A stretch of DNA of 64,000 bases, taken from positions 744,001-808,000 of the forward strand of contig JAHCKM010000002.1 in NCBI GenBank assembly GCA_026125795.1. Direction: 5' to 3'. The DNA is from Burkholderiaceae bacterium. GTDB lineage: Bacteria; Pseudomonadota; Gammaproteobacteria; Burkholderiales; Burkholderiaceae_C. This document shows, piece by piece, positions 1-64,000 of the stretch (the first letter of the stretch is position 1; each line of letters begins with the position of its first letter). Both the position numbers and the translations under genes were made by a program. The notes below the pieces were generated by a model, which saw nothing but the letters and a program-made list of their open reading frames with translations, searched no databases and was not told the DNA's origin.

Positions 1-15
1 GCACGCATTGTTTCG

Positions 16-261
16 TCAGCCGTCAGTCCAGCCGATCGCACCTTCAGCCACATAGCGCCGGAAATCACCGTACGGCATGGCCGCCTGGCCGCGGTAGTTG
101 CCATCGGTCCAGCTCAGCGTGACATCGGAACGCGTGATCGCGATCTCGATCGGGCCCTTGCGGATCCCAAGCATGATGCCTTCGCCTTCGCGAAATTCGA
201 CCCTGCCGATGATCATGCCGGCACGCCGCAGTGAAGGCGTGGCAGTCGCCGCATGGGCCAT
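16..261 (-). CDS. Small hypothetical protein (81 aa)
   Basis: Function not recognised. The ATG at 261 gives an 81-residue protein with alternating hydrophobic and charged residues, as in a small beta-rich fold. The centre reads GPIEIAITRSDVTLSWTDG and the end AMPYGDFRRYVAEGAI; there is no signal peptide or membrane segment. The frame stays open upstream to 486, but that part is Arg/Gly-rich and antisense to the oxidoreductase gene, so the short form is preferred. It ends just inside the window edge and lies 24 bases downstream of the Rieske oxidoreductase on the same strand, so the two may be co-transcribed. Confidence 0.55.
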   Translation of the reverse strand: MAHAATATPSLRRAGMIIGRVEFREGEGIMLGIRKGPIEIAITRSDVTLSWTDGNYRGQAAMPYGDFRRYVAEGAIGWTDG

Positions 262-284
262 CTGAACCACGGTGTTGGTTGAGT

Positions 285-1886
285 TCAGGCGATCGACCGA
301 TCGATTGCGACGGGGTCGCTCGCCGGAAACGTCATGGCCAAGGCCTCGTCCAGCTCGGTATCGCGCTGCGTGGAGGTTTGAGCGTTGCCGCTTTTGATTG
401 CGCGCTCGGCGGCCAGACTGGACGCGTCGCGACCAATGGTCGCCAGCGCCAGCCTTTGGCCGGCCAGCAGGTACGTCACCCCGCAATCCCTGGCCGCGAC
501 GGATCCTTCTATCACCATCGCGTCCCAGCGTTCGGCGTGTCCGATGTACTGGATCGCCACGTCGTAGTGCTGGCTCCAGAAGAACGGCACGGCGTCGAAG
601 CGCTGGCGCATGCCCAGCATGTTGAGGGCGGCAACCTGACCCTGCCGTTGGGCCAGTGCCCAGTGTTCCACCCGGATGCGCTGTCCGGTGTACGGATCCG
701 GATAGCGCGCGATGTCACCGGCGGCATAGATGCCGGGCGCACTCGTTTGCAGGTACTCGTCGACCACGACGCCGCGGTCGATCGCCAGGCCCGCTTTTTC
801 AGCCAGCCCAAGACGCGGGCGCACGCCCACGCCGGCAATGATCAGGTCGGCGCGCAGCCGCGTGCCATCCGCGAGCGTGACGAGGGTTCCGTTCACCTCG
901 CGCACCATCGTGCCCAGGTGAAAGGTCACGCCTTGCGACTCGTGAAACCGCTGCAAGAACTGCCCGATCTCCGAACCGAACGTGCGCAGCATCGGCACGG
1001 TGTCGGTCGACACCACGTGCACCTTGAGCCCGCGCCCTACCAGGGAGGCCGCCACCTCGAGGCCGACGAAGCTCGAGCCGATCACCACTGCGCTGTGCGA
1101 GCGCGCGGCTTGCGCGATGATCCGTCGGCAATCCGCGAAGCTGCGCAGCGTGAACACTTGGTCGAGCGTGGCCCCGGGGATCACCAGTTCTACCGGCTTG
1201 GCGCCGGTGGCGAGGAGCAGCCTGTCGAAGGGCAGGTCGGTACCTCTGGAGACCCGTAGTCGCTTCGCTGCGGTATCGACCGCAAGCGCGGAGGTGTTCA
1301 ACAACAGTTCGACCTGCTGTTCCTTGTACCAGGCCGGTGATCTTAGTGGCATCCACTCGTCCGGTACGCCACCGGCGAGATAGTCCTTGGACAGGTTTGG
1401 GCGATCGATCGGTGGATCCGCATCGGCGCTGACCATCGTCAACGCGCCGTTGTAGCCCTTGCGGCGCAACATCTCCGCTGCGGCGAGACCGGCGGCACCG
1501 CCGCCCACGATGACGATGCTGTTGGGCGATCCGCAGACGGGCCCCCCGATGGGCGCTTCGATCCGTTTGCGAACGAGCGCTTTACCATCGACCACCTCGA
1601 CGTGCCAGCAGGGCAGTGCGTCCAGCGCGGGCGCGCCGACCGCCTCGCCGGTGCTGATGTCGAACCTGGAGTGGTGCAGCGGACAGCGCAGAACATGGTC
1701 TGCGAGCAGTCCGTCGCACAGGTTTGCCTGGTAGTGCGTGCAACGCGCACCGAGCGCGAACACGCCCTCGTCCGAGCGGACCAGCATGGCCGGCACACCG
1801 TCGACTTGGCCCGGAACCATCACACCCGGTCGCAGATCCCGCAGCGGGACACCATGGCGCAGGTCACGCGTGTCGCTTGTGTTCAT
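285..1886 (-). CDS. Rieske [2Fe-2S] domain fused to FAD/NAD(P)H oxidoreductase
   Basis: A 533-residue two-domain protein. Residues ~10-110 form a Rieske domain with the cluster ligands visible as CTHYQANLC and CPLHHSRFD (C-x-H and C-x2-H). Residues ~120-460 are a ferredoxin-reductase-like FAD enzyme with an N-terminal dinucleotide motif (IVIVGGGAAGLAAAE), an internal NAD(P)H motif (VVIGSSFVGLEVAAS) and the FAD-closing motif GIYAAGDIA. This layout matches the AIFM3-like/assimilatory ferredoxin reductase family, which passes electrons from NAD(P)H through FAD to the Rieske cluster or an acceptor. The last ~20 residues carry a separate motif, LDEALAMTFPASDPVA, seen as a tail on unrelated small proteobacterial proteins. 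The substrate cannot be told from sequence. It is cytoplasmic and has no dedicated partner gene nearby. Confidence 0.85.
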   Translation of the reverse strand: MNTSDTRDLRHGVPLRDLRPGVMVPGQVDGVPAMLVRSDEGVFALGARCTHYQANLCDGLLADHVLRCPLHHSRFDISTGEAVGAPALDALPCWHVEVVDGKALVRKRIEAPIGGPVCGSPNSIVIVGGGAAGLAAAEMLRRKGYNGALTMVSADADPPIDRPNLSKDYLAGGVPDEWMPLRSPAWYKEQQVELLLNTSALAVDTAAKRLRVSRGTDLPFDRLLLATGAKPVELVIPGATLDQVFTLRSFADCRRIIAQAARSHSAVVIGSSFVGLEVAASLVGRGLKVHVVSTDTVPMLRTFGSEIGQFLQRFHESQGVTFHLGTMVREVNGTLVTLADGTRLRADLIIAGVGVRPRLGLAEKAGLAIDRGVVVDEYLQTSAPGIYAAGDIARYPDPYTGQRIRVEHWALAQRQGQVAALNMLGMRQRFDAVPFFWSQHYDVAIQYIGHAERWDAMVIEGSVAARDCGVTYLLAGQRLALATIGRDASSLAAERAIKSGNAQTSTQRDTELDEALAMTFPASDPVAIDRSIA

Positions 1887-2257
1887 GAGCTTTCCTTAAC
1901 ACGACGATTGGTCACCCTTTCGGCCCATCTCGGTGCTCTGCTGTTCATGGCGACTCATTCCTTCAGAACGGCAGTTTCAGCTGGCGTTCGGAGTCCGTCC
2001 ATTGAACGAAGGTGTTGCCGAGTCTGGGCACTCACACGGACTCACGTGGCTTCATGAAGCAGAGTCGGCGCAGGCCATCCACTCAGAAACGGCACCGGTA
2101 CGGAAGGAATAGGGCGCACGTGCGAGCGGCGTCGAAAAAGTCGCATAACCGCCTACGCCGAAGGCGGGATGGCACGTGGCCACGCGCAGCCCACAGTGGA
2201 GCGGGGTATGCAGCCCTGTGCCCCGCCCCAATCACCCCCACATCGCCGGACCCATCC
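1887..2257. other. Intergenic gap between divergent genes
   Basis: About 370 bases separate the divergently transcribed Rieske oxidoreductase and the Ohr/OsmC gene, so promoters for both must lie here. The ohr frame stays open upstream to 2012, but that part is Arg-rich and lacks family homology. No convincing -35/-10 pair, OhrR palindrome or RNA element was recognised by eye. Confidence 0.4.
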
Positions 2258-2686
2258 ATGAGCAAGATCGACAAAGTCATCTTTGGCGGCAAGACACACA
2301 CCACCGCCCGTGGCGGCGAGCGCGTTGACATCGCGCTGTCGTCGCCCAATGAGGGCAGTACTTCGTACACGTACCTCGAAGTCGATTCGCATCCGCTGGC
2401 CGAGCAGCTGTTCGCCGGTGCATGGTCGGCTTGCTTCATGTCCGCCCTCAAGCACGTTGCGAAGGAGAAGCAAGTGCAACTGCCGGCTGGCGTGTCCCTC
2501 GATCTGGAAGTGGATGTGGGTCTGGCCGGCGACGGCTTCCTGCTCCAGGCCCGGCTGGACGTGAGCTTGCCCGGCATGCCTCGCGAGGTTGCCGAGTCGC
2601 TTGCGCACACCGCCGATCAGGTGTGCCCCTATTCGAAGGCCACGCGAGGCAACATCGGCGTGACCATGAGGGTGTTCACTTCCTGA
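2258..2686 (+). CDS. ohr: Ohr/OsmC-family organic hydroperoxide resistance protein
   Basis: A 142-residue OsmC-fold thiol peroxidase of the Ohr type. The two reactive cysteines are in the expected settings: ACFMSALKHVA near residue 60 (peroxidatic) and VCPYSKATRGNIGV near residue 125 (resolving). Family members reduce organic and fatty-acid hydroperoxides with lipoyl-dependent reductants. Start ATG 2258 follows the family N-terminus (MSKIDKVIFGGKTHT). A gene for the usual repressor OhrR is not adjacent. The following genes encode a Rof-like protein and a pyruvate dehydrogenase E1; lipoylated enzymes are the known electron source for Ohr, so the neighbourhood is suggestive, though a functional link is inference. 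Confidence 0.9.
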   Translation: MSKIDKVIFGGKTHTTARGGERVDIALSSPNEGSTSYTYLEVDSHPLAEQLFAGAWSACFMSALKHVAKEKQVQLPAGVSLDLEVDVGLAGDGFLLQARLDVSLPGMPREVAESLAHTADQVCPYSKATRGNIGVTMRVFTS

Positions 2687-2829
2687 CGGCGGCCAAGCCG
2701 GCCGTGGCGGCGCTTCTGCCCGCCGCGGCGTGATCCTGCACGACATCACCGACGCAAGTGCAGGCGAGCCCGGTGTCGCGCACGAAGCCGCGCGCACGTG
2801 TCTCGGTTGCGGTGCGTGAGAGAACTGCC

Positions 2830-3081
2830 ATGACCACTCCAGAGCCGACATACGTTCCCATCAGCTGCAGCTTCCACGACGTGCTGGAGGCGGTGGCCAC
2901 CACGCGCAAGCCGGTGCGCATCGACTTCGTGGATGGCGACGGGCAACCCCAGCACCGCAGCGCCGTCATCGTCGACGTCTTCAGCAAAGACGGTGCGGAG
3001 TACGTCGCGATCGGAACGGGCGAGACGCTGCGGCTGGACCGGCTTGTCGAGGTGGACGGCCGCAAGCTCGCCGACCACTGA
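2830..3081 (+). CDS. Rof-like Rho-binding antiterminator
   Basis: An 83-residue protein resembling the ROF/Rho-binding antiterminator family (small proteins that bind Rho and reduce Rho-dependent termination). Seen features are the opening YVPISCSFHDVLEAVAT, a central strand set ending DVFSKDGAEYVAIGT, and the closing GETLRLDRLVEVDG, which fit the family pattern of PI-C near the N-terminus and RLD near the C-terminus. ATG 2830 is chosen because it lies just before the conserved start and follows GAGAG; upstream in-frame codons encode an Arg-rich stretch. It ends 13 bases before aceE, so the two are probably one transcript, an unusual pairing. The family call is by eye. Confidence 0.65.
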   Translation: MTTPEPTYVPISCSFHDVLEAVATTRKPVRIDFVDGDGQPQHRSAVIVDVFSKDGAEYVAIGTGETLRLDRLVEVDGRKLADH

Positions 3082-3094
3082 GACAGTGGCATCG

Positions 3095-5788
3095 ATGAAC
3101 GCAAAGAACGGTGTGATCCAGGTTCTCCTGGACGATGACGACGCAGATCCGCAGGAGACGACCGAGTGGCTGGAAGCGATCGATGGCGTCATCGCCAACG
3201 TCGGGCCGAGACGCGCTCACTATCTGATCGAGCGGCAGATCGCCTGGTCGCGCCTGCGTGGACAGTCGCAGCCGCACGCCGCTGGCACGCCCTACGTCAA
3301 CACCATCGCCGTCGAACACCAACCCCGCGTGCCGGGAGACCCCGTCATCGAGCACCGCATCCGCGCCTACACACGCTGGAACGCGATGGCGATGGTGGTG
3401 CGCGCTGCCAAGACAACGAACGTCGGCGGCCACATCGCATCGTTCGGATCCGCCGCGACGCTGTACGACGTGGGATTCAATCACTTCTGGCGCGCCGCGA
3501 CCGCCCGGCATGGCGGCGATCTGGTCTTCGTGCAGGGCCATGCAGCCCCGGGCATCTATGCCCGGGCTTTCCTGACAGGCCGGTTGACCGCCCGGCAGCT
3601 CGACAACTACCGCCGGGAAGTGAGCGGCGAGGGCCTCTCGTCTTACCCGCATCCCTGGCTGATGCGCGACTTCTGGCAGTTCCCGACCGTGTCGATGGGC
3701 CTCGGGCCGCTGATGGCTGTCTACCAGGCCCGCTTCATGAAGTACCTGCAGGCGCGCGGCATCGCGAAAACCGACGATCGCAAGGTTTGGGTGTTCCTCG
3801 GTGACGGCGAGATGGATCAGCCGGAGTCCTTGGCGGGGCTGGGCATGGCGGCGCGCGAGCGCCTGGGAAACCTCGTCTTCGTGGTCAATGCAAACCTGCA
3901 GCGGCTGGATGGCCCGGTGCGAGGCAACGGCAAGATCGTGCAGGAGCTCGAATCGATCTTCCTCGGGGCCGGCTGGCGCGTGATCAAGGTGCTATGGGGC
4001 AGCCGCTGGGACGTGCTCTTCGCCCGCGACAAGACCGGCGCGCTCGCGCGGCGCATGTCGGAAGTGGTCGACGGCGACTACCAGACTTACCGCGCGAAGT
4101 CCGGTGCGTATCTGCGCGAACACTTCTTCAACACCCCCGAACTGAAGGCGCTTGTGGCCGACTACAGCGACGAGGACCTCTGGCGACTGGACCGCGGCGG
4201 CCACGATCCGCAGAAGGTGTACGCTGCGTTCGCCGAAGCGGCGCGAGGTGGCGACCTGCCCACGGTGATTCTCGCCAAGACCATCAAGGGCTACGGAATG
4301 GGCGAGCCGAGCCAAGCCTCCAACACCAACCACCAGCAGAAGACCCTGTCGCCGCAGGCGCTGCGGGGCCTGCGCGACAAGTACGCGCTGCCCATCGCGG
4401 ACGACCGGATCGACGACGTTCCCTACATCGCCTTTGCCGAGGGGTCGCGGGAGCTGGCCTACATGCACGCCCGCCGCGAGGCGCTCGGCGGGCAACTGCC
4501 GACACGGCGCAGGAGCGCCGAGCCGCTCGCCGTGCCGCCGCTGGCGACGTTCGACACGCTTCTGAAAGGCACACCCGAAGGCCGAGGCATCTCCACGACG
4601 ATGGCCTTCGTGCGCATTCTAGGGATGCTTCTGCGAGATGAGTCCCTCGGGCCTCGCGTCGTGCCGATCGTCCCGGACGAGTCGCGCACGTTCGGCATGG
4701 AGGGATTGTTCCGGCAGATCGGCATCTGGAACCAGGATGGGCAGCGCTATGTGCCGCAGGACGCCGAAACCTTGTCGTTCTACAAGGAGTCCCCCACCGG
4801 CCAGTTCCTGCAGGAAGGCATCACTGAAGCTGGTGCCATGGCGGACTGGATCGCTGCCGCGACTTCGTACTCGACACACGGGCAGGTCATGGTGCCCTTC
4901 TACATCTTCTACTCGATGTTCGGCTTTCAGAGGATCGGCGACCTGGCCTGGGCCGCCGCAGACATGTGTGCTCGAGGCTTCCTGCTGGGTGGCCTTGCCG
5001 GGCGAACGACGATCAATGGAGAAGGCTTGCAACACGAAGACGGCCACTCGTTGCTGTGGGCGTCGGCGGTGCCCAACTGCATCAGCTACGACCCCACCTT
5101 CGCCTACGAGTTGGCCGTCATCGTGCAGGACGGCCTGCGCCGCATGGTGGCCGACCAGGAAGACGTCTTCTTCTACCTGACCGTGATGAACGAGGCCTAT
5201 GCCCAGCCCTCGCTCCCCGAGGGCCCCGCGGTCTCGGCGGACATCCTGAGGGGCATGTACGCGTTCCGGCGCGCCGCCCCCGACGCAGGAGTGCTCCGCG
5301 TGCAGCTGCTGGGCGCCGGCACGATCTTCAATGAGGTCATCGCGGCTGCCGACCTGTTGCGCGACCACTGGCAGGTGGCGGCCGACCTTTGGGGCGTGCC
5401 GGGCCTGACCCAACTCGCGCGCGATGGCCAGGCGGCCGAGCGGGAGCACCTCCTGCATCCGGAGTCCCCACGTCGCATTCCCCACGTGACCCGCCTGCTG
5501 CAGGGCACGACCGGTCCCGTGATCGTCGCCACCGACTACGTGCGGGCTCTCGCCGAGCAGATTCGCGCCTATGTGCCCCGTCGCTACGTCGTGCTTGGCA
5601 CCGACGGCTTCGGCCGTTCCGACACTCGCCAGGCATTGCGCCATTTCTTCGAGGTGGATCGCCACTGGGTGGCCATTGCAGCGCTCAAGGCGCTGGCCGA
5701 TGATGGGTCGATCCCCGCTTCACGCGTGACCGAGGCGATTCGCAAGTACGGCATCGACCCGGACAAGCCCAACCCGCTACATGCCTGA
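3095..5788 (+). CDS. aceE: Pyruvate dehydrogenase E1 component, homodimeric type (first copy)
   Basis: An 897-residue homologue of AceE, the thiamine-diphosphate E1 subunit that decarboxylates pyruvate and acetylates lipoyl-E2. The ThDP site is visible as GDGEMDQPES followed by VNANLQRLDGPVRGN. Other family blocks are YVNTIAVEH, FQRIGDLAWAA, and the histidine-containing GEGLQHEDGHS. ATG 3095 is chosen because the upstream extension overlaps the Rof-like gene. Compared with the second aceE at 61946 it has the same architecture but many substitutions, for example NAN for NCN in the ThDP motif region and ASQASNTNHQQ-type changes near the inner loop. No aceF or lpd follows, so it would have to share E2/E3 from elsewhere. 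Whether it is an active isoenzyme or has another substrate is unknown. Confidence 0.9.
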   Translation: MNAKNGVIQVLLDDDDADPQETTEWLEAIDGVIANVGPRRAHYLIERQIAWSRLRGQSQPHAAGTPYVNTIAVEHQPRVPGDPVIEHRIRAYTRWNAMAMVVRAAKTTNVGGHIASFGSAATLYDVGFNHFWRAATARHGGDLVFVQGHAAPGIYARAFLTGRLTARQLDNYRREVSGEGLSSYPHPWLMRDFWQFPTVSMGLGPLMAVYQARFMKYLQARGIAKTDDRKVWVFLGDGEMDQPESLAGLGMAARERLGNLVFVVNANLQRLDGPVRGNGKIVQELESIFLGAGWRVIKVLWGSRWDVLFARDKTGALARRMSEVVDGDYQTYRAKSGAYLREHFFNTPELKALVADYSDEDLWRLDRGGHDPQKVYAAFAEAARGGDLPTVILAKTIKGYGMGEPSQASNTNHQQKTLSPQALRGLRDKYALPIADDRIDDVPYIAFAEGSRELAYMHARREALGGQLPTRRRSAEPLAVPPLATFDTLLKGTPEGRGISTTMAFVRILGMLLRDESLGPRVVPIVPDESRTFGMEGLFRQIGIWNQDGQRYVPQDAETLSFYKESPTGQFLQEGITEAGAMADWIAAATSYSTHGQVMVPFYIFYSMFGFQRIGDLAWAAADMCARGFLLGGLAGRTTINGEGLQHEDGHSLLWASAVPNCISYDPTFAYELAVIVQDGLRRMVADQEDVFFYLTVMNEAYAQPSLPEGPAVSADILRGMYAFRRAAPDAGVLRVQLLGAGTIFNEVIAAADLLRDHWQVAADLWGVPGLTQLARDGQAAEREHLLHPESPRRIPHVTRLLQGTTGPVIVATDYVRALAEQIRAYVPRRYVVLGTDGFGRSDTRQALRHFFEVDRHWVAIAALKALADDGSIPASRVTEAIRKYGIDPDKPNPLHA

Positions 5789-5837
5789 GTAGGTGTCCGG
5801 CGGAGGCAAGTTCACCGACGCCTTGGGTTGATCCCAG

Positions 5838-6629
5838 TCACGATGCACCCGTCGGCATCGACAACCAGAACGTCGTGCCGGGGCCGTTGTTGGGGCTCGC
5901 CCACAAACGACCGCCATGGCGTTCGGCAATCGACCGGCTGAGGTACAGGCCCACGCCCGTGCCGTCAGCCTTGGTGGTATGGAAAGGCTTGAAGAGCTCG
6001 GCGACATCGTCGGCCGCGATCCCCGTACCCACATCGCACACGCTGATCGTGGCTTGCTGCGATTGCGACTCCCAGCGCGTGACGATCGCGAGCTGTCGTG
6101 GTCGGTCATGAACAGTCCGCATCGCTTCGATCGCATTGCGTACGAGGTTGTGGATGACCTGCCGTAGCTGCGTGCGATCGCCTTGCAGCGGCGGCACGTC
6201 GTCGGCCAGGTCACACTCGACGACCACATGGGCTCGCCTCAGCTCGCAACCAAGGGCACCAATCACGTCCTGGACCGAGTCGTTCAGGTCGACCTGTGCC
6301 AGGGCGGCCTTCTGGTTCGCAAAGTGCGATCGCAGACTCTCGATGAGTTCAGCGCAACGTTGCGCGTCCCGCAGGATCAAGTTGGCCGTGCGGCGCGCTT
6401 GCTCCACTCCGGGCGCTTCCCCATCCAACGCGCGGAGGCACGTGCTGGCGTTGGTCATGATGCCGGACAGTGGCTGGCTCAGCTCGTGCGCCAGGGATGC
6501 CATGAACATCTGCGCATCACTGATTCCCTCGGCCTGCACCGGCTGCCCAGAGAGCCGGGGTGCAGGGGGAAGCGCCACGGCCCGGAAGTGTTCGACCATG
6601 GGCAGAACGCGTTCGGTCCAGTTCTGCAT
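5838..6629 (-). CDS. Soluble sensor histidine kinase
   Basis: A 263-residue cytoplasmic kinase with only a short N-terminal leader before the catalytic core. The H-box SLAHELSQPLSGI places the phospho-accepting histidine at residue 48. The ATPase domain shows the N-box HNLVRNAIEAM, the G1 box DVGTGIA and the G2 box GTGVGLYLSRSI. No transmembrane segment or PAS domain is present, so the stimulus must come from another protein or the gene is a shortened copy of a larger FixL/DctB-like kinase. No response regulator is adjacent. It converges on the end of the first aceE and diverges from the thioredoxin-fold gene; about 240 bases separate it from the latter. Its target is unknown. Confidence 0.85.
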   Translation of the reverse strand: MQNWTERVLPMVEHFRAVALPPAPRLSGQPVQAEGISDAQMFMASLAHELSQPLSGIMTNASTCLRALDGEAPGVEQARRTANLILRDAQRCAELIESLRSHFANQKAALAQVDLNDSVQDVIGALGCELRRAHVVVECDLADDVPPLQGDRTQLRQVIHNLVRNAIEAMRTVHDRPRQLAIVTRWESQSQQATISVCDVGTGIAADDVAELFKPFHTTKADGTGVGLYLSRSIAERHGGRLWASPNNGPGTTFWLSMPTGAS

Positions 6630-6866
6630 CGGGATTCCCGGCTAGAGCATCGGCAAGGAGTCGGCGTCACTCCACTGTGCAGCAGCGGCCTCACTGAAAC
6701 CTGAAGATTTCCTGATGTTTGCTCCGCCGGGACCCTCGCCGGCTGTGGAAGCCCGATACGTTTGTCCAATGGAGGGGCGCAGATCGACCTGCTTCAATCG
6801 TTGCGGCGAGCGCGGTGGGCCGGTGGGGCACTCCCGAGCCGCGCGACCAACGGCCGGAGCCCACGA

Positions 6867-7919
6867 GTGATCGACAAGAGAGCGTTCCTGATGACTTTGT
6901 TTGCGGGCCATGGGTGGGCCGCTTCACCCACTGCGCACCCGACCACCGGACTGCGATCGCTTGGGGATGACCCCGACATGCTGCAAGGTGCGACTGCGTG
7001 GCTCAACTCGCCGCCGCTGACCCGCAAGGACTTGCGAGGGAAAGTCGTCCTGGTCGACTTCTGGACCTATTCGTGCATCAACTGGAGGCGCGAGTATCCG
7101 TTCGTTCGCGCCTGGGCGGCCAAGTATCGAGACCTGGGGCTGGTCGTCATCGGTGTCCACACGCCCGAGTTCTCGTTCGAAAAGGACATTGCCAATGTCA
7201 AGCGGGCCGTGCAGGAGATCGGTGTGTCTTACCCGGTGGCCGTCGATTCGGAGCGCAGGATCTGGCGCGCCTTCCGCAACGCCTACTGGCCCGCGCTCTA
7301 CTTCATCGACGCGAGAGGCATGCTGAGGCACCACCAATTCGGCGAGGGGGCCTACGACACCTCCGAGCGCGTGATCCAGCAGTTGCTGAAGGAAACCGGC
7401 TTGACGGGCATTCCTTCGGACCTGGTCGCTCCGGTAGCGACCGGTGCGGAGGCACAACCCGACTGGGAGAACCTGCAGTCACCCGAGACGTACCTCGGGT
7501 TCGGGCGCTCGCACGGCCTGGTGTCGGCTGGCGCGACGCCGAACAAGCGACGTGCCTACGAGGCTCCTCCAAACATCCTGCTGAACCAATGGGCTCTTGC
7601 CGGGGACTGGACCTTGCATGACGAGGCGGCGCTTCTGGACAAGGCCAATGGCCGCATCGTGTTCTCCTTTCATGCGCGCGATCTGCATCTGGTGATGGGT
7701 CCGGCGACAGGGCGCGGCAGCATCGGCTTTAAGGTCACCATCGATGGCAAGCGACCCGGCCCGGCGCGGGGTGTCGACGTGGACGCCTTGGGGCTGGGCG
7801 TGATCACACAGCATCGGATGTACCAGCTGATCCGCCAGCCAATGCCGATTGCGCCGCGTCGGTTCGAGATCCAGTTCCTCGACCCGCAGGCCGAGGTGTA
7901 CGCCTTTACCTTCGGTTGA
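6867..7919 (+). CDS. Exported thioredoxin-fold (TlpA/DipZ C-terminal-like) protein
   Basis: A 350-residue protein. GTG 6867 is chosen because GGAG lies about eight bases upstream and it yields a short basic, hydrophobic leader (IDKRAFLMTLFAGHGWA) resembling a signal peptide. Residues ~50-190 are a redoxin domain (VVLVDFWTYSCINW, then GLVVIGVHTPEFSFEKD); the C-terminal ~150 residues are a beta-rich domain like that of DipZ (NQWALAGDWTLHDEAA, IVFSFHARDLHLVMG). The expected CxxC active site reads C-I-N-W, so the second cysteine is a tryptophan (TGG). That rules out a classical two-cysteine thioredoxin mechanism; a peroxidase-like or binding role is possible. It is followed by a palindrome and the iorAB pair. 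Confidence 0.75.
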   Translation: MIDKRAFLMTLFAGHGWAASPTAHPTTGLRSLGDDPDMLQGATAWLNSPPLTRKDLRGKVVLVDFWTYSCINWRREYPFVRAWAAKYRDLGLVVIGVHTPEFSFEKDIANVKRAVQEIGVSYPVAVDSERRIWRAFRNAYWPALYFIDARGMLRHHQFGEGAYDTSERVIQQLLKETGLTGIPSDLVAPVATGAEAQPDWENLQSPETYLGFGRSHGLVSAGATPNKRRAYEAPPNILLNQWALAGDWTLHDEAALLDKANGRIVFSFHARDLHLVMGPATGRGSIGFKVTIDGKRPGPARGVDVDALGLGVITQHRMYQLIRQPMPIAPRRFEIQFLDPQAEVYAFTFG

Positions 7920-7962
7920 TCCGTCCGCCTCGCGCAGTCAGCTCTGTCGGCACCCGACCGAC

Positions 7963-7987
7963 ACCAAGGTGTTGACAACACCTTGGT
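7963..7987. promoter_or_regulatory. Perfect palindrome upstream of iorA (operator or hairpin)
   Basis: Arms ACCAAGGTGTT (7963-7973) and AACACCTTGGT (7977-7987) are exact reverse complements around a 3-base GAC centre. A TTGACA hexamer (7972-7977) overlaps the centre, so a repressor or activator bound here could control a promoter facing iorA, whose ATG is at 8045. There is no T-run, so a terminator for the upstream gene is less likely. No regulator gene is adjacent. Confidence 0.6.
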
Positions 7988-8044
7988 TCAATGGCGATTG
8001 ACGGACACCGGTGGTCTTATCTCTTCGTTGCCTGGAGCGAAGCG

Positions 8045-8542
8045 ATGATCACACTCAATGTCAATGGAGTCGTCCGCGCCGTCGATGTGCCACCAGAGAT
8101 GCCGTTGCTGTGGACGCTGCGCGATGTCCTACACCTCACCGGGACGAAGTTCGGCTGCGGCGCCGGTCTTTGCGGTGCCTGCACGATCCAGATCGATGGC
8201 CAACCGACACGGTCTTGCATCACGCCGGTTTCCGCGGCGGTCGACAAGCGGATCACCACCATCGAGGCGATCGGCGAGACGCCCGCGGGCCGACGAATTC
8301 AAGCAGCCTGGATGGCCTTGGACGTGCCGCAATGCGGGTACTGCCAGTCCGGCCAGATCGTGTCCGCAAGCAGCCTGCTCGCGGCCAACAGGGAGCCCAG
8401 CGATGCCGACATTGATGCCGCGATGGCGGGCAACATCTGCCGTTGCGGCACCTATGTGCGCATCCGGGCTGCCATCAAGAAGGCCGCAAGCATGTCGACG
8501 GCGGCGCCGCTGACCCCGCAGAACAGCATTCGGGGGTCTTGA
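8045..8542 (+). CDS. iorA: Isoquinoline 1-oxidoreductase-type [2Fe-2S] small subunit
   Basis: A 165-residue iron-sulfur subunit of the xanthine-oxidase/isoquinoline 1-oxidoreductase family. The plant-type ferredoxin cluster is formed by CGAGLCGAC plus a later cysteine (RSC), and the second [2Fe-2S] site by CGYCQSG and CRCGTY. It hands electrons from the molybdenum subunit encoded immediately downstream to an external acceptor. ATG 8045 begins the family N-terminus (MITLNVNG); a longer frame from 7991 is not supported. It ends one base before the next start, so translation is probably coupled. The true substrate (aldehyde or N-heterocycle) is not predictable. Confidence 0.88.
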
Positions 8543-8543
8543 A

Positions 8544-10736
8544 ATGCCGGCCGATCTGACGACTCAGGGTGACATCGTGCAATCGCGTCGCGGGTTTCTG
8601 CAGGCGAGTGCCGGCCTCGCGGGTGGCGCCCTGATGCTCGGCTTCGGGATCTCGGCGTGCAGCGAGGTGCGCGATGCCCTGGTCGAGGACGCGCTGTTCG
8701 CACCCAACGCGTTTCTTCGCATCGAGAGTAGCGGCAAGGTCACCTTGGTCATGCCGATGATCGAGATGGGCCAAGGAACTTACACCTCGATTGCGATGCT
8801 GATCGCCGAGGAGCTCGAGGTCGATATCGACGAAGTCGCCATCGAGCATGCACCGCCCGATGACGTGGCCTACGTCAACCCGCTCATCGGCATCCAGGTC
8901 ACCGGTGGATCCACCACCGTTCGCGCGATGTTCGACCCGCTTCGCCGTGCGGGTGCGACCGCGCGCGTCATGCTGGTCACCGCTGCAGCGAATGGGTGGG
9001 GCGTCGACTATTCCACCTGTCATGCGGTCGACGGCATGGTGGTGCACGAACCGACCGGCCGGCGCATGCGCTACGGCAAGCTCGTGCAGGCCGCTTCTTT
9101 GCTCCCAGTGCCGCGGAACGTAGAGCTCAAGGAACCGCGCGAGTTTCGGTTGATCGGCACGGCACACCGGCGGCTGGACGTCAGTGCCAAGGTCGATGGC
9201 AGCGCGACTTTCGGCATCGACGCTCGGGTCGAAGGCATGCAGTTCGCTGCGGTCGCTATCTCGCCGACGTTCGGTGGCAGGCTGGTCTCGCTGGACGATG
9301 GCAAGGCGAGGGCGGTCCCCGGCGTGAGCCAGGTTGTCCAGCTGGACGATGCGGTTGCCGTGGTGGCGCGCCACACCTGGGCCGCCAAGCAAGGGCTTCT
9401 GGCGGCCGACCCGCGGTGGGATGCAGGGCCCAACCGGCGGCTTTCGACGGGTGACGTCGTTGCCCAACTCGTCAGGGCCACGTCGGTGCCCGGGGCCACC
9501 GCGCGCCGCGATGGCAATCCCGAAGCAGTCCTTGGACACGCGGCCCAGCACGTCGGTGCCTTGTACGAACAACCGTTCCTGGCGCACGCGGCCATGGAGC
9601 CGATGAACTGCACGGTGAAGTTGACCCCCCAGCGCTGCGAGGTCTGGGTCGGTACCCAGGTGCCGGGGCGCACGCAGAAGGCCGTGATGCGGTTGACGGG
9701 CCTCGAACAAGCGCAGGTGCACATCCACAACCACTACCTGGGTGGCGGATTCGGCAGGCGGCTCGAGGTCGATGGCACGCTGCTGGCAGTGCGCATCGCC
9801 CAGCATGTCCCGACCGCGGTGCAGGTGATCTGGTCGCGCGAGGAGGATGTGCAGCATGACATGTATCGGCCCTACTACGTCGATCGACTGAGCGCCGCCA
9901 TGGACGGCCACGGCCGCACGACCGCCTGGTCACACCGCATCGCCGGATCGTCGATCATGGCTCGCGTGTACCCGGAGTGGATCAAGAATGGCGTAGACCC
10001 CGACGCAGTGGAAGGATCGGCCAACATGCCGTACGGCATCGACCACGTCCGCGTGGACTGGATGGCGCAGGAACCGCCGGGGATTCCAACTGCGTTCTGG
10101 CGCGGCGTCGGTGTGACCCGTGGCACGTTTGCTGTCGAGAGCTTCATCGACGAGTTGGCCCGCGGCGCGAAGCAGGACCCTTTGGACTACCGGGTCGCAC
10201 TGCTACAGGCTCAGCCGCGTGCTGCTGCGGTGCTGAAAGCGGTGGCTGAGCGTGCGAACTGGGGCAAGCCGCTGTCGCACGGGCACGGCCTCGGCATCGC
10301 CCTGTGCACGGGATTCGGAAGCTATATCGCGCAGGTCGTTGAAGTTGCCGTCGACAACGACGGCAACGTCCGCCCGACGCGGGCCTGGTGCGTGGTGGAT
10401 TGCGGCATCGTGGTGAACCCGGACACCGTCCGCGCCCAGATGGAGGGCGGCATCGTGTTCGGATTGTCGGCGGCGCTGTACGGCGAGATCACGATCAAGA
10501 ACGGACGCGTCGAGCAGTCGAACTTCGGGGACTACCGCGTCCTGCGCATTCACGAGGTGCCGACGATCGATGTGCACATCGTCGAGAGCAGGGAGGCTCC
10601 GGGTGGCATCGGAGAACCCGGCACGTCGTGCGTGATGCCGGCGCTGACCAATGCGATCTTCGCGGCAACCGGCAGACGCATCCGCAAGCTGCCCGTGGCG
10701 GCACAGTTGCAAAGCCCGTCGATGCGACGGACCTAG
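8544..10736 (+). CDS. iorB: Isoquinoline 1-oxidoreductase/aldehyde dehydrogenase-type molybdopterin subunit
   Basis: A 730-residue molybdenum-cofactor subunit. A twin-arginine leader is visible (SRRGFLQASAGLAGGALMLGF), so the assembled enzyme is probably exported folded to the periplasm, dragging the leaderless IorA with it. Family blocks include IEMGQGTYTSIAMLIAEEL, GGGFGRRLEVDG and the C-terminal GGIGEPGTSCVMPALTNAI that contains the catalytic glutamate region. It uses the cytosine-dinucleotide molybdenum cofactor in known relatives. Neither a cytochrome c electron acceptor subunit nor a XdhC-like maturation gene is adjacent. The 3' end abuts the relic end of a type IV secretion block on the opposite strand. 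Confidence 0.88.
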   Translation: MPADLTTQGDIVQSRRGFLQASAGLAGGALMLGFGISACSEVRDALVEDALFAPNAFLRIESSGKVTLVMPMIEMGQGTYTSIAMLIAEELEVDIDEVAIEHAPPDDVAYVNPLIGIQVTGGSTTVRAMFDPLRRAGATARVMLVTAAANGWGVDYSTCHAVDGMVVHEPTGRRMRYGKLVQAASLLPVPRNVELKEPREFRLIGTAHRRLDVSAKVDGSATFGIDARVEGMQFAAVAISPTFGGRLVSLDDGKARAVPGVSQVVQLDDAVAVVARHTWAAKQGLLAADPRWDAGPNRRLSTGDVVAQLVRATSVPGATARRDGNPEAVLGHAAQHVGALYEQPFLAHAAMEPMNCTVKLTPQRCEVWVGTQVPGRTQKAVMRLTGLEQAQVHIHNHYLGGGFGRRLEVDGTLLAVRIAQHVPTAVQVIWSREEDVQHDMYRPYYVDRLSAAMDGHGRTTAWSHRIAGSSIMARVYPEWIKNGVDPDAVEGSANMPYGIDHVRVDWMAQEPPGIPTAFWRGVGVTRGTFAVESFIDELARGAKQDPLDYRVALLQAQPRAAAVLKAVAERANWGKPLSHGHGLGIALCTGFGSYIAQVVEVAVDNDGNVRPTRAWCVVDCGIVVNPDTVRAQMEGGIVFGLSAALYGEITIKNGRVEQSNFGDYRVLRIHEVPTIDVHIVESREAPGGIGEPGTSCVMPALTNAIFAATGRRIRKLPVAAQLQSPSMRRT

Positions 10737-11076
10737 CGCTGCGGCCGGTGGGGTCGCTTTCGCGCCGTGTCGTGCGTCGCAGCTGGTCGGCGCTCACCGG
10801 CAGCACGTTCAACGCCCTCCGAAGCGCGAGCCAGCGAAGCACGCAGCGCGCGAAGGGCAGCGCGAAGCAATGCCAGAAATCGTGGGGGTCTCGGTCCAGG
10901 AAGGTGGGGATCGTCTCGGGCACCTCGTTGCGCAGCACGGCCCAGCCGTACAGCGCGACCCACAGCGTCGTCGCGGTCAGCGCGAGCGGCGTGATCGCGG
11001 CGCTGAGCGTGGTGACGACTCCCAGCACGTAAGTGCTGAGGATCGTGTTGAACTGGGTGCCCACCCAGGTGAACAT
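10495..11076 (-). pseudogene. Truncated VirB6/TrbL-like inner-membrane channel protein
   Basis: The N-terminal ~60 residues look like the start of VirB6: FTWVGTQFNTILSTYVLGVV, then TTLSAAITPLALTATTLWVALYGWAVL, i.e. two hydrophobic helices in the usual place. After LRNEVPETIPTFL the family pattern stops, and the frame continues as an Arg-rich sequence that runs antisense through the end of iorB to 10495. A complete VirB6 is about 300 residues with five or more helices, so this is a 5' fragment joined to foreign sequence. The real break is probably near 10900. It is the downstream end of the secretion block; everything normally following (VirB7-VirB11) is missing. Confidence 0.6.
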
Positions 11077-11088
11077 GAGCCTCGTCCT

Positions 11089-11496
11089 CTATTGCACGAC
11101 TGGCGACGGCAGGCTGCGGATCCCGACGCAGCCCTTGCCGAGGTCGGGGTATGAGCAGTGCTTCCACTCGGATCCGGTCTTCACGACCCAGACGCGTGCG
11201 CGCTTCTCGGCGCCGTAGGTGGAGGTTCTGCAGGTGGTGGGTCGCGCATAGATCTCGGTGCACTCCATCAGGCCCTGCGGGGTCTCGACCATCTTCCAGC
11301 CGCCGCCGGAGCAGCCGGCATCAGCAGCCGGGCACGGCTTGGCCAGCAGGGCACCCGCAGCGGGCGGAACCTCGACCTTGCGCGAGCCATCGGGCAACAC
11401 CTTCACGGCGTCGTTGCCCTTGACGAACTGCGCCGCGGCTCCCGTCGCGCCCAGCGCCAACGCAATGCCTATCGGGATCAACGGTGTGACGTTCAT
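11089..11496 (-). CDS. Secreted Cys-containing protein of the type IV secretion block
   Basis: A 135-residue protein with a signal peptide (MNVTPLIPIGIALALGATGAAAQ). The mature part has about eight cysteines in two clusters (CPAADAGCSGG, then C residues in MECTEIYA, TTCRT, KHCSY and KGCVG), suggesting a disulfide-linked periplasmic protein. The ATG overlaps the virB4 stop codon by four bases (ATGA), so translation is coupled and it belongs to the secretion operon. Its position between virB4 and virB6 is where VirB5-like or accessory pilus proteins often sit, but VirB5 similarity was not recognised. Function unknown. Confidence 0.7.
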   Translation of the reverse strand: MNVTPLIPIGIALALGATGAAAQFVKGNDAVKVLPDGSRKVEVPPAAGALLAKPCPAADAGCSGGGWKMVETPQGLMECTEIYARPTTCRTSTYGAEKRARVWVVKTGSEWKHCSYPDLGKGCVGIRSLPSPVVQ

Positions 11497-14018
11497 GCTG
11501 CACTCCGTGCGTTGCTGACCTTGCGATGCTGAACCTCGCGCAGCAGGACAGGAAGCCACTGAAACGGATCGTCACCGTGGCGTGCACGCACCGAGTCAAG
11601 CAATGCCACGTTGTCGGTGGTCGCGGAGAGCACGGCCATGTGCTCCTCCAGTCCGGTCAGGTCCAGCTCGCAGATCGCGCTCGTGTGTCCCTGTTTGACG
11701 AGAAAGCGGTGCCCGCCATGCGCGCCGAGGCTGCGCACGATCTCGAACTCGGCCTCGCCGAGACCGAAGCCGTCCACGTACTCCTCTCGCACCGCCTGCG
11801 GGTTGGCGAGAAAGATCTGGGTCACGCTTTGCTCGACCATCGTGCGGCCGATGGGGTGGCGCAGCACGTCAGACGGGCTCTGCGTGTCGAAGATGCCCAG
11901 GCCGTTCTGCTTGCGGATGGTTTTCTGCTTCTGCTTGGCGAACTCGCTGAAGATCGGGTGGTCCAGCGCCTTCCAGAACTCCGAGATCACGTAGATCAGC
12001 CGCTGGCCATCGACCAGCTCCTCCATCAGCTGCAGCAGGTACAGCATGACCGGGGTGCGAACCTCCGGCAGATCGAGGAACTCGGTGGTGTCGAACCCGA
12101 TGACTGCCGACTGCGCGAGGTCACCGAGCCGGTCGTCGGCCTCGTCGAACACCCAGCCCAGCGCACCGCCCTGGCACCAGCGCCCGAGGCGTTCGTACAG
12201 GCTGTTCTCGCCGGCCTTTGGCAGGTTCTGCCGCACGGTGGAGAAGCGCCGCAGCGCGAGCGGCATCATGGCCATGGCCCTCACCGCTTCGGCGACGGCC
12301 CGTTCGTCGGCCGGCAGCAGCGGCAGTGCCGGCGTGGCCAGGCAGGTGCGAATCAGCTGCTCCCAGAACTGGACGCGAGCCGGTGTCGGGTCGCGCTGCA
12401 GCGGGTTCAGTCCGGTGGGGCGGCCGGCTTCGAGCGTGAGGTAGCGTCCGCCCAGCGCGCGCAGGGCGATTTCGCAACCGCGGTCGAGATCGAACAGCAC
12501 GATCCGCGGGGCAGGGTCCCACTTGCGGGTCAGCGCCAGCAAGAACATCTCCAGCGTGGTCTTGCCGACACCGGTGGAGCCAATGATCAAGGTGTTGCCC
12601 GGCAGCTTCTGGTCGGACGAGTCTTCGCCGTCAGGGCTCGCGTGCAGGTTGAGGTAAAGGGGCTGACCCGACGGCGTGCGCAGCAGCGCCAACGCCTCGC
12701 CCCAGGGATTGCCGTCGCGCTTGCCGCGCGCGAAGTTGTGAGCGCAGGCCAGTGCGGCAAACGCCCGCGACGACAACTTGGCCTCGCGCGGCCGCCACTG
12801 CCAGTTGCCTGGCATCTGAGCGAACCACGCGGCGTCGGCCACCAGGTCGACCGGGGCCATCTGGATGCTCGACGCCTCGCCCACCGCGCCGATCGCCTGC
12901 GCGGCACGGCGGCCCGCCTCGGCCACGTCGTCGCCGAACACCACCAGGCTGTAGTGGTACTCGCCCATGCAGAACTGGCCATCGCCCAGTTCGTTGAGCG
13001 CGACGTCCATCTCGTCGATCTGGCTGGCCACCACGTCGTCGCTGGCGATCAACTGGTCTCGCTGCAGCTCCAGGGCTTGCATGGCGTCGCGCCGGGTCAG
13101 GATCGAGAAGCTCTGCGTCTCGATGAACTCGCTGCCTTCGTACAGCAGCGCATTTAGCACCCCGGGCTCGACGGCATCGGCGTACTCCTTGATGTCGACC
13201 AGTGCCGCGTAGCGGCAGTGATCGCCCCGCCGCAGCTCGAGCTTGTCGCCTCCGAACGAGAGGCGCGTGGTCGGCAGCGTGCGGTAGAGCGCACCGCGCG
13301 TCGCGGGGATGGGCCGCCATGCGCCGTTGACCAAGTAGCCGAGGAACTCCGCCACCTCGGAGTAGCTGCGTCCATTCGCCTGCCGGAGCCCGAGCAGCTC
13401 GGGGCCGAACCCGCGCAGCATGCGATCGACGAGCGCGCCTCGCTCCTCCATTGCGCGCAGCGCCTCGGCATGTGCCTGTGCGATTGCTTCTCGCGAGCGC
13501 GCGGTCGATTGCAGCGCACGGCTCATGCGCGATGACTGTGGCCGGTGCACGAGCGTCAGGTACAGCTCATTGCTCATCATCGCCCGCTCGGCCAACCTGG
13601 CGTGGTAGGCGCGCGAGAGGTCGCGTGCGAAGCCGGGCGCGTCCGGGTCTCGAAGCGCGTCGACCACGTGGCGGTGCAGCCGGTGCATCCATACCGCCCA
13701 CTGGCCGCCTGCCAGGTTGCGCAGCAGACTGCACAACGCGTCGTGGCGCTCGGCGATGCGAGGCTCGTCGGCGCACTCGAACGGTACGCCTTTGAGCCGC
13801 CACACCCGCAAGAAGTCGCCGCCGCGCGTGATGACGTCGTGCGGCCCGACCAGCGACGAGAACGGGACGAAACGCTCCAGCAAGTTCTCGGTACAGGCTC
13901 GCCCCCAATAGCGCGGACGGTAGCGCGGCGTGCGCCCGGCCCGGCGGACGCGGCAGGTGTCAGGCATGCGAGGCATCGCGCGCTCCACGGTACGTGTTGG
14001 GGGCATAGCTCCGCGCAT
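11493..14018 (-). CDS. virB4: VirB4-type conjugation/secretion ATPase
   Basis: An 841-residue AAA+ ATPase of the VirB4/TrbE family, which energises pilus assembly and substrate transfer at the inner membrane. The Walker A motif is GSTGVGKTT (residues ~490); the Walker B region reads LIYVISEFWKAL, keeping the glutamate though the preceding Asp is Ser. The N-terminal domain contains the family's conserved PFSSLVGPHDVITRGGDFLRVW-type opening. The extreme start is uncertain: ATG 14018 overlaps the end of virB3 by ~59 bases and later ATGs (MPRMPD) are possible. Length is complete, so this gene may still be intact although its partners downstream are lost. Confidence 0.88.
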   Translation of the reverse strand: MRGAMPPTRTVERAMPRMPDTCRVRRAGRTPRYRPRYWGRACTENLLERFVPFSSLVGPHDVITRGGDFLRVWRLKGVPFECADEPRIAERHDALCSLLRNLAGGQWAVWMHRLHRHVVDALRDPDAPGFARDLSRAYHARLAERAMMSNELYLTLVHRPQSSRMSRALQSTARSREAIAQAHAEALRAMEERGALVDRMLRGFGPELLGLRQANGRSYSEVAEFLGYLVNGAWRPIPATRGALYRTLPTTRLSFGGDKLELRRGDHCRYAALVDIKEYADAVEPGVLNALLYEGSEFIETQSFSILTRRDAMQALELQRDQLIASDDVVASQIDEMDVALNELGDGQFCMGEYHYSLVVFGDDVAEAGRRAAQAIGAVGEASSIQMAPVDLVADAAWFAQMPGNWQWRPREAKLSSRAFAALACAHNFARGKRDGNPWGEALALLRTPSGQPLYLNLHASPDGEDSSDQKLPGNTLIIGSTGVGKTTLEMFLLALTRKWDPAPRIVLFDLDRGCEIALRALGGRYLTLEAGRPTGLNPLQRDPTPARVQFWEQLIRTCLATPALPLLPADERAVAEAVRAMAMMPLALRRFSTVRQNLPKAGENSLYERLGRWCQGGALGWVFDEADDRLGDLAQSAVIGFDTTEFLDLPEVRTPVMLYLLQLMEELVDGQRLIYVISEFWKALDHPIFSEFAKQKQKTIRKQNGLGIFDTQSPSDVLRHPIGRTMVEQSVTQIFLANPQAVREEYVDGFGLGEAEFEIVRSLGAHGGHRFLVKQGHTSAICELDLTGLEEHMAVLSATTDNVALLDSVRARHGDDPFQWLPVLLREVQHRKVSNARSAA

Positions 14019-14292
14019 GCCAGATCGCGCGGTTGCGGTCAGGAAGGCGCAGCTTCAATGCGATGAACATCTGCCGAAAACGCTGGTCGTCGCGCGCGGT
14101 GACCCAGCGCATCCAGGCCAGCAACGGCCCGATGGCAACGATGACGGCCAGAGCCAGCCACCAGCTGACCAGCGTGCCGCCCCATAGAACCAGCAGCATG
14201 CCGGCGCCGAACAACACCACCAGAGGCACCAGCGGGATGCCCAGTTTCATGGCGGGGCGTGTCGCGCCCTTGTAGATGGCTTCGGCGTGCAT
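13960..14292 (-). CDS. virB3: VirB3-like inner-membrane protein
   Basis: A 110-residue protein with the VirB3 layout: a short cytoplasmic start (AIYKGATRPAMKLGIPLVPL), two closely spaced hydrophobic helices (residues ~20-60), then a charged tail including MRWVTARDDQRFRQMFIAL. The phrase KGATRP near the N-terminus is typical of VirB3/TrbD. In type IV secretion systems VirB3 works with VirB4 at the inner membrane; the gene order virB2-virB3-virB4 here is the standard one. It starts twelve bases after the virB2 stop and overlaps the start of virB4. Confidence 0.8.
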   Translation of the reverse strand: MHAEAIYKGATRPAMKLGIPLVPLVVLFGAGMLLVLWGGTLVSWWLALAVIVAIGPLLAWMRWVTARDDQRFRQMFIALKLRLPDRNRAIWHARSYAPNTYRGARDASHA

Positions 14293-14304
14293 GGTCGCCT
14301 CAGG

Positions 14305-14589
14305 TCACGCAACGATGTAGCTGGCGAAAGCAGCGGCGCCACCGATCAGCGTGCCGCCGATCAGCACGTTGGCGACGTCGGCAAGCCTGGCTCCTTGAAA
14401 CACCATCTTGAAGCCCGCCCAGATGATCGCGATGGTCACGATGGCGATCGAGATCGTGACCAGGATCGTCTGGACGTTGGTGACCGTGGTGTTGATCTTG
14501 TCGAAGCCCTGCGCCATGGCCAGCTGCGGCAATGCCGCAAACAGCGCGGCGGGGAGCGCACGGGCGCAGGTGGGCCGAATGCTTGTCAT
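14305..14589 (-). CDS. virB2: VirB2/TrbC-like pilin
   Basis: A 94-residue prepilin. It has a signal peptide (residues 1-26, ending LAMAQ), then a mature part with two long hydrophobic helices (ILVTISIAIVTIAIIWAGFKMVF and VANVLIGGTLIGGAAAFASYIV) separated by a short polar turn, the classic VirB2/TrbC form. The mature protein polymerises into the conjugative pilus. AAGGAG sits at good spacing before the ATG. It lies between virB1 and virB3 in canonical order. Confidence 0.85.
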   Translation of the reverse strand: MTSIRPTCARALPAALFAALPQLAMAQGFDKINTTVTNVQTILVTISIAIVTIAIIWAGFKMVFQGARLADVANVLIGGTLIGGAAAFASYIVA

Positions 14590-14614
14590 GCGGATCTCCT
14601 TGGCGGGATCGTTG

Positions 14615-15088
14615 TCATCGGATGCGCAGCGCGGCGAACTCGACCCGACGCACGTACCCGTGGCGGAAGCCGGTGACGAAGTTGCCGCTGTAGTAGCAGG
14701 ACAGGGCGCGCCTCAACGTCTGCTGCTCGCCTGACGCCGGAACAGCGGCGTGGCGGGCCCCGTCGAAGCACTCGCTCAGCACTTTCTCCATCGCCGAGAG
14801 GTTGCGGCAGGGATCGAACGCGCTCTCGATCGACAGGCTCAGTCGCGCGAAGTTGCGAGCGTTGATCTGCGCCAGGCCCACGCTGAAGTCCCATCCCTGG
14901 GCTTGGAGCGATCGAGCGGTGGCCAGGGCCTCGGTGCGGCTCACGGGTTGGCGCTCGAGTGCACTGCCCACCACGCCGATGGCAAACGGGTTCACCGCGC
15001 TCTCCACCTGCACGATGGCTCGCGCAGTGGACGGATGCACTTGCGGCGCGCATGCCGCGAGCAAAGCGGCGAGAAGGGCGGCATCCAT
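14615..15088 (-). CDS. virB1: VirB1-like lytic transglycosylase
   Basis: A 157-residue peptidoglycan-cleaving protein of the SLT family. The catalytic glutamate lies in ARAIVQVESAVNPFAIGV, followed by the substrate-binding block DFSVGLAQINARNF and the closing ALSCYYSGNF. VirB1 locally opens the murein layer so the secretion channel can pass. ATG 15088 is used because it starts the family N-terminus (MDAALLAALLAAC). It follows the TrbM-like gene by about five bases and precedes virB2 by 25 bases, in the usual order. Confidence 0.85.
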   Translation of the reverse strand: MDAALLAALLAACAPQVHPSTARAIVQVESAVNPFAIGVVGSALERQPVSRTEALATARSLQAQGWDFSVGLAQINARNFARLSLSIESAFDPCRNLSAMEKVLSECFDGARHAAVPASGEQQTLRRALSCYYSGNFVTGFRHGYVRRVEFAALRIR

Positions 15089-15093
15089 GGCGC

Positions 15094-15657
15094 CTACGGG
15101 ACCTGCGGTGTCTCGGACACCACTGGCTGTTGGCTGAGCCAGCGCGCGTAGTCGTCGTCGAATCGTGTGTCCCAGCTGCGAAGCTGGGCCTTCGCGGCGC
15201 TGCTGAACTCGGTAACGGCGTCGCCACCCATGTTCCACCACGTGCGGCTGAAGAGCTCGCCGTTGATCGAGACCGAGACGGCGCCGGCATAGTCGCAGGT
15301 GTGGAACGTGGTGCTCTCGGTCTCGACGGCTCGCGTGTACTGGGGCGGGCAGAAGGTGGGTGCCGCGGCCCAATCAAGCTGGGCCGAGTTGCCCGCGCCC
15401 GCCATGTCGCAGCGCGGGAACGGCCGGCCGCGTGCCAGGTCTCTGAGCACCTGAACGACCGGCGGTACGCACTGCTGGATGCCGCGCCAGTTCGGCGCAG
15501 CGAAGCACAAGAGCGCGAGGCAGCCATCGACGGCCCAGGACCTCGGGCTCACCACGGCTGCGGCGACGAATGCGAGACCAATGGCCAGCCTCTGCAGGGC
15601 GCGTGGTGAGCGCTTGGCGATCGTTGCGGGGGCGACTAGAGTCGGGATGTCGCGCAC
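15094..15657 (-). CDS. TrbM/KikA-like conjugation accessory protein
   Basis: A 187-residue exported protein. GTG 15657 is preferred to the upstream TTG at 15684 because GGAG lies seven bases before it. A hydrophobic leader (LAIGLAFVAAAVVSPRSWA) precedes a mature part opening VDGCLALLCFAAPNWRGIQQC, which fits the cysteine-rich block of the TrbM/KikA/MpfK family; further cysteines follow (RCDMAG, FCPPQY, TCDYAG). Family members are periplasmic helpers of conjugation systems. It is the first gene of the minus-strand secretion block and diverges from the tRNA 2-selenouridine synthase gene. Confidence 0.6.
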   Translation of the reverse strand: MRDIPTLVAPATIAKRSPRALQRLAIGLAFVAAAVVSPRSWAVDGCLALLCFAAPNWRGIQQCVPPVVQVLRDLARGRPFPRCDMAGAGNSAQLDWAAAPTFCPPQYTRAVETESTTFHTCDYAGAVSVSINGELFSRTWWNMGGDAVTEFSSAAKAQLRSWDTRFDDDYARWLSQQPVVSETPQVP

Positions 15658-15795
15658 GATGTACTCCGATCCGGCGGCCTGCAACCGCCTTTGAAGGTTG
15701 GCGCTGCGATTGGCGCCGTGACAGTCAATCTAGGGGCGCGGAGGTTGCTCTGGCGCGACCGATTTCGACGAAATTCCGGCAGCGACCACCAGTAC

Positions 15796-16869
15796 ATGTC
15801 CAGCTCGGTTGAAACCGTCGGCGCACTCGTGCACCCGCACCAGCTCGAGGTGCAGGAGTGGTCGTCATACGCGTTGGTGATCGACGCGCGCTCGCCACGC
15901 GAGTACGAAGACGATCACGTGCCCGGCGCGGTGAACCTGCCGGTGGTCGACAACGACGAGTACGCAGAGGTCGGCACGACCCATCGCACCGACCAGCACG
16001 CGGCGTACTTGATCGGCGTCGAGTACTCGCTGCGCAACATCGCTGCACAGATCAAGCCGCTGATCTCAAGGTACACGCCAAAGGACCGGTTTCTGGTCTA
16101 TTGCTTCCGCGGTGGCAAACGGAGCAGGCTGTGGGCCGACAACCTCCGCACGATTGGCTTCGAGGTCGATGTGTTGCCCGGCGGTTGGAAGAACTACCGC
16201 CGCTGGGTGCGAGCAGGCCTCGAGCGGCTGCCCAGAGCGTTCTCTTTCCGCGTGCTGTGCGGCCCGACCGGCTGCGGCAAGACGCGTGTGCTGCAGGAAC
16301 TGAGCAGGCAAGGGCACCAGGTACTCGATCTCGAGGCACTGGCCTGCCATCGAGGCTCGCTGCTCGGCGACTTGCCTGGCCGACCGCAGCCGACACAGAA
16401 GCTCTTCGACTCCGTGCTGCTCGACGCGCTGCGGCACTTCGACACCGAACGGCCGATATGGGTCGAGGCGGAAAGCAAGAAGATCGGCGAGATCCAGTTG
16501 CCGGAGGCGCTGTACGACGCGATGCACGGTGCTCCGGTGGTCAGCATCTCGACGCCGATGGCCGAAAGGGTGAGGCTGTGGCGCGAGGACTATCCCCACT
16601 TTGCGGCGGATCCCATCGCGATGGTGGGCAAGCTGGAGCCGCTCAAGCCGCTGGTTGGGGCAGAGACACTCACCCGGTGGCGCAGCCTGGCCGCGGCGGC
16701 GCGGGTCGACGAGCTGTTCGAGGACGTGATGACGCGGCACTACGACCCTTGCTACGCAAGATCGACGCGGCGCAACTACGGGGCGAGCGCGCAGGAGCGG
16801 TCGGTTGAGGTGGTGTCGTTGGCGGGTGAGGGCTTCGCGGTCGCCGTTCAGAGCATCGCCCGATCTTGA
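15796..16869 (+). CDS. selU: tRNA 2-selenouridine synthase
   Basis: A 357-residue enzyme (also mnmH/ybbB) that replaces sulfur with selenium in 2-thiouridine at the tRNA wobble position using selenophosphate. The N-terminal rhodanese domain (residues ~10-125) has the signature LVIDARSPREYEDDHVPGA and the catalytic-cysteine loop VYCFRGGKRS. A C-terminal P-loop domain starts with VLCGPTGCGKTRVL and continues with the family block EAESKKIGEIQLPEALYDAM. ATG 15796 gives the usual N-terminus; the upstream frame has no homology. No selD lies nearby. Confidence 0.9.
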   Translation: MSSSVETVGALVHPHQLEVQEWSSYALVIDARSPREYEDDHVPGAVNLPVVDNDEYAEVGTTHRTDQHAAYLIGVEYSLRNIAAQIKPLISRYTPKDRFLVYCFRGGKRSRLWADNLRTIGFEVDVLPGGWKNYRRWVRAGLERLPRAFSFRVLCGPTGCGKTRVLQELSRQGHQVLDLEALACHRGSLLGDLPGRPQPTQKLFDSVLLDALRHFDTERPIWVEAESKKIGEIQLPEALYDAMHGAPVVSISTPMAERVRLWREDYPHFAADPIAMVGKLEPLKPLVGAETLTRWRSLAAAARVDELFEDVMTRHYDPCYARSTRRNYGASAQERSVEVVSLAGEGFAVAVQSIARS

Positions 16870-16942
16870 TTGACAACGCAATCCGCCTAACGCGATAGTT
16901 GAGCAACTGTGCAAACATACAGCGATCAGCTAGGATGGCTGC

Positions 16943-17266
16943 GTGGAGTTCGTTGGGTGGAAGGGCCGGCACGAAGGGAGGCTGCTGCCGCGGCACGTCA
17001 TGTGGGCAGGACGCGCGCAAGGGGAGCTATATGTTCGGGAAAGGTACAACACCGAGCTGTCGCTGCATGTGCGCGTGGCAACTCTCGAGGTTATGACCGG
17101 CCGCCAATTGGTACTAGGCCCGCTCCTCGATGTGGTGCTTGTCTCGTGTAAGCCAGATTGGTGGACGCTGACCGGCTGGGAGCGCGTTGATGCCACTGTG
17201 GTCGCTCCAGGACGAGCGTTCCAGCAGAGTTGGATCCTTGTGCCCGTCGATCGCGAGCGCGACTAG
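16943..17266 (+). CDS. Hypothetical protein (107 aa)
   Basis: Function not recognised. The frame begins with GTG at 16943 preceded at ~8 bases by AGGA. The protein has a balanced composition with beta-strand-like segments and aromatic motifs near the end (CKPDWWTLTGWERV, then FQQSWILVPVDRERD), which look like real coding sequence rather than a shadow. It resembles small uncharacterised proteins that end with a Trp/Gln-Ser-Trp pattern. No signal peptide or membrane helix. It stands alone between selU and a gene-poor stretch. Confidence 0.45.
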   Translation: MEFVGWKGRHEGRLLPRHVMWAGRAQGELYVRERYNTELSLHVRVATLEVMTGRQLVLGPLLDVVLVSCKPDWWTLTGWERVDATVVAPGRAFQQSWILVPVDRERD

Positions 17267-17814
17267 GCCTAGCGGGGAGCTGCAATCCCGTCGCGCGACT
17301 GCAAGGCCATCGTTCGTCGTCAGCGCAATGACAGGGAGGCAGCGGTTGATGTCACTGCCCGTCGCACGGCGAACTCACAGTCTGTGGCGCATTGCTGCCA
17401 CTGGAGCTGGTTTGGTCGACCGGTCAATTACGGCATCGAAGGTGCCGCTGACGTACCGGGCGTCTGACCGAGGAAGAGCGAGCGGCCGCTTGTCGACGGC
17501 TCGAACTGGCACTCTCGGACCCGTAGCGGTCACCCGGACCCGCAGCACCGATGACCGCTGTACAGCGATGTTGCCCTTTTGCCTGCCGGTCGGCGTACTC
17601 ACACTGACTGGCACTGAGCAGTCATTGGGATCGTCGCGAAGCATTGACCGAACGGCAACTGGCCGAGGCAGTGCGGTCTCAAGACGGTCAAGCCGCGACG
17701 CGACCAGCGGTCGCACGAACTGGCCTGATGCTTAGTTCGCGATCATACGAGCGCCGGAGCCGTTTCACTCACGCTGCTCGAATCCTGGTCAGGATTGCGC
17801 GAGAGGTCACAGTG
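17267..17814. other. Gene-poor stretch
   Basis: About 550 bases with only short overlapping frames, none with recognisable domains or a good ribosome site. Its composition looks less GC-skewed at third positions than the flanks. A minus-strand frame at 17375-17716 was considered and not accepted. Confidence 0.4.
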
Positions 17815-18885
17815 TCACGTCTGATCCGGATAACACCCACACCCGTCTTCACCATCTGCGCAGTGGTGTTTGCCTCCTGGGCAATCGCCACCCATCTCGC
17901 AGCCGGCGTCGAAGCAGTCCGCTGCCAAAGCGGGCCCCGGGAACGGATCCGGTATCGGCTCCGGCTGCTTGTCAGTGCAACCGTTGCCCCATCCGTCGTC
18001 TCCGCCGACTTGGAGGGCGGCTATACGCGGTGACCAGAATACATCGAGCTTCGCACCGAATGAGGTGTCGTAGACGACCCGACGAGTGATCGTGTCCCCC
18101 ACGGCGAGATCGCCGAAGCGAAAACCAGGGACGGGACCGACGATGTTTACCCGCGAGGTGAACCGTGCCCGGCCGTGCGCATTGGCAAACGCACCTGCCG
18201 GTGAACCAGCGAAGTAGGCTTCAAGTCCCTTGATAGGAGTTTTTTTGGCGTTAACCACTGAAAGGTCAAACTCCGCGCGATGCCGGTCCGGCTGGTACGT
18301 CACCATGCGGGCGCTCACAAAGCCATCCTCCGGGAGGATGCTCATCTTCTCGCCGACAGTCAGCGAATGCTGAACGTATGACGATGGCACAAACGGGAAG
18401 AAGTGCGACATCGAATTCGTCAGCCGAAAGAGATAGTAGAACTGGCTCTTGCCGCGGCTCTCGAGCGCTCGGTCAGATGTTGCAGCCAACACAAGCTTGT
18501 CCGCCGCGGAGGAATCGAGGAAGTCAAGCCATTCCGGCAGCTCGAAAACATCTGAGCTATCCCGGTCCAGGCCGCCATCAAGCAGCATCCCCGCGTCCTG
18601 CAAGGGACCGATGGCCACCGACGGGCCCTGAAAACCGCTAGGGCCAGTTCCGCCACAGCCGGCAAGGAAACGAATGTACGGGGTCAGCGGCCGGAGTTTC
18701 TTAGCGGTGTCGCCGTCGCTACGAAGAACTCGTTCAGACACAACAATGAAGTCCGCACTGCCAAGGTCCCTAATATCGGGAAGGGCGCGGAGACGTTCGC
18801 CGGTAAGCAGGTAGAACCGATCGGCGACAGGGCCCTTGATGAACTGTAGGGCCCGCTTATCGCAGGCAACTGTAATCATGGGCAA
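17815..18885 (-). CDS. Uncharacterised protein with Cys-rich C-terminal tail (356 aa)
   Basis: Function not recognised. The body (residues ~1-300) looks like a mixed alpha/beta then beta-rich globular protein: VACDKRALQFIKGPVADRFYLL at the start, FYYLFRLTNSMSHFFPFVPSS in the middle, and a region with TRRVVYDTSFGAKLDVFWSPR near 290. The last ~55 residues differ sharply: a Pro-rich linker (EPIPDPFPGPAL) and then seven cysteines within ~35 residues with acidic and Gly residues (CFDAGCEMGGDC, then HHCADGEDGCGCY), like a metal-binding or disulfide knot. No signal peptide is seen. Codon use is less GC-rich than the neighbours. It is isolated between two gene-poor stretches and upstream of an integrase, consistent with acquisition. 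Confidence 0.6.
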   Translation of the reverse strand: MPMITVACDKRALQFIKGPVADRFYLLTGERLRALPDIRDLGSADFIVVSERVLRSDGDTAKKLRPLTPYIRFLAGCGGTGPSGFQGPSVAIGPLQDAGMLLDGGLDRDSSDVFELPEWLDFLDSSAADKLVLAATSDRALESRGKSQFYYLFRLTNSMSHFFPFVPSSYVQHSLTVGEKMSILPEDGFVSARMVTYQPDRHRAEFDLSVVNAKKTPIKGLEAYFAGSPAGAFANAHGRARFTSRVNIVGPVPGFRFGDLAVGDTITRRVVYDTSFGAKLDVFWSPRIAALQVGGDDGWGNGCTDKQPEPIPDPFPGPALAADCFDAGCEMGGDCPGGKHHCADGEDGCGCYPDQT

Positions 18886-19294
18886 GCTCGGTCAGGGTGG
18901 GACATTAGACACCTCGCACGCTGCCTGTCAACACTCATCCCTAAGACAGCCGTTGAGCAACGGCCTCGCCTCACTCAGCACAGCACGCCACAGTAGCGGT
19001 GGCATGGATCCGCAGTGGCGGCACCAGCGCCACCATTGGAGTTCGCTCAGCGGCTGCTCATGGTGGAACCAGTCGTTTCGACGGACCAGCTTCGAACGAT
19101 CGCAAGCTGTGAAGCGGTCGTTCGGCTGGTCGCAAGCGAGTACAGCTTCTGGCCGGAAACGTGTGTCCGCCCATGCGCCCGGAAGCTGACGCTCGTGGCG
19201 AACTGATCGCGGCATCGGCTGGTTGAGCGCCGTTGACTGAGGACCTTGTTGGCAGGCGCATCCTGCGTAGCCCTCAACTCGATGGGAGACCATC
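18886..19294. other. Gene-poor stretch with an imperfect inverted repeat
   Basis: No supported gene. Arms CGAACGA (19093-19099) and TCGTTCG (19118-19124) form an inverted repeat around 18 bases. A related pair with arms TGAACGAC and GTCGTTCA occurs at 35462-35494, sharing the core AGCGGTCGTTC. These may be copies of a dispersed intergenic repeat. Confidence 0.35.
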
Positions 19295-19918
19295 ATGGGA
19301 ACCGCAGGCAACGCTACTCATCGCGAGCCGTGGAACAAGGGCAAGATCGTCGGGCAGAAGGCGCCCTTCAAGCCCAAGGACATCTGGGCGCTTCGCGTCC
19401 GTCTTCAGATGGAAAACCGGGTGCGCGAACTCGCGCTGTTCAACCTGGGGATCGACAGCAAGCTGCGCGGCTGCGACCTGGTCGCCCTAAGGGTGCGCGA
19501 CGTGTGCCATGGCGACCAGATGGCGACGCGCGCCATCGTCATGCAGCACAAGACCCAGCGCCCGGTGCAGTTCGAGATCACGCCAGCCACCCGGGATGCC
19601 TTGCAGGCGTGGATCAAGCAGGCCGGGCTGAAACTGGAGGACTTTCTGTTCCCCAGCAGGCTCCGCGACTCACCCCACCTCGGAACCCGACAGTACGCCC
19701 GGATTCTTGGGCACTGGGTCGACGACCTGGGACTGGACCGCGCCGACTATGGGACGCACTCGATGCGAAGGACCAAGGCAACGCTGATCTATCGACGCAC
19801 CAAGAACCTGCGCGCCGTGCAGTTGCTGCTTGGCCATTCCAAGCTGGAGTCAACGGTGAGGTATCTCGGCATCGAGGTCGACGACGCCCTCGAGATCTCT
19901 GAGCAGACGGAGATCTGA
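19295..19918 (+). CDS. Short tyrosine recombinase (phage integrase family)
   Basis: A 207-residue protein consisting of the catalytic domain only. The active-site set can be followed: Arg in KLRGCDLVALRV, Lys in QHKTQRPV, HSMRR (His-x-x-Arg), LLGHSKLE (His), and the nucleophile Tyr in VRYLGIEV. The N-terminal arm/core-binding domain of full-length integrases is missing, but stand-alone forms of this size are widespread in betaproteobacteria. The start MGTAGNATHREPWNKGK fits such forms, with GGGAG upstream of the ATG. It would mark the edge or relic of a mobile segment covering the unusual genes around 17-19 kb, though no att repeats were identified. Confidence 0.85.
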   Translation: MGTAGNATHREPWNKGKIVGQKAPFKPKDIWALRVRLQMENRVRELALFNLGIDSKLRGCDLVALRVRDVCHGDQMATRAIVMQHKTQRPVQFEITPATRDALQAWIKQAGLKLEDFLFPSRLRDSPHLGTRQYARILGHWVDDLGLDRADYGTHSMRRTKATLIYRRTKNLRAVQLLLGHSKLESTVRYLGIEVDDALEISEQTEI

Positions 19919-20218
19919 GGCCGTCGGTGGCGGCCGCGCCCGCCATCGGGTCGGGTCGGCCGCCTCAACGGCGGCTATATGGTGCTTGCCCCGAACTGGA
20001 GGACCCGGCCAGCAGGGGACATTGACACATCTGCTGCAGAGCAGTCACTCCGCCACATTCGCCGGTGAGGTCGCAACCGACAAGTGGGGCGTTTGACGTC
20101 CTCCCCCCGGCATAGTGAGTGCGGCCGCTTGAAACGAGCAGGAGACCAGACGTGACAACTATCAAGAGACCCAAGCGAGACGCTGCGTACCCTCGCTTTC
20201 ATTGAAGGGAGTGATGCC
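19919..20218. other. Intergenic gap
   Basis: About 300 bases between the recombinase and a small secreted-protein gene. No gene or clear regulatory element was recognised apart from GAAGGGAG just before the next ATG. Confidence 0.4.
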
Positions 20219-20470
20219 ATGCGTACCTTGCTCTATCGCGTGTCCTTGATCGTGGTCGCCGCATTTGTCTCGTCGGCGATGGCCGCCGACAAAGCGCCCG
20301 CTGCTGCGCCTGCACAAGGCGATTCCAGATCGGTGCAGTGCGGCAATTCCAAACGTCACCAGCATGGCGCCACGGAGAAAGGCGCTCCTGCTCTGCCCGA
20401 TTGCGCTGCTGCGCCAGCCTCGGGTGTCAAGCGCGGGCACGATCACCAGAAGGTTCACAAGCAAGGCTAG
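20219..20470 (+). CDS. Small His-rich secreted protein
   Basis: An 83-residue protein with a clean signal peptide (MRTLLYRVSLIVVAAFVSSAMA, residues 1-22). The mature ~60 residues are Ala/Pro/Lys-rich with several histidines (KRHQHG, RGHDHQKVHKQ) and two cysteines (VQCGN, PDCAAA), a composition seen in periplasmic metal-binding peptides. A GAAGGGAG ribosome site precedes the ATG. Function not recognised. It is the first gene of a long block rich in metal-type proteins, which supports but does not prove a metal role. Confidence 0.6.
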   Translation: MRTLLYRVSLIVVAAFVSSAMAADKAPAAAPAQGDSRSVQCGNSKRHQHGATEKGAPALPDCAAAPASGVKRGHDHQKVHKQG

Positions 20471-20597
20471 TTGCCCGCTGGGACCCATCGGGCACCGGTG
20501 GGCCCTGGCTGCAGTCGGGGCGGATTGCCGGCGCGTCGGCCGTGTTTGACGTTCCCGCCTAGTCAGTGCATCGTGATGCCTCGGCTTCGGGGCACAG

Positions 20598-21200
20598 ATG
20601 CTAATGACCGCTGCGGTGCGCAAGGTCGCTTTGACGGCGCACGTGAGTTTCTCGTTGAGCTGGATGGGGGCCGTGGCGTGCTTCCTGGCGCTCGCCATCA
20701 TTGGGTTCACGAGCCGGCAGCCCGCGGAGTTGCAGGCAGCCTACATCGGCATGGAGCTGATCTGCTGGACGGTCATCGTCCCGCTGAGCCTTTTGTCGCC
20801 CGCCACGGGCATCGCCCAGTCGCTGTGGACCCCGTGGGGACTGCTCAAGCACTACTGGGTTCTGGTGAAGTTGCTGGTGACACTGCCCAGCACCGCTGTG
20901 CTGCTGCTCCACATGCTGCCGACCACACGGCTCGCTTCGGCTGCCGCCCAGGGGCAGCTGGCCGGTGACGCGCTGCACGACCTGCGCGTCCAGCTCATCG
21001 CCGACGCGGCCATTGCCAACGTCGTCTTGTTGTTCGCCACCGTGCTGGCCATCTACAAGCCACCCGGCAAGACAACCGACGCGGGACCAAAGCCAAGCTG
21101 GGTGCGCTGGCTGCGCGGACTGGCGCTCACAGCGGCCGTCGCGTTTGTCACCGCCCATCTGCTCGGTGGCGGGATGGGCGGGCACGGCCTCACTCGATGA
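20598..21200 (+). CDS. DUF2269-like integral membrane protein
   Basis: A 200-residue protein with about five hydrophobic helices: VALTAHVSFSLSWMGAVACFLAL, ELICWTVIVPLSLLS, YWVLVKLLVTLPSTAVLLLHML, AAIANVVLLFATVLAIYK and ALTAAVAFVTAHLLGG. The pattern fits predicted membrane proteins of the DUF2269 group. The C-terminus is Gly/His-containing (GGGMGGHGL). Its biochemical role is unknown. Its 3' end overlaps by 11 bases the end of the convergent DUF5676-like gene. Confidence 0.65.
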   Translation: MLMTAAVRKVALTAHVSFSLSWMGAVACFLALAIIGFTSRQPAELQAAYIGMELICWTVIVPLSLLSPATGIAQSLWTPWGLLKHYWVLVKLLVTLPSTAVLLLHMLPTTRLASAAAQGQLAGDALHDLRVQLIADAAIANVVLLFATVLAIYKPPGKTTDAGPKPSWVRWLRGLALTAAVAFVTAHLLGGGMGGHGLTR

Positions 21201-21513
21201 AGTCCTTGGCGTTCAGGCGCTGCCGCAGCCATCCAAAGAACGTCCCGGCGAGGAACGCCCAGACCGACATGACCAGCAGCGCCCAGACGAAGCCGCTGAG
21301 CGAGAACGACGACGCCTTCAACTTCAACAATGGCGCGAAGGTCAATCCGTGGAACAGGCTGTCCATGAAAGCCATGAACGGCCCGGGTGCGACCAGCCAC
21401 GCCAATGTGCACAACGAATAGAACAGCGCGACGGTGACCGCCAACGCGATTCCGGTGCGCAAAGGCTGCGATGCGGGGGCCTCGCGTTGCAAGGCGAGCG
21501 GCAGGGTGCTCAT
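21190..21513 (-). CDS. DUF5676-like small membrane protein
   Basis: A 107-residue protein with two membrane helices (TGIALAVTVALFYSLCTLAWLV and GFVWALLVMSVWAFLAGTFFGWL) separated by a loop GPFMAFMDSLFHGL. This matches the small DUF5676 membrane family as I know it; function unknown. ATG 21513 is chosen because AAGGAG precedes it at proper spacing and the upstream part of the frame is unrelated. It faces away from the DUF2933 gene, so the two share an upstream region of ~120 bases. Confidence 0.65.
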   Translation of the reverse strand: MSTLPLALQREAPASQPLRTGIALAVTVALFYSLCTLAWLVAPGPFMAFMDSLFHGLTFAPLLKLKASSFSLSGFVWALLVMSVWAFLAGTFFGWLRQRLNAKDFIE

Positions 21514-21636
21514 CGTCAACTCCTTTCGCTGCGGGAAGGCGCAATCACTTTTGAGCACGCGATGCGAGCTCCCTTGATGGACATCAATGCCCGTCGCCCA
21601 GGACGCTGCGACGCTGGCGGGACGAAGGAGCCCCGC

Positions 21637-21891
21637 ATGCGCCCGCCTCTCGACGATCAACAAGCACTACCGTCCTTCTGGCGCTCGGCGGCCGGCATTG
21701 CACTGCTGGTCGTTCTGGTGGTCGGGGGTTTCTATCTCGTCACCGAGTACACAGCTCACGTCTTCGGCGCACTGCCGTACGTGCTGGTGCTCGCATGCCC
21801 ATTGATGCACTTGTTCATGCACCGCGGACATGGGCACGGCGGGCACTCGCGCAACCCACCGAGCAACGATGATGAACAGCACCGGCACTGA
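21637..21891 (+). CDS. DUF2933 small membrane protein
   Basis: An 84-residue protein with one or two membrane helices (AAGIALLVVLVVGGFYLVTE, ALPYVLVLACPLMHLFMH) and a His/Gly-rich tail (HRGHGHGGHS, DDEQHRH). The block LACPLMHLFMHRGHG is the DUF2933 signature. GAAGGAG lies just before the ATG. The histidine-rich cytoplasmic or periplasmic tail suggests metal binding; DUF2933 genes commonly sit in copper/silver resistance clusters. It overlaps the following methyltransferase gene by about 20 bases, indicating an operon. Confidence 0.75.
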   Translation: MRPPLDDQQALPSFWRSAAGIALLVVLVVGGFYLVTEYTAHVFGALPYVLVLACPLMHLFMHRGHGHGGHSRNPPSNDDEQHRH

Positions 21892-22537
21892 CTACGGCCT
21901 GTGGGGACTCGCCGTCCTCAACTCCGTGATCTTCATCGGCTTCGCCTACAGCTTTTTCAAGCCGCTCAACATGCACGACTGGCGCAGCTTCGGCGCCTAC
22001 AGCGCGTTCATCGTGGCTCTGTTCGCCGAGATGTATGGCTTTCCTTTGACCATCTATCTGATGTCCGGCTGGCTCTCCACCAAGTTTCCCGGCGTGAATC
22101 TCTTCGGCCACGACGCCGGCCACCTCTGGTGGGTGTTCACCGGCCAGCAAGGTAATCCGCACTTCGGGGTGCTTCATCTGCTGAGCTTCGCCTCCATCTT
22201 CGCCGGCTTCACCCTGCTGTCGAAGGCTTGGCACGTGCTTTACCACGCGCAGCGCCTGCGTCAGCTTGCCGTGACGGGCCCCTACCGGTATGTGCGGCAT
22301 CCGCAGTACATCGGGTTCGTGGCCATCATGTTCGGCTTCCTGCTGCAGTGGCCGACGCTCTTGACGCTGGTAATGTTTCCGGTGCTGGTCGCGATGTACG
22401 TCCGCTTGGCCATCTCCGAGGAGCGTGACTCCGTGCGTGCGTTTGGCCAAGCCTGGAGCGACTATGCCGCCGTGACTCCGAGGTTCATTCCCGAGATGGG
22501 GAGAGGTGACCGTGCGGGGCCGGTCGGCAGCCGCTAA
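21869..22537 (+). CDS. Isoprenylcysteine carboxyl methyltransferase-like membrane protein
   Basis: A 222-residue integral membrane protein. Four or more helices are present, and the C-terminal half shows the ICMT/PEMT-type S-adenosylmethionine site GPYRYVRHPQYIGFV with the later EERDSVRAFGQAWSDYAAVTPRFIP. Bacterial members of this family are uncharacterised membrane methyltransferases often found in metal-resistance clusters. Two adjacent ATG codons (21869, 21872) could start it; both lie inside the end of the DUF2933 gene, so translation is probably coupled. Confidence 0.8.
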   Translation: MMNSTGTDYGLWGLAVLNSVIFIGFAYSFFKPLNMHDWRSFGAYSAFIVALFAEMYGFPLTIYLMSGWLSTKFPGVNLFGHDAGHLWWVFTGQQGNPHFGVLHLLSFASIFAGFTLLSKAWHVLYHAQRLRQLAVTGPYRYVRHPQYIGFVAIMFGFLLQWPTLLTLVMFPVLVAMYVRLAISEERDSVRAFGQAWSDYAAVTPRFIPEMGRGDRAGPVGSR

Positions 22538-22616
22538 GGGGGCTTGGCGGACCGGGCATCTGGATCGCCGTGGCCGCAATCCCATGAGTGGCTTACTTCA
22601 GTCCCATGAGGTTGGA

Positions 22617-23597
22617 ATGGCCGTGGAACGTGCATCACGGCGGCGCCTCGGCGACTGGCTGATGGTGGCTTGTGGTGTCTGGCTAGTAGGGCTCGGCTGC
22701 TACTTCATCTTCATTCGTCCTGCGCTGTTACCGGAGGATGTGCGCTTCATCGGGTCCAACGTGCCGGTGCTGCAGGCGGCTGCTCCACGAATCGCGGAAT
22801 GGCTGAGCCTCGTCTTTGCAGTGATGGGCGGCTTCATGGCTGGAGCCGGCATCCTGGTCAGCTACCTGGCTTTCGAGGTGCTTCCCCAGCGGACCCGTGG
22901 CGCCACCTGGATCCTGGTGATCGTTGGCGCGCTGACCGTGGGCCTCATGAGCGCGGTCAACTTTGCGCTGCGTTCCGACTTCCGATGGTTGCTGTTGTGC
23001 CCCGCGTTGCTGTGGGTCGGTGCGATTGCGCTGTCTTTGCGTCGCTCGCAGCGACAGCGATGGACGGTTCGATCGAATCGAGATTGCGGCAAGGAGGTCA
23101 CGATGAGTTTTCCGCTGCACACGGAGACGACGGCCTACGTGAGCGCCGATCCGGCGACCTTGTTCGACCATCTCGATGATCCGCGCAGACTGGGCGGCCA
23201 CATGGAAAAGCCTTCGTGGCGCGCGCTCGGCAGCGCCATGAAGTATTCCTTCGACCCGCATGAGGGTCGCACCGTTGGATCTGTGATCACACTGACCGGA
23301 AACATTGTCGGCGCGCCGCTGCACCTGGAGGAGGTGGTGAGCGAGCGAAATCCTCCTCGGCGAAAAGCTTGGCAGACAACGGGTCACCCCCGACTGATCG
23401 TCATCGGCGGCTATCGCATGGGCTACGACATCGTTCCCAGTGAAGCGGGCTCGAAACTGACGATCTTCATCGACTACGAGCTCGGGGGCCTCAGACCGCG
23501 CCGGCTGGCCCAGTGGCTTGGCCGCTGGTATGCGCGGTGGTGCGTCAACCAGATGGCGGCGGATGCGCAGGCGCGGTTCTCGTTGCCAAGTCAGTGA
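22617..23597 (+). CDS. Membrane domain fused in frame to an SRPBCC (START-like) domain
   Basis: One open frame encodes two unrelated parts. Residues ~1-150 form four hydrophobic helices (WLMVACGVWLVGLGCYFIF, WLSLVFAVMGGFMAGAGILV, TWILVIVGALTVGLMSAV, WLLLCPALLWVGAIALSL). From ATG 23103 the sequence is a soluble polyketide-cyclase/START-like domain of ~164 residues (MSFPLHTETTAYVSADPATL, later GYRMGYDIVPSEAGSKLTIFIDYEL). An ideal AAGGAGG lies right before ATG 23103, so the second half may also be made separately. ATG 22617 is chosen because GAGG precedes it; the frame is open to GTG 22506 and other starts are possible. Function unknown. Confidence 0.6.
   Translation: MAVERASRRRLGDWLMVACGVWLVGLGCYFIFIRPALLPEDVRFIGSNVPVLQAAAPRIAEWLSLVFAVMGGFMAGAGILVSYLAFEVLPQRTRGATWILVIVGALTVGLMSAVNFALRSDFRWLLLCPALLWVGAIALSLRRSQRQRWTVRSNRDCGKEVTMSFPLHTETTAYVSADPATLFDHLDDPRRLGGHMEKPSWRALGSAMKYSFDPHEGRTVGSVITLTGNIVGAPLHLEEVVSERNPPRRKAWQTTGHPRLIVIGGYRMGYDIVPSEAGSKLTIFIDYELGGLRPRRLAQWLGRWYARWCVNQMAADAQARFSLPSQ
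23091..23105 (+). promoter_or_regulatory. Internal ribosome site and start for the SRPBCC domain
   Basis: AAGGAGG at 23091-23097 followed five bases later by ATG 23103, inside the longer membrane-SRPBCC frame and in the same phase. The spacing is close to optimal, and the ATG coincides with the N-terminus of the globular domain. This predicts a separate 164-residue product ending at 23597. Confidence 0.6.
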
Positions 23598-23650
23598 CTG
23601 TCGCGGCAGGAGCTCCGAGAGGTCAGTCCACGAGGGCTGCTGGCGTCTGT

Positions 23651-25249
23651 GTGCCGAGCCGACGTCGACTCGATCGCGCGCGCTGTCTGAAGGCCGTCGT
23701 GCCGGTGCTCGCGTTCGCCATCCTGAGCGGCTGCGTCAGTTTGCCGAAGGGCATGCCAAAGCCGGAAACCCACGCCATCGACGATGGCCACCGAACGGTG
23801 CTTGGTCGCGCGTTCGCCGAAGCGGCCGCAGCGCATCCCGGCATGTCGGGCTTTGCGCTCATCACGGGGGGCCGCGAGGCGTTGCAGGTCCGCGCGGCAC
23901 TGGCAGACGGCGCCGAGCGGACGCTCGACCTGCAGTACTTCAGCGCCGGCGACGACGCAGCCAGCGATGTGCTGCTCGGCCGGGTGGTCGCGGCCGCCGA
24001 GCGGGGCGTGCGCGTGCGCATCTTGCTCGACGACATGCAGACCTCCACGCGCGCCTTCGCGCGGCGTGCTCAGGCCGCCCACGCCGGTATCCAGGTCCGG
24101 TTGTTCAATCCGTTTCGCGTATCGGGGACGGGCAGCGTGCCGCGGCTCGCGGAATTCCTGATCGCCAACGACCGCCTGAACCGCCGCATGCACAACAAGC
24201 TCTGGGTCAGCGACAACGCAGTCGCCGTCACCGGCAGCCGCAACCTGGGCGACGAATACTTCGATGCCAACAACTCGTTCAACTTTCTGGATGTCGACAT
24301 GATGGCCGTGGGGCCGGTGGTTCCCGAGTTGTCGAGGAGCTTCGACGCCTACTGGAACAGTGTCAAGGCAGTGCCGCTCGAGGCGATCGCACCACCGGTC
24401 GATGACGGCGACCGACTGTTGGCACGCGAGCAGCTAGCCGCGCGCCTGGCACGCTGCGCTGCGGCGGCACCGTGCCAATGGCTTGCCAACGATGCTGCGC
24501 GGCTCGAACTGCGGGCGGCGGCCAGCCGATTGTCTTGGTCCTCCTATCGGCTGATCGTCGACCCGCCGACGGACGACAAGGTGCCTGAAGGCGCAGGAAT
24601 CGGACATGGATCGATCGTCGGACATCCCGGCGGCGATGGGACGCGCACGGAACTGCTCGTCGTCTCGCCTTACTTCATACCTGGCTCCGATCTGCGGCAT
24701 CACTTGCGCGGCTTGCGCGAGCACGGCGTGCGCGTGGCCGTGCTGACGAACTCGCTGGCCTCCACCGACATGACTGCGGCACACGGGGGCTACGCGCGCC
24801 ATCGACCCGAGCTGCTGCGCGATGGAGTCGAGCTGTACGAGGTGCGGCCAAAGCACGAAGCGCCTGTGCGGCATCGCGTCCTTCGCCAGGCGATCCGCCG
24901 CGCGTCGCCGGTCGGCCTGCATGCCAAGGTCATGGTGCAGGACCGCAATCGTGCGAGTGTCGGCTCGTTGAACCAGGATCCGCGGTCACGCTCCACCAAC
25001 ACCGAGATATGCGTCGTCCTGGACAGTCCAGCGCTGGTTGCCGAACTGGCCGAGCTGTTCGACGCAGCGACCGACCCCCAAGAAGCTTTCAGGGTCGAGT
25101 GGGTCGACGGTGCAGCAGGGGGCGCGCTTCGCTGGAGCGCGCAGAACGGCGACGAGGACGTGAGCTTTGATGTCGAGCCGATGTCGAGTGCCTGGCTCGT
25201 GTGGTGGCGCAGTGTGCTGGGAGCGTTGATCCCGGAGCGGCATCTATGA
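23651..25249 (+). CDS. Phospholipase D-family lipoprotein (cardiolipin synthase-like)
   Basis: A ~532-residue protein with two HKD-type motifs: HNKLWVSDNAVAVTGSRN in the first half and HAKVMVQDRNRASVGSLNQD in the second, each with the family's His-x-Lys and Ser/Asn/Asp residues. The N-terminus has a lipoprotein signal ending ILSGC (lipobox Cys), so it should be anchored to a membrane on the periplasmic side. Length and arrangement match the YmdC/ClsC branch that transfers phosphatidyl groups. GTG 23651 is the assumed start because it leaves a basic n-region before the hydrophobic core; the frame is open upstream to 23513. It overlaps the end of the convergent DUF3703 gene by six bases. Confidence 0.8.
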   Translation: MPSRRRLDRARCLKAVVPVLAFAILSGCVSLPKGMPKPETHAIDDGHRTVLGRAFAEAAAAHPGMSGFALITGGREALQVRAALADGAERTLDLQYFSAGDDAASDVLLGRVVAAAERGVRVRILLDDMQTSTRAFARRAQAAHAGIQVRLFNPFRVSGTGSVPRLAEFLIANDRLNRRMHNKLWVSDNAVAVTGSRNLGDEYFDANNSFNFLDVDMMAVGPVVPELSRSFDAYWNSVKAVPLEAIAPPVDDGDRLLAREQLAARLARCAAAAPCQWLANDAARLELRAAASRLSWSSYRLIVDPPTDDKVPEGAGIGHGSIVGHPGGDGTRTELLVVSPYFIPGSDLRHHLRGLREHGVRVAVLTNSLASTDMTAAHGGYARHRPELLRDGVELYEVRPKHEAPVRHRVLRQAIRRASPVGLHAKVMVQDRNRASVGSLNQDPRSRSTNTEICVVLDSPALVAELAELFDAATDPQEAFRVEWVDGAAGGALRWSAQNGDEDVSFDVEPMSSAWLVWWRSVLGALIPERHL

Positions 25250-25612
25250 CGCTTGCTCGTCGCTCGCCAGCAGCTGCGCAATCTCCTCGGGCATGGCCCG
25301 AGGAGCAAGCGCACTGACATCTGCCGTTCCCGGGTTGCCGTGCGGCAGCCGGCCGGTGAAGTGTCCGATCGGCACCAAAAGCAGCCTGAGCGCCTGGCCG
25401 GCCACCTCTCGGCGATCGCGCAGCCTCCAGCCGGCACGCAGCATCAGCCAGTGCACCTGGAGGTGCCTGCCCATATCACGTTGACCCAGTATGTGCGCGC
25501 GCTGGAGTTGCCGAAGCGCTGCCCGGGCGTCGTCCCCGCGCAACCAGCGCCGTGCCTCCGAAATGGCGATCCGGAACGCCTCAACGCGTGGCGACGGCTT
25601 GATCGTGCTCAT
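25244..25612 (-). CDS. DUF3703 family protein
   Basis: A 122-residue helical protein. The family pattern is visible: ALRQLQRAHILGQRDMGRHLQVHW, then LRDRREVAGQALRLLLVPIG and GRLPHGNPGTADVSALAP. ATG 25612 begins the conserved region; a longer frame to 25657 is possible but overlaps the previous gene. It starts 22 bases after the DUF4396 gene and is probably transcribed with it from the operator-bearing promoter at ~26200. Biochemical function unknown; related genes are frequent in copper/mercury-type clusters. Confidence 0.75.
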   Translation of the reverse strand: MSTIKPSPRVEAFRIAISEARRWLRGDDARAALRQLQRAHILGQRDMGRHLQVHWLMLRAGWRLRDRREVAGQALRLLLVPIGHFTGRLPHGNPGTADVSALAPRAMPEEIAQLLASDEQAS

Positions 25613-25634
25613 CGATCGACTCCAGGTGAGAACG

Positions 25635-26147
25635 TCAGTGATGCGCGTGGTGCGCATGGACGGCGGTATGGCCCTTCCCGCGGGCGATCAGCCAGCGGTT
25701 GAGCGGAAAGGCGGCGATCGCGGCCACGAGCAGTGCAAAGGCCAACGCGGCCCAGAAGAGCAGCGACGACACCGGCGCGTCCATGGCACCGGGGACGGCC
25801 AACATCACCGCGTTGTCGACGATCTCCATCACCGCGATCGAGGCGGAGTCGGCCAGCAGGGCCAGGCGCGCCGCCTCGCGCACCGTCATGCCGGCGCGAA
25901 GCAGCGGGACCATCGTGAACGCATAGCCGAACGCGAACGCGAGCAACACCGCCAGGCCGATGGTGGCGCCGTTAGAGAAGCCCAGCGCGGTGCCGATGAA
26001 CATGCCCAGCACCTCGCCCACCGCACACCCGGACAGGCAGTGCAGGGTCGCGAGGAACGCGGTGCGGTTCAGGCTCGAGGCCTGCGACTTCGCGTGAGAG
26101 CGTTCGTGGTGCGGGTGGTGCATCGCATGGCGGGCGGCGTGATTCAT
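25635..26147 (-). CDS. DUF4396 membrane protein with His-rich ends
   Basis: A 170-residue membrane protein with about four helices (GEVLGMFIGTALGFSNGATIGLAVLLAFAFGYAF region; LFWAALAFALLVAAIAAFPL). Its signature opening ATLHCLSGCAVGEVLGM holds a His-Cys pair and a second Cys. Both termini are unusually rich in histidine (NHAARHAMHHPHHERSHA; HTAVHAHHAHH), suggesting metal binding on one face of the membrane. AGGAG precedes ATG 26147 by eight bases. A MerR-type operator with a 19-base spacer lies just upstream on the same strand, which makes it a predicted member of the local metal regulon. Confidence 0.8.
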   Translation of the reverse strand: MNHAARHAMHHPHHERSHAKSQASSLNRTAFLATLHCLSGCAVGEVLGMFIGTALGFSNGATIGLAVLLAFAFGYAFTMVPLLRAGMTVREAARLALLADSASIAVMEIVDNAVMLAVPGAMDAPVSSLLFWAALAFALLVAAIAAFPLNRWLIARGKGHTAVHAHHAHH

Positions 26148-26193
26148 AGCGAGAACTCCTGTCGGTTGCGGGCACGACCGCCCGGGTGAACGC

Positions 26194-26224
26194 AATGTCG
26201 ACCTTCCCATCATGGGAATGTCAA
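26194..26224 (-). promoter_or_regulatory. MerR/CueR-type operator-promoter for DUF4396
   Basis: The dyad spans 26201-26221 with plus-strand arms ACCTTCCCAT and ATGGGAATGT around a central C. Read on the minus strand, -35 TTGACA (26224-26219) and -10 GACATT (26199-26194) are separated by exactly 19 bases, the long spacer typical of MerR-family promoters. It is box 1 of four in this region. Confidence 0.75.
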
Positions 26225-26249
26225 GGATGCGGCTGAACCGCGGGCGCCA

Positions 26250-26280
26250 TTGACCTTCCCACAACGGGAAAGCCAACGCT
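26250..26280 (+). promoter_or_regulatory. MerR/CueR-type operator-promoter for the YgjV-like gene
   Basis: The dyad spans 26253-26273 (arms ACCTTCCCAC and CGGGAAAGC, imperfect). -35 TTGACC (26250-26255) and a weak -10 AACGCT (26275-26280) are 19 bases apart. The start codon of the YgjV-like gene is at 26349. Box 2 of four; it lies only ~30 bases from box 1, so one intergenic region serves both directions. Confidence 0.65.
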
Positions 26281-26348
26281 TCGGCCCCGTCGCGACGTCG
26301 AACCGACGAGATCGCGACACCGACACAACCATCGAAGGCCGAGCCGCC

Positions 26349-26855
26349 ATGCTGTCCCAACACATCATCGATGCCACCGGACTCCTCGCGCTGTCCCTGA
26401 ACGTCAGCGCGCTGGTCCGGCCGAGCGACCGCACGTTGCTGAAGACCTCCGGGTGGGCATCGGCGCTGTGGGCGCTGAACAACCTCCTGATGGGGGCGTT
26501 GAGCGCCGCCGCGTTGAGCGCTCTGAGCGTGGGGCGCCAGATCGGCGCCGCGGCCCTGCACGACCGGCCCGGACGATGGAAGGTGGCTGCGTTCGCCACC
26601 GTCGTCACGGCCACGCTGCTCATTGCGGGGCTCACGTGGAACGGGCTCGACACGCTGTTCCCGGCGATCGGCTCACTGGTCGGCACGTACGCGATGTTCT
26701 ACATGCGCGGTGCCGCAATGCGCATGGCAATGGTGCTCGTCAATGCCCTGTGGATGGTCAACGCGGTGGCCTATGACTCCTGGTGGCAGATCGCGGCCAA
26801 CACCATCTCCGGCACGGCCGCAGCCATCGGCGCCTGGCGCACCCGTGCCGCGTGA
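26349..26855 (+). CDS. YgjV-family inner-membrane protein
   Basis: A 168-residue protein with about five membrane helices, beginning MLSQHIIDATGLLALSLNVSAL. It has the YgjV pattern of a short first helix followed by RTLLKTSGWASALWALNNLLMG and a C-terminal half containing LVNALWMVNAVAYDSWWQIAANTI. Function of the family is unknown. ATG 26349 is the first start that matches the hydrophobic opening. It is preceded by a MerR-type box and followed by another 20 bases beyond its stop, so it appears to be its own transcription unit in the metal regulon. Confidence 0.7.
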   Translation: MLSQHIIDATGLLALSLNVSALVRPSDRTLLKTSGWASALWALNNLLMGALSAAALSALSVGRQIGAAALHDRPGRWKVAAFATVVTATLLIAGLTWNGLDTLFPAIGSLVGTYAMFYMRGAAMRMAMVLVNALWMVNAVAYDSWWQIAANTISGTAAAIGAWRTRAA

Positions 26856-26871
26856 CCCGTCACGCGCCACG

Positions 26872-26902
26872 TTGACCTTCCCACAACGGCAATGTCGAGC
26901 AT
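26872..26902 (+). promoter_or_regulatory. MerR/CueR-type operator-promoter for the RND efflux operon
   Basis: The dyad spans 26875-26895 (arms ACCTTCCCAC and CGGCAATGT, imperfect). -35 TTGACC (26872-26877) and -10 GAGCAT (26897-26902) are separated by 19 bases. The start codon of the membrane-fusion gene is at 26931. Box 3 of four. Confidence 0.75.
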
Positions 26903-26930
26903 CGCAACCACTTTCAACGAGGAGTCCCCA

Positions 26931-28151
26931 ATGACTGCCATGCGTTCCCCACGTGAAGCGACCTTGCCGGCTGCGGCCCGGATCGCCTCTGTTGCCGCCG
27001 TCTCGTTGCTCGCTGCAGCGGTGCTGGTGGCCTGCGAGCCGGCCGTCGCGCCGGCGTCCGCCGCCACGTCGTCTGCGGCGCCGCCCGCGCCCACGGTCGT
27101 CGTCGCGCCCGTCCTGCAACGCGCCGTCGAGCAAGCCTCCACGCATGTGGGAAGGATCGAATCGTCGCAGCGTGTGGAGCTGCGGCCGCGGGTGGCAGGT
27201 CACATCGACGCCGTCCTGTTCAAGGAAGGCGACATCGTGCGGGCGGGTCAGCCGCTGTTCCGCATCGACACGCGACCCTTCGACACCGCGCTGGAGCGCG
27301 CCCGTGCAGAACTGCGGCTGGCCGATGCCCGCGTGGCGCTGACCCGGGGCGAGGCCGAGCGCGCGCGGCAACTGGCTGCCGAGCAGGCCATCGCCGCCGA
27401 AGAGCTGGAGCGGCGCGCCGCCGCGTATGCCGAGTCGCAAGCGCGCAGCGCTGCCGCGCAAGCCGCGGTGCAGGCCGCGATGCTCGACCGCGAGTTCGCG
27501 CTGGTGCGAGCGCCGATTAGCGGCCGCATCGGGCGCGCGCTCGTGACGACGGGCAACTACGTCAGCGCCGGAGCGTCGCAGGCGCCACTCGCGACGCTGG
27601 TTTCGGTTTCGCCTCTGCACCTGCACTTCGACGTCGCCGAGCCGGCTCTGCTGGAGCGACTCGGCACCGCACGCGACACCTCGAAGTGGCGTGCCAGGGT
27701 GCTCGACGCACGCAGCGGCCGCGAGCTCGGCATCGCGCCGATCGACTTCGCCGACAACGAGGTCGCGGGTGGCGCCGGCACGCTTCGCCTGCGTGCGCGC
27801 CTCGACGGCGCCAACGTGCAGTTGATGCCGGGTCAGTTCGTGCGCGCCCAGCTGGTGACCGGCGATGCGTCACCCGCGCTCTTCGTGCAGGACAAGGCGA
27901 TCGGCACCGACCAAGGGCGCCGCTACGTGCTCGTCGTCAACGAGAAGGACGCGGTCGAGTACCGGCCGGTGACCGTCGGCGCGCTGCACGACGGCCTGCG
28001 AGTCATCACCTCCGGCCTGAGGGCGGGAGAGCGTGTCGTCGTCTCCGGGCTGATGCGGGCCCGACCAGGCGTCACCGTCCAGCCGCAGGCGACCGCGATG
28101 GACGCGCCACCCGCGGCGCAAGCCGCTGCGTCCAAGCCGGCTCAATCCTGA
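26931..28151 (+). CDS. RND efflux periplasmic adaptor (membrane-fusion) lipoprotein
   Basis: A 406-residue adaptor of the AcrA/MexE type. A lipoprotein signal ends AAAVLVAC (lipobox). The lipoyl halves are visible as GRIESSQRVELRPRVAGHIDAVLFKEGDIVRAGQPLFRID and later ALVRAPISGRIGRALVTTGNYV, separated by an Ala/Glu/Arg-rich coiled hairpin (residues ~130-185). The beta-barrel domain follows (VSPLHLHFDVAEP). GAGGAG precedes ATG 26931. It starts a three-gene efflux operon and has a MerR-type operator directly upstream, the same layout as the gold-inducible gesABC operon of Salmonella. Confidence 0.9.
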   Translation: MTAMRSPREATLPAAARIASVAAVSLLAAAVLVACEPAVAPASAATSSAAPPAPTVVVAPVLQRAVEQASTHVGRIESSQRVELRPRVAGHIDAVLFKEGDIVRAGQPLFRIDTRPFDTALERARAELRLADARVALTRGEAERARQLAAEQAIAAEELERRAAAYAESQARSAAAQAAVQAAMLDREFALVRAPISGRIGRALVTTGNYVSAGASQAPLATLVSVSPLHLHFDVAEPALLERLGTARDTSKWRARVLDARSGRELGIAPIDFADNEVAGGAGTLRLRARLDGANVQLMPGQFVRAQLVTGDASPALFVQDKAIGTDQGRRYVLVVNEKDAVEYRPVTVGALHDGLRVITSGLRAGERVVVSGLMRARPGVTVQPQATAMDAPPAAQAAASKPAQS

Positions 28152-28161
28152 AAGGTCTGCC

Positions 28162-31100
28162 ATGAAACTCGCACGCTTGTTCATCGACCGGCCGATCGTC
28201 GCGATCGTGCTGTCACTGACGACGGTGCTCGCCGGGCTGGCGAGCATCGGCCGGCTGCCGCTGACCGAGTACCCCGACGTGATGCCGCCCACGGTGAGCG
28301 TGCGCGCAGCGTACCCCGGTGCCAACCCCGACGTGATCGCCGAGACGGTGGCCACGCCGCTGGAAACCGAGCTCACCGGGCTCGGCGGCCTGCAGTACAT
28401 GAGCTCGCAGTCGACCGGCGACGGCCGCTACAACCTGCGACTGACCTTTGCCCAAGGCATCGACGCGGCGCGTGCCGAGACCGAGGTGCAGAACCGCGTC
28501 GCGCGCGCACTGCCGCGGCTGCCGGCCGAAGTGCAGCGCCTGGGCATCGTCAGCGAGAAGGTCGCGCCCGACATGCTGATGGTGGTGCACCTGGTGTCGC
28601 CGGGCGAGCGCTACGACCTGCTGCACCTGTCGAACTTCGCCCAGCTCGGCGTGCGCGACACGCTGTTGCGAGTCCCCGGCGTGCAGAGCGTGACCGTGTG
28701 GGGCGCCGGCGAGTACAGCCTGCGCGTTTGGCTCGATCCGGATCGCATGCGGGCGCACGAGCTCACGGCCGGCGACGTGGTGTCGGCGATCCGCGAACAG
28801 AACATGCAGGTCGCCGCCGGTTCGGTGGGCCAGCCGCCCGACGTGCGGGCCGCGCAGCAGCTGCCGTTGTCGGTGACCGGCCGCCTCACGTCGGTCGATG
28901 CCTTCGGCGACATCGTCTTGCGCACCGGCGCCCACGGCGAGCAGCTCAAACTCAAGAGCGTGGCGCGCATCGAACTCGGCGCCAGCCAGTACGCGCTGCG
29001 CAGCCTGCTCGACAACCAGCCCGCGGTCGCGCTGCAGATCGTGCAGGACCCGGCTGCCAGCGCGATCGAGGTGGCGGCGAACGTGCGCGCGGCGATGGCG
29101 GCGCTGCAGAGGGAGTTCCCGCACGGCATCGAGCACCGCGTGGCCTACGACCCGACGATCTTCGTCAAGGCGTCGATCGGCAACGTGCTGCGCACGCTCG
29201 GCGAAGCGGCGCTGCTAGTCGTGCTGGTGGTGCTGTTGTTCCTGCAGAGCTGGCGCGCGGCATTGATTCCCATCGTCGCCGTGCCCGTGTCGCTTGTCGG
29301 CACGCTGGCGGTCATGCAGCTGGCGGGCTTCTCGCTCAACACGCTGTCGCTGTTCGGACTAGTGCTGTCGATCGGCATCGTGGTCGACGACGCCATCGTG
29401 GTGGTCGAGAACGTCGAGCGGCACCTGCGCAACGGCCGCTCGCCACGCGACGCCGCGCTGGCCGCGATGCGCGAGGTCACCGGCCCGATCGTCGCGATCA
29501 CCGCGGTGCTGGCCGCGATCTTCATCCCGACCGCCTTCATGGGCGGCCTGTCGGGCCAGTTCTACCAGCAGTTCGCCCTGACGATCGCGATCTCCACCGT
29601 GCTGTCCGCGGTCAACTCGCTGACCCTGAGCCCGGCGTTGGCCGCGCTGCTGTTGAAGCCGCACCCCGCCGACGATGCGCCGCGCGGGCTGGCCCGCTGG
29701 CTCGGCGGCTTCAATCGCGCGTTCGATGCCGCGGCGGCGCGCTACGGCGTGCTCACGCGCATCGGTATCCGTCGCACGGGGCGGCTGCTCGTGCTCTACG
29801 CCGCGCTGGCCGCGGCCACCGTGTGGGGCTTCAAGGTGGTGCCGGGCGGCTTCGTGCCGTCGCAGGACAAGTACTTCCTGGTCGGCATCGTTCAGCTACC
29901 CCCCGGCGCGTCGCTCGACCGCACCGAGGTCGTGACGCGCGAGATGACCCGCATCGCCTTGGAACAGCCCGGTGTCGAGAGCGTGGTCGCGTTTCCGGGA
30001 CTGTCGATCAACGGCTTCGTCAACAGCCCGAGCGCGGCCGTGGTGTTCGCGATGCTCGACCCGTTCGAGCAGCGCAAGGACAAGGCACTTTCCGCCGGCG
30101 CGATCGCCGGTGCGCTGAACGGCCGCTTCGGCGGCATCGACGAAGCCTTCACCGCGATCTTTCCGCCGCCGCCGGTGCCCGGGCTCGGCGTGACCGGTGG
30201 CTTCAAGCTGCAGATCCAGGATCGCGCGCAACGCGGCCCCGAAGCGCTGAACGAGGCGCTGGGCAGGGTGATGGCCGCTGCGGCCAAGGACCAGCGCGTC
30301 GCCGCCCTGTTCTCGGGCTACCAGGCCCACGTGCCGCGGCTCGCGCTCGACGTCGACCGCGAGAAGGCGAAGGCGCTCGGCGTGCCGTTGTCGGCCGTCG
30401 CCGAGGCGCTGCAGGTCTACCTCGGCTCGCTGTACGTCAACGACTTCAACCACCTGGGCCGCGCCTGGCAGGTGAACGTGCAGGCCGATGCGGCCTTCCG
30501 CATCGACGCCGATGCGGTGTCGCGCCTGTGGACGCGCAACACGCAAGGGGTGATGGTGCCGCTGTCGGCCCTGGTGAGCGTGCGGCCCGCGGTCGGGCCC
30601 GATCCGGTGAGCCGCTACAACGCCTATCCGTCGGCCGATCTGTCCGGCGCACCGGGAGCCGGGTTCAGCTCGGGCGACGCGATCGCCGCGATGGGCGAGA
30701 TCCTGGCGCGCGAGCTGCCCGCCGGCTTCGGCTACGAGTGGACCGACCTCACGCACCAGCAGCAGCGCGAGGGCTCGAGCGGCCTGCTCGTCTTTCCGCT
30801 CGCGGTGGCGCTGGCCTTCCTGATCCTGGCCGCGATGTACGGCAGCTGGAGCCTGCCGCTCGCGGTGCTGGCGAGCGTGCCGACCGTGCTGCTCGGTGCG
30901 CTCGCCGGGGTGTGGCTCACCGATGGCGACAACAACCTGTTCACGCAGATCGCGTTCGTCGTGCTGGTCGGTCTGGCGACGAAGAACGCGATCCTGATCG
31001 TCGAGTTCGCGCGCCGGCTGCAGCAGCAGGGCGGCTCGGCGATCGACGCCGTGGTGCAAGCCGCCAGGCTGCGGCTGCGGCCGATCCTGATGACCTCGCT

Positions 31101-31299
31101 GGCGTTCGTGATGGGCGTGCTGCCGCTGGTGTTCGCCAGCGGAGCGGGCGCCGAGATGCGCCAGGCCGTGGGGATCGCCGTTTTCGCCGGCATGCTGGCC
31201 GTCACGCTGGCCGGCGTCGTCTTCACCCCGATGTTCTACGTCCTGCTGCAGCGCCGGAGCACGACCGTCCCGGTCGGCGCCGCTGCGCAGGTGCAATGA
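28162..31299 (+). CDS. RND multidrug-type efflux permease (HAE1 family)
   Basis: A 1,045-residue inner-membrane antiporter, full length for the AcrB/MexF family, with twelve predicted helices and two large periplasmic loops. The N-terminal helix starts FIDRPIVAIVLSLTTVLAGL. The proton-relay aspartates are in GIVVDDAIVVVENVER (residues ~405), and the later helix block LVGLATKNAILIVEFARR is conserved. The aspartate pair and overall form are of the HAE1 (drug/organic) type, not the CusA-type metal RND, which normally carries methionine relays. It lies ten bases after the adaptor gene and ten before the outer-membrane gene. Confidence 0.93.
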   Translation: MKLARLFIDRPIVAIVLSLTTVLAGLASIGRLPLTEYPDVMPPTVSVRAAYPGANPDVIAETVATPLETELTGLGGLQYMSSQSTGDGRYNLRLTFAQGIDAARAETEVQNRVARALPRLPAEVQRLGIVSEKVAPDMLMVVHLVSPGERYDLLHLSNFAQLGVRDTLLRVPGVQSVTVWGAGEYSLRVWLDPDRMRAHELTAGDVVSAIREQNMQVAAGSVGQPPDVRAAQQLPLSVTGRLTSVDAFGDIVLRTGAHGEQLKLKSVARIELGASQYALRSLLDNQPAVALQIVQDPAASAIEVAANVRAAMAALQREFPHGIEHRVAYDPTIFVKASIGNVLRTLGEAALLVVLVVLLFLQSWRAALIPIVAVPVSLVGTLAVMQLAGFSLNTLSLFGLVLSIGIVVDDAIVVVENVERHLRNGRSPRDAALAAMREVTGPIVAITAVLAAIFIPTAFMGGLSGQFYQQFALTIAISTVLSAVNSLTLSPALAALLLKPHPADDAPRGLARWLGGFNRAFDAAAARYGVLTRIGIRRTGRLLVLYAALAAATVWGFKVVPGGFVPSQDKYFLVGIVQLPPGASLDRTEVVTREMTRIALEQPGVESVVAFPGLSINGFVNSPSAAVVFAMLDPFEQRKDKALSAGAIAGALNGRFGGIDEAFTAIFPPPPVPGLGVTGGFKLQIQDRAQRGPEALNEALGRVMAAAAKDQRVAALFSGYQAHVPRLALDVDREKAKALGVPLSAVAEALQVYLGSLYVNDFNHLGRAWQVNVQADAAFRIDADAVSRLWTRNTQGVMVPLSALVSVRPAVGPDPVSRYNAYPSADLSGAPGAGFSSGDAIAAMGEILARELPAGFGYEWTDLTHQQQREGSSGLLVFPLAVALAFLILAAMYGSWSLPLAVLASVPTVLLGALAGVWLTDGDNNLFTQIAFVVLVGLATKNAILIVEFARRLQQQGGSAIDAVVQAARLRLRPILMTSLAFVMGVLPLVFASGAGAEMRQAVGIAVFAGMLAVTLAGVVFTPMFYVLLQRRSTTVPVGAAAQVQ

Positions 31300-31309
31300 G
31301 GAGCGCACC

Positions 31310-32701
31310 ATGCGTACTTTGAGAAACACCCTGTTGGCATCGGTCGCTGCGTTGGTGGCCGCCTGCTCGTCGCTGCCGGAGGTGCAGGTCCCCGCGCCGG
31401 CGCTGCCGCACGGCTTCAGCCAGGCGCACGGTCTGCCGCAGCAGGCGGCCAACCAGCAGTCTTGGTGGCTGGCACTCGATGACCCGGTGCTGTCGCAACT
31501 GATCGAACGCGGTCTGCAGTCCAACCTCGATCTCGTGCAGGCCGGCGAGCGCGTGCAGCGCTCACGCGCGCTGGCGGCCGGCAGCCGCGCCGCGCTCGGA
31601 CCGTCGGGCAGCGTGCGGGCACAGGCGTCGAAGGCGCAGGCCAGCGCGCACGAGGCGCCGGGCCTGTCGAGCGCGCAACGCCGCGTCGAGACCGCCAGCG
31701 TCGGTCTCGATCTGCAATGGGAAGCCGATCTGTTCGGCCGGTTGCGCACGCAGTCCGCCGCCGCGGGCGCGCGGGTGCAGGTGTCCGAAGCGCAGGCGGC
31801 TGCGCTGCGCCTGGCGGTGAGCGCGGAGATCGCGCAGGCGTACTTCGCGTGGATCGGCGAGCGCGAACAGCTCCAGGTGACGCAATCGCTGATCGAAAAC
31901 CGCCGCGCCACCGTCGACCTGGTGCAGCGCCGCGCGCGCGGCGGGATGGTGGCGCCAATCGACGACGCCCGTGCGCGCGCCGACCTGGCGGCGACCGAGG
32001 CCGACGTGCCGCTGCACGAGGCGGCCGCCGCGGTGGCGACGCATCGCCTGGCGGTGCTGCTCGGCACGTCGCCGTCGGAGTTCCAGCTGCCGCCGCAACG
32101 CGGTGTGGACCCGGCGCGCGTGCCGGTCGCGGTGCCCGAGCCGTCGCAGTGGCTGGCGCAGCGGCCCGACATCGCGGAGGCCGAGGCGGCGCTGCGCGCC
32201 CACGCGCTCGACGTGGCGGCGATCCGCGCAGAGTTCATGCCACGCGTTTCGGTGACGGGCCTGCTCGCCTTCGTCGCCGGCTCGGCCACCGGCCTCGGCA
32301 GCGCGGCCAGCGCCTCGTGGTTCGTCGCACCGGCGGTGTCGCTGCCTGTGTTCGACTACGGGCGCATCGACGCCCGGCTGGTCGAAGCCAAGGCGCAGCA
32401 GCGCGAGGCGCTCGCTGCCTACAGCCAACGCATCCTGCTGGCACTCGAAGAGGTGGAGAGCTCGCTGGCCCGCTACCGGCAGGCGCAACTGCAGCTCGGC
32501 ACGCTGCACCAGCGCTCGATCCACTCGACCACCGCCGAGCGGCTCGCCCGCGTGCGCTACGAGGCGGGCGCCGGCGACCTGCTCGAGCTGCTCGACGCGC
32601 AGCGCAGCGCCCGGCAGGCCCAGGCGGCGTTGGCGCAAGGTCTGGCTCTGCAGCGCCAGCATCTGGTGGCGGTGCTGCGGGCGCTCGGGACTGCGGCCTG
32701 A
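31310..32701 (+). CDS. NodT/OprN-type outer-membrane efflux lipoprotein
   Basis: A 463-residue outer-membrane factor. A lipoprotein signal with lipobox ALVAAC directs it to the outer membrane. The TolC-like repeats are visible: SQLIERGLQSNLDLVQAGERVQ in the first half and a second set with SLPVFDYGRIDARLVEAKAQQREAL and VEAKAQQREALAAYSQRILLALEEVESSLARY-type helices later. It forms the exit duct for the RND pump encoded upstream. It is the last gene of the efflux operon; about 120 bases with a MerR box separate it from the regulator gene. Confidence 0.9.
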   Translation: MRTLRNTLLASVAALVAACSSLPEVQVPAPALPHGFSQAHGLPQQAANQQSWWLALDDPVLSQLIERGLQSNLDLVQAGERVQRSRALAAGSRAALGPSGSVRAQASKAQASAHEAPGLSSAQRRVETASVGLDLQWEADLFGRLRTQSAAAGARVQVSEAQAAALRLAVSAEIAQAYFAWIGEREQLQVTQSLIENRRATVDLVQRRARGGMVAPIDDARARADLAATEADVPLHEAAAAVATHRLAVLLGTSPSEFQLPPQRGVDPARVPVAVPEPSQWLAQRPDIAEAEAALRAHALDVAAIRAEFMPRVSVTGLLAFVAGSATGLGSAASASWFVAPAVSLPVFDYGRIDARLVEAKAQQREALAAYSQRILLALEEVESSLARYRQAQLQLGTLHQRSIHSTTAERLARVRYEAGAGDLLELLDAQRSARQAQAALAQGLALQRQHLVAVLRALGTAA

Positions 32702-32764
32702 GCCCGGTGGGTGCCGCCGAATACCGCGGCAATCGACCGGCTCGGCCCTTTCGCGAGAAAGGGG

Positions 32765-32795
32765 TTGACCTTGCCATCATGGCAAGGTTGACAGT
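32765..32795 (+). promoter_or_regulatory. MerR/CueR-type operator-promoter of the regulator gene
   Basis: A perfect dyad at 32768-32788 with arms ACCTTGCCAT and ATGGCAAGGT around a central C. -35 TTGACC (32765-32770) and -10 GACAGT (32790-32795) are 19 bases apart. It precedes the MerR-family gene (ATG 32823), so the regulator probably controls itself. It is the most symmetric of the four boxes and helps define the consensus. Confidence 0.8.
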
Positions 32796-32822
32796 GCGCC
32801 CATCCGCTCCCAGGAGACGACG

Positions 32823-33386
32823 ATGGGCTACCCGATGAACATCGGCCAGGCCGCTCAGGCCGCCGGCTTGACCGCCAAAATGATCCGCCACTACGAGGGT
32901 TTCGGGCTGATCCCGGAGGCCAGCCGCAGCGACTCCGGCTACCGTCAGTACAGCGCGCGCGACGTGGCGATGCTGCGCTTCATCCGCCAGGCGCGATCGA
33001 TCGGCTTCTCGATCAAGCAGATCGAGAACCTGCTCGGCCTGTGGGCCGACACGGCTCGGCACAGCCGCGCCGTGAAGGCGGTGGCCACCGGGCACATTGC
33101 CGAGCTGGACCGCAAGATGGCCGAGATGGCGCAGATGAAGGCAGCCCTGCAGGAGATCGCGGATGGCTGTGAAGGTGACGATCGGGCCGACTGCCCGATC
33201 CTGAGCAAGTTGTCGGGTGGCGCTGCAGGTCAGGGATCGGGCGCGGGACTCGAAAGGACGACTGGGAAGCGCGGTGCAAGGCCCGTTCGCGCGGCGCACC
33301 CAGCAAAGCCTCAAGGCTTCGAGCACGGCGGCCTTGTTGCTTGGATGCGGAGCGTGCACCGCGCTGAAGGTGCGATGCGAGAGTAG
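32823..33386 (+). CDS. CueR/GolS-type MerR-family metal-responsive regulator
   Basis: A 187-residue regulator. The N-terminal winged helix reads MNIGQAAQAAGLTAKMIRHYE, with SDSGYRQY and dimerisation helix residues as in CueR. The metal loop is C-E-G-D-D-R-A-D-C (Cys 116 and Cys 124, seven residues between) and Ser 81 matches CueR Ser 77; this combination is characteristic of sensors for monovalent copper, silver or gold ions. The protein continues ~50 residues beyond the usual CueR end as an Arg/Gly-rich tail of unknown value, possibly a frameshift or read-through. AGGAG precedes ATG 32823; codon 5 is also ATG and matches the CueR start. Predicted to act at the four operator boxes between 26.2 and 32.8 kb. 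Confidence 0.88.
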   Translation: MGYPMNIGQAAQAAGLTAKMIRHYEGFGLIPEASRSDSGYRQYSARDVAMLRFIRQARSIGFSIKQIENLLGLWADTARHSRAVKAVATGHIAELDRKMAEMAQMKAALQEIADGCEGDDRADCPILSKLSGGAAGQGSGAGLERTTGKRGARPVRAAHPAKPQGFEHGGLVAWMRSVHRAEGAMRE

Positions 33387-33392
33387 TCAGAG

Positions 33393-33428
33393 CCGATTGT
33401 TTGTTTGGTGTGCTGGCGATTGTTTGTT
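33393..33428 (+). repeat. 13-base direct repeat after the regulator gene
   Basis: CGATTGTTTGTTT occurs at 33393-33405 and 33416-33428, 23 bases apart, in a short AT-richer stretch just after the MerR stop codon. Purpose unknown; it may be a remnant of local duplication. Confidence 0.5.
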
Positions 33429-33482
33429 TTGAGCCGCAGAACAACAATGGGCGAGGCCCGGCGGAAAAAGCGAGCACAGAGA

Positions 33483-33509
33483 CTCGTGGCGCCACGATGG
33501 CGCCACGAG
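33483..33509. terminator. Strong hairpin between convergent genes (possible terminator)
   Basis: Arms CTCGTGGCGCCA (33483-33494) and TGGCGCCACGAG (33498-33509) are exact complements with a 3-base CGA loop. It lies between the end of the MerR gene and the end of the convergent copper-protein relic, where a bidirectional terminator is expected. No long T-run follows on either side, so a Rho-independent role is likely but not certain. Confidence 0.55.
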
Positions 33510-33536
33510 ATCTTGGGTGACGACCGCCTGTGAATC

Positions 33537-33868
33537 TCAGGCGCCGCCCATGCGTCGGCACTCGTCGGCGCATGTCATGCATGCCTTGGCGCACGCTTGA
33601 CAGTGGTCCATCGGGTGTTTGGCGCATTCCTCGCCACAAGCCCGGCAGACCTGGGCACACAGCTGGCACAGCTGCTTCGCAACTCGCTGCCGCGGGCCAT
33701 GTACCCTGCAGCGAGACGGCAGATGGCCGGGCAGTCCATGTCCAGCGAGATGCAGCGGACCATCGCTTGGACGTCGCGCTCCTGCAGGCAAGCAGCTGCG
33801 CAATGGTCACAGGCATCGGCGCACGCATTGCAGGCGTCGATGCACGATCGGTTCACTTGGTGAGCCAT
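33537..33868 (-). pseudogene. Frameshifted four-helix-bundle copper protein (Csp/DUF326 type)
   Basis: Two overlapping minus-strand frames together give one Cys-rich protein. The first (from ATG 33868) reads SCIDACNACADACDHCAAAC and continues to YMARGSE; the second resumes as KQLCQLCAQVCRACGEEC, HCQACAKACMTCADECRRM and ends at 33537. The repeated C-x3-C and C-x2-C pairs on helices match Csp proteins, which store many Cu(I) ions inside a four-helix bundle. The join is near 33680, where the reading TTGCG replaces the TTCGCG expected for Phe-Ala, i.e. one missing base. Either a recent null allele or a sequence error. It lies next to the CueR-like regulator. Confidence 0.75.
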
Positions 33869-33965
33869 CGAAATTCTCCTTCGTTCAAGTGCGGTTCAAT
33901 CCATTCGCGTTGGCTCACCGCCATGCGGGCCGCTGCGAAGGTGGCTGTCTCGGTGAGAGTGAGGC

Positions 33966-34332
33966 TCAGGCTCGTGGCTTCTGCTTGGGCGGCGGCCAAA
34001 TGCACGATGAGTGCAGTGTGGGGACCGCAGTGGGCCACGTGAAGGCGCGCTCGAACCGAGGCTCGACGCATGTGGAATTGGCAACCGAGGGAACCGCTGC
34101 CAGATGGCAGGCACCGGGGTGCTGCAGGTGATTGGCCGGATGCTTCAATTCATCCGAGCCTGCATGGGCCCTCTGCGTGCATGTCTGGACGATCTCGCTG
34201 CATCTGCGGCCGTTGCTCCAATGCGCAGGCACCCTGGCATGCGGCGGTCGCGCAACCCACCGGGATGAACGTTGCAAGGACGACCGCCAACACCCATCGT
34301 TGCAGCCAATGTCGACGCCAGCCTTGCAACAT
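33966..34332 (-). pseudogene. Frameshifted small secreted protein
   Basis: The first frame starts with a signal peptide (RRHWLQRWVLAVVLATFIPVGCATA) and continues as ACQGACALEQRPQMQRDRPDM before going off frame; a second frame resumes as HAGSDELKHPANHLQHPGACH and runs to a stop at 33966 (ending WPPPKQKPRA). Removing one C from the GGCCC run near 34170 joins them as DMHAEG-HAGSDELKHP. The product would be ~121 residues, exported, with several Cys and His, like the small uncharacterised periplasmic proteins of metal clusters. It lies ~100 bases from the frameshifted Csp gene. Sequence error or decay cannot be separated here. Confidence 0.5.
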
Positions 34333-34606
34333 CGAAGCCCGGCATCCCGAAGGAACTGAAAAACAAGCCGATCCCGTCTACGCGTGGGTGCAGGTCTTTC
34401 TCACTGCGTCGGCGGTACAAATTGAACCTAGCACTGGTTGATGGCCAATCTTGCAGGCTCTCCGACAGCAATCCGCGTTCCACTAGGAGCCAGGTGCGGG
34501 ATGCGGGCTATCGGCCAGAAGCGGTCAGCCTTCGACGACCGATGTCCGGCTGACGCAATTTCCTTCTCGGCGACATGCAATCTAGACCGATACCCCGCCA
34601 TTAGTT
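34333..34606. other. Intergenic gap
   Basis: About 270 bases between the secreted-protein relic and the end of the DUF305 gene. A minus-strand frame at 34428-34610 lacks any recognisable feature. A segment near 34510-34560 carries CGGCCAGAAGCGGTC-like text resembling the dispersed repeat noted near 19.1 and 35.5 kb. Confidence 0.35.
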
Positions 34607-35188
34607 TCATTTACCGACAGCCTGGTCGATGTCCGGCTTCATATCCGGCGTCAGCTCGGCAGTCCTTGACGGCAGGGTCACCGACCCGCGCGCACCGTTC
34701 TTCTCGATGTCGCCCACGAGCAGCTTCATTTCGGCAATTTCCTTGACCTGCCCGCGGATGATCTCGTCGGCCAGCTTGCGCACTCGTGGGTCGCGAATAT
34801 CGGCCTTGCGTGCGTTGTTGATGGCGATCGAGTGGTGCGGAATCATCGACTTCATAAAGTCGATATCGCCGATCAGCGTTTGCTGGCGGTTGAGCGCGAG
34901 GATGACGACGCCGAGCACGATGGAACCGACCAGAATCGCCAGCTTCGTCGCTGGCCCGGCATACATCTTCCACATGAAGGCCAGCATGATGACTGCCATC
35001 ACGCAGCCCATCACGACCGACGACACCAGTCGCGTCAGGCTGAACGTGGCGTGATCCGTGCTGTAGACCAGTTGGTACATCAGCGGATACATCACGATTG
35101 TCGACGTGGCGATCATCGCGAAGAAGCGGCTCCAGCCCATCTTCATCATCGAGTGGGCGCTTTGGCTATTGGGATGAGTCGCAGACAT
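34607..35188 (-). CDS. DUF305 membrane-anchored protein
   Basis: A 193-residue protein. Three hydrophobic helices come first ([59 protein letters not shown]), then a DUF305 ferritin-like domain with the signature [19 protein letters not shown] and [26 protein letters not shown]305 proteins are periplasmic or membrane-bound, linked to metal stress, with the paired histidines as probable ligands. ATG 35188 is chosen since it precedes the His-containing cytoplasmic start ([19 protein letters not shown]); the frame is open further upstream. It closes the metal block. Confidence 0.85.
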
Positions 35189-35561
35189 GGCCCTAACTTT
35201 CCTCGTGTGCGATGGCGTTGGCCCCGCCTTCCGATTCGGGCAAATGGCGCTCCCTGCAAAAAAGCGTGACGGTGAGACCTCGACCTTTGGTGTCGGCTTT
35301 CGCCTGTGCACAACAGCCGTGAGTGGCCGCAAAGGGTCCGGTGGCGCGCGCTCAAGGACGATGACAGCAGCCGTTGGGCGGGTTCGCCTCTGCGCTCGCG
35401 ATCCCTGTACAGCTGAATGTCCGCTCACGAGTGTGAATCGGACATGGGCGTGGCAAGGCTATGAACGACTGGTCTGGGCATCAGCGGTCGTTCAGCTAAG
35501 TGACCTCGAGCGTCCGAGATCAGTCTTCTCTTGACGCTCGAGTACCGATCGGCGGCAAGTA
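35189..35561. other. Intergenic gap with inverted repeat
   Basis: About 370 bases with no supported gene. Arms TGAACGAC (35462-35469) and GTCGTTCA (35487-35494) are exact complements around 17 bases, related to the element at 19093-19124. It marks a boundary between the metal block and the hydroxylase cluster. Confidence 0.4.
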
Positions 35562-36650
35562 CTAGGCCGCGGTCGTTCGCCCCCTGTAGAGCGAAAAGCA
35601 GGTCAACCGTCGGCCGGGCGAAAGCACTTGACGGGGGTGACGCTTCCACTCGTCGAGCACGGGTCGCATCAGTCTGCGCCAAAGGCCCGGGAACAAGCAC
35701 AGCAACATCAGCAAGACATAGCCGGCGGGCTGGCGGGGTGAGTCGGGTTCGAGCACAACGCGGTAGTACGGCACGCGCGAGGCCGAGTGGTGCGCCTGGT
35801 GGAAGCTGATGTGCAGCGTGATCCACGCCTGGAACCGGCAGTCGTCCTCCCATGCCAGTTGCTTCTGGGCGCTTCCGTCGACGCTGTCATCGCCAAGGCC
35901 CCAGTGCTGCAGGTAGGTGATGACCTGGAATCCGAAGTGGACACCCAACACGGCACCGGCATACGCGAACAGTCCGGTCGGCCCTGCGGCGACCGTGAAC
36001 GCTGTTGCCATGAGCACGGTCACGACCATGGCTGCTATCAGTTGGCGTCGCGCCAGAGTGGAGCGCCTGTCGCCCTGCAAGAGAAGCGTCCACGCCTCGA
36101 AGTTGACTCTTCGCATGCGCCGCGCTGCGAAGTGCCACACCGACTCGGTGACTCTCGGCCACTCGGCGTTCTGCGTGTCGCCGTAGCGGCCATGGTGAGT
36201 CAGGTGTTCGAGGCCCAGGGCAGGGTATCCCGCGAGCCCGGCAATCAGCCAGCCTGTGCTGGCTTCAACCCGATTGCGACGATGAACCAGCTCGTGTGCT
36301 GGACAGGTGGCAAAGAGCAACGTCATCCAAAGGCTCAGCCCAAGACCGACCGCCGAGGCAGCCGTGTCGACCCAGCCAAGGCTCAGCAGCACAACCACGA
36401 CGAGCATCGCAGCGAGTAGTGCGCCGCCATACGCGACGGGCAACCGATGGAGCACGGTCGCAATGCGCTCGTCCCACAGGACGGGTTCGGTTCGATCGAA
36501 CCCGCCGAACACGGCACGTGCCAACGGAAACATGAGCAACGCGGTGCCGAAGGCCAGATACGGGCGATGCGCCCATACCCCCAGCGCGAGAAGCGCAGGC
36601 ATCAGAAAGACTGCGAGGTATCCCGCGGCGAAGGTGATCTGACTTTGCAT
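35562..36650 (-). CDS. AlkB-like membrane di-iron hydroxylase/desaturase
   Basis: A 362-residue integral membrane enzyme of the fatty-acid desaturase/alkane 1-monooxygenase group. The histidine clusters that bind the di-iron centre are present: HELVHRR, EHLTHHGRYGDTQNAEW, LQHWGL and SFHQAHHSASRVPYY. Hydrophobic helices surround them, including four before the first cluster. The NxEHxxHH-type block is closest to AlkB/XylM hydroxylases; chain-length preference cannot be predicted. It begins 24 bases after the LuxR-type regulator gene, so regulation by that protein is plausible. No rubredoxin gene is adjacent, which such enzymes normally need. Confidence 0.85.
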   Translation of the reverse strand: MQSQITFAAGYLAVFLMPALLALGVWAHRPYLAFGTALLMFPLARAVFGGFDRTEPVLWDERIATVLHRLPVAYGGALLAAMLVVVVLLSLGWVDTAASAVGLGLSLWMTLLFATCPAHELVHRRNRVEASTGWLIAGLAGYPALGLEHLTHHGRYGDTQNAEWPRVTESVWHFAARRMRRVNFEAWTLLLQGDRRSTLARRQLIAAMVVTVLMATAFTVAAGPTGLFAYAGAVLGVHFGFQVITYLQHWGLGDDSVDGSAQKQLAWEDDCRFQAWITLHISFHQAHHSASRVPYYRVVLEPDSPRQPAGYVLLMLLCLFPGLWRRLMRPVLDEWKRHPRQVLSPGRRLTCFSLYRGRTTAA

Positions 36651-36674
36651 CTCTGGCTCCCGATCAGTTGGATC

Positions 36675-37484
36675 TCAGATGAGGCCGTACTCCGCGGCCA
36701 GGTTCGCGGCGGCCTTGCGATTGGGCACACCGAGCTTCTGATTGATGCGTTTGAATCGCGAGTCGATGGCACTCGCCGACGTTGCGAGCTCCAACGCGAT
36801 CGCCTTGGTGGAATGGCCGAGGCGTTCGTGCCGCAGGAGAGCGAGGTCGTCTTCGGTGATGCCGGCGTTTGCGATCAGCTCGCGCTTGATGCGGCCGATC
36901 CACCACTCGTGAAGTTCCATCGCCAGGCTGCGCGAGGCAATCTTCACCGCCATGAAGCCGTCGGATTCAAAGTAGCCTGGCATGGGCGAACCCAGGCAAA
37001 GCACGCCCACACGGCTGAGCCCGCCGCTCGATGGAGCCGGGACGACCACCGCCGAGGTGAAGCCGAACCGCGATGCAAGGTCGGCCACAGCCCGCTGGCT
37101 CTTGTTGCCGAGCGGGATTTCGCTGGCCAAGATGGGCTCCGAATGGCCGAGGCAATAGGCAAGCCAAGGGTCGTTGGCATACCAGGCATGCCGTTCATAC
37201 TCGTGGCACCACACGGGGTCGCACGCCAGGAGAAACCGATACGACTCGTGCGACCCGTCGTCGCGGACGAAGCTGACAAACGCGGCCACCTCGGCGCCAA
37301 GGCGTTTCGCGCCTTCGGATAGCAGCTCGAGCGCTGCGGCCTCGCCAAGGGCTTGCGGGATGCGGCTCACGACTTCGCTTACCCGCGCGAAGTACCCCTT
37401 CTCTGAGGTGATCTTGAGCAGCGGCGATGGCTCAACCGATGCTGCGTCCGAACAGGGCTCCACCGTCCCGTTTGAGGTTGACAT
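36675..37484 (-). CDS. LuxR-type regulator with autoinducer-binding-like domain
   Basis: A 269-residue regulator. Residues ~50-180 resemble the LuxR autoinducer-binding fold, with the aromatic/acid pattern PVWCHEYERHAWYANDPWL that corresponds to the acyl-homoserine-lactone pocket residues. The C-terminal ~60 residues form a GerE/LuxR helix-turn-helix (GHSTKAIALELATSASAIDSRFKRINQKLGV). No LuxI-type synthase is in the window, so it is a 'solo' LuxR or senses another ligand. ATG 37484 overlaps the preceding gene's end by 53 bases; no better start exists. It lies directly upstream of the AlkB-like gene on the same strand. Confidence 0.8.
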   Translation of the reverse strand: MSTSNGTVEPCSDAASVEPSPLLKITSEKGYFARVSEVVSRIPQALGEAAALELLSEGAKRLGAEVAAFVSFVRDDGSHESYRFLLACDPVWCHEYERHAWYANDPWLAYCLGHSEPILASEIPLGNKSQRAVADLASRFGFTSAVVVPAPSSGGLSRVGVLCLGSPMPGYFESDGFMAVKIASRSLAMELHEWWIGRIKRELIANAGITEDDLALLRHERLGHSTKAIALELATSASAIDSRFKRINQKLGVPNRKAAANLAAEYGLI

Positions 37485-37722
37485 AGAGCATGGGGTGTTC
37501 GAAGCGCGTGACGTCGGTATCGCACCAGCGCTCGAAGCTGTCGCCATCGGTGAACAAGACAGTCTGGACGACCCGCGCCGCTTCACCGCGCATCGAGATT
37601 CGCTCCACGACCACGCCGTTCGGCGTCCGGCCCAGCGTGAACTCGATCGCGCCGTCTTCGCTGCGCAGCGTCGCGCAGCCTGGCTTATGCGGAGTGGGCT
37701 GCCGCAGCGGGGAGCGTCTCAT
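37432..37722 (-). CDS. Small hypothetical protein (96 aa)
   Basis: Function not recognised. The product looks like a compact mixed alpha/beta protein: CATLRSEDGAIEFTLGRTPNG, VVVERISMRGEAARVVQTVLF, GDSFERWCDTDVTRFEHPMLYVNL. Its 5' end overlaps the zinc-ribbon gene by 38 bases and its 3' end overlaps the LuxR gene by 53, in different frames, so the three form a tightly packed translational unit. No signal peptide. The protein composition is clearly coding rather than shadow. Confidence 0.6.
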   Translation of the reverse strand: MRRSPLRQPTPHKPGCATLRSEDGAIEFTLGRTPNGVVVERISMRGEAARVVQTVLFTDGDSFERWCDTDVTRFEHPMLYVNLKRDGGALFGRSIG

Positions 37723-37987
37723 GGTCGTGATACGGGCGGCCACAGACCGGGCAGCGAAGGCCGGCCAGGCGATCGTTTCCCGGCCTCTCACGCCAACTGA
37801 ACAGGCACTCGTCACCGCAGGCGGTGCACGCCATCACTGCCAAGGCGAATGCACTCCGGCATTCGACGCAGCGCAGTTCAACGACACGGTCGCTGTCTAG
37901 AACGTCATAGTCATCGCTCTCGACGTGGCCGCAGTGCGGGCACGCGACCTGGAGAGTTGATGACTGGACAGGGCGGGCGATGTCCAT
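37685..37987 (-). CDS. Small double zinc-ribbon protein
   Basis: A 100-residue protein with four CxxC knuckles: CPHCGH, CVEC, CTACGDEC and CPVCGRPY, enough for two zinc ribbons. Such small proteins often help nucleic-acid or protein binding, but no specific function is recognised. ATG 37987 is chosen as the first start before the ribbons. It begins the overlapping set zinc-ribbon / 96-aa protein / LuxR / AlkB-like, all on the minus strand. Confidence 0.65.
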   Translation of the reverse strand: MDIARPVQSSTLQVACPHCGHVESDDYDVLDSDRVVELRCVECRSAFALAVMACTACGDECLFSWRERPGNDRLAGLRCPVCGRPYHDHETLPAAAAHSA

Positions 37988-38199
37988 TGCGGCATCCGAT
38001 CTCCACGACACCGCCGGATGCGGTGCCGACTACCCCCGTCCGATCCACAGGATATGCACTCGCCTGTGGACAGTCGCATTGATAGTCGCCGCGATCGATG
38101 ATGTCAAGCGCTGCACGACATCATGGTTATGTGCCACGCCACGTCGACTGTTCTTGTTACCGTGCCGAATGAAGCCAGGCTTGCCAAGCGCGACGTGCA

Positions 38200-38538
38200 G
38201 TGGACAATGACACGCATACGCCGGCAGAAGATCCGATGGTGTTTGTGCTGTTTCGCAGTGCACGGCCCAGCGCGCCGCAATGGCTCGGGCGCAGGTGGCT
38301 TGCAGCACTTGACGCTGTTCTCTGGCCCGCGATTTGGATTGCGCTCGTCGCGAGTCTGCCTGTGGACGGCGGTGTCGTCGGTGCGGTGGTGATCGGCGTC
38401 GCCGCGCTGTTCGCGTGCGAGCGCCTGGTTCGCGCGGTGCTCAACAACGAGCGCTACTGGTTCACGACCTGGCGTTGGGGTCGGTGGGTAGTGATCGCGT
38501 TGGCCAGCGGTCTTCTCATCAAATCGCTGCTGAATTGA
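38200..38538 (+). CDS. Small hypothetical membrane protein (112 aa)
   Basis: Function not recognised. Three hydrophobic segments are present (LAALDAVLWPAIWIALVASL, VVGAVVIGVAALFACERLV, WVVIALASGLLIKSLL) separated by an Arg/Trp-rich loop (NNERYWFTTWRWGRW). The start is uncertain: GTG 38200 or ATG 38236. It stands alone between the zinc-ribbon gene and the AlpA-type gene and converges on the latter. Confidence 0.5.
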   Translation: MDNDTHTPAEDPMVFVLFRSARPSAPQWLGRRWLAALDAVLWPAIWIALVASLPVDGGVVGAVVIGVAALFACERLVRAVLNNERYWFTTWRWGRWVVIALASGLLIKSLLN

Positions 38539-38554
38539 TGCAGTTCCGCGTCGC

Positions 38555-38800
38555 TCAGTGCGACGCGGTCGGCCGCGTTTCACCCCAGCGGTCGAGATCG
38601 CTCTTGCGCCATCCCACCGCGCGGGCCGCGAGGCGCACCGGCGTCGGAAACTTGCGCTCCGCCATCAAGCGGTAGATCGTTGAGCGGCCCAGACCCGTGC
38701 GAGCCACAACGGCAGTGATCCGCAAGAACTCGACGCCCCGTGAGTCAGAGATTGCGTCGTGCTCGTCGAACGCAGTGCCGTGCACCGAAAGGCCTCGCAT
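38555..38800 (-). CDS. AlpA-family phage regulator/excisionase-like protein
   Basis: An 81-residue DNA-binding protein. The MerR-like helix-turn-helix typical of AlpA is clear: VEFLRITAVVARTGLGRSTIYRLMAERKFPTPVRLAARAVGW followed by KSDLDRW. AlpA proteins switch on excision of prophage-like elements. No integrase or other phage gene sits beside it, but a tRNA-Asn gene lies 245 bases away, the kind of site such elements use; it is probably the last gene left of an excised or decayed element. Confidence 0.8.
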   Translation of the reverse strand: MRGLSVHGTAFDEHDAISDSRGVEFLRITAVVARTGLGRSTIYRLMAERKFPTPVRLAARAVGWRKSDLDRWGETRPTASH

Positions 38801-38984
38801 GTGGAACGTGGTGGTTCAAGCGTATCCGGGGCAGCGGTTCGTCGAACCGACCAAATACAGGCCGAATCCGTCATGCAGGTCGATGACCGCTGGGGCCAGG
38901 GCGACTTTGCAATGGCTACGCTGCAGCGTTGATACAACGCTGCCATTGACGCGCGAAAGTGGCACCAGAGTGGCACCAAAGACA

Positions 38985-39006
38985 AAGCCGGCACGGTGGC
39001 CGGCTT
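38985..39006. terminator. Hairpin between AlpA gene and tRNA-Asn
   Basis: Arms AAGCCGGC (38985-38992) and GCCGGCTT (38999-39006) pair perfectly around a 6-base loop. It lies downstream of the tRNA on the minus strand, and a plus-strand stretch just before it repeats GTGGCACCA twice (38959-38979). It could terminate the tRNA transcript or be the end of a lost integrase gene. Confidence 0.5.
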
Positions 39007-39044
39007 GCTCGAGTCGTCTAAGCTGTTCTTCTACTTTGTGTTTT

Positions 39045-39120
39045 TGGCTCCCCGACCTGGGCTCGAACCAGGGACCTACGGATTAACAGTCCGGCGCTCT
39101 ACCGACTGAGCTATCGGGGA
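39045..39120 (-). tRNA. tRNA-Asn (GTT)
   Basis: Reading the minus strand, the 76-base sequence starts TCCCCGATAGCTCAGTCGGT and ends TCGGGGAG plus an encoded CCA. The acceptor stem TCCCCGA/TCGGGGA pairs fully, the D arm is AGCTCAGTCGGTAGAGC, the anticodon loop is CTGTTAA with anticodon GTT, and the T arm is GGTTCGAGCC. All features fit asparagine tRNA. Confidence 0.97.
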
Positions 39121-39187
39121 AGGGAAAGCGCGCGATTATAACGAGCGCGGCTTCGGCTCCCTTCGTTGCCACGCGGCGGCTCCCGGT

Positions 39188-41275
39188 TCAAAACGCCGCC
39201 TGCACCGATGCCCGCCAGGTGCGCGGTGCCAGCGGGTACAGGTAGGCGTGGCTGAACTGGTAGGGCGACTCGCGCCAGGCGCGCTTGTCGGTGGCGTTCT
39301 CCACACCCAGCCGCCAGGTGAGGGTGGTGCCGGCCTTGCGCTGCACCAGGCGGGCGCCGAGGTCGAGCGTGGTCCACGACGGAATGCCGGCCGAGTTGTC
39401 GGGCAGCACGATGCGCGAGCCCTCGTGCTTGACCCCGGCCGTCAGGGTCAGCTCGGGCAACGCGAGGAGTTGGTAGCTCGCCTGCGCGCTCAGGCTGCGT
39501 TCCGGCACGTTGGTGGGCTTGCGGCCGTCGTCGGCCGGGTCTTGCGAACGTTCGCGCCGGGCTTTCAGGGCAGTCGCGCTGCCCTCTACGGTCCAGGCGC
39601 CCTGGCGCCAGGTGGCGTCGAACTCGACGCCTCGATGCCGCTGCCGGCCGTCGAGCACGCGCGTGCACAGCGCCGGGCACAGGTCGCTGAAGAGCGGTTT
39701 GCGGATGTCGAACGCGATGGCGCTCAGCGCCACCGGGCCCGCGTCGTGTTTGATGCCCGCTTCGAGCTGCCGGCTCTTCAAGGCAGGCAGCGGCTGGTTG
39801 GGGTTCTCGTACGTGGGCAGGTTGGGCGTGACCGTGGTCTCGATGCCTTGGCCGGCGCTGGCGTACACCAGGGTGCGCGGGTCGAGCTGCAGCGACGCGG
39901 CGACCCATGGCGTGGTGAAGGTCTGCGACACGCCTTCGATCGCGGCGCTGCCGCTGTCGGTGCTCTCGATGCGCGTGTGGCGCAACCCCAGCCACAGGTT
40001 GACCGTGGGCGTCAGGACCCATTGGTCGCGCAGGTACCACTCGGTGTGGCGCTGGTCGCGCGCGCTGCCGCCTGAGAGCGTGGGGTCTGACGGCAGCACG
40101 GTGCTGCCGTCGATCGTGCCGACGCCGACGAAATTGAACGCCTGCGGCGGCAGGTCGGCCTGCTGGCGCCACCACAGCACGCCGGCGCGCCAGCGGTGCT
40201 CCCGCGTCCACAGCATCGAGCGGCCGCCGAGGCTCAGGTCGACCGCCTCGTTGCGACGGCGCTCACCCTCGCTGCGAAAGTCGTAGAGGTCGAAGCTGCC
40301 GTCGCTGCAGTAACGATCGAAGTTGTTCTCGGCCGAGCAGCCGAACGGAAACGCGATGCGATCGTCGGTGCGCAGGCGCTGCGTCATCGCATGCGCCACG
40401 AAGTTGAGGTCGCGTGCCAGCCGCTGCGTCCAGCGCAGCGACGCGGTGCGGCCGCTGAAAACCACCGGCAGCGACCACGGCTGGTTGTTGAGGTTGAGGC
40501 GCGGGTCGATCGTGTCTGCATCGGGCACGGTGTTGCCCAGCAGGCTGAAGCCGGCTTGGCTGGGTTGCGATTGGCGGTTGAGCTCCACTTCGGCCTCGAG
40601 GCGCGCGTCGGCTCCAAGGCGCCATTCGAGCGCCGCGGCAAGACCCTGGCGCTTGCCGCGTGAGGAGCGCAACAGCGGATCGAGCCGTTCGTGCTCGGCG
40701 TTGATGCGCCAGCCGATCGCACCATCGGGTCCTGCCCGGTCGCCGAGGTCGAGTGCAAGTTGGTGGGTGCCGCTCTCCTCGAATCCGAGTGTCGCCACGC
40801 GGCGCGTTCCGTTGGGCCGCTTCACCAGCAGGTTGATCAGGCCACCCGGTGCGCTCACGCCGGCCTGGATGCCGCTGGTGCCGCGCAGCACCTCGAGCGC
40901 GGACTTGTTTCCGAGCCAAAGCGCCGTCTCGGCGTTGATCGGCAGTCCGTCGCGACGGTAATTGGTGCGCTCGTCGAGCCGGTAGCCGCGCACGCTGAAG
41001 CTGCTCCAGTAGCCGACCGCGTTGTACGCATCATTGACGCCGGCGCTGATGCGCGTGACGTCGGCCAGGCTGGTGATGCCGGCATCGGTCAACGCCGTGG
41101 GTGAGAAGACGGTCGCGCCGAACGGCGCGCGCGACAGCGGCACGTCGTCAAAGCCGCCGATGGCGGCGCTCGGCGGCGCGCGGCCGGTCACGGTCACGGT
41201 TTGCGGCGTGTCCTGCGCCAGAGTGGGCCACGCGGCTGCGGCGGCCATGGCGAGGACGAGAGAACGTGTTGCCAT
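39188..41275 (-). CDS. TonB-dependent outer-membrane receptor under TPP riboswitch
   Basis: A 695-residue TonB-dependent transporter. A signal peptide (residues ~1-20, ending LAQ) is followed by a TonB-box-like QTVTVTG, a plug domain (GYWSSFSVRGYRLDERTNY; EVLRGTSGIQAGVSAPGGLINLLVKRP) and a long beta-barrel ending in APRTWRASVQAAF with the terminal Phe needed for assembly. The plug resembles siderophore receptors, but the TPP riboswitch upstream indicates that the substrate is thiamine or a precursor such as a pyrimidine moiety, and that expression falls when TPP is plentiful. ATG 41275 has GGAG nine bases upstream. No thi genes or inner-membrane transporter adjoin. Confidence 0.88.
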   Translation of the reverse strand: MATRSLVLAMAAAAAWPTLAQDTPQTVTVTGRAPPSAAIGGFDDVPLSRAPFGATVFSPTALTDAGITSLADVTRISAGVNDAYNAVGYWSSFSVRGYRLDERTNYRRDGLPINAETALWLGNKSALEVLRGTSGIQAGVSAPGGLINLLVKRPNGTRRVATLGFEESGTHQLALDLGDRAGPDGAIGWRINAEHERLDPLLRSSRGKRQGLAAALEWRLGADARLEAEVELNRQSQPSQAGFSLLGNTVPDADTIDPRLNLNNQPWSLPVVFSGRTASLRWTQRLARDLNFVAHAMTQRLRTDDRIAFPFGCSAENNFDRYCSDGSFDLYDFRSEGERRRNEAVDLSLGGRSMLWTREHRWRAGVLWWRQQADLPPQAFNFVGVGTIDGSTVLPSDPTLSGGSARDQRHTEWYLRDQWVLTPTVNLWLGLRHTRIESTDSGSAAIEGVSQTFTTPWVAASLQLDPRTLVYASAGQGIETTVTPNLPTYENPNQPLPALKSRQLEAGIKHDAGPVALSAIAFDIRKPLFSDLCPALCTRVLDGRQRHRGVEFDATWRQGAWTVEGSATALKARRERSQDPADDGRKPTNVPERSLSAQASYQLLALPELTLTAGVKHEGSRIVLPDNSAGIPSWTTLDLGARLVQRKAGTTLTWRLGVENATDKRAWRESPYQFSHAYLYPLAPRTWRASVQAAF

Positions 41276-41341
41276 CGTCGAACTCCGGTTCGATGTGGCA
41301 GGTCGGCAAACTGAGAGAGCGGGCGTGAGCGCCGCATCTGG

Positions 41342-41431
41342 AGCATGCTTCCCTGCGCGAGGATTACCTCATTCAGGTTCAAAGGGACTGTCTCAGCCGG
41401 GCTCGTGAAGAGCCCAGCACCCCTAGCGAAG
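41342..41431 (-). ncRNA. TPP (thiamine pyrophosphate) riboswitch
   Basis: On the minus strand the conserved THI-box elements occur in order: AGGGGTGC, then a variable GC hairpin (GGGCTC...GAGCCC), GGCTGAGA, CCCTTTGAACCTGA, GGTAATCC and GCGCAGGGAAGC. These are the hallmarks of the TPP aptamer. It lies about 65 bases upstream of the receptor start; the intervening sequence contains the ribosome site, so control of translation initiation is likely. Confidence 0.9.
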
Positions 41432-41480
41432 AGCCGCGCGCAAACTACGCGCAGCGCGGCGGATTATGCAAGACAAGAAA

Positions 41481-41503
41481 CAAGGCCCGCACGGCGGGCC
41501 TTG
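41481..41503 (-). terminator. Rho-independent terminator of the sulfur/ferredoxin operon
   Basis: Arms CAAGGCCCGC and GCGGGCCTTG pair perfectly over ten bases with a 3-base loop; on the minus strand it is followed by TTTCTTGTCTTG. It lies 25 bases after the stop codon of the ferredoxin reductase gene. Confidence 0.8.
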
Positions 41504-41527
41504 AAAACAGTGTTGCGTGCGTTGTGA

Positions 41528-42592
41528 TCAATCGAACACCGGGGTCTCCACGCCGAGTACCTTGTGCAGCTTGGGGCTGGTGGTGGTGTACTGCAGCGCG
41601 ATGCGCTTGTCGGGGAACACGTAGCTCGCGGCGCCGAACGCGGCCAGCGCGCATTCATGGAAGCCCGACAGGATCAGCTTCTTCTTGCCGGGATAGGTGT
41701 TGACGTCGCCGACGGCGAAGATGCCTTTCACGTTGGTCTCGAAGCGCTCGGTGTCCACCAGGATCTGCTTGCGCTCGATGTTGAGACCCCAGTTGGCGAT
41801 CGGGCCCAGGCGCGGGCTCAGGCCGAAGAACGCCAGCACCGCATCACACGGCAGCGTGGCCACCGGCTGGCCGGCATGGCTCACCGTCACCGCGGACAGC
41901 AGGCCGTTGTTCTCTTCGAACGCCGTGACCTCGCCGATCTGGAACTTCATCTGGCCGGCCGCCGCGAACTCATGCATGCGCGCCACGCTCGCCGGCGCGG
42001 CGCGAAACCCGTCGCGCCGGTGCACCAGCGTGACGCTGCCGGCCTGGTTTGGCCCCGGGGCGGCGAAGTTCAGCGCCCAGTCGAGTGCGGAGTCGCCGCC
42101 ACCGCAGATGACGATACGCTTACCGGCAAACAACGCCGGATCGCGCACGCGGTAGAACAGCTGCTTGTCGCGGTGTTTGTCGAGCCCTTCGACCTTCAAG
42201 GTGCGCGGCTGGAATGAGCCCACGCCGCCGGCGATGAAGATGGTCTTGGCGATCAGGCGCGTGTCGCGGCTGGTCTGCACGTCGAAGCGTCCGTCGTCGC
42301 GCTTGTGCACGACGCTCACTTCTTCGCCGAGGTGGAACGTGGCCTTGAACGGCTCGATCTGCTTGAGCAGGCTCTCGGTCAGCTCGCGGCCGGTGCACAC
42401 CGGCACGGCGGGGATGTCGTAGATCGGCTTGTCGGGGTACAGCTCGATGCACTGGCCGCCAGCGTGCGCCAGCGAGTCGATGATGTGCGCCTTGATCTCG
42501 AGCAGCCCCAGCTCGAACACCTGGAACAGGCCCACCGGACCCGCGCCGATGATGACGGCATCGGTTTCGATCGGCGTGACGGCGGTGTTCAT
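41528..42592 (-). CDS. Ferredoxin-NADP+ reductase (thioredoxin-reductase-like type)
   Basis: A 354-residue flavoprotein of the TrxR-like FNR family. FAD binds at [19 protein letters not shown] (residues ~12-30), NADPH at [17 protein letters not shown] (~165), and [18 protein letters not shown] closes the FAD site. The redox-active CxxC of true thioredoxin reductases is absent, as in this FNR class. It moves electrons between NADPH and ferredoxin. ATG 42592 gives the usual N-terminus. The gene directly follows fdxA and ends the nine-gene minus-strand run containing sulfite reductase, suggesting it reduces the ferredoxin used there. Confidence 0.9.
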
Positions 42593-42672
42593 CGGCTCAG
42601 GCCTTGCCCGGCCGCCCGAAGAGGCCTGATCCCCCACGGGGGGACGCGAGCATCGCGAGCAAGGGGGTCATG

Positions 42673-42996
42673 TCAGCGGATCAGCTCGGACAGCTTGTCG
42701 TTGCGATCCTTCCATTCATCGGCGTCAGGCAGCGCGGCCTTGCGTTTGGTGATGCTCGGCCACTTCTTCGCCAGCTCGGCGTTGAGCTGGATGAAGTGCT
42801 GCTGGTGCGCTGGCACGTCTTCCTCCGGCATGATGGCGTTGACCGGGCACTCGGGGATGCACACCGCGCAGTCGATGCATTCGTCCGGGTCGATGGTGAG
42901 GAAGTTCGGGCCTTCGCGAAAACAGTCGACCGGACAGACGTCCACACAGTCGGTGTATTTGCAGCGGATGCACGATTCGACGACGACGTGGGTCAT
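42673..42996 (-). CDS. fdxA: 7Fe ferredoxin (FdxA type)
   Basis: A 107-residue ferredoxin binding one [3Fe-4S] and one [4Fe-4S] cluster. Cysteines are at positions 9, 17 and 50 (3Fe site, with Cys 12 extra) and 21, 40, 43 and 46 (4Fe site), in [17 protein letters not shown] and [16 protein letters not shown]. Length and the C-terminal helical extension ([18 protein letters not shown]) match the Azotobacter FdI/FdxA family. ATG 42996 gives the standard start MTHVVVESC. It precedes the ferredoxin reductase gene and follows cobA. Confidence 0.95.
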
Positions 42997-43091
42997 GGTG
43001 TGTGAAAGCTCAATGGGGAAGGGCTCGCGTCGCACCGGGCGGCCCGCAACGGGTCAGCGCAGCCGCCGGGCGCTGCGCATCCGTGTCGATT

Positions 43092-43853
43092 TTAAGGCTC
43101 GTGGGAGGGCACCGGACTCGAAGCCTGCTCGGACCTTGAGGGAACGCAGGCCGGGGTGGCGCCCACACCGACCGTGACGACCGCGGGCCGGGCGCTGTGC
43201 AGCACGCCGGCCGCGGCCAGTGTGGCGACGGTATGGTCGCTGGCGATCTGGTCGGGCCACAGCGCGCGCGACACCACCAGCACCGGTGTGTCGCCGCTCC
43301 AGCCTGCGGCGAGCAGGCGGCGCGACAGCTCCGCCAGGCGCTGCCCGGCCATGTAGTACACCTCGGTGTCGGCGTGCCGTCCGGCCTGCAAGGTGCCGGA
43401 TTGGGTGACGGCCGTCGTCAGGCTCACGCTGCGGCCAGCGCCGCGCCGCGTGAGCGGGCGTTGCGTGGCCGCTGCAGAAGCCAGCGCCGCGGTGACGCCG
43501 GGCACCACCTCGGAGTCGATGCCGGCCTCCTGCAAGGCCTGCAGCTCTTCCTCGAGGCGGCCGAACACGCTGGGATCGCCTCCCTTCAGGCGCACCACAC
43601 GCGCGCCACGCAAGGCGTGCTTGATCATCAACGCGTTGATCTCCAACTGCACGGTGGAATCGCGGTAGCCGCGCTTGCCCACGTGGATCCACTGCGCTTG
43701 CGGTCCCAACTCGCGCAGGGCGGGATCGGTGAGCGCGTCGTGCAGCACCACGTCGGCCTGCTTGAGGTGGTGTGCCCCGCGCAGGGTGATCAGGTCGCCG
43801 GCGCCAGGGCCGGCGCCCACGAACACCACCGTGCCGGGTTGCTTGCGGTTCAT
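43092..43853 (-). CDS. cobA: Uroporphyrinogen-III C-methyltransferase
   Basis: A 253-residue SUMT enzyme that methylates uroporphyrinogen III twice to precorrin-2, the first step to siroheme and cobalamin. Seen motifs: VVFVGAGPGAGDLITLRG at the N-terminus, RGARVVRLKGGDPSVFGR in the centre and VVPGVTAALASAAATQRPLT after it. The dehydrogenase/ferrochelatase half found in CysG is absent, so those steps must be encoded elsewhere. Placement between cysN and fdxA fits its job of supplying siroheme to the sulfite reductase of this operon. Its last ~25 residues are a low-complexity tail. Confidence 0.92.
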   Translation of the reverse strand: MNRKQPGTVVFVGAGPGAGDLITLRGAHHLKQADVVLHDALTDPALRELGPQAQWIHVGKRGYRDSTVQLEINALMIKHALRGARVVRLKGGDPSVFGRLEEELQALQEAGIDSEVVPGVTAALASAAATQRPLTRRGAGRSVSLTTAVTQSGTLQAGRHADTEVYYMAGQRLAELSRRLLAAGWSGDTPVLVVSRALWPDQIASDHTVATLAAAGVLHSARPAVVTVGVGATPACVPSRSEQASSPVPSHEP

Positions 43854-43882
43854 GGCGCCATTGTGCGGGCAACCGCGGCGCT

Positions 43883-45190
43883 TCAGCGCACCAGCAGGGC
43901 CCCGCTGGTGCGGTGGCTCGCCGGGTCGACCACGATCAGCGCGCCGCCGACGCGGTTCTCCGCGTACGGTTGCAGCGGCAGCGGTTGTTGCAGCTCGACC
44001 GTGACCTCGCCGATGTCGTTCACCGCCAGCTCGTGCGCATCGGTGGGCGTGAGCGTGTGGATGTCCAGGCGGTGCCGGATGGCGCTGATGCGCGCCTGCA
44101 CCCAGCGGTTGCCGTGGCGCACCAGATAGCGTCGACCAAGCTGCGCGGCCTCGGTGTCGAGCCAGGCCAGCGTGGCTTCGAAGCGCTGGGCCTCGCGCAA
44201 CGCACCCGGTGCGGCGATCCAATCACCACGCGACACGTCGAGTTGGCGGTCGAGCACGATGCCGGCCGATTCACCCGCCGAAACCGCATCCACCAGCGAG
44301 CCGGCGCGACGCAGCTCCTGCACGCGCGCGGTCTGGCCGCCGGGCAGCAGTTGCACCGTGTCGCCCGCATGCACGTTGCCGCGCGCGATGCGGCCCCACA
44401 GCGTGCGCGCCTGGTGGCCGGCGCCGTCGCCGCTGTCGCGCGCGACGTATTGCACCGGCATCGCCAGCGGGCCGTCAGTGCGCTCCTGCGCGGTGGGGAG
44501 GTCTTCGAGCAGTTCGAGCAAGCTGGGGCCGTCGAACCACGAAGCGCCAAGAGCTTTGGTGACGTTGTCGCCGCGCAGCGCCGAGACCGGCACGATGCCG
44601 GCCAGCGCATCGAGCCTTGCCTCGCGCGCAAAGCGCTGTAAGGCGCCGCGCACGGCACGGAACGCGGCAGCCGGGTCGTCGACGGCATCGATCTTGTTGA
44701 TCGCGAACACGATGCTCGGAACCCGCAGCAGCTGCGCCAACAGCGCATGGCGCCGTGTCTGCGGCAACAGCTCCACGACCGGCGCGCACCAATCGATCTT
44801 GGTGACATCCACCAGGACCACCGCCGCATCGCTGCCGGCGGCGGCGGTGACCATGTTGCGCGTGTACTGCTCGTGGCCCGGCGCGTCGGCGATGATGAAC
44901 TTGCGCTTGCGCGTGGCGAAGTAGCGGAACGCCACGTCGATCGTGATGCCTTGTTCGCGCTCGGCTTCCAGGCCGTCGGTGAGCAGCGACAGGTCCACGG
45001 CACCGCCGGCGGCCTTGGCGTGCAGCACGTCGAGCTGGTCGGCCAGGATCGCGCGGCTGTCGTACAGCAGGCGGCCGATCAGCGTGCTCTTGCCATCGTC
45101 GACGCTGCCGGCGGTGAGGAAACGCAGCGCGCGGTGATCGGTGCTCGACGCTCGCGAGACGACGTTGGGGGTTTCGAGAACGGCGGCCAT
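43883..45190 (-). CDS. cysN: Sulfate adenylyltransferase subunit 1 (GTPase)
   Basis: A 435-residue EF-Tu-like GTPase that powers sulfate activation to APS together with CysD. GTP motifs: GSVDDGKST (residues 28-36), DAPGHEQYTRN and NKIDAVDD; a short beta-barrel domain follows. The APS-kinase (CysC) fusion seen in some species is absent, consistent with an APS-reducing pathway. Its start codon shares a base with the cysD stop (TGATG), so translation is coupled. Confidence 0.95.
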   Translation of the reverse strand: MAAVLETPNVVSRASSTDHRALRFLTAGSVDDGKSTLIGRLLYDSRAILADQLDVLHAKAAGGAVDLSLLTDGLEAEREQGITIDVAFRYFATRKRKFIIADAPGHEQYTRNMVTAAAGSDAAVVLVDVTKIDWCAPVVELLPQTRRHALLAQLLRVPSIVFAINKIDAVDDPAAAFRAVRGALQRFAREARLDALAGIVPVSALRGDNVTKALGASWFDGPSLLELLEDLPTAQERTDGPLAMPVQYVARDSGDGAGHQARTLWGRIARGNVHAGDTVQLLPGGQTARVQELRRAGSLVDAVSAGESAGIVLDRQLDVSRGDWIAAPGALREAQRFEATLAWLDTEAAQLGRRYLVRHGNRWVQARISAIRHRLDIHTLTPTDAHELAVNDIGEVTVELQQPLPLQPYAENRVGGALIVVDPASHRTSGALLVR

Positions 45191-46149
45191 CAGAAATACC
45201 CTTCCTTCTTGCGCCGCTCCATCGAGGCATCCGACGTGCGATCGTCCATGCGTGTCGCGCCGCGCTCGCTGACCGTGACGGTCAGGGTTTCGGCCACCAC
45301 CTCGGCAGCCGACGATGCGGCACTCTCGACCGGGCAGGTGCAGGTCATGTCCCCGACGGTGCGAAAACGCACCAGCGCACGTTCGCTGCGTTCGCCCTGC
45401 TGCAGCGGCGTGACCGGCGTCACCGGCACCAGCAGCCCGCGCCGGCGCACCACCTCACGCTCGTGCGTGAAGTACATCGGCGGCAGCGGGATGTTCTCCC
45501 GCGCGATGTACAGCCACACGTCGAGCTCGGTCCAATTGCTGATCGGGAACGCGCGAAAGTGTTCGCCCGGGCGGATGCGCGTGTTGAACAACGTCCACAG
45601 CTCGGGGCGCTGCTCCTTGGGCTGCCATTGGCCAAAGCTGTCGCGGTGGCTGAAGATGCGCTCCTTGGCGCGCGCCTTTTCCTCGTCGCGCCGCGCGCCG
45701 CCGATCAGGCAGTCGAAGCGGTGCTCGTCGATCGTCTCCAGCAGCGTCACGCTCTGGTGGCCGTTGCGCGACTCCAGAGGATCGGCCAGGCGCACCGTGC
45801 CGCGCCGGATGGAGTCCTCCAGGTGGCCGACGACGAGGCGCTCGCCCATCTCGGCCACGCGCTGGTCACGGAACTGGATCACCTCCGGGAAGTTGTGGCC
45901 GGTGTCCACGTGCAGCAGCGGGAACGGCAGCCGGCCGGCGAAGCGGCCGTCGGCCGCGACGCGCTTGAACGCCTTCTCGGCGAGGTGGAGCACCACACAC
46001 GAGTCCTTGCCGCCAGAGAACAACAGCGCGGGCCGCTCGAACGTGGCGGCCACTTCGCGCAGGATGAAGATCGCCTCTTCTTCCAGCCAGTCAAGGTGGC
46101 TGTGGTCGATTTGCGGCAACAGGCGGTCGAGATCGACGCGGGCGTTCAT
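45190..46149 (-). CDS. cysD: Sulfate adenylyltransferase subunit 2
   Basis: A 319-residue PP-loop nucleotidyltransferase that makes APS from ATP and sulfate. The PP-loop SGGKDS is at residues 45-50, and the family block FDCLIGGARRDEEKARAKERIFS follows, then PISNWTELDVWLYIARENI. Length and order are standard. It overlaps cysH by four bases at its start and cysN by one at its end. Confidence 0.95.
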   Translation of the reverse strand: MNARVDLDRLLPQIDHSHLDWLEEEAIFILREVAATFERPALLFSGGKDSCVVLHLAEKAFKRVAADGRFAGRLPFPLLHVDTGHNFPEVIQFRDQRVAEMGERLVVGHLEDSIRRGTVRLADPLESRNGHQSVTLLETIDEHRFDCLIGGARRDEEKARAKERIFSHRDSFGQWQPKEQRPELWTLFNTRIRPGEHFRAFPISNWTELDVWLYIARENIPLPPMYFTHEREVVRRRGLLVPVTPVTPLQQGERSERALVRFRTVGDMTCTCPVESAASSAAEVVAETLTVTVSERGATRMDDRTSDASMERRKKEGYF

Positions 46150-46922
46150 GCGGAAGCTCCCTGAGCAGTCTTGTTGTGGGCGCGCAGCGGCATCGCCGAC
46201 ACCGCGCCGTCAGGCTTGACGTGGAGGCCGCACTCTTTGGCGCTTTGATCCTCCCACCACCATCTCCCCGAGCGGAAATCCTCGCCGACGGCGATGGCGC
46301 GCGTGCAAGGCTCGCAGCCGATGCTCGGCATGAACTCGTCGTGCAGCGGGTTGTACGGTACGTCATTGGCGGCGATGTAGTGCCACACGTCGTGCCACGT
46401 CCAATCGGCCAGCGGGTTGAGCTTGTTGCGGCCGTGTTCGTCGACTTCGGAGAACGGGACCGTGCCGCGGGCATCGGACTGCTCGCGCCGCAACCCGGTG
46501 ACCCAGGCCGTGCGGCCGGCCAGCATGCGCTGCAACGGCTCGAGCTTGCGCAGCGCGCAGCAGGCCTTGCGCAACTCGACCGAGCGGTACATCGCATCGT
46601 CGCCGTTCGTGCGCACGAAATGCACCACCGATTCCTGGCGCGGCCGGTGGCGCTCGATCGACAGGCCGTAGTGCTGCTCCACACGTTGCGCGAGGGCCAG
46701 CGTCTGCGGGTGCAGCTTGCCGGTCTCGAGCGTGCCGATCGCAATCGGCAGTTGATGCCGCGCGATCAGATCGGTGAGCACCATATCCTCGGCGCCCAGG
46801 CTCGAGGCCAGCACGATGCGTCCGGCGTGTTCGGTGGCCGCCGACTGCAGCGTCGCCACCGCATGCGCCACACGCTCGGCATGGCCGGGCGTCTGGCGTG
46901 CGTAGAGTTGGATCGCGTTCAT
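46146..46922 (-). CDS. cysH: APS reductase (adenylyl-sulfate reductase, CysH type)
   Basis: A 258-residue assimilatory reductase. The PP-loop-like SLGAEDMV is at 41-48; iron-sulfur ligands are Cys 121-122 (RKACCALRKLEPL) and Cys 203/206 (GCEPCTRAI), and the catalytic Cys 231 lies in ECGLH. The CC/CxxC pair identifies the [4Fe-4S] enzyme that reduces APS directly to sulfite rather than PAPS, agreeing with the missing APS kinase. ATG 46922 is used; it follows the DUF934 gene by five bases. Confidence 0.93.
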   Translation of the reverse strand: MNAIQLYARQTPGHAERVAHAVATLQSAATEHAGRIVLASSLGAEDMVLTDLIARHQLPIAIGTLETGKLHPQTLALAQRVEQHYGLSIERHRPRQESVVHFVRTNGDDAMYRSVELRKACCALRKLEPLQRMLAGRTAWVTGLRREQSDARGTVPFSEVDEHGRNKLNPLADWTWHDVWHYIAANDVPYNPLHDEFMPSIGCEPCTRAIAVGEDFRSGRWWWEDQSAKECGLHVKPDGAVSAMPLRAHNKTAQGASA

Positions 46923-46927
46923 GGCGC

Positions 46928-47401
46928 TCACCGCGCCGGGCGGCCGAACGCAGGGCGCGCTTCGTGCACGTCGCCCTGGTAGTGGCCGGCGAAGAAGCGC
47001 AGCGCACGCTGCGCGGCGGCGACGCTCTGGTCGGCGCGCATCTGCACGGCGTCGAAGCCGCTGCGCTGCAGCAGCGGCAGCATGTCGACCAGCACCTCGC
47101 CGGTGGCGCGCACCTCGCCGCCGAAGCGCAGGCGCGCGCGCAGCAGACGCGCTTGGCTGTAGGCGCGGCCGTCGGTCCACTTGGGGAACTGCAGCGCGAT
47201 CAGCGACCAGCGCGGCAGGTCGTCGTGCAGCAGCTCCACGTCGACGGTGTTCGGCACCAGCACGCCGAGCGGCCGCGTGCGCTCGAAATCGGCGCGTCGG
47301 GTGGTCCACTGTTCGTACGTGAGCAGCAAGGAGGTCGCGGCACGCGCGCCGTCGTCGGACAGCGCTTGCCACGGGTCTTGCGCGGGATCGATGAATCGCA
47401 T
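46928..47401 (-). CDS. DUF934 family protein of the sulfur operon
   Basis: A 157-residue protein. The DUF934 pattern is clear: GVLVPNTVDVELLHDDLPRWSLIALQFPKWTDGRAYSQARLLRARLRF, with FPKWTDGRAYSQARLLR as the core. These proteins nearly always accompany assimilatory sulfite or nitrite reductase genes and are thought to help oxidation-sensitive enzyme assembly, but no activity is known. ATG 47401 starts the conserved region. It lies 16 bases after the reductase gene and five before cysH. Confidence 0.88.
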   Translation of the reverse strand: MRFIDPAQDPWQALSDDGARAATSLLLTYEQWTTRRADFERTRPLGVLVPNTVDVELLHDDLPRWSLIALQFPKWTDGRAYSQARLLRARLRFGGEVRATGEVLVDMLPLLQRSGFDAVQMRADQSVAAAQRALRFFAGHYQGDVHEARPAFGRPAR

Positions 47402-47417
47402 GTCTGGACTCGCTGGA

Positions 47418-49127
47418 TCAGGCCGTGGCTTCGGCTTGCGCCGTGGTGCGGCGCACAGCATCGGCCGCGGCCCGGAACGCCGGCACGCCGATGCGGCGCG
47501 CGGTGTCGATGAAACGCTCGGCAGGCGCGCGCTGCGCGCGATAGGTGTCGATCAGCGCCTCGATCACGTCGGGCACTTCATCGGCCGCGAACGACGGGCC
47601 GATCACCTTGCCCGGCACCGCTGCGCCCGACAGCGTGGAGCCGTCGGAGCCGCCCACCGTCACTTGGTACCACTCGGAGCCGTCCTTGTCGACGCCGAGG
47701 ATGCCGATGTGGCCGCTGTGATGGTGGCCGCACGAGTTGATGCAGCCGCTGATGTGCAGGTCGATGTCGCCGATGTCGTACAGCGTGTCGAGGTCGTCGA
47801 AGCGCTCGTTGATCGCGGCGGCGATCGGGATCGAGCGGGCATTGGCCAGCCCGCAGAAGTCGCCGCCGGGGCAGGCGATCATGTCGGTGAGCAAGCCGAT
47901 GTTCGGCGTGGCGAAGCTGGTCTTGCGCGCTGCCTCCCACAGCTGGCGCAGGTCGCTGGTGCGCACCCATGGCAGAAGCAGGTTCTGGTCGTGCGTGACG
48001 CGCAGCTCGCTGTGGCTGAAGCGATCGGCCAGGTCGGCCGCGGCATCCATCTGCGCGTCGGTGGTGTCGCCGGGTGCCTGGCCCGCGCGTTTCAGCGACA
48101 GCGTGACGGCGCGGTAGCCCTCGAGGCGGTGGCCGTGCACGTTGCGCTCGAGCCAGCGCTGGTACGCCAGCGGCACGTCGCCCGCGAGCGTGATGTCGTC
48201 ATCGCCGGGCCGGGCCTGCACGCCGTCCGGCAGCATGAAGTGCCTGGCCACACGATCGAACTCGGCCTGCGGAATCAGGTGCTCGGTGCCACCGGCGTCG
48301 CGCTCGAGGATGCTGGCGAACTCGCGCCGCACCGACTGCACGAAGCGCTCGCCTTCGGCCTTGACGAGGATCTTGATGCGCGCCTTGTACAGGTTGTCGC
48401 GGCGGCCGTAGCGGTTGTACACGCGCAGGATCGCCTCGATGAACACCAGGATCTGCTGCCACGGCACGAAGTCGGCTACCACCGTGCCGATCACCGGCGT
48501 GCGGCCCATGCCGCCGCCCACCAGCACCTTGAAGCCCACCTCGCCGGCATCGCTTTTCAGCAGCTGCAAGCCGATGTCGTGCCAGCCGATCGCGGCACGG
48601 TCTTCGCGCGCGCCGGTGACGGCGATCTTGAACTTGCGCGGCAGGAACGCGAACTCCGGGTGCAGCGTGCTCCACTGGCGCAGGATCTCGCAGTACGGCC
48701 GCGGGTCCACCACCTCGTCGGGCGCGATGCCGGCGAGCGCGTCGCTGGTGATGTTGCGCACGCAGTTGCCGCTGGTCTGGATGCCGTGCATGTCGACATC
48801 GGCCAGCAGGTCCATCACGTCGGCCGCCTGCGACAGCGGGATCCAGTTGAACTGCAGGTTCTGCCGCGTGGTGAAGTGGCCGTAGCCGCGGTCGTGCGTG
48901 CGAGCGATGCGCGCGAGCTGGCGCAGTTGCCGGCTCGACAGCTCGCCATACGGCACCGCGATCCGCAGCATCGGCGCATGGCGTTGCACGTACCAGCCGT
49001 TTTGCAGCCGCAGCGGGCGGAACTCCTCCTCGCCGAGCTGGCCGGCGAGGTGGCGCCGCAGCTGGTCGCGAAACTGCGCCGCGCGTGCGTGCACGAACTG
49101 GCGGTCGAAGTCGGTGTATGCGTACAT
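47418..49127 (-). CDS. cysI: Siroheme/[4Fe-4S] sulfite (nitrite/sulfite) reductase
   Basis: A 569-residue hemoprotein reducing sulfite to sulfide with six electrons. The siroheme-cluster ligands are in CPGGDFC and SGCINSCGHHHSGH near the C-terminal third; the duplicated ferredoxin-like halves are visible (HFTTRQNLQFNWIPL; RVTHDQNLLLPWV). No CysJ flavoprotein gene is present in the window, so electrons likely come from ferredoxin, for which fdxA and a reductase are encoded at the end of the same run. It follows the TSUP transporter by seven bases. Confidence 0.93.
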   Translation of the reverse strand: MYAYTDFDRQFVHARAAQFRDQLRRHLAGQLGEEEFRPLRLQNGWYVQRHAPMLRIAVPYGELSSRQLRQLARIARTHDRGYGHFTTRQNLQFNWIPLSQAADVMDLLADVDMHGIQTSGNCVRNITSDALAGIAPDEVVDPRPYCEILRQWSTLHPEFAFLPRKFKIAVTGAREDRAAIGWHDIGLQLLKSDAGEVGFKVLVGGGMGRTPVIGTVVADFVPWQQILVFIEAILRVYNRYGRRDNLYKARIKILVKAEGERFVQSVRREFASILERDAGGTEHLIPQAEFDRVARHFMLPDGVQARPGDDDITLAGDVPLAYQRWLERNVHGHRLEGYRAVTLSLKRAGQAPGDTTDAQMDAAADLADRFSHSELRVTHDQNLLLPWVRTSDLRQLWEAARKTSFATPNIGLLTDMIACPGGDFCGLANARSIPIAAAINERFDDLDTLYDIGDIDLHISGCINSCGHHHSGHIGILGVDKDGSEWYQVTVGGSDGSTLSGAAVPGKVIGPSFAADEVPDVIEALIDTYRAQRAPAERFIDTARRIGVPAFRAAADAVRRTTAQAEATA

Positions 49128-49134
49128 AGAGGAA

Positions 49135-49902
49135 TCAGCCCATCACCTTGATGCCGGCCGTCACGAGCGACACGCACAGCAGCGTGCGCACCAGGCGTTC
49201 GGGCATGGCTTTGGTCAGTTGCGCGCCGAGCCAGATGCCGGGCAGCGAGCCGATCAGCAGCGCGAGCAGCAGCTGCCAATCGACGTGTCCGAGGCTGGCG
49301 TGGCCGATGCCGGCCACCAGCGTGAGCGGCACGGCGTGCGCGATGTCGGTGCCCACCAGGCGCTGGGCCTGCAGGCGCGGATACAGCAACAGGATCAGCG
49401 TGGCGCCGATGGCACCCGCGCCAACCGAGCTGAGGGAGACCAGCACACCGAGCGTGACGCCGCTCAGCACGGTGGCCACGCGGCGCCGGCGATCGGGCAG
49501 CCAGGATTCGAGCTTGAGACCGATCGCATGCCACGCCCTGCGGTAAGCCACCGTGATGGCCGTCAGCAGCAGCGCAATGCCGAGCGACCAGGTCAGGGTC
49601 GACATGCCGCTCTTGGACATTCCGACCCAGTGCATCCAGGCGATCGTGGCGATCGATGCGGGAACCGAGCCGGCAAGCAGCAACCCGGTGATCCGGTAGT
49701 CGACGTGGCCGTGCCGGTGGTGCGCCAGGGCGCCACCCGACTTGGTGATGGCGGCAAACCACAGGTCGGTGCCGATCGCCACCGCAGGATTCAGCTTGAA
49801 GGCACCGATCAGCAGCGGCGTCATCAACGAGCCCCCGCCGACTCCGGTGAGTCCGACGATGGCTCCGACCCCAAACCCGCTGGCGATGGCAAGCCAATCC
49901 AC
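49135..49902 (-). CDS. TSUP (TauE/SafE) membrane transporter
   Basis: A 255-residue membrane protein with seven or eight helices in two repeats, each opening with a Gly-rich helix (AIVGLTGVGGGSLMTPLLI and GVLVSLSSVGAGAIGATLILLL). The family exports or imports sulfite, sulfoacetate or related sulfur anions. GTG 49902 is preferred over the upstream ATG 49938 because GGGAG lies six bases before it and it removes an Arg-rich start. As first gene of the sulfur run, it probably moves sulfate or sulfite. Confidence 0.85.
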   Translation of the reverse strand: MDWLAIASGFGVGAIVGLTGVGGGSLMTPLLIGAFKLNPAVAIGTDLWFAAITKSGGALAHHRHGHVDYRITGLLLAGSVPASIATIAWMHWVGMSKSGMSTLTWSLGIALLLTAITVAYRRAWHAIGLKLESWLPDRRRRVATVLSGVTLGVLVSLSSVGAGAIGATLILLLYPRLQAQRLVGTDIAHAVPLTLVAGIGHASLGHVDWQLLLALLIGSLPGIWLGAQLTKAMPERLVRTLLCVSLVTAGIKVMG

Positions 49903-49938
49903 GTTTGCTCCCTGATTTCTCGGCCGCCGCACCTCCAC

Positions 49939-50044
49939 TCTGTGCGCGCAATGTGCCGGACTCTAGGGACGCAGCTTATTCAGCGGAAGAACTTTGTTTT
50001 CTTATCGATATGCTTGTCTGATCTGAAGCTCAGCGGCTGACAAC
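49939..50044 (-). promoter_or_regulatory. Promoter region of the cys operon
   Basis: About 100 bases upstream of the TSUP start are AT-richer than the surroundings, with minus-strand text such as GATAAGAAAACAAAGTTC and CTGAATAAG. This is where a CysB/Cbl-type LysR activator would be expected to bind; no exact site can be called by eye. Confidence 0.4.
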
Positions 50045-50050
50045 AAAAAA

Positions 50051-50072
50051 GCCCGGTGGCGAACCACCGGGC
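50051..50072 (-). terminator. Rho-independent terminator of the phasin gene
   Basis: Arms GCCCGGTGG (50051-50059) and CCACCGGGC (50064-50072) pair fully around CGAA. On the minus strand the stem is followed by TTTTTTG, so it ends transcripts coming from the phasin gene (stop at 50201). Confidence 0.8.
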
Positions 50073-50200
50073 CGAAGGTACCTTTGGAGGGGTACCGAGG
50101 AGACAACCTGTCAGCGAGACAGCACCTGCGGTCGCTGTCGACCATCAGATGCTGCCAGCTGGCACGGGTTCAACCGGCCAGCCTTTCAAATGAAATCAGG

Positions 50201-50749
50201 TCAGCCGCGCTTGGTCTTGGTGGCGGTCTGACTGGCCTTCACGGCTGTGTTGGTCACGGCTTGAAAGTTCGCGTCGGCGATGTCGGCGGCCTGCTTGGCA
50301 GCCTTCTGCACGCTCTCATAGGCATTGTTGGCTGCGGCGATGGCCGACTTGACCAGCGACACGGCGCTTTCGGTGCCGGCCGGAGCATTCTTGATCGCGG
50401 TGTCGACACCGGCCAGGAACTTCTTCTGGAACTCGGCCATCTGCGACTCGGCAACCTTGCCCACTTCGGCGTTGGTCGTGGCGGCGATGTCATACACATG
50501 GCGGCCGTAGGCGACGGCCTTTTCGGCGCTCGGTTGCAGCAGACCGGCCTGCAGGGCCAGCAGTTCTTGCGCGTCCTTGACAGACAGAGCAGCCTTGGCG
50601 CCCTCGGCGGCCTCGTTCATCGCGGCCTTGGCCACTTGCAGGTTCAGCTCAACCAGGCGCTCCACGCCTTCGAAAGCCTTGTTGGTCAGGCCGAACAGCG
50701 TCTCGACGTTGGTCTTGTTGGCAGCAACCACTTGTTCAACGGTCATCAT
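50201..50749 (-). CDS. phaP: Phasin (PHA granule-coating protein)
   Basis: A 182-residue helical, Ala/Lys/Glu-rich amphipathic protein: [42 protein letters not shown] and the later [23 protein letters not shown]. This is the standard phasin_2 form of betaproteobacteria, which covers polyhydroxybutyrate granules and regulates their number. Start among three Met codons (50755, 50749, 50746); 50749 gives good spacing to GGAG. Two upstream repeats may bind the PHA-responsive repressor PhaR. Confidence 0.92.
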
Positions 50750-50790
50750 GTGCATCTCCAGGAGGTGGGGGTTTCGGGCTTGTTGAGCGC

Positions 50791-50865
50791 TTGCTGCACT
50801 GCAACATGAACCGAAGTATAGGTGCCGAGCCCGTGAATGCAAGCGCGCTTTGCTGCATTGCAACA
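50791..50865 (-). promoter_or_regulatory. Paired 16-base repeats upstream of phasin (candidate PhaR sites)
   Basis: TTGCTGCACTGCAACA (50791-50806) and TTGCTGCATTGCAACA (50850-50865) differ at one base and lie 59 bases apart. Each contains the dyad TTGC-N6-GCAA. They flank the presumed phasin promoter. PhaR controls phasin genes in related bacteria, so these are candidate operators by position, not by known consensus. Confidence 0.6.
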
Positions 50866-50948
50866 ATCTAGAGAGGGTTTTCTACCGGTCGGGACGGTAC
50901 CCCCTTCGGGCCGTCACCGGCCCTGGGCCAACCGACAATGCGCCCGCC

Positions 50949-51923
50949 ATGCGGGCCTTTTGCTCGGAGCGCTTCACGCTGCCTTTGCCGCCGGGGCACC
51001 GCTTCCCGGTGTCGAAGTACGCACTGTTGCGCGACGCCGTGGCCACAACCTGCCCCGACGTCGAGCTGAGCGAGGCGCCTGCTGCGACCGATGGCGAACT
51101 CGCCTTGGCGCACGATCCGGCCTACGTGCACGATGCGACCCAAGGTCTGCTGCCGGTGCCGATGCAACGCGCGATCGGCCTGCCGTGGTCGCCGGCCCTG
51201 ATCGAGCGGGCGCGCCGCTCGGTTGGTGCCACGGTGTGCGCCGCCCGCGCTGCGCTGATCGACGGCGTGGCCGCGCAACTGGCCGGCGGTACCCACCATG
51301 CGCACGCCGATCGCGGCGCCGGATTCTGCGTGTTCAACGACACGGCGGTCGCAGCGCGCTTGATGCAGGCCGAGGTGCACCGCCATCAGCGGCGATCGTT
51401 TCGCGTGCTGGTGATCGATCTCGACGTGCACCAGGGCGACGGCACGGCGTCGATCTTTGCCGAGGATCCCACCGTCTTCACGTTGTCGCTCCACGGCGCC
51501 CGCAACTTTCCGGTGCGCAAGGCGCACAGCGACCTCGATGTCGAGTTGAACGACGGCTGCATCGACGTCGACTATCTTGCTGCGCTGGATCGAGCGCTCG
51601 ACACGGCGTGGCGACGCCTGGCGGGCGGTGTGCCTGTCGGCTTGGCGTTCTACCTGGCCGGAGCCGATCCGCACGAGGGTGATCGGCTCGGGCGTTTGAA
51701 GCTCACCGACGATGGGCTGGCCGAGCGCGACCGCCGCGTGCTCTCGGCCTTGCGTGAACGTGGAATACCGGTGGCGATCACGATGGCCGGCGGCTACGGC
51801 CACGACATTCGCACCACGGTGGCGGTACACCTTCGCACGCTGCGCGCAGCGGCGGCGAGCTTCGAGGCGTGGCAGCGCAGGCAAGCGGACGCGTTCGGAT
51901 CGATGAAAGAATCCGCCGCATGA
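50949..51923 (+). CDS. Histone-deacetylase-family (acetylpolyamine/acetoin-type) amidohydrolase
   Basis: A 324-residue zinc hydrolase of the class II HDAC superfamily. Motifs: [19 protein letters not shown] (active-site histidines), [16 protein letters not shown] (zinc-binding Asp and His) and the C-terminal AGGYGHDI with the catalytic Tyr context. Bacterial relatives deacetylate acetylpolyamines or other small amides. ATG 50949 gives the usual start ([14 protein letters not shown]). It shares its upstream region with the divergent phasin gene. Confidence 0.88.
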
Positions 51924-51984
51924 GCCCTCACCAGCCTCGCTCCGAAGGGGCTCGCACCGCAGTGCGAAGCACGAAGGTTTCCCG

Positions 51985-52431
51985 ATGACCGAACGCCCGA
52001 CCGTAGAGCCCCGCCATGCCTATCCGTTCTTCACGCGAATCACGACGCGCTGGATGGACAACGACGTCTACGGCCACATCAACAACGTCGTCTACTACAG
52101 CTTCTTCGACACCGCAGTCAACAGTTATCTGATCGAGCGCGGCGCGCTCGACATCCACGCCGGCGCCGTGATCGGACTGGTGGTGGAGACGCACTGCAAC
52201 TTCTTCGCCCCGCTGCAGTTCCCGCAGTTCGTCGAGGCCGGCGTGCGCGTCGCGCGTGTCGGTACCTCGAGCGTGCGCTACGAGATCGGACTGTTCGCCG
52301 ACGACGTGCCGAGCTGTGCCGCGTCGGGCCACTTCGTGCACGTGTACGTCGATCGCCAGACGCGCCGGCCCGCGACGCTGCCGAGTGCTCTGTTGCAAGC
52401 GCTGGCACCGTTGCGCGTGGACGTCGCGTGA
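51985..52431 (+). CDS. Hotdog-fold acyl-CoA thioesterase (4HBT family)
   Basis: A 148-residue thioesterase with the 4HBT signature [22 protein letters not shown] (Asp/His near residue 25-35) and the later [12 protein letters not shown] block. It hydrolyses acyl-CoA esters of unknown chain type. It follows the HDAC-like gene after ~60 bases and precedes rmuC by a similar gap. Confidence 0.88.
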
Positions 52432-52490
52432 GCGCGCGGCGACCGAGCCGGCGGGAATGGCGGCGTGTGCACGCCTGAGACAATCGCGCC

Positions 52491-53822
52491 ATGCCCGATT
52501 GGACCGTCGCAGCGCTGCTGGCCCTGAACCTGGCGTTGCTGTTCTGGCTCGCGCTGCGCCGTCCCGCCGATCCAAGCCTTCCGATCGAACGCCTCGAGCG
52601 CGAGCTGCGTGACGAGATCGGCCGTCAGGCACAGGCTTCGCGGGTCGACCTGGGCTCGTTGCAGCAGGTGCTGCTCACGCACAGCGGTGACCTCGCACGC
52701 ACGCAGAATGAGCAGATCGACTCCTTCCGCAGCCAGCTCGCGGTAACGCAGCAGAACACCGACGCGGCGCTGCGCCGCCTGAGCGATGTGCTGGCAGAGC
52801 AGTTGCGCCTGCTGTCCGAGACCAACGAGCGCCGCCAGGCCGAGATGCGCCAATCGGTCGAGACGCGCCTGCAGTCGCTGCAAGAGGGCAACGAGAAGAA
52901 GCTCGAGCAGATGCGCGCCACCGTCGACGAGAAGCTGCAGAGCACGCTCGAACAGCGCCTGGGCCAGAGCTTCAAGCTGGTGGCCGAGCGGCTCGAGCAG
53001 GTGCACAAGGGTCTGGGCGAGATGCAGGGCCTGGCGCGCGACGTGGGTTCTCTGAACCGCGTGCTGATCAACGTGAAGACGCGCGGCATGTTCGGCGAAG
53101 TGCAGCTCGCGGCGCTGCTGGAGCAGGTGTTCACGCCCGAACAGTTCGCGCGCCATGTGGAAACCGTGCCGGGCAGCGGCGAGCGGGTGGACTTTGCGAT
53201 CCGTCTTCCGGGCCGGCGCGAAGATGGCGCCCCGCTGTGGCTGCCGGTCGATGCCAAGTTTCCGCGCGACGACTACGAACGTTTGCTCGACGCGCAGGAG
53301 CGCGCCGACCCGGCGGCTGTGGAATCGGCCGCCAACGCGATCGAGGCTCGCTTGCGCACCGAGGCCAAGAGCATTCGCAGCAAGTACGTGGCCGCACCCC
53401 ACACCACCGACTTTGCGATCCTGTTCGTGCCGACCGAAGGGCTGTATGCGGAGGCGCTGCGCCGACCCGGGTTGGTGCAGCGGCTGCAGGACGAGCATCG
53501 CATCATGCTGGCCGGGCCCACCACGCTGCTGGCGACGCTCAACAGCCTGCAGATGGGCTTTCGCACGCTGGCGCTCGAGCGACGCAGCGCCGAGGTGTGG
53601 CAGGTGCTGGGCGCGGTGAAGACGGAGTTCCAGAAGTTCGGCGAGATGCTGGCCAAGACCAAGAAGAAGCTGCAGGAAGCGCAGAACACGATCGGCCAGA
53701 CCGAGCAGCGCACGCGCGTGATGGCGAACCGGCTCGAGCGTGTCGAGGCGCTGCCCGACCCGCGTGTGCGCGACCTGTTCAACCCCGACGAGATCGAACA
53801 AGGAGACGCCCCGGGTGTCTGA
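52491..53822 (+). CDS. rmuC: DNA recombination protein RmuC
   Basis: A 443-residue protein with an N-terminal membrane helix (VAALLALNLALLFWLAL), a long coiled-coil region (residues ~40-180, repeated ELRDEIGRQAQ / ETNERRQAEMRQSVETRLQSL text) and the nuclease-like core (KTRGMFGEVQLAALLEQVF; LPVDAKFPRDDYERLL). RmuC limits inversions at short repeats in bacteria. Its stop overlaps the GTG start of the following MFS gene by eight bases. Confidence 0.9.
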   Translation: MPDWTVAALLALNLALLFWLALRRPADPSLPIERLERELRDEIGRQAQASRVDLGSLQQVLLTHSGDLARTQNEQIDSFRSQLAVTQQNTDAALRRLSDVLAEQLRLLSETNERRQAEMRQSVETRLQSLQEGNEKKLEQMRATVDEKLQSTLEQRLGQSFKLVAERLEQVHKGLGEMQGLARDVGSLNRVLINVKTRGMFGEVQLAALLEQVFTPEQFARHVETVPGSGERVDFAIRLPGRREDGAPLWLPVDAKFPRDDYERLLDAQERADPAAVESAANAIEARLRTEAKSIRSKYVAAPHTTDFAILFVPTEGLYAEALRRPGLVQRLQDEHRIMLAGPTTLLATLNSLQMGFRTLALERRSAEVWQVLGAVKTEFQKFGEMLAKTKKKLQEAQNTIGQTEQRTRVMANRLERVEALPDPRVRDLFNPDEIEQGDAPGV

Positions 53823-54996
53823 GCCCGCGCAGGTCGGCGGCGTGCCCGGGCGCGTGCTGTTCGCGCTGATCATCGGCCAGCTCGGCCTGCACGCCGCCAT
53901 GGCCGGCCTGCGCATGTCGTCGCCGCTGATGGCGCTGCAGGACGGCCGCAGCGCCTGGACCGTGGGCGTGCTGATGGCGTTGTTTGCGGTGGCACCGGTG
54001 CTGCTGGCGATGCATGCCGGCCGCATGGCCGACAGGCACGGCTACCACCGGCCGGTGCGCGCCGCGGTCGGCGTCACGCTGATCGGCGTCTGCGTCGCGA
54101 TCTTTTCCACCTGGGCCGCGGGCTGGCTGCAGTTCACGCTGCTGTGCGCGGCGGCCACCTTGACCGGTGCCGGCACCAACCTCGGCCTGATCGCGGTGCA
54201 GCGCACTGCGGGTCACTGGGCCACGGACAGCGTGCAGCGCATGCGCATCTTCAGCTGGCTCGGGCTGGCACCATCGCTGTCCAATGTGGTCGGTCCCGTC
54301 CTCGCGGGGTTCGTCATCGATGCCGCCGGATTTCGCGCAGCGTTCGCGGTGATGCTGTGCCTGCCTCTGTTGTCGTGGTTCTATGCGCGACGCGTGCCGC
54401 GGTCGACGCCTTCGTCCCACGCGGCGGCGCGCGAAGGCACGGCCTGGGATCTGCTCGCCCTCCCGGGGTTGAAACGTCTGATGCTGGTCAACCTCTTGTT
54501 GTCGGCTTGCTGGGACGTGCACACGTTCGCGGTTCCGGTGCTCGGCCACGACCGCGGCTTCAGCGCGTCGACGATCGGGCTTGTGCTGGGCAGCTTCACG
54601 CTCGCGGTGACATTGGTGCGGCTTGCCATTCCGGCGCTCGCGCACCGCATGCATGAGGTCACCGTGCTTCGCGCAGCCATGCTGGCCACGGGAGTGGTGT
54701 TCGCGGCCTATCCGTTTGCCGCCAGCCCGTGGGTCATGGCGCTGCTCGCGATGCTGCTGGGGGTGGCGCTCGGCAGCGTGCAACCGATGATCATGTCGGG
54801 ATTGCACCACCTAACGCCGCCGCCGCGCCACGGCGAGGCGATCGCGCTGCGTTCGATCGTGATCAACCTGTCCAGCAGCGTGCTGCCGCTGGTATTCGGT
54901 GTTGCCGGCGCAGCCGTCGGCGTGGCGTCGCTGTTCTGGAGCGTGGGTGCGGCGACGGCCGCTGGCAGCTGGCCCGCGCGCCGGCTCAGAATCTGA
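53815..54996 (+). CDS. MFS transporter
   Basis: A 393-residue major-facilitator protein with about twelve helices. The inter-domain signature AGRMADRHGYHRPVRAAVGV follows helix 2 in the usual place. Substrate unknown; the family includes sugar and drug exporters. GTG 53815 is preceded at about ten bases by AAGGAG within the end of rmuC, so the pair is translationally coupled. Its 3' end overlaps the end of the convergent glutaredoxin-like gene by 11 bases. Confidence 0.85.
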   Translation: MSEPAQVGGVPGRVLFALIIGQLGLHAAMAGLRMSSPLMALQDGRSAWTVGVLMALFAVAPVLLAMHAGRMADRHGYHRPVRAAVGVTLIGVCVAIFSTWAAGWLQFTLLCAAATLTGAGTNLGLIAVQRTAGHWATDSVQRMRIFSWLGLAPSLSNVVGPVLAGFVIDAAGFRAAFAVMLCLPLLSWFYARRVPRSTPSSHAAAREGTAWDLLALPGLKRLMLVNLLLSACWDVHTFAVPVLGHDRGFSASTIGLVLGSFTLAVTLVRLAIPALAHRMHEVTVLRAAMLATGVVFAAYPFAASPWVMALLAMLLGVALGSVQPMIMSGLHHLTPPPRHGEAIALRSIVINLSSSVLPLVFGVAGAAVGVASLFWSVGAATAAGSWPARRLRI

Positions 54997-55621
54997 TGCC
55001 CGTGGGCGAGGGCGGCGGTGGCGGCGGCGCCGTCGGCTCGGGTGCCGGCGCCGGCGCCGGACGTCGCGGCGGCGTTGCCGCCTCGGCCTGGCGCTCGACC
55101 AGCGGCGTGGCGGCTGGCTGCTGGTAGGTGCGTGGCAGGCGCGATTCGCGCGGATAGCCCGCGGCGTCGAGGTATGAGTTCCAATCCGTGTCGGCGAAAC
55201 CGCGCAGCGCTTGTGTGCCGATGGTCAACGTAGGCACCGAACGTCCACCGGTCAGGCGGTTGAGGGCTTCGGCGTCGTCTTCGTTGACGACGCGCCGCTC
55301 TACATACGGGATGCCGCGTGACGCCAGCAGGCGGCGCGCGGTATCGCACGGCGCGCAGTCGTTGCTGCTGTACAGCGTGACCGGGTAACGTGCGGTTACT
55401 TGCCGAAGCTCGAGCGGCAGGCTGGCCAGCGCGGCGGCCGCGTCGCTCGCGGCGCTGTCCTGCCGTCCGCCCAGTGCCGCCGGGCGGCCGGCTGCGGCAG
55501 GCGGCGGCCGGTCGGTGTAGGTGACCGTGCCGTCGGGTCCCACCACCTTGTATAGCGCATGGCCCGGCAACGCGAAGCACGCCAGCACGATCGCCGGCAT
55601 CAGGCGGAAGAACGGTTTCAT
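54986..55621 (-). CDS. Secreted DUF4124-glutaredoxin fusion protein
   Basis: A 211-residue exported protein. A signal peptide ends at PGHALY, followed by a DUF4124-type stretch (YKVVGPDGTVTYTDRPPP), an Ala/Arg linker and a glutaredoxin domain with active site NDCAPCDTARRLL and the substrate-binding SVPTLTIGTQALRGF. The C-terminus is a proline tail. Such proteins may act as periplasmic thiol-disulfide oxidoreductases. ATG 55621 starts the signal peptide; it lies 32 bases after the oligopeptidase gene on the same strand. Confidence 0.8.
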   Translation of the reverse strand: MKPFFRLMPAIVLACFALPGHALYKVVGPDGTVTYTDRPPPAAAGRPAALGGRQDSAASDAAAALASLPLELRQVTARYPVTLYSSNDCAPCDTARRLLASRGIPYVERRVVNEDDAEALNRLTGGRSVPTLTIGTQALRGFADTDWNSYLDAAGYPRESRLPRTYQQPAATPLVERQAEAATPPRRPAPAPAPEPTAPPPPPPSPTGIRF

Positions 55622-55653
55622 GCGCGGCAATCTAGCCCAGCCGGGCTGGCGCC

Positions 55654-57720
55654 TCAAGCGATTCCTTGGTGCCGAAGCAACGCAGCGATACTTGGTTCAC
55701 GCCCGCGGAAGGCCTTGAAGCTGTCGAGCGCATCGCGGCTGCCTCCCACCTCGAGGATTTCGCGCCGGTAGCGCCGGCCGGTGTCACGATCGAACAACCC
55801 CGATTCCTCGAACGCGCTGTACGCGTCGGCCGACAGAAGCTCGGCCCACTTGTAGCTGTAGTACCCGGCGCTGTATCCACCGGCAAAGATGTGCGAGAAG
55901 CTGTGCGGCAGCCTGTCGTGTTGCCCTCGGTCGATCACCGCCACCTCGGCGCGCACGGCCTCGAGTACCTGCGGGATCGACGTGTCCGCAGCAGCTTCGT
56001 GATGGATGCGCATGTCGAACAGCGCGTACTCCACCTGGCGCAGCATCTCCAGCGCGCTGTGGAAGTGGCGCGCGGCGATCATCTTGTCGAACAGCGCGCG
56101 CGGCAGCGCAGATCCGTCGTCGACGTGTGCGCTCAGGCGCGACAGCACGTCCCACTCCCAGCAGAAGTTTTCCATGAACTGGCTCGGCAGTTCCACGGCA
56201 TCCCATTCGACGCCGGCGATGCCCGAGACGGCCAGTTCTTCGACACGCGTCAGCATGTGGTGCAGGCCATGGCCGAACTCGTGGAACAGCGTGATCAGAT
56301 CCTCGTGCGTCAGCAGCGTGTCGCGCCCAGGCGGCGGTGGCGCAAAGTTGCATACCAGGTAGGCCACCGGCGTTTGCACGTTGTGCGCGCCGTCGGGGCG
56401 GCGCCAGCGCCCGCGCGCATCGTCCATCCATGCGCCGGGCCGCTTGCCGATGCGCGCGAACGCGTCGAGGTAGAACTGCGCCAGCAGCGCGCCGTCGCGT
56501 TCGATGCGGTACACACGCACGTCGTCGTGCCACACCGGTGCCGAGTCGGCAAGGATTCGCACTTCGAACAAGCTCTCGACGATGCGGAACAGGCCGTCGA
56601 GCACGCGCTCGAATGTGAAGTAGCGCTTGACTTCCTGTTCGCTGAAGGCAAAACGCCGCTCGCGCAGCTGCTCGGCCACGAAGCGGTGATCCCACGGCTG
56701 CAGATCGCCGATGCCCAGGTGTTCGCGCGCGAAGCTGTGCAGTTCGTCCAGCTCGTGCTCGGCTTGTTGGCGTGCGCGCCGCGCCAGGTCATGCAGGAAG
56801 TGCATCACCTGCTCGGGTGTGCGGGCCATCTTGGTGGCGAGCGACAGCTTCGCGTAGTCGGCGAATCCCAGCAGCCGGGCCTGTTCCGCGCGCAGCTGCC
56901 GCAACTCCGACATCAGCGTGCTGTTGTCAAACTGCGGCGGGCCGAGGTCGCTGGCGACGGTGTAGAAGGCGCGGTGCAGCTGCTCGCGCAGCGCGCGGTC
57001 GGACGCGTATTGCATCACCGGCAGCCAGCGCGGCGTCTGCAGGCTCAGCTTGTACCCTTCGCGTCCGTCGCTTTCCGCATCGGCGCGCAGTGCCGCGCAC
57101 ACGTCGTCGGGCACCCCCGACAAGCGCGACGCGTCGACGAACAGCGCATAGGCATCGATTGCGTCCTGCACGTGTTCCTCGAAACGCTGCGACAACTCGG
57201 CCAGGCGGTCCTGGATCTGCAGGTAACGCGCTCGCTGTGCACCATCGAGCTCGGCGCCGGCCAGCACCAGGTTGCGCAGCGTGTTGGCCAGCGCCCGGCG
57301 CCGCGGCGCGTCGAGCGACTCGGCCTCGGCATTGACCGCACGGTACTTGGCAAGCAATCGCGGATCGGAGCCGAGGCGCGCGTAGAACGCGGTGACGCGC
57401 GGCAGGTTCTCATTCACCACCGCGCGCAGTTCCGGCGTGTCGCACACCTGGTTCAGGTGGCTCACCGTGCCCCATGCACGCGACAAGCGCTCCACCGCCG
57501 TGGTGAGCACCATCGACAGCGAGTCGTAGCGCGCAGGCAGGTCGGCACTGCAAGCATGCTCGAGTGCGTGTTCGGCATCGAGCAGCAGCGCGTCGAGCGC
57601 GGGAGACACGTGAGCCGGCGTGATGCGGTGGAATGCCGGCAAATCGTCGGCGGCCAGCAGCGGATTCGCTTGCACCGCGGACGTGTGGCGTTCAGTCTGT
57701 CCGTCGTTCGGCCGCTTCAA
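55654..57720 (-). CDS. prlC: M3-family oligopeptidase A
   Basis: A 688-residue metalloendopeptidase of the thimet/oligopeptidase-A family, which degrades short peptides in the cytosol. The zinc site [11 protein letters not shown] lies about two-thirds along, with the third ligand Glu in the following [21 protein letters not shown] region. Length and the all-helical start ([24 protein letters not shown]) are typical. ATG 57720 overlaps the end of folD by 29 bases, so the two are co-transcribed. Confidence 0.95.
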
Positions 57721-58543
57721 GGGTGTTCACCAACAGCATCGCGCGCGTCATCGGGCCGACGCCGCCGGGCACCGGCGTGATCCAGCCGGCCACTTCACGC
57801 ACGCCGGCAAAGTCGACATCACCGCACAGTTTGCCGGCGTCGTTGCGGTTCATGCCCACGTCGACCACGATGGCGCCGGGCTTCACCATGTCGGCGCGCA
57901 CGGTATCGCGGCGCCCGACCGCAGCCACCACGATGTCGGCGCTGCGCGTGTGCACAGCCAGGTCGGGGGTGCCGCTGTGGCAGATGGTGACCGTGGCGTT
58001 GGACTGCAGCAGCATCAACGCCATCGGTTTACCCACTGTGTTGGATCGGCCGATCACCACCGCATGTTTGCCGCGCAACGGTACGCCAGTGGTTTCGATC
58101 AGCTTCATGCAGCCGTACGGCGTGCAGGCCTTGAAACCCGGGCGGCCGACGAGCAGGGCTCCGGCGTTGGCGACATGGAAGCCATCGACATCCTTGGCCG
58201 GGGAGATCGTCGTGATGACCTGCTGTGGATCGATATGCCGGGGCAGCGGCATCTGCACAAGGATGCCGTGCACGGCGTCGTCGGCATTGAGCGCACGCAC
58301 GCGTGCCAACAGGTCCGCTTCGGTCATCGTCGCCGGATACCGCTCGAGCACCGAGCGCATGCCGACGCTTTCGCAGTCGGCCACCTTGTGCCGTACGTAC
58401 ACCGCCGACGCCGGGTCGTCGCCGACCAGGATCACGGCCAGGCCGGGTAGAACGCCGCGGCTGCGCAGCACTTGCACTCGCTCGGCCACCTGCGCGCGCG
58501 TGCGCGTTGCCAAAGCGTTGCCGTCGATCAGTTGTGCCGTCAT
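57692..58543 (-). CDS. folD: Methylenetetrahydrofolate dehydrogenase/cyclohydrolase
   Basis: A 283-residue bifunctional enzyme that interconverts methylene-, methenyl- and formyl-tetrahydrofolate. Family motifs: [18 protein letters not shown] (catalytic Lys), [13 protein letters not shown], and the NADP site [18 protein letters not shown]; the C-terminal [15 protein letters not shown] is also conserved. Length is standard. It precedes the response-regulator gene by about 44 bases and overlaps prlC at its 3' end. Confidence 0.96.
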
Positions 58544-58587
58544 CGGTGATCAGGTCGCGCCCCGTGTGGCGCGGCGGCACGTGGGCA

Positions 58588-59220
58588 TCAGCCCTTGGCC
58601 GGTGCGGTCGACGCGCCGAGCGCGATCTTCAGAAGATCGGCGACCGTGTTGGCGTTGAGCTTTTCCATGATGTTGGCGCGGTGCGCCTCCACCGTCTTGA
58701 TGCTGATGCCGAGGTCGTCGGCGATCTGCTTGTTGAGCCGGCCGGCGACGATGCGCTCCAGCACCTGCGCCTCGCGTGTGGTCAGGCGCGACAACAAGGC
58801 ATCGCGGCTGGCCTGCTCCTGGTGCTGGCTGAACGAGGCGCGCGCCTGCTCCAGCATGCGCTCCACCAGCGGCAGCAGTTCGTCTTCCTTGAAGGGCTTC
58901 TCGATGAAATCCATCGCGCCCTTCTTCATCGTGTTGACCGCCATCGGCACGTCGCCGTGGCCGGTGATGAACACCACCGGCAGCGGGCTCTTGCGCTCGA
59001 TCAGGCGATCCTGCAGTTCCAGACCGCTCATGCCTTCCATGCGGATGTCGGCGATCAGGCAGGCCACTTCGCGCGGATCAAAGCGCGACAGGAACGACTC
59101 GGCCGAGTCGAAGCACTTGACGCGGTAGTCCTTACCTTCGAGCAGCCACTGCAACGAGTCGCGCACGGCCTCGTCGTCATCGACCACGTAGACCGTACCT
59201 TTCTTCGGGATCAGGCTCAT
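58588..59220 (-). CDS. FixJ/NarL-type response regulator
   Basis: A 210-residue regulator with a CheY-like receiver (phospho-acceptor Asp 58 in LIADIRMEG, Lys ~108 in FIEKPFK) and a LuxR-type HTH (LTTREAQVLERIVAGRLNKQIADDLGISIKTVEAHRANIMEKL). Its ATG overlaps the end of the PAS kinase by four bases, so the two form a two-component pair. Placed divergently from aceE, it may control pyruvate metabolism, but that is inference from position. Confidence 0.9.
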   Translation of the reverse strand: MSLIPKKGTVYVVDDDEAVRDSLQWLLEGKDYRVKCFDSAESFLSRFDPREVACLIADIRMEGMSGLELQDRLIERKSPLPVVFITGHGDVPMAVNTMKKGAMDFIEKPFKEDELLPLVERMLEQARASFSQHQEQASRDALLSRLTTREAQVLERIVAGRLNKQIADDLGISIKTVEAHRANIMEKLNANTVADLLKIALGASTAPAKG

Positions 59221-61853
59221 GAGGAGGTGATGGCGGCTGAGTTGTCGGTCGCGCCGGTGGCCGCGGTGCCGGAGGTGCCGGCGGCGTCGGGCTGCGGGAT
59301 TTCAACGGGCAGTGAGAAGGCGAATCGACACCCTGACACCGCTGCGCCATTGTAGAGGTTCTGGGCTCGTATCCGGCCGCGGTGCGACTCCACGATCGAG
59401 CGGCACAACGACAGGCCGATGCCCAGGCCCTCCGCCTTGGTGGAGAAGAACGCTTCGTACAACCGGCCGATCACTTCGTCGGGCAAACCCGGGCCGGTGT
59501 CGGTCACGCTGAACTCGACGATGCCGCCTTCATCAGGCGTGTGGCGGGGCACCACCCGCAGCTCGATGAAGCGGCGCGACGGCGGCATCTGCGCGTTGTC
59601 GATCGCTTCGGCGGCGTTGCGCACGAGGTTGAGCAGCACTTGTTCGATCAGGATCGGATCGACTTCCAGGTTGGGCAGGCGCTGCGCCACATAGCTGTGG
59701 ATCGTCACGTTGCGCCGGCGCAGCTCGATGCTGGCCAGATCGAGCGCGTCTTCGACGATCTGACGGGCCTGCGCCGACTGGCGCTGAGGCACACTCTTGC
59801 GCACGAAGGCCCGGATGCGCTGGATGATCTGACCGGCGCGCTCGGCCTGGCGCGAGGTTTTTTCGAGCGCCGACACGAGGTCGTCGCGGCCGATCGACTC
59901 GCCGCGCACGCGCGAGATCATCCCGTTGCAGTAGTTGGTGATCGCGGTCAGCGGCTGGTTCAGTTCGTGCGCGACCGACGAGGCCATCTCGCCCATCGTG
60001 ATCAGGCGGCTCGACACCTGCGCCTTTTCTGCCTGCTGCGCGGCCTGCTCTTCGACGCGCCGCCGCGCCGTGACGTCGGTGGCGATCAACATCTGCGCCA
60101 GGCGACCGTCGGTCCACTGCAGATAGCGCGATCGCACGTCGAACCACTTGTTGAGCGACTCGATGTACACCTCGCGCGGGTCGGCGCCGGTCTTGGTCAG
60201 TTCCTGCGCCGGCAGGCCCGACAGGCCATCGACCGCATCGTCGCCGTCGTGCTGGTAGGCCGGCTGCGGCAGGCTGCCGCTGGCCAGCTGCGAATGTCCG
60301 CGCGCATCGGCGCCGAACCACAGGCGGTAGGAGCGGTTGGCGAACAGGAGTTCGCCTTGTTGCACCGAAAGCACCGACACCGCGGCGTCGAGCCCTTCGA
60401 GCACGGTGGTGAAGCGCTCGTGCGAGGCCGAAAGCTGATCGCGGATGCGCTTGGCCTCGGTGATGTTGGTCATCGAGGTCATCCACCCGGTCTGTTTGCC
60501 GCGCGCGTCGATCAACGGCGACACGTACATGCGCGCGTCGAACAGCACGCCGTCCTTGCGCATCACGCGCACCTCGATGCCGCCGGCGGGGCTGCGGCCC
60601 TGCAACTCCTGCTGCAGCAGCCGTGAGTTCTCCTCCACGCGATCGGGCGGCCAGTGCGGGTAGGGCGGCAGGCGGCCGATCAGCTCGGGCTCCGAAAATC
60701 CGGTCATCGCGCAGAACGCGGGGTTCACGTAGGTGATGCGGCCCTCGAGGTCCATCGCGCGCATGCCGGTGAGCATCGAGTTTTCCATCGCGCGCCGAAA
60801 GTTGGTCTCCTGCACCAGCGCACTCTGGATCTGCGCGCGCCGGCGCATGTGCCGCCAGGTGCCGAGCAGCATCCACAGGGTCAGGCCCGACAGCGCCAGC
60901 ACCATCCAGAACAGCGTGTTGCCGATCAGCAGCGCCGACGTGCGATAGCCCGCGCCGCGCAGGACCACGCCGTTGGCCGACGGCGTGAACGGCACGTCGT
61001 GCACGATTGGCGCCTGCGAGCTGACACGGCCGGGCAACGCGATCACCGTGCTGGCGAGCACATGACCGCCTTCGTCGAGCACAGACATCGCGCGTCGCCG
61101 CTGGACTTCCGGCGGCACGAAGTGACGCAACAGGCCCTCGATCGAGTACTCGACGATCAACGCGCCGGCGAACACGCCGCCGTTGAGCAGCGGCACATGA
61201 GTCTGGAACACCGCCGTGCCGAATGCATCCTTGAACGGTCGCGAATACACGGGCTGGCGCGTATCGCGCGATGCGATGAACGCCCACTCGGCCTCGCGGC
61301 TGCGCAGCTGCGGATTGAGCGCGCGTTCGTCGTTGCTGCCCAGTGGGTGCGTGTCGGCATCGGCCAGCGGGGACGCATAGGTGGCGCGTTTGCGGCGCAG
61401 CGCATCGAGCCACGTGATCTGCATCATTTCCGGCCGCGCTGCGCCGAAGCTGCGCGCCAACCGCTGCGCCTCCTCGGCGTCGATCTCGCGCGTCACGATC
61501 TGGCGCGCCAGTTGCACCAGTTGCTCCTGGTTTTCGATCAGGCGCAAGCGGATCTGCTGCTGCGCGATCTCGGCGTCGCGCTTCACCGACTCGGCTTCAC
61601 GCTCGAATTCCTCGTTGCGCAAGGTCCAGAAGGCAGACACGATCGCCGCCAGGAACAACAGGACCGACACCAGGGGTGCGAGCGTGGCGAACCGATCCTG
61701 GCGTGCCGGCGTCTGGCGCCGCCACCAGCGCCCGATCAGCCGCTGGCTCCACGGCACGCTGGGTGCCGCGGTCTGCACGGGTACCGCGCGCGGGGTCATC
61801 GCGTGATTATCCCGGGCCGCTCCATCTTCGCTGCCCATCGCTTCCGATGTCAT
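59217..61853 (-). CDS. PAS-domain sensor histidine kinase (FixL/DctB-like)
   Basis: An 878-residue membrane kinase. Transmembrane helix 1 (~residues 58-80) and helix 2 (~310-335) enclose an extracytoplasmic sensor part; two PAS-like domains follow (MENSMLTGMRAMDLEGRITYVNPAF and VLEGLDAAVSVLSVQQGELLFANRSY), then an H-box SSVAHELNQPLTAI, N-box NLVRNAAEAIDNA, G1 DTGPGL and G2 GLGIGLSLCRSI. The N-terminal ~45 residues are Ala/Pro-rich. Its partner is the overlapping FixJ-type regulator. It diverges from the second aceE, sharing a ~90-base upstream region. Confidence 0.9.
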   Translation of the reverse strand: MTSEAMGSEDGAARDNHAMTPRAVPVQTAAPSVPWSQRLIGRWWRRQTPARQDRFATLAPLVSVLLFLAAIVSAFWTLRNEEFEREAESVKRDAEIAQQQIRLRLIENQEQLVQLARQIVTREIDAEEAQRLARSFGAARPEMMQITWLDALRRKRATYASPLADADTHPLGSNDERALNPQLRSREAEWAFIASRDTRQPVYSRPFKDAFGTAVFQTHVPLLNGGVFAGALIVEYSIEGLLRHFVPPEVQRRRAMSVLDEGGHVLASTVIALPGRVSSQAPIVHDVPFTPSANGVVLRGAGYRTSALLIGNTLFWMVLALSGLTLWMLLGTWRHMRRRAQIQSALVQETNFRRAMENSMLTGMRAMDLEGRITYVNPAFCAMTGFSEPELIGRLPPYPHWPPDRVEENSRLLQQELQGRSPAGGIEVRVMRKDGVLFDARMYVSPLIDARGKQTGWMTSMTNITEAKRIRDQLSASHERFTTVLEGLDAAVSVLSVQQGELLFANRSYRLWFGADARGHSQLASGSLPQPAYQHDGDDAVDGLSGLPAQELTKTGADPREVYIESLNKWFDVRSRYLQWTDGRLAQMLIATDVTARRRVEEQAAQQAEKAQVSSRLITMGEMASSVAHELNQPLTAITNYCNGMISRVRGESIGRDDLVSALEKTSRQAERAGQIIQRIRAFVRKSVPQRQSAQARQIVEDALDLASIELRRRNVTIHSYVAQRLPNLEVDPILIEQVLLNLVRNAAEAIDNAQMPPSRRFIELRVVPRHTPDEGGIVEFSVTDTGPGLPDEVIGRLYEAFFSTKAEGLGIGLSLCRSIVESHRGRIRAQNLYNGAAVSGCRFAFSLPVEIPQPDAAGTSGTAATGATDNSAAITSS

Positions 61854-61945
61854 TCCGCATTACAGAACGTAGTCGCACTATTTGGAATCAGCTTCCTTTT
61901 ATGCGACACTCGCCCGCGTCCTGACACACAACCTCGGAGACCTCC
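61854..61945. promoter_or_regulatory. Shared promoter region between the PAS kinase and aceE
   Basis: About 90 bases between divergent starts, including an AT-richer patch (CGCACTATTTGGAATCAGC, then CTTCCTTTTATGCGACACTC). Promoters for both genes must be here, but no clear -35/-10 pair or operator was called by eye. Confidence 0.4.
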
Positions 61946-64000
61946 ATGTCCGCGTTGCCCGACTCGTTCCTCGGACCCGCCGCCAACGACACCGACGCTC
62001 AGGAAACCCGCGAATGGCTTGACGCGCTGCAGGCGGTGATCGCGGCCGAAGGACCGGACCGCGCGCACTACCTGCTCGAGCGCCTGATCGACGAAGCGCG
62101 GCAAGCCGGCATCGATCATCCGTTTTCAGCCAACACGGCCTACGTCAACACGATCCCCGCCGACCAGGAAGAGCGCTCTCCGGGCAACATCGAGATCGAG
62201 GAACGGTTACGCACCTACATGCGCTGGAACGCGATGGCGATGGTCGTCAAGGCCAATCGCCTGCATCCGGCCGATGGCGGCGACCTTGGCGGTCACATCT
62301 CCAGCTTTGCGTCGCTGGCCACCATGTTTGGTACCGGCTTCAACCACTTCTGGCATGCCGAGACCAAGGACCACGGTGGCGACCTGCTGTACATCCAGGG
62401 CCACAGCTCGCCGGGCATCTATGCCCGCGCCTTCATGGAAGGCCGTATCACCGAGGAGCAGTTGCTGCACTTCCGTCAGGAGGTGGACGGCAAGGGCATT
62501 TCGAGCTACCCGCATCCCAAGCTGATGCCGGAGTTCTGGCAGTTCCCCACCGTGTCGATGGGCCTCGGGCCGTTGATGGCGATCTACCAGGCGCGCTTCC
62601 TGAAGTACCTGCACGCCCGTGGCATCGCCAACACGGAGAACCGCAAAGTGTGGGTGTTCTGTGGTGACGGCGAGATGGACGAGCCCGAAAGCCTCGGAGC
62701 GATCGGTCTGGCCGCGCGCGAGCGGCTCGACAACCTGATCTTCGTCATCAACTGCAACCTGCAGCGGCTCGACGGCCCGGTGCGCGGCAACGGCAAGATC
62801 ATCCAGGAGCTCGAAAGCGAGTTCCGCGGCGCCGGCTGGAACGTGCTCAAGCTGCTGTGGGGCAGCTACTGGGATCCGCTGCTGGCGCGCGACAAGGAGG
62901 GCATCCTGCGCAAGGTGATGATGGAGGTCGTTGACGGCGACTACCAGGCGATGAAGGCCAACGACGGCGCGTTCGTGCGCAAGAACTTCTTTGGCCGCCA
63001 CCCCAAGCTGCTCGAGATGGTGGCCAAGATGAGTGACGAGGACATCTGGCGCCTGCAGCGCGGCGGCCACGACCCGCAGAAGGTGTACGCCGCCTTCCAC
63101 CGAGCCAACAACCACAAAGGTCAGCCGACCGTGCTGCTGATCAAGACGGTCAAGGGCTTCGGCATGGGCAAGAGCGGCGAGGGCAAGAACACGGCGCACC
63201 AGACCAAGAAGCTGATCGACGAGGACGTGCGCGCGTTCCGCGACCGCTTCAACATGCCGATCCCCGATGACCAGTTGCACGACATTCCGTTTTACAAGCC
63301 GGCCGATGACACACCCGAGATGCGCTACCTGCACGAGCGGCGCAAAGCGCTCGGCGGCTACTTGCCGCGCCGCCGCACCAAGGCCGACGAGCAGCTCAAG
63401 GTGCCGGACCTCGACACCTTCAAGGTCGTGCTCGAGCCCACCGCCGAGGGTCGCGAAATCTCGACCACGCAGGCCTACGTGCGCTTCCTGACGCAACTGC
63501 TGCGCGACAAGGAGATCGGTCCGCGCGCGGTGCCCATCCTGGTCGACGAGGCGCGCACCTTCGGCATGGAAGGATTGTTCCGCCAGATCGGCATCTACAA
63601 CCCCGAGGGCCAGAAGTACACGCCGGTAGACAAGGACCAGGTGATGTACTACCGCGAGGACAAGGCCGGCCAGATCCTGCAGGAGGGCATCAACGAGGCA
63701 GGCGGCATGAGCTCGTGGATCGCCGCGGCGACGTCGTACTCGACGAACAACCGCATCATGATCCCGTTCTACGTCTACTACTCGATGTTCGGCTTCCAGC
63801 GCATCGGCGATCTGGCGTGGGCGGCGGGCGACATGCAGGCGCGCGGCTTCCTGCTCGGCGGCACGTCCGGGCGCACCACGCTCAACGGCGAGGGTCTGCA
63901 GCACGAGGACGGCCACAGCCACATCCTGGCCGGCACGATCCCCAACTGCATCAGCTACGACCCGACGTTTGCGCACGAGGTCGGGGTGATCCTGCACCAC
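61946..64000 (+). CDS. aceE: Pyruvate dehydrogenase E1 component, homodimeric type (second copy, cut by window end)
   Basis: 685 residues are visible with no stop before the window edge; full AceE is about 890-900. ThDP binding is shown by GDGEMDEPES and VINCNLQRLDGPVRGN, with YVNTIPADQEERSPG near the N-terminus and GEGLQHEDGHSHIL near the cut. It keeps closer-to-consensus residues than the copy at 3095 (for example NCN in the ThDP region). Its place beside a FixLJ-type pair is the usual one for the housekeeping aceE of related bacteria, with aceF and lpd expected beyond the window. ATG 61946 follows CGGAGACCTCC. Confidence 0.95.
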   Translation, partial: MSALPDSFLGPAANDTDAQETREWLDALQAVIAAEGPDRAHYLLERLIDEARQAGIDHPFSANTAYVNTIPADQEERSPGNIEIEERLRTYMRWNAMAMVVKANRLHPADGGDLGGHISSFASLATMFGTGFNHFWHAETKDHGGDLLYIQGHSSPGIYARAFMEGRITEEQLLHFRQEVDGKGISSYPHPKLMPEFWQFPTVSMGLGPLMAIYQARFLKYLHARGIANTENRKVWVFCGDGEMDEPESLGAIGLAARERLDNLIFVINCNLQRLDGPVRGNGKIIQELESEFRGAGWNVLKLLWGSYWDPLLARDKEGILRKVMMEVVDGDYQAMKANDGAFVRKNFFGRHPKLLEMVAKMSDEDIWRLQRGGHDPQKVYAAFHRANNHKGQPTVLLIKTVKGFGMGKSGEGKNTAHQTKKLIDEDVRAFRDRFNMPIPDDQLHDIPFYKPADDTPEMRYLHERRKALGGYLPRRRTKADEQLKVPDLDTFKVVLEPTAEGREISTTQAYVRFLTQLLRDKEIGPRAVPILVDEARTFGMEGLFRQIGIYNPEGQKYTPVDKDQVMYYREDKAGQILQEGINEAGGMSSWIAAATSYSTNNRIMIPFYVYYSMFGFQRIGDLAWAAGDMQARGFLLGGTSGRTTLNGEGLQHEDGHSHILAGTIPNCISYDPTFAHEVGVILHH

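Follow-up and report, generated by a model that had tools for sequence, protein, structure and literature searches.

A probable CueR-type regulon that joins DUF4396 to a drug-type RND pump, and a candidate copper role for DUF4396

Introduction

What could place a drug-type RND efflux pump and the DUF4396, DUF3703 and YgjV-like genes together under promoters of the kind read by the copper sensor CueR? The question is raised by a gene block within a 64-kb stretch of DNA from a Burkholderiaceae bacterium (64,000 nucleotides, hereafter the window), for which a sequence-only reading had proposed a CueR/GolS-like regulon while calling the role of DUF4396 undescribed. From sequence comparisons, we consider it likely that the block forms a small regulon of the copper family, in which a CueR-type activator would serve four promoters, with DUF4396 as a conserved copper component, a pump for organic compounds or complexes, and DUF3703 and YgjV as accessory parts. 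The undescribed role of DUF4396 can now be recast as a testable copper role.

Results

Pfam bore out the domain assignments proposed for the genes of the block (Table 1), including that of DUF4396 to PF14342 (140.7 bits, cut-off 27). The interval originally given for the block, 25635..33386, leaves most of DUF3703 beyond its edge; the probable start of this gene, at 25612, follows a GGAG site and lies 22 nt behind the DUF4396 stop codon.

Table 1. Genes and CueR-type dyads of the block, in window coordinates
Feature	Position	Strand	Details
DUF3703 gene	25244..25657	-	PF12487, 9.8e-35; second gene of the DUF4396-DUF3703 operon
DUF4396 gene	25635..26147	-	PF14342, 5.5e-41; 170 aa; four long predicted helices
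CueR-type dyad 1	26201..26221, centre 26211	-	TTGACA-19-GACATT; before DUF4396-DUF3703
CueR-type dyad 2	26253..26273, centre 26263	+	TTGACC-19-AACGCT; before YgjV-like gene
YgjV-like inner membrane protein	26349..26855	+	PF10688, 2.8e-20; 168 aa
CueR-type dyad 3	26875..26895, centre 26885	+	TTGACC-19-GAGCAT; before RND operon
RND periplasmic adaptor	26931..28151	+	best model MexE, 284.6 bits
HAE1-type RND permease, MexF/OqxB-like	28162..31299	+	NF000282, 1326.7 bits, cut-off 1250
NodT-type outer membrane efflux protein	31310..32701	+	TIGR01845, 282.4 bits, cut-off 210
CueR-type dyad 4	32768..32788, centre 32778	+	TTGACC-19-GACAGT; before regulator gene
CueR-type MerR-family regulator	32823..33386	+	TIGR02044

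The pattern TTGACMTTSCCANNANGGNAANGYY occurs four times without mismatch, at 26200-26224 (-), 26250-26274 (+), 26872-26896 (+) and 32765-32789 (+), and the dyad centres that had been proposed follow from these positions. With up to three mismatches the window holds 7 matches, including weaker opposite-strand readings; shuffled windows gave a mean of 0.01 matches and reached 7 in 0 of 100 cases, which rules out a chance origin. Each of the four promoters stands ahead of the transcription unit assigned to it, with the predicted -35 hexamers and 19-base spacers, and the ACCTTCC-type dyad lies inside the spacer, as is characteristic of CueR targets. The arms ACCTT(C/G)CCA, described as common to all boxes, recur only on the left side of boxes 2-4 and on one side of box 1, since the YgjV and pump boxes have degenerate right arms; these two boxes are near-duplicates, identical in their first 18 bases. 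The six bases after the spacer match TATAAT at 2-3 of 6 positions, the -10 of the YgjV promoter being very poor (2/6), against 4/6 for the TACAGT found at the genome's copA and copZ.

The regulator passes the CueR equivalog model TIGR02044 (162.7 bits, cut-off 147.4) and falls below the cut-off of a second CueR model, NF007590 (114.1, cut-off 244); together with the four boxes, the former score upholds its assignment to the CueR type. It aligns without gaps to Escherichia coli CueR (1q05) through residue 129, so that the metal-binding set read as Ser 81, Cys 116 and Cys 124 from the first ATG corresponds to Ser77, Cys112 and Cys120 in CueR numbering. The genome encodes a second, copA-linked CueR (cueR2; TIGR02044, 165.5 bits), to which the block regulator is 54% identical, and the copA and copZ genes lie at that other locus, about 0.58 Mb from the window; tblastn with the genome's own proteins (E <= 1e-3) found no CopA- or CopZ-like gene in the 64-kb window. 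Such boxes also occur outside the block: when up to 2 mismatches are allowed, the 6.57-Mb genome holds 9 distinct sites, 4 in the block, 2 at copA-cueR2 and copZ, and 3 elsewhere. In the five other genomes of the genus, four of them 68-91% complete, 9 of 10 distinct sites lie next to genes resembling copA, copZ or DUF4396, with 0 in the reversed control.

The boxes of the block and of the copA-cueR2 locus are near-identical, the first 23 bases of the dyad 4 box being the same as in the copA box, and both CueRs carry A-K-M at the recognition-helix positions, a combination over-represented with CueR sites according to part of PMC5045206. Given the common residues and the same boxes at both loci, cross-control is likely, and the copA-linked CueR probably reads the same four boxes. 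The presence of two CueR paralogues, one beside a drug-type RND pump, could instead suggest a gold/silver-specific analogue of GolS-GesABC, in which the local CueR would have shifted to Au(I), leaving copper to its copA-linked paralogue. This we regard as unlikely: with near-identical boxes and A-K-M in both regulators, insulation of the two regulons looks poor, and no CopA- or CopZ-like gene accompanies the block in the window.

The pump is of the drug type (HAE1), as proposed. Its permease scores 1073.6 against TIGR00915 (cut-off 940.35) and 1140.3 against the specific OqxB model, below the cut-off of 2200; the adaptor lies below the MexE cut-off (714) and above the general RND_mfp cut-off. 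A CusA-type identity is ruled out by a score of 312.8 against the CusA/CzcA model TIGR00914, far under its cut-off of 701.45, and by the missing methionine triad, the positions of CusA M573, M623 and M672 being occupied by I, A and a gap. Direct export of Cu(I) or Ag(I) by the pump would agree with its copper-type promoter and with the surroundings of a Mesorhizobium relative, whose annotated neighbours include a multicopper oxidase, DUF305, a P-type ATPase for heavy metals and a protein with a heavy-metal-associated domain. The HAE1 and CusA/CzcA model results and the absence of all three methionines nevertheless make such export quite improbable, and a review, in the part consulted, argues likewise against it for MexPQ-OpmE (PMC7922089).

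Conservation of the pump box in relatives, another expectation of the initial reading, held in part. All 8 of the alphaproteobacterial plasmid relatives that were fetched carry the box upstream of the pump, two of them at 4 mismatches; these relatives were chosen among alphaproteobacteria as 8 of the 20 matches listed from 1445 records, and include pairs with identical (L175/L200, L176/L201) or near-identical (L198/L202) permease stretches. In the control, 14 of 738 random windows reached <=4 mismatches, some of them on real boxes. It is not found directly upstream in Burkholderiales, where the 500 nt before the adaptor gave one match at 4 mismatches, not box-like, among 29 relatives. One genome (G479; L150/L173) has a perfect box on the same strand about 0.85 kb before the adaptor gene, beyond the 500 nt counted. 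In the pump tree, the window pump groups with the boxed plasmid pumps (97/85), and we place it only tentatively with these alphaproteobacterial pumps bearing CueR/HmrR-type boxes because its branch is long (0.84). The five annotated plasmid stretches carry no annotated CueR-type regulator in the 5-6 kb flanking the pump.

For DUF4396, we analysed 80 loci, which were the best of at least 530 confirmed, so that box fractions apply to close relatives; by record title, 45 are from Proteobacteria, 28 from Actinomycetota and 7 from other groups, and L029 is the same place as L024. With a matrix trained on this genome alone, a CueR-type box scoring >=14 was found within 700 nt upstream at 34 of the 45 proteobacterial loci of this best 80 (>=20 in 32), and none at the remaining 11; 0 of 618 random windows reached 14. 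Conservation of the box at DUF4396, likewise expected at the outset, is therefore wide, although related species inflate the counts: the 34 boxed loci include 10 from Microvirga and 4 from Sinorhizobium and form 19 groups by record name. Of the 7 other loci in the same best 80, one, on a Pseudanabaena plasmid, has a box (control, 2 of 93 windows), and its record holds a second.

Actinobacterial DUF4396 genes appear to be linked to a different copper sensor. A search with its own operator pattern and block shuffles found CsoR-type operators upstream at 16 of the 28 actinobacterial loci (shuffles expect 0.0), no such motif within 700 nt at the other 12, and an operator at 1 of the 52 non-actinobacterial loci, all among the best 80 of at least 530. 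The commonest form is the core of the Streptomyces lividans copZA operators (comparison sequences from part of PMC3902906). A short motif search detected CsoR-like proteins in 6 of the 28 actinobacterial stretches, 2 of which have the operator upstream.

The protein itself points in the same direction. The window sequence was aligned with those of 56 of the 80 loci (one was excluded because of a stop codon, others by choice), and H36, C37, C41, E45, M107, E108, D111 and M122 do not vary in any of the 57 sequences; they fall within the invariant motifs HCxxGCxxGE and S103/M107/E108/D111/N112/PGAM. Structure prediction gave a confident helical model with a four-helix fold, for which a PDB search came up empty at E <= 0.001 (the best hit had E 0.32, and TM-scores were poor). 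In one relative (L025), DUF4396 is fused to a multicopper oxidase, behind copZ, and an excerpt of PMC7760498, the one paper of the open PMC set that names DUF4396, places it in the flanks of a copper gene cluster in Acidihalobacter yilgarnensis. The same set yielded no mention of PF14342, nor any paper that brings together a CueR regulon, copper and a domain of unknown function.

DUF4396 is thus tied to copper by the operators of two unrelated sensors in different phyla, by the multicopper-oxidase fusion and by its invariant Cu(I)-type ligands. Most likely it is an inner-membrane protein that handles Cu(I). That it is a mere passenger of copper operons, as many loci near copZ-like (21/80) or copA-like genes (18/80; overlapping matches removed, best 80 of at least 530) might suggest, is decidedly improbable in view of the CsoR-type operators in Actinobacteria, the fusion, and DUF4396 genes that have their own box and no relative of the copper-gene queries in the stretch (L026, L028, L030, L042, L044, L045, L068, L099 and L190, among others).

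DUF3703 and YgjV look like local recruits. Here the expected conservation failed for DUF3703, with a CueR-type box at 0 of 29 loci examined from the family, and the open PMC set yielded no mention of it. Among 399 genomes of the order, YgjV of the window's type occurs in 2, its own genome and one with a relative at 26%; among 369 genomes of the class it occurs in 1, again its own. No box was found at the own-genome paralogue L109 (47%), at L108 (26%) or at two Variovorax plasmid relatives (2 of 5 matched, 53-58%), four relatives being too few to judge; neither of the two plasmid stretches is annotated with metal genes. A copper-evolution study lists, in the part consulted, an E. coli ygjV G87D change at frequency 0.165 (PMC9219993); this is one change in one table column, which we read as noise.

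Discussion

Collectively, these results are consistent with an autoregulated CueR-type activator acting on four promoters with overlong, 19-bp spacers. Binding of Cu(I), or of Ag(I) or Au(I), by the regulator would distort the promoters and switch on transcription of DUF4396-DUF3703, YgjV, the RND operon and the regulator's own gene. In DUF4396, His-Cys-Cys-Glu of helix 1 and Met-Glu-Asp and Met of helix 3 and the following loop may form a Cu(I) site, through which the protein would move Cu(I), or pass it on, along or across the inner membrane; in one species the recipient would be the fused multicopper oxidase. The pump, of the MexEF/OqxAB type, would export organic compounds or complexes of metals with ligands and not Cu(I), and DUF3703 and YgjV may be accessory genes that the regulon has captured in this lineage.

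The recurrence of DUF4396 behind copper-sensor sites in many distantly related bacteria points to a membrane protein whose part in copper handling has been overlooked, giving an uncharacterised family a specific, testable function. With about even confidence, we further propose that DUF4396 founds a Cu(I)-binding inner-membrane family, with a fold unmatched in the PDB, which is controlled by CueR in Proteobacteria and independently by CsoR in Actinobacteria, and which would move Cu(I) between CopZ/CopA on the cytoplasmic side and the cuproenzymes of the periplasm. The block as a whole appears to add to the cases in which copper sensing is coupled to a drug-type pump, which bears on copper-driven drug tolerance among soil bacteria.

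In Salmonella, the GolS-GesABC system, with GolT and GolB, combines a CueR-family paralogue with a drug-type RND operon under CueR-type boxes. The original likening of the block to this system, made by layout, stands insofar as a CueR paralogue, additional to the canonical copA-linked cueR2 (L013), accompanies a drug-type RND operon; it does not extend to the P-type ATPase and chaperone genes, in whose place the block has DUF4396, DUF3703 and YgjV. An equally close precedent is found in Pseudomonas aeruginosa, where the CueR regulon comprises mexPQ-opmE, copZ1, copZ2 and copA1, and where modelling finds the MexPQ-OpmE permease to be without copper-binding methionines (PMC7922089, in part). There CueR controls an RND multidrug operon, as is proposed for the block, whereas the block additionally encodes a second CueR at the pump locus, along with its DUF4396, DUF3703 and YgjV genes. 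Sites of HmrR, a CueR orthologue, with the box ACCTTCCAG-(3)-CTGGAAGG and a 19-bp spacer (PMC1526738, in part), are of the same general type as the boxes before the nearest fetched plasmid pump relatives. Finally, actinobacterial DUF4396 genes share the TACCCC...GGGGTA-type operator with the copZA operators of the Streptomyces CsoR regulon, CsoR being, unlike CueR, a repressor of an unrelated family; DUF4396 is not mentioned in the consulted part of the Streptomyces CsoR text (PMC3902906). The layout of a pump under CueR is therefore already known in kind, and the new part of the finding is the association of DUF4396 with copper.

CueR-type regulator and operators of the block

The regulator passes the CueR equivalog cut-off and aligns gaplessly over 129 residues with E. 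coli CueR, with Ser77, Cys112 and Cys120 kept; the sequence-only reading of it as a CueR stands. Its open frame runs about 50 codons beyond the usual CueR end, a putative tail. It is 54% identical over 126 residues to the genome's second CueR, encoded at copA, and the recognition helix of both bears A-K-M, residues that we take to be positions 13-15 of a study which reports A, K and M there as over-represented with CueR-type sites (PMC5045206). Given this common motif, both CueRs should read the same boxes.

The four boxes proposed earlier are present at the coordinates given for them, far above chance, and each precedes a separate transcription unit, as had been claimed: DUF4396-DUF3703, the YgjV-like gene (box 2), the adaptor-permease-outer-membrane operon (box 3) and the regulator. 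The domains of all these genes were confirmed, and the promoter layout at every box is TTGAC[AC]-19-N6. The first 18 bases of boxes 2 and 3 are identical, which may reflect duplication of one promoter in front of the neighbouring gene. Downstream of the regulator, a Cys-rich, copper-storage-like DUF326 gene, split over two overlapping frames and with no CueR-type box before it, is frame-broken or misread here; a DUF305 gene also adjoins the block.

Across the genome, the box pattern at up to 2 mismatches gave 12 strand-wise matches versus 1 for a reversed control, corresponding to 9 distinct sites, 4 of them in the block. In five other genomes of the genus, with at most 1 mismatch allowed, the pattern marks 10 separate sites (reversed control, 0), and 9 of them adjoin copA-, copZ- or DUF4396-like genes. 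The block's pump was not found in these five genomes, four of which are 68-91% complete (best adaptor identity, 44%).

Features of the window, its genome and related loci (L-numbers, fetched stretches around matched loci)
Feature	Location	Detail
DUF4396-DUF3703	window, - strand	own box upstream
DUF3703 probable start	window 25612	behind GGAG site, 22 nt past DUF4396 stop
Regulator putative tail	window 33240-33386	
DUF326 gene	window 33537-33868 (-)	
DUF305 gene	window 34607-35182 (-)	
Two boxes	L013, own genome	between copA-cueR2 (second CueR gene) and copZ-like gene
One box	L014:5385-5407 (own genome C3:412384)	before 77-codon open frame
One box, weaker dyad	L015, own genome	upstream of copper P-type ATPase
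One box, two mismatches	L016, own genome	
Second YgjV-type gene	L109 (own genome C1:163917)	
DUF4396 box, 1 mismatch	L024	directly before gene
DUF4396 box, 0 mismatches	L026	directly before gene
Boxes at copZ and copA promoters	L025	beside long form of DUF4396
DUF4396 (77-214) + multicopper oxidase (409-656) fusion	L025:8604-10625	
CsoR-type operators	L043, L052, L053, L063, L072, L103, other actinobacterial loci	directly upstream of DUF4396
MexF-like pumps with CueR/HmrR-type box	L175, L176, L197-L202	alphaproteobacterial plasmids
Box of L197	L197, position 3657	adaptor start not called
Perfect CueR-type box	L173:10376-10398 (-)	~0.85 kb before related RND operon

DUF4396 and copper operators

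The main weight of these results moves to DUF4396, whose link to copper is broad, resting on two kinds of operator and a gene fusion; we found no description of it in the open PMC set. DUF4396 exceeds the cut-off in 4 of 150 family genomes, own one counted, and all three others have a box. Named genomes were scanned as well, yielding 80 loci (the best 80 of 530 confirmed), over whose 700 upstream nucleotides we ran a matrix trained on six own-genome boxes only. Scores of at least 14 occurred at 34 of the 45 proteobacterial loci (at least 20 at 32), at none of 618 random windows from proteobacterial loci, at none of the 28 actinobacterial loci and at one of 7 others, on a Pseudanabaena plasmid. 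A TACCC...GGGTA-type dyad lies upstream in 16 of the 28 actinobacterial loci and just 1 of the 52 others, with 6 further matches elsewhere in the actinobacterial stretches. In its commonest version the dyad reads TACCCCCTAGGGGTA, which matches the core of each of the two S. lividans copZA operators for CsoR (PMC3902906). With overlapping hits removed, the 80 stretches hold copZ-like genes in 21, copA-like in 18, DUF305 in 14 and CueR-like (at least 54% identity) in 13; YgjV or DUF3703 relatives at E <= 1e-4 occur in none.

Among 57 aligned proteins, H36, C37, G40, C41, G44, E45, D100, S103, M107, E108, D111, N112 and PGAM119-122 are invariant, and the three sequences compared have His-rich ends. 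The predicted model (mean pLDDT 85.8; no Foldseek match in the PDB at E <= 0.001) has four long helices, and the H/C/C/E of helix 1 (16-55) probably meet the D/S/M/E/D/N of helix 3 (89-117) in space. The natural fusion to a multicopper oxidase has a His/Met-rich linker, sits in a gene run behind copZ and, within its HCxxGC motif, has D where the second Cys would stand.

DUF3703 and YgjV

Of the 150 genomes of the family, 31 have DUF3703. None of the 29 relatives examined (of 36 matches besides our own) has a box within 3 mismatches; a CopA-like piece lies in 12 of these stretches and a MerR-type regulator in 10. YgjV of the window's type is rare, and a second such gene in the genome, 47% identical, has no CueR-type box. 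For both genes, membership of the regulon is therefore local, and a copper role has no support beyond the boxes themselves. In the same family, DUF3703 adjoins P-type ATPases 41-42% identical to CopA (L112, L114, L126, L133-L136 and others), which suggests a tie to other metals.

The pump and known systems

The permease is of the HAE1 class, MexF/OqxB-like, and the best model for the adaptor is MexE, under MexE's own cut-off. The best plasmid matches reach 60-61% (11 of 1445 records at 60-80%), the first listed being alphaproteobacterial. All 8 alphaproteobacterial plasmid stretches fetched, of 20 listed matches, have a CueR/HmrR-type box with 2-4 mismatches, which in 7 of them lies 70-119 nt ahead of the adaptor; a Mesorhizobium relative adjoins a heavy-metal P-type ATPase, a heavy-metal-associated domain protein, DUF305 and a multicopper oxidase. 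Within 500 nt upstream of 29 Burkholderiales relatives there is a single 4-mismatch match, not box-like; one of the 29 has a perfect box farther off, with small open frames between it and the operon. In a 43-row tree the window's pump groups with the boxed pumps (97/85) on a long branch. The permease is 20% identical to CusA and, unlike it, lacks CusA's three methionines. The original observation is right, as is its CueR reading, and the layout of the block varies a known arrangement.
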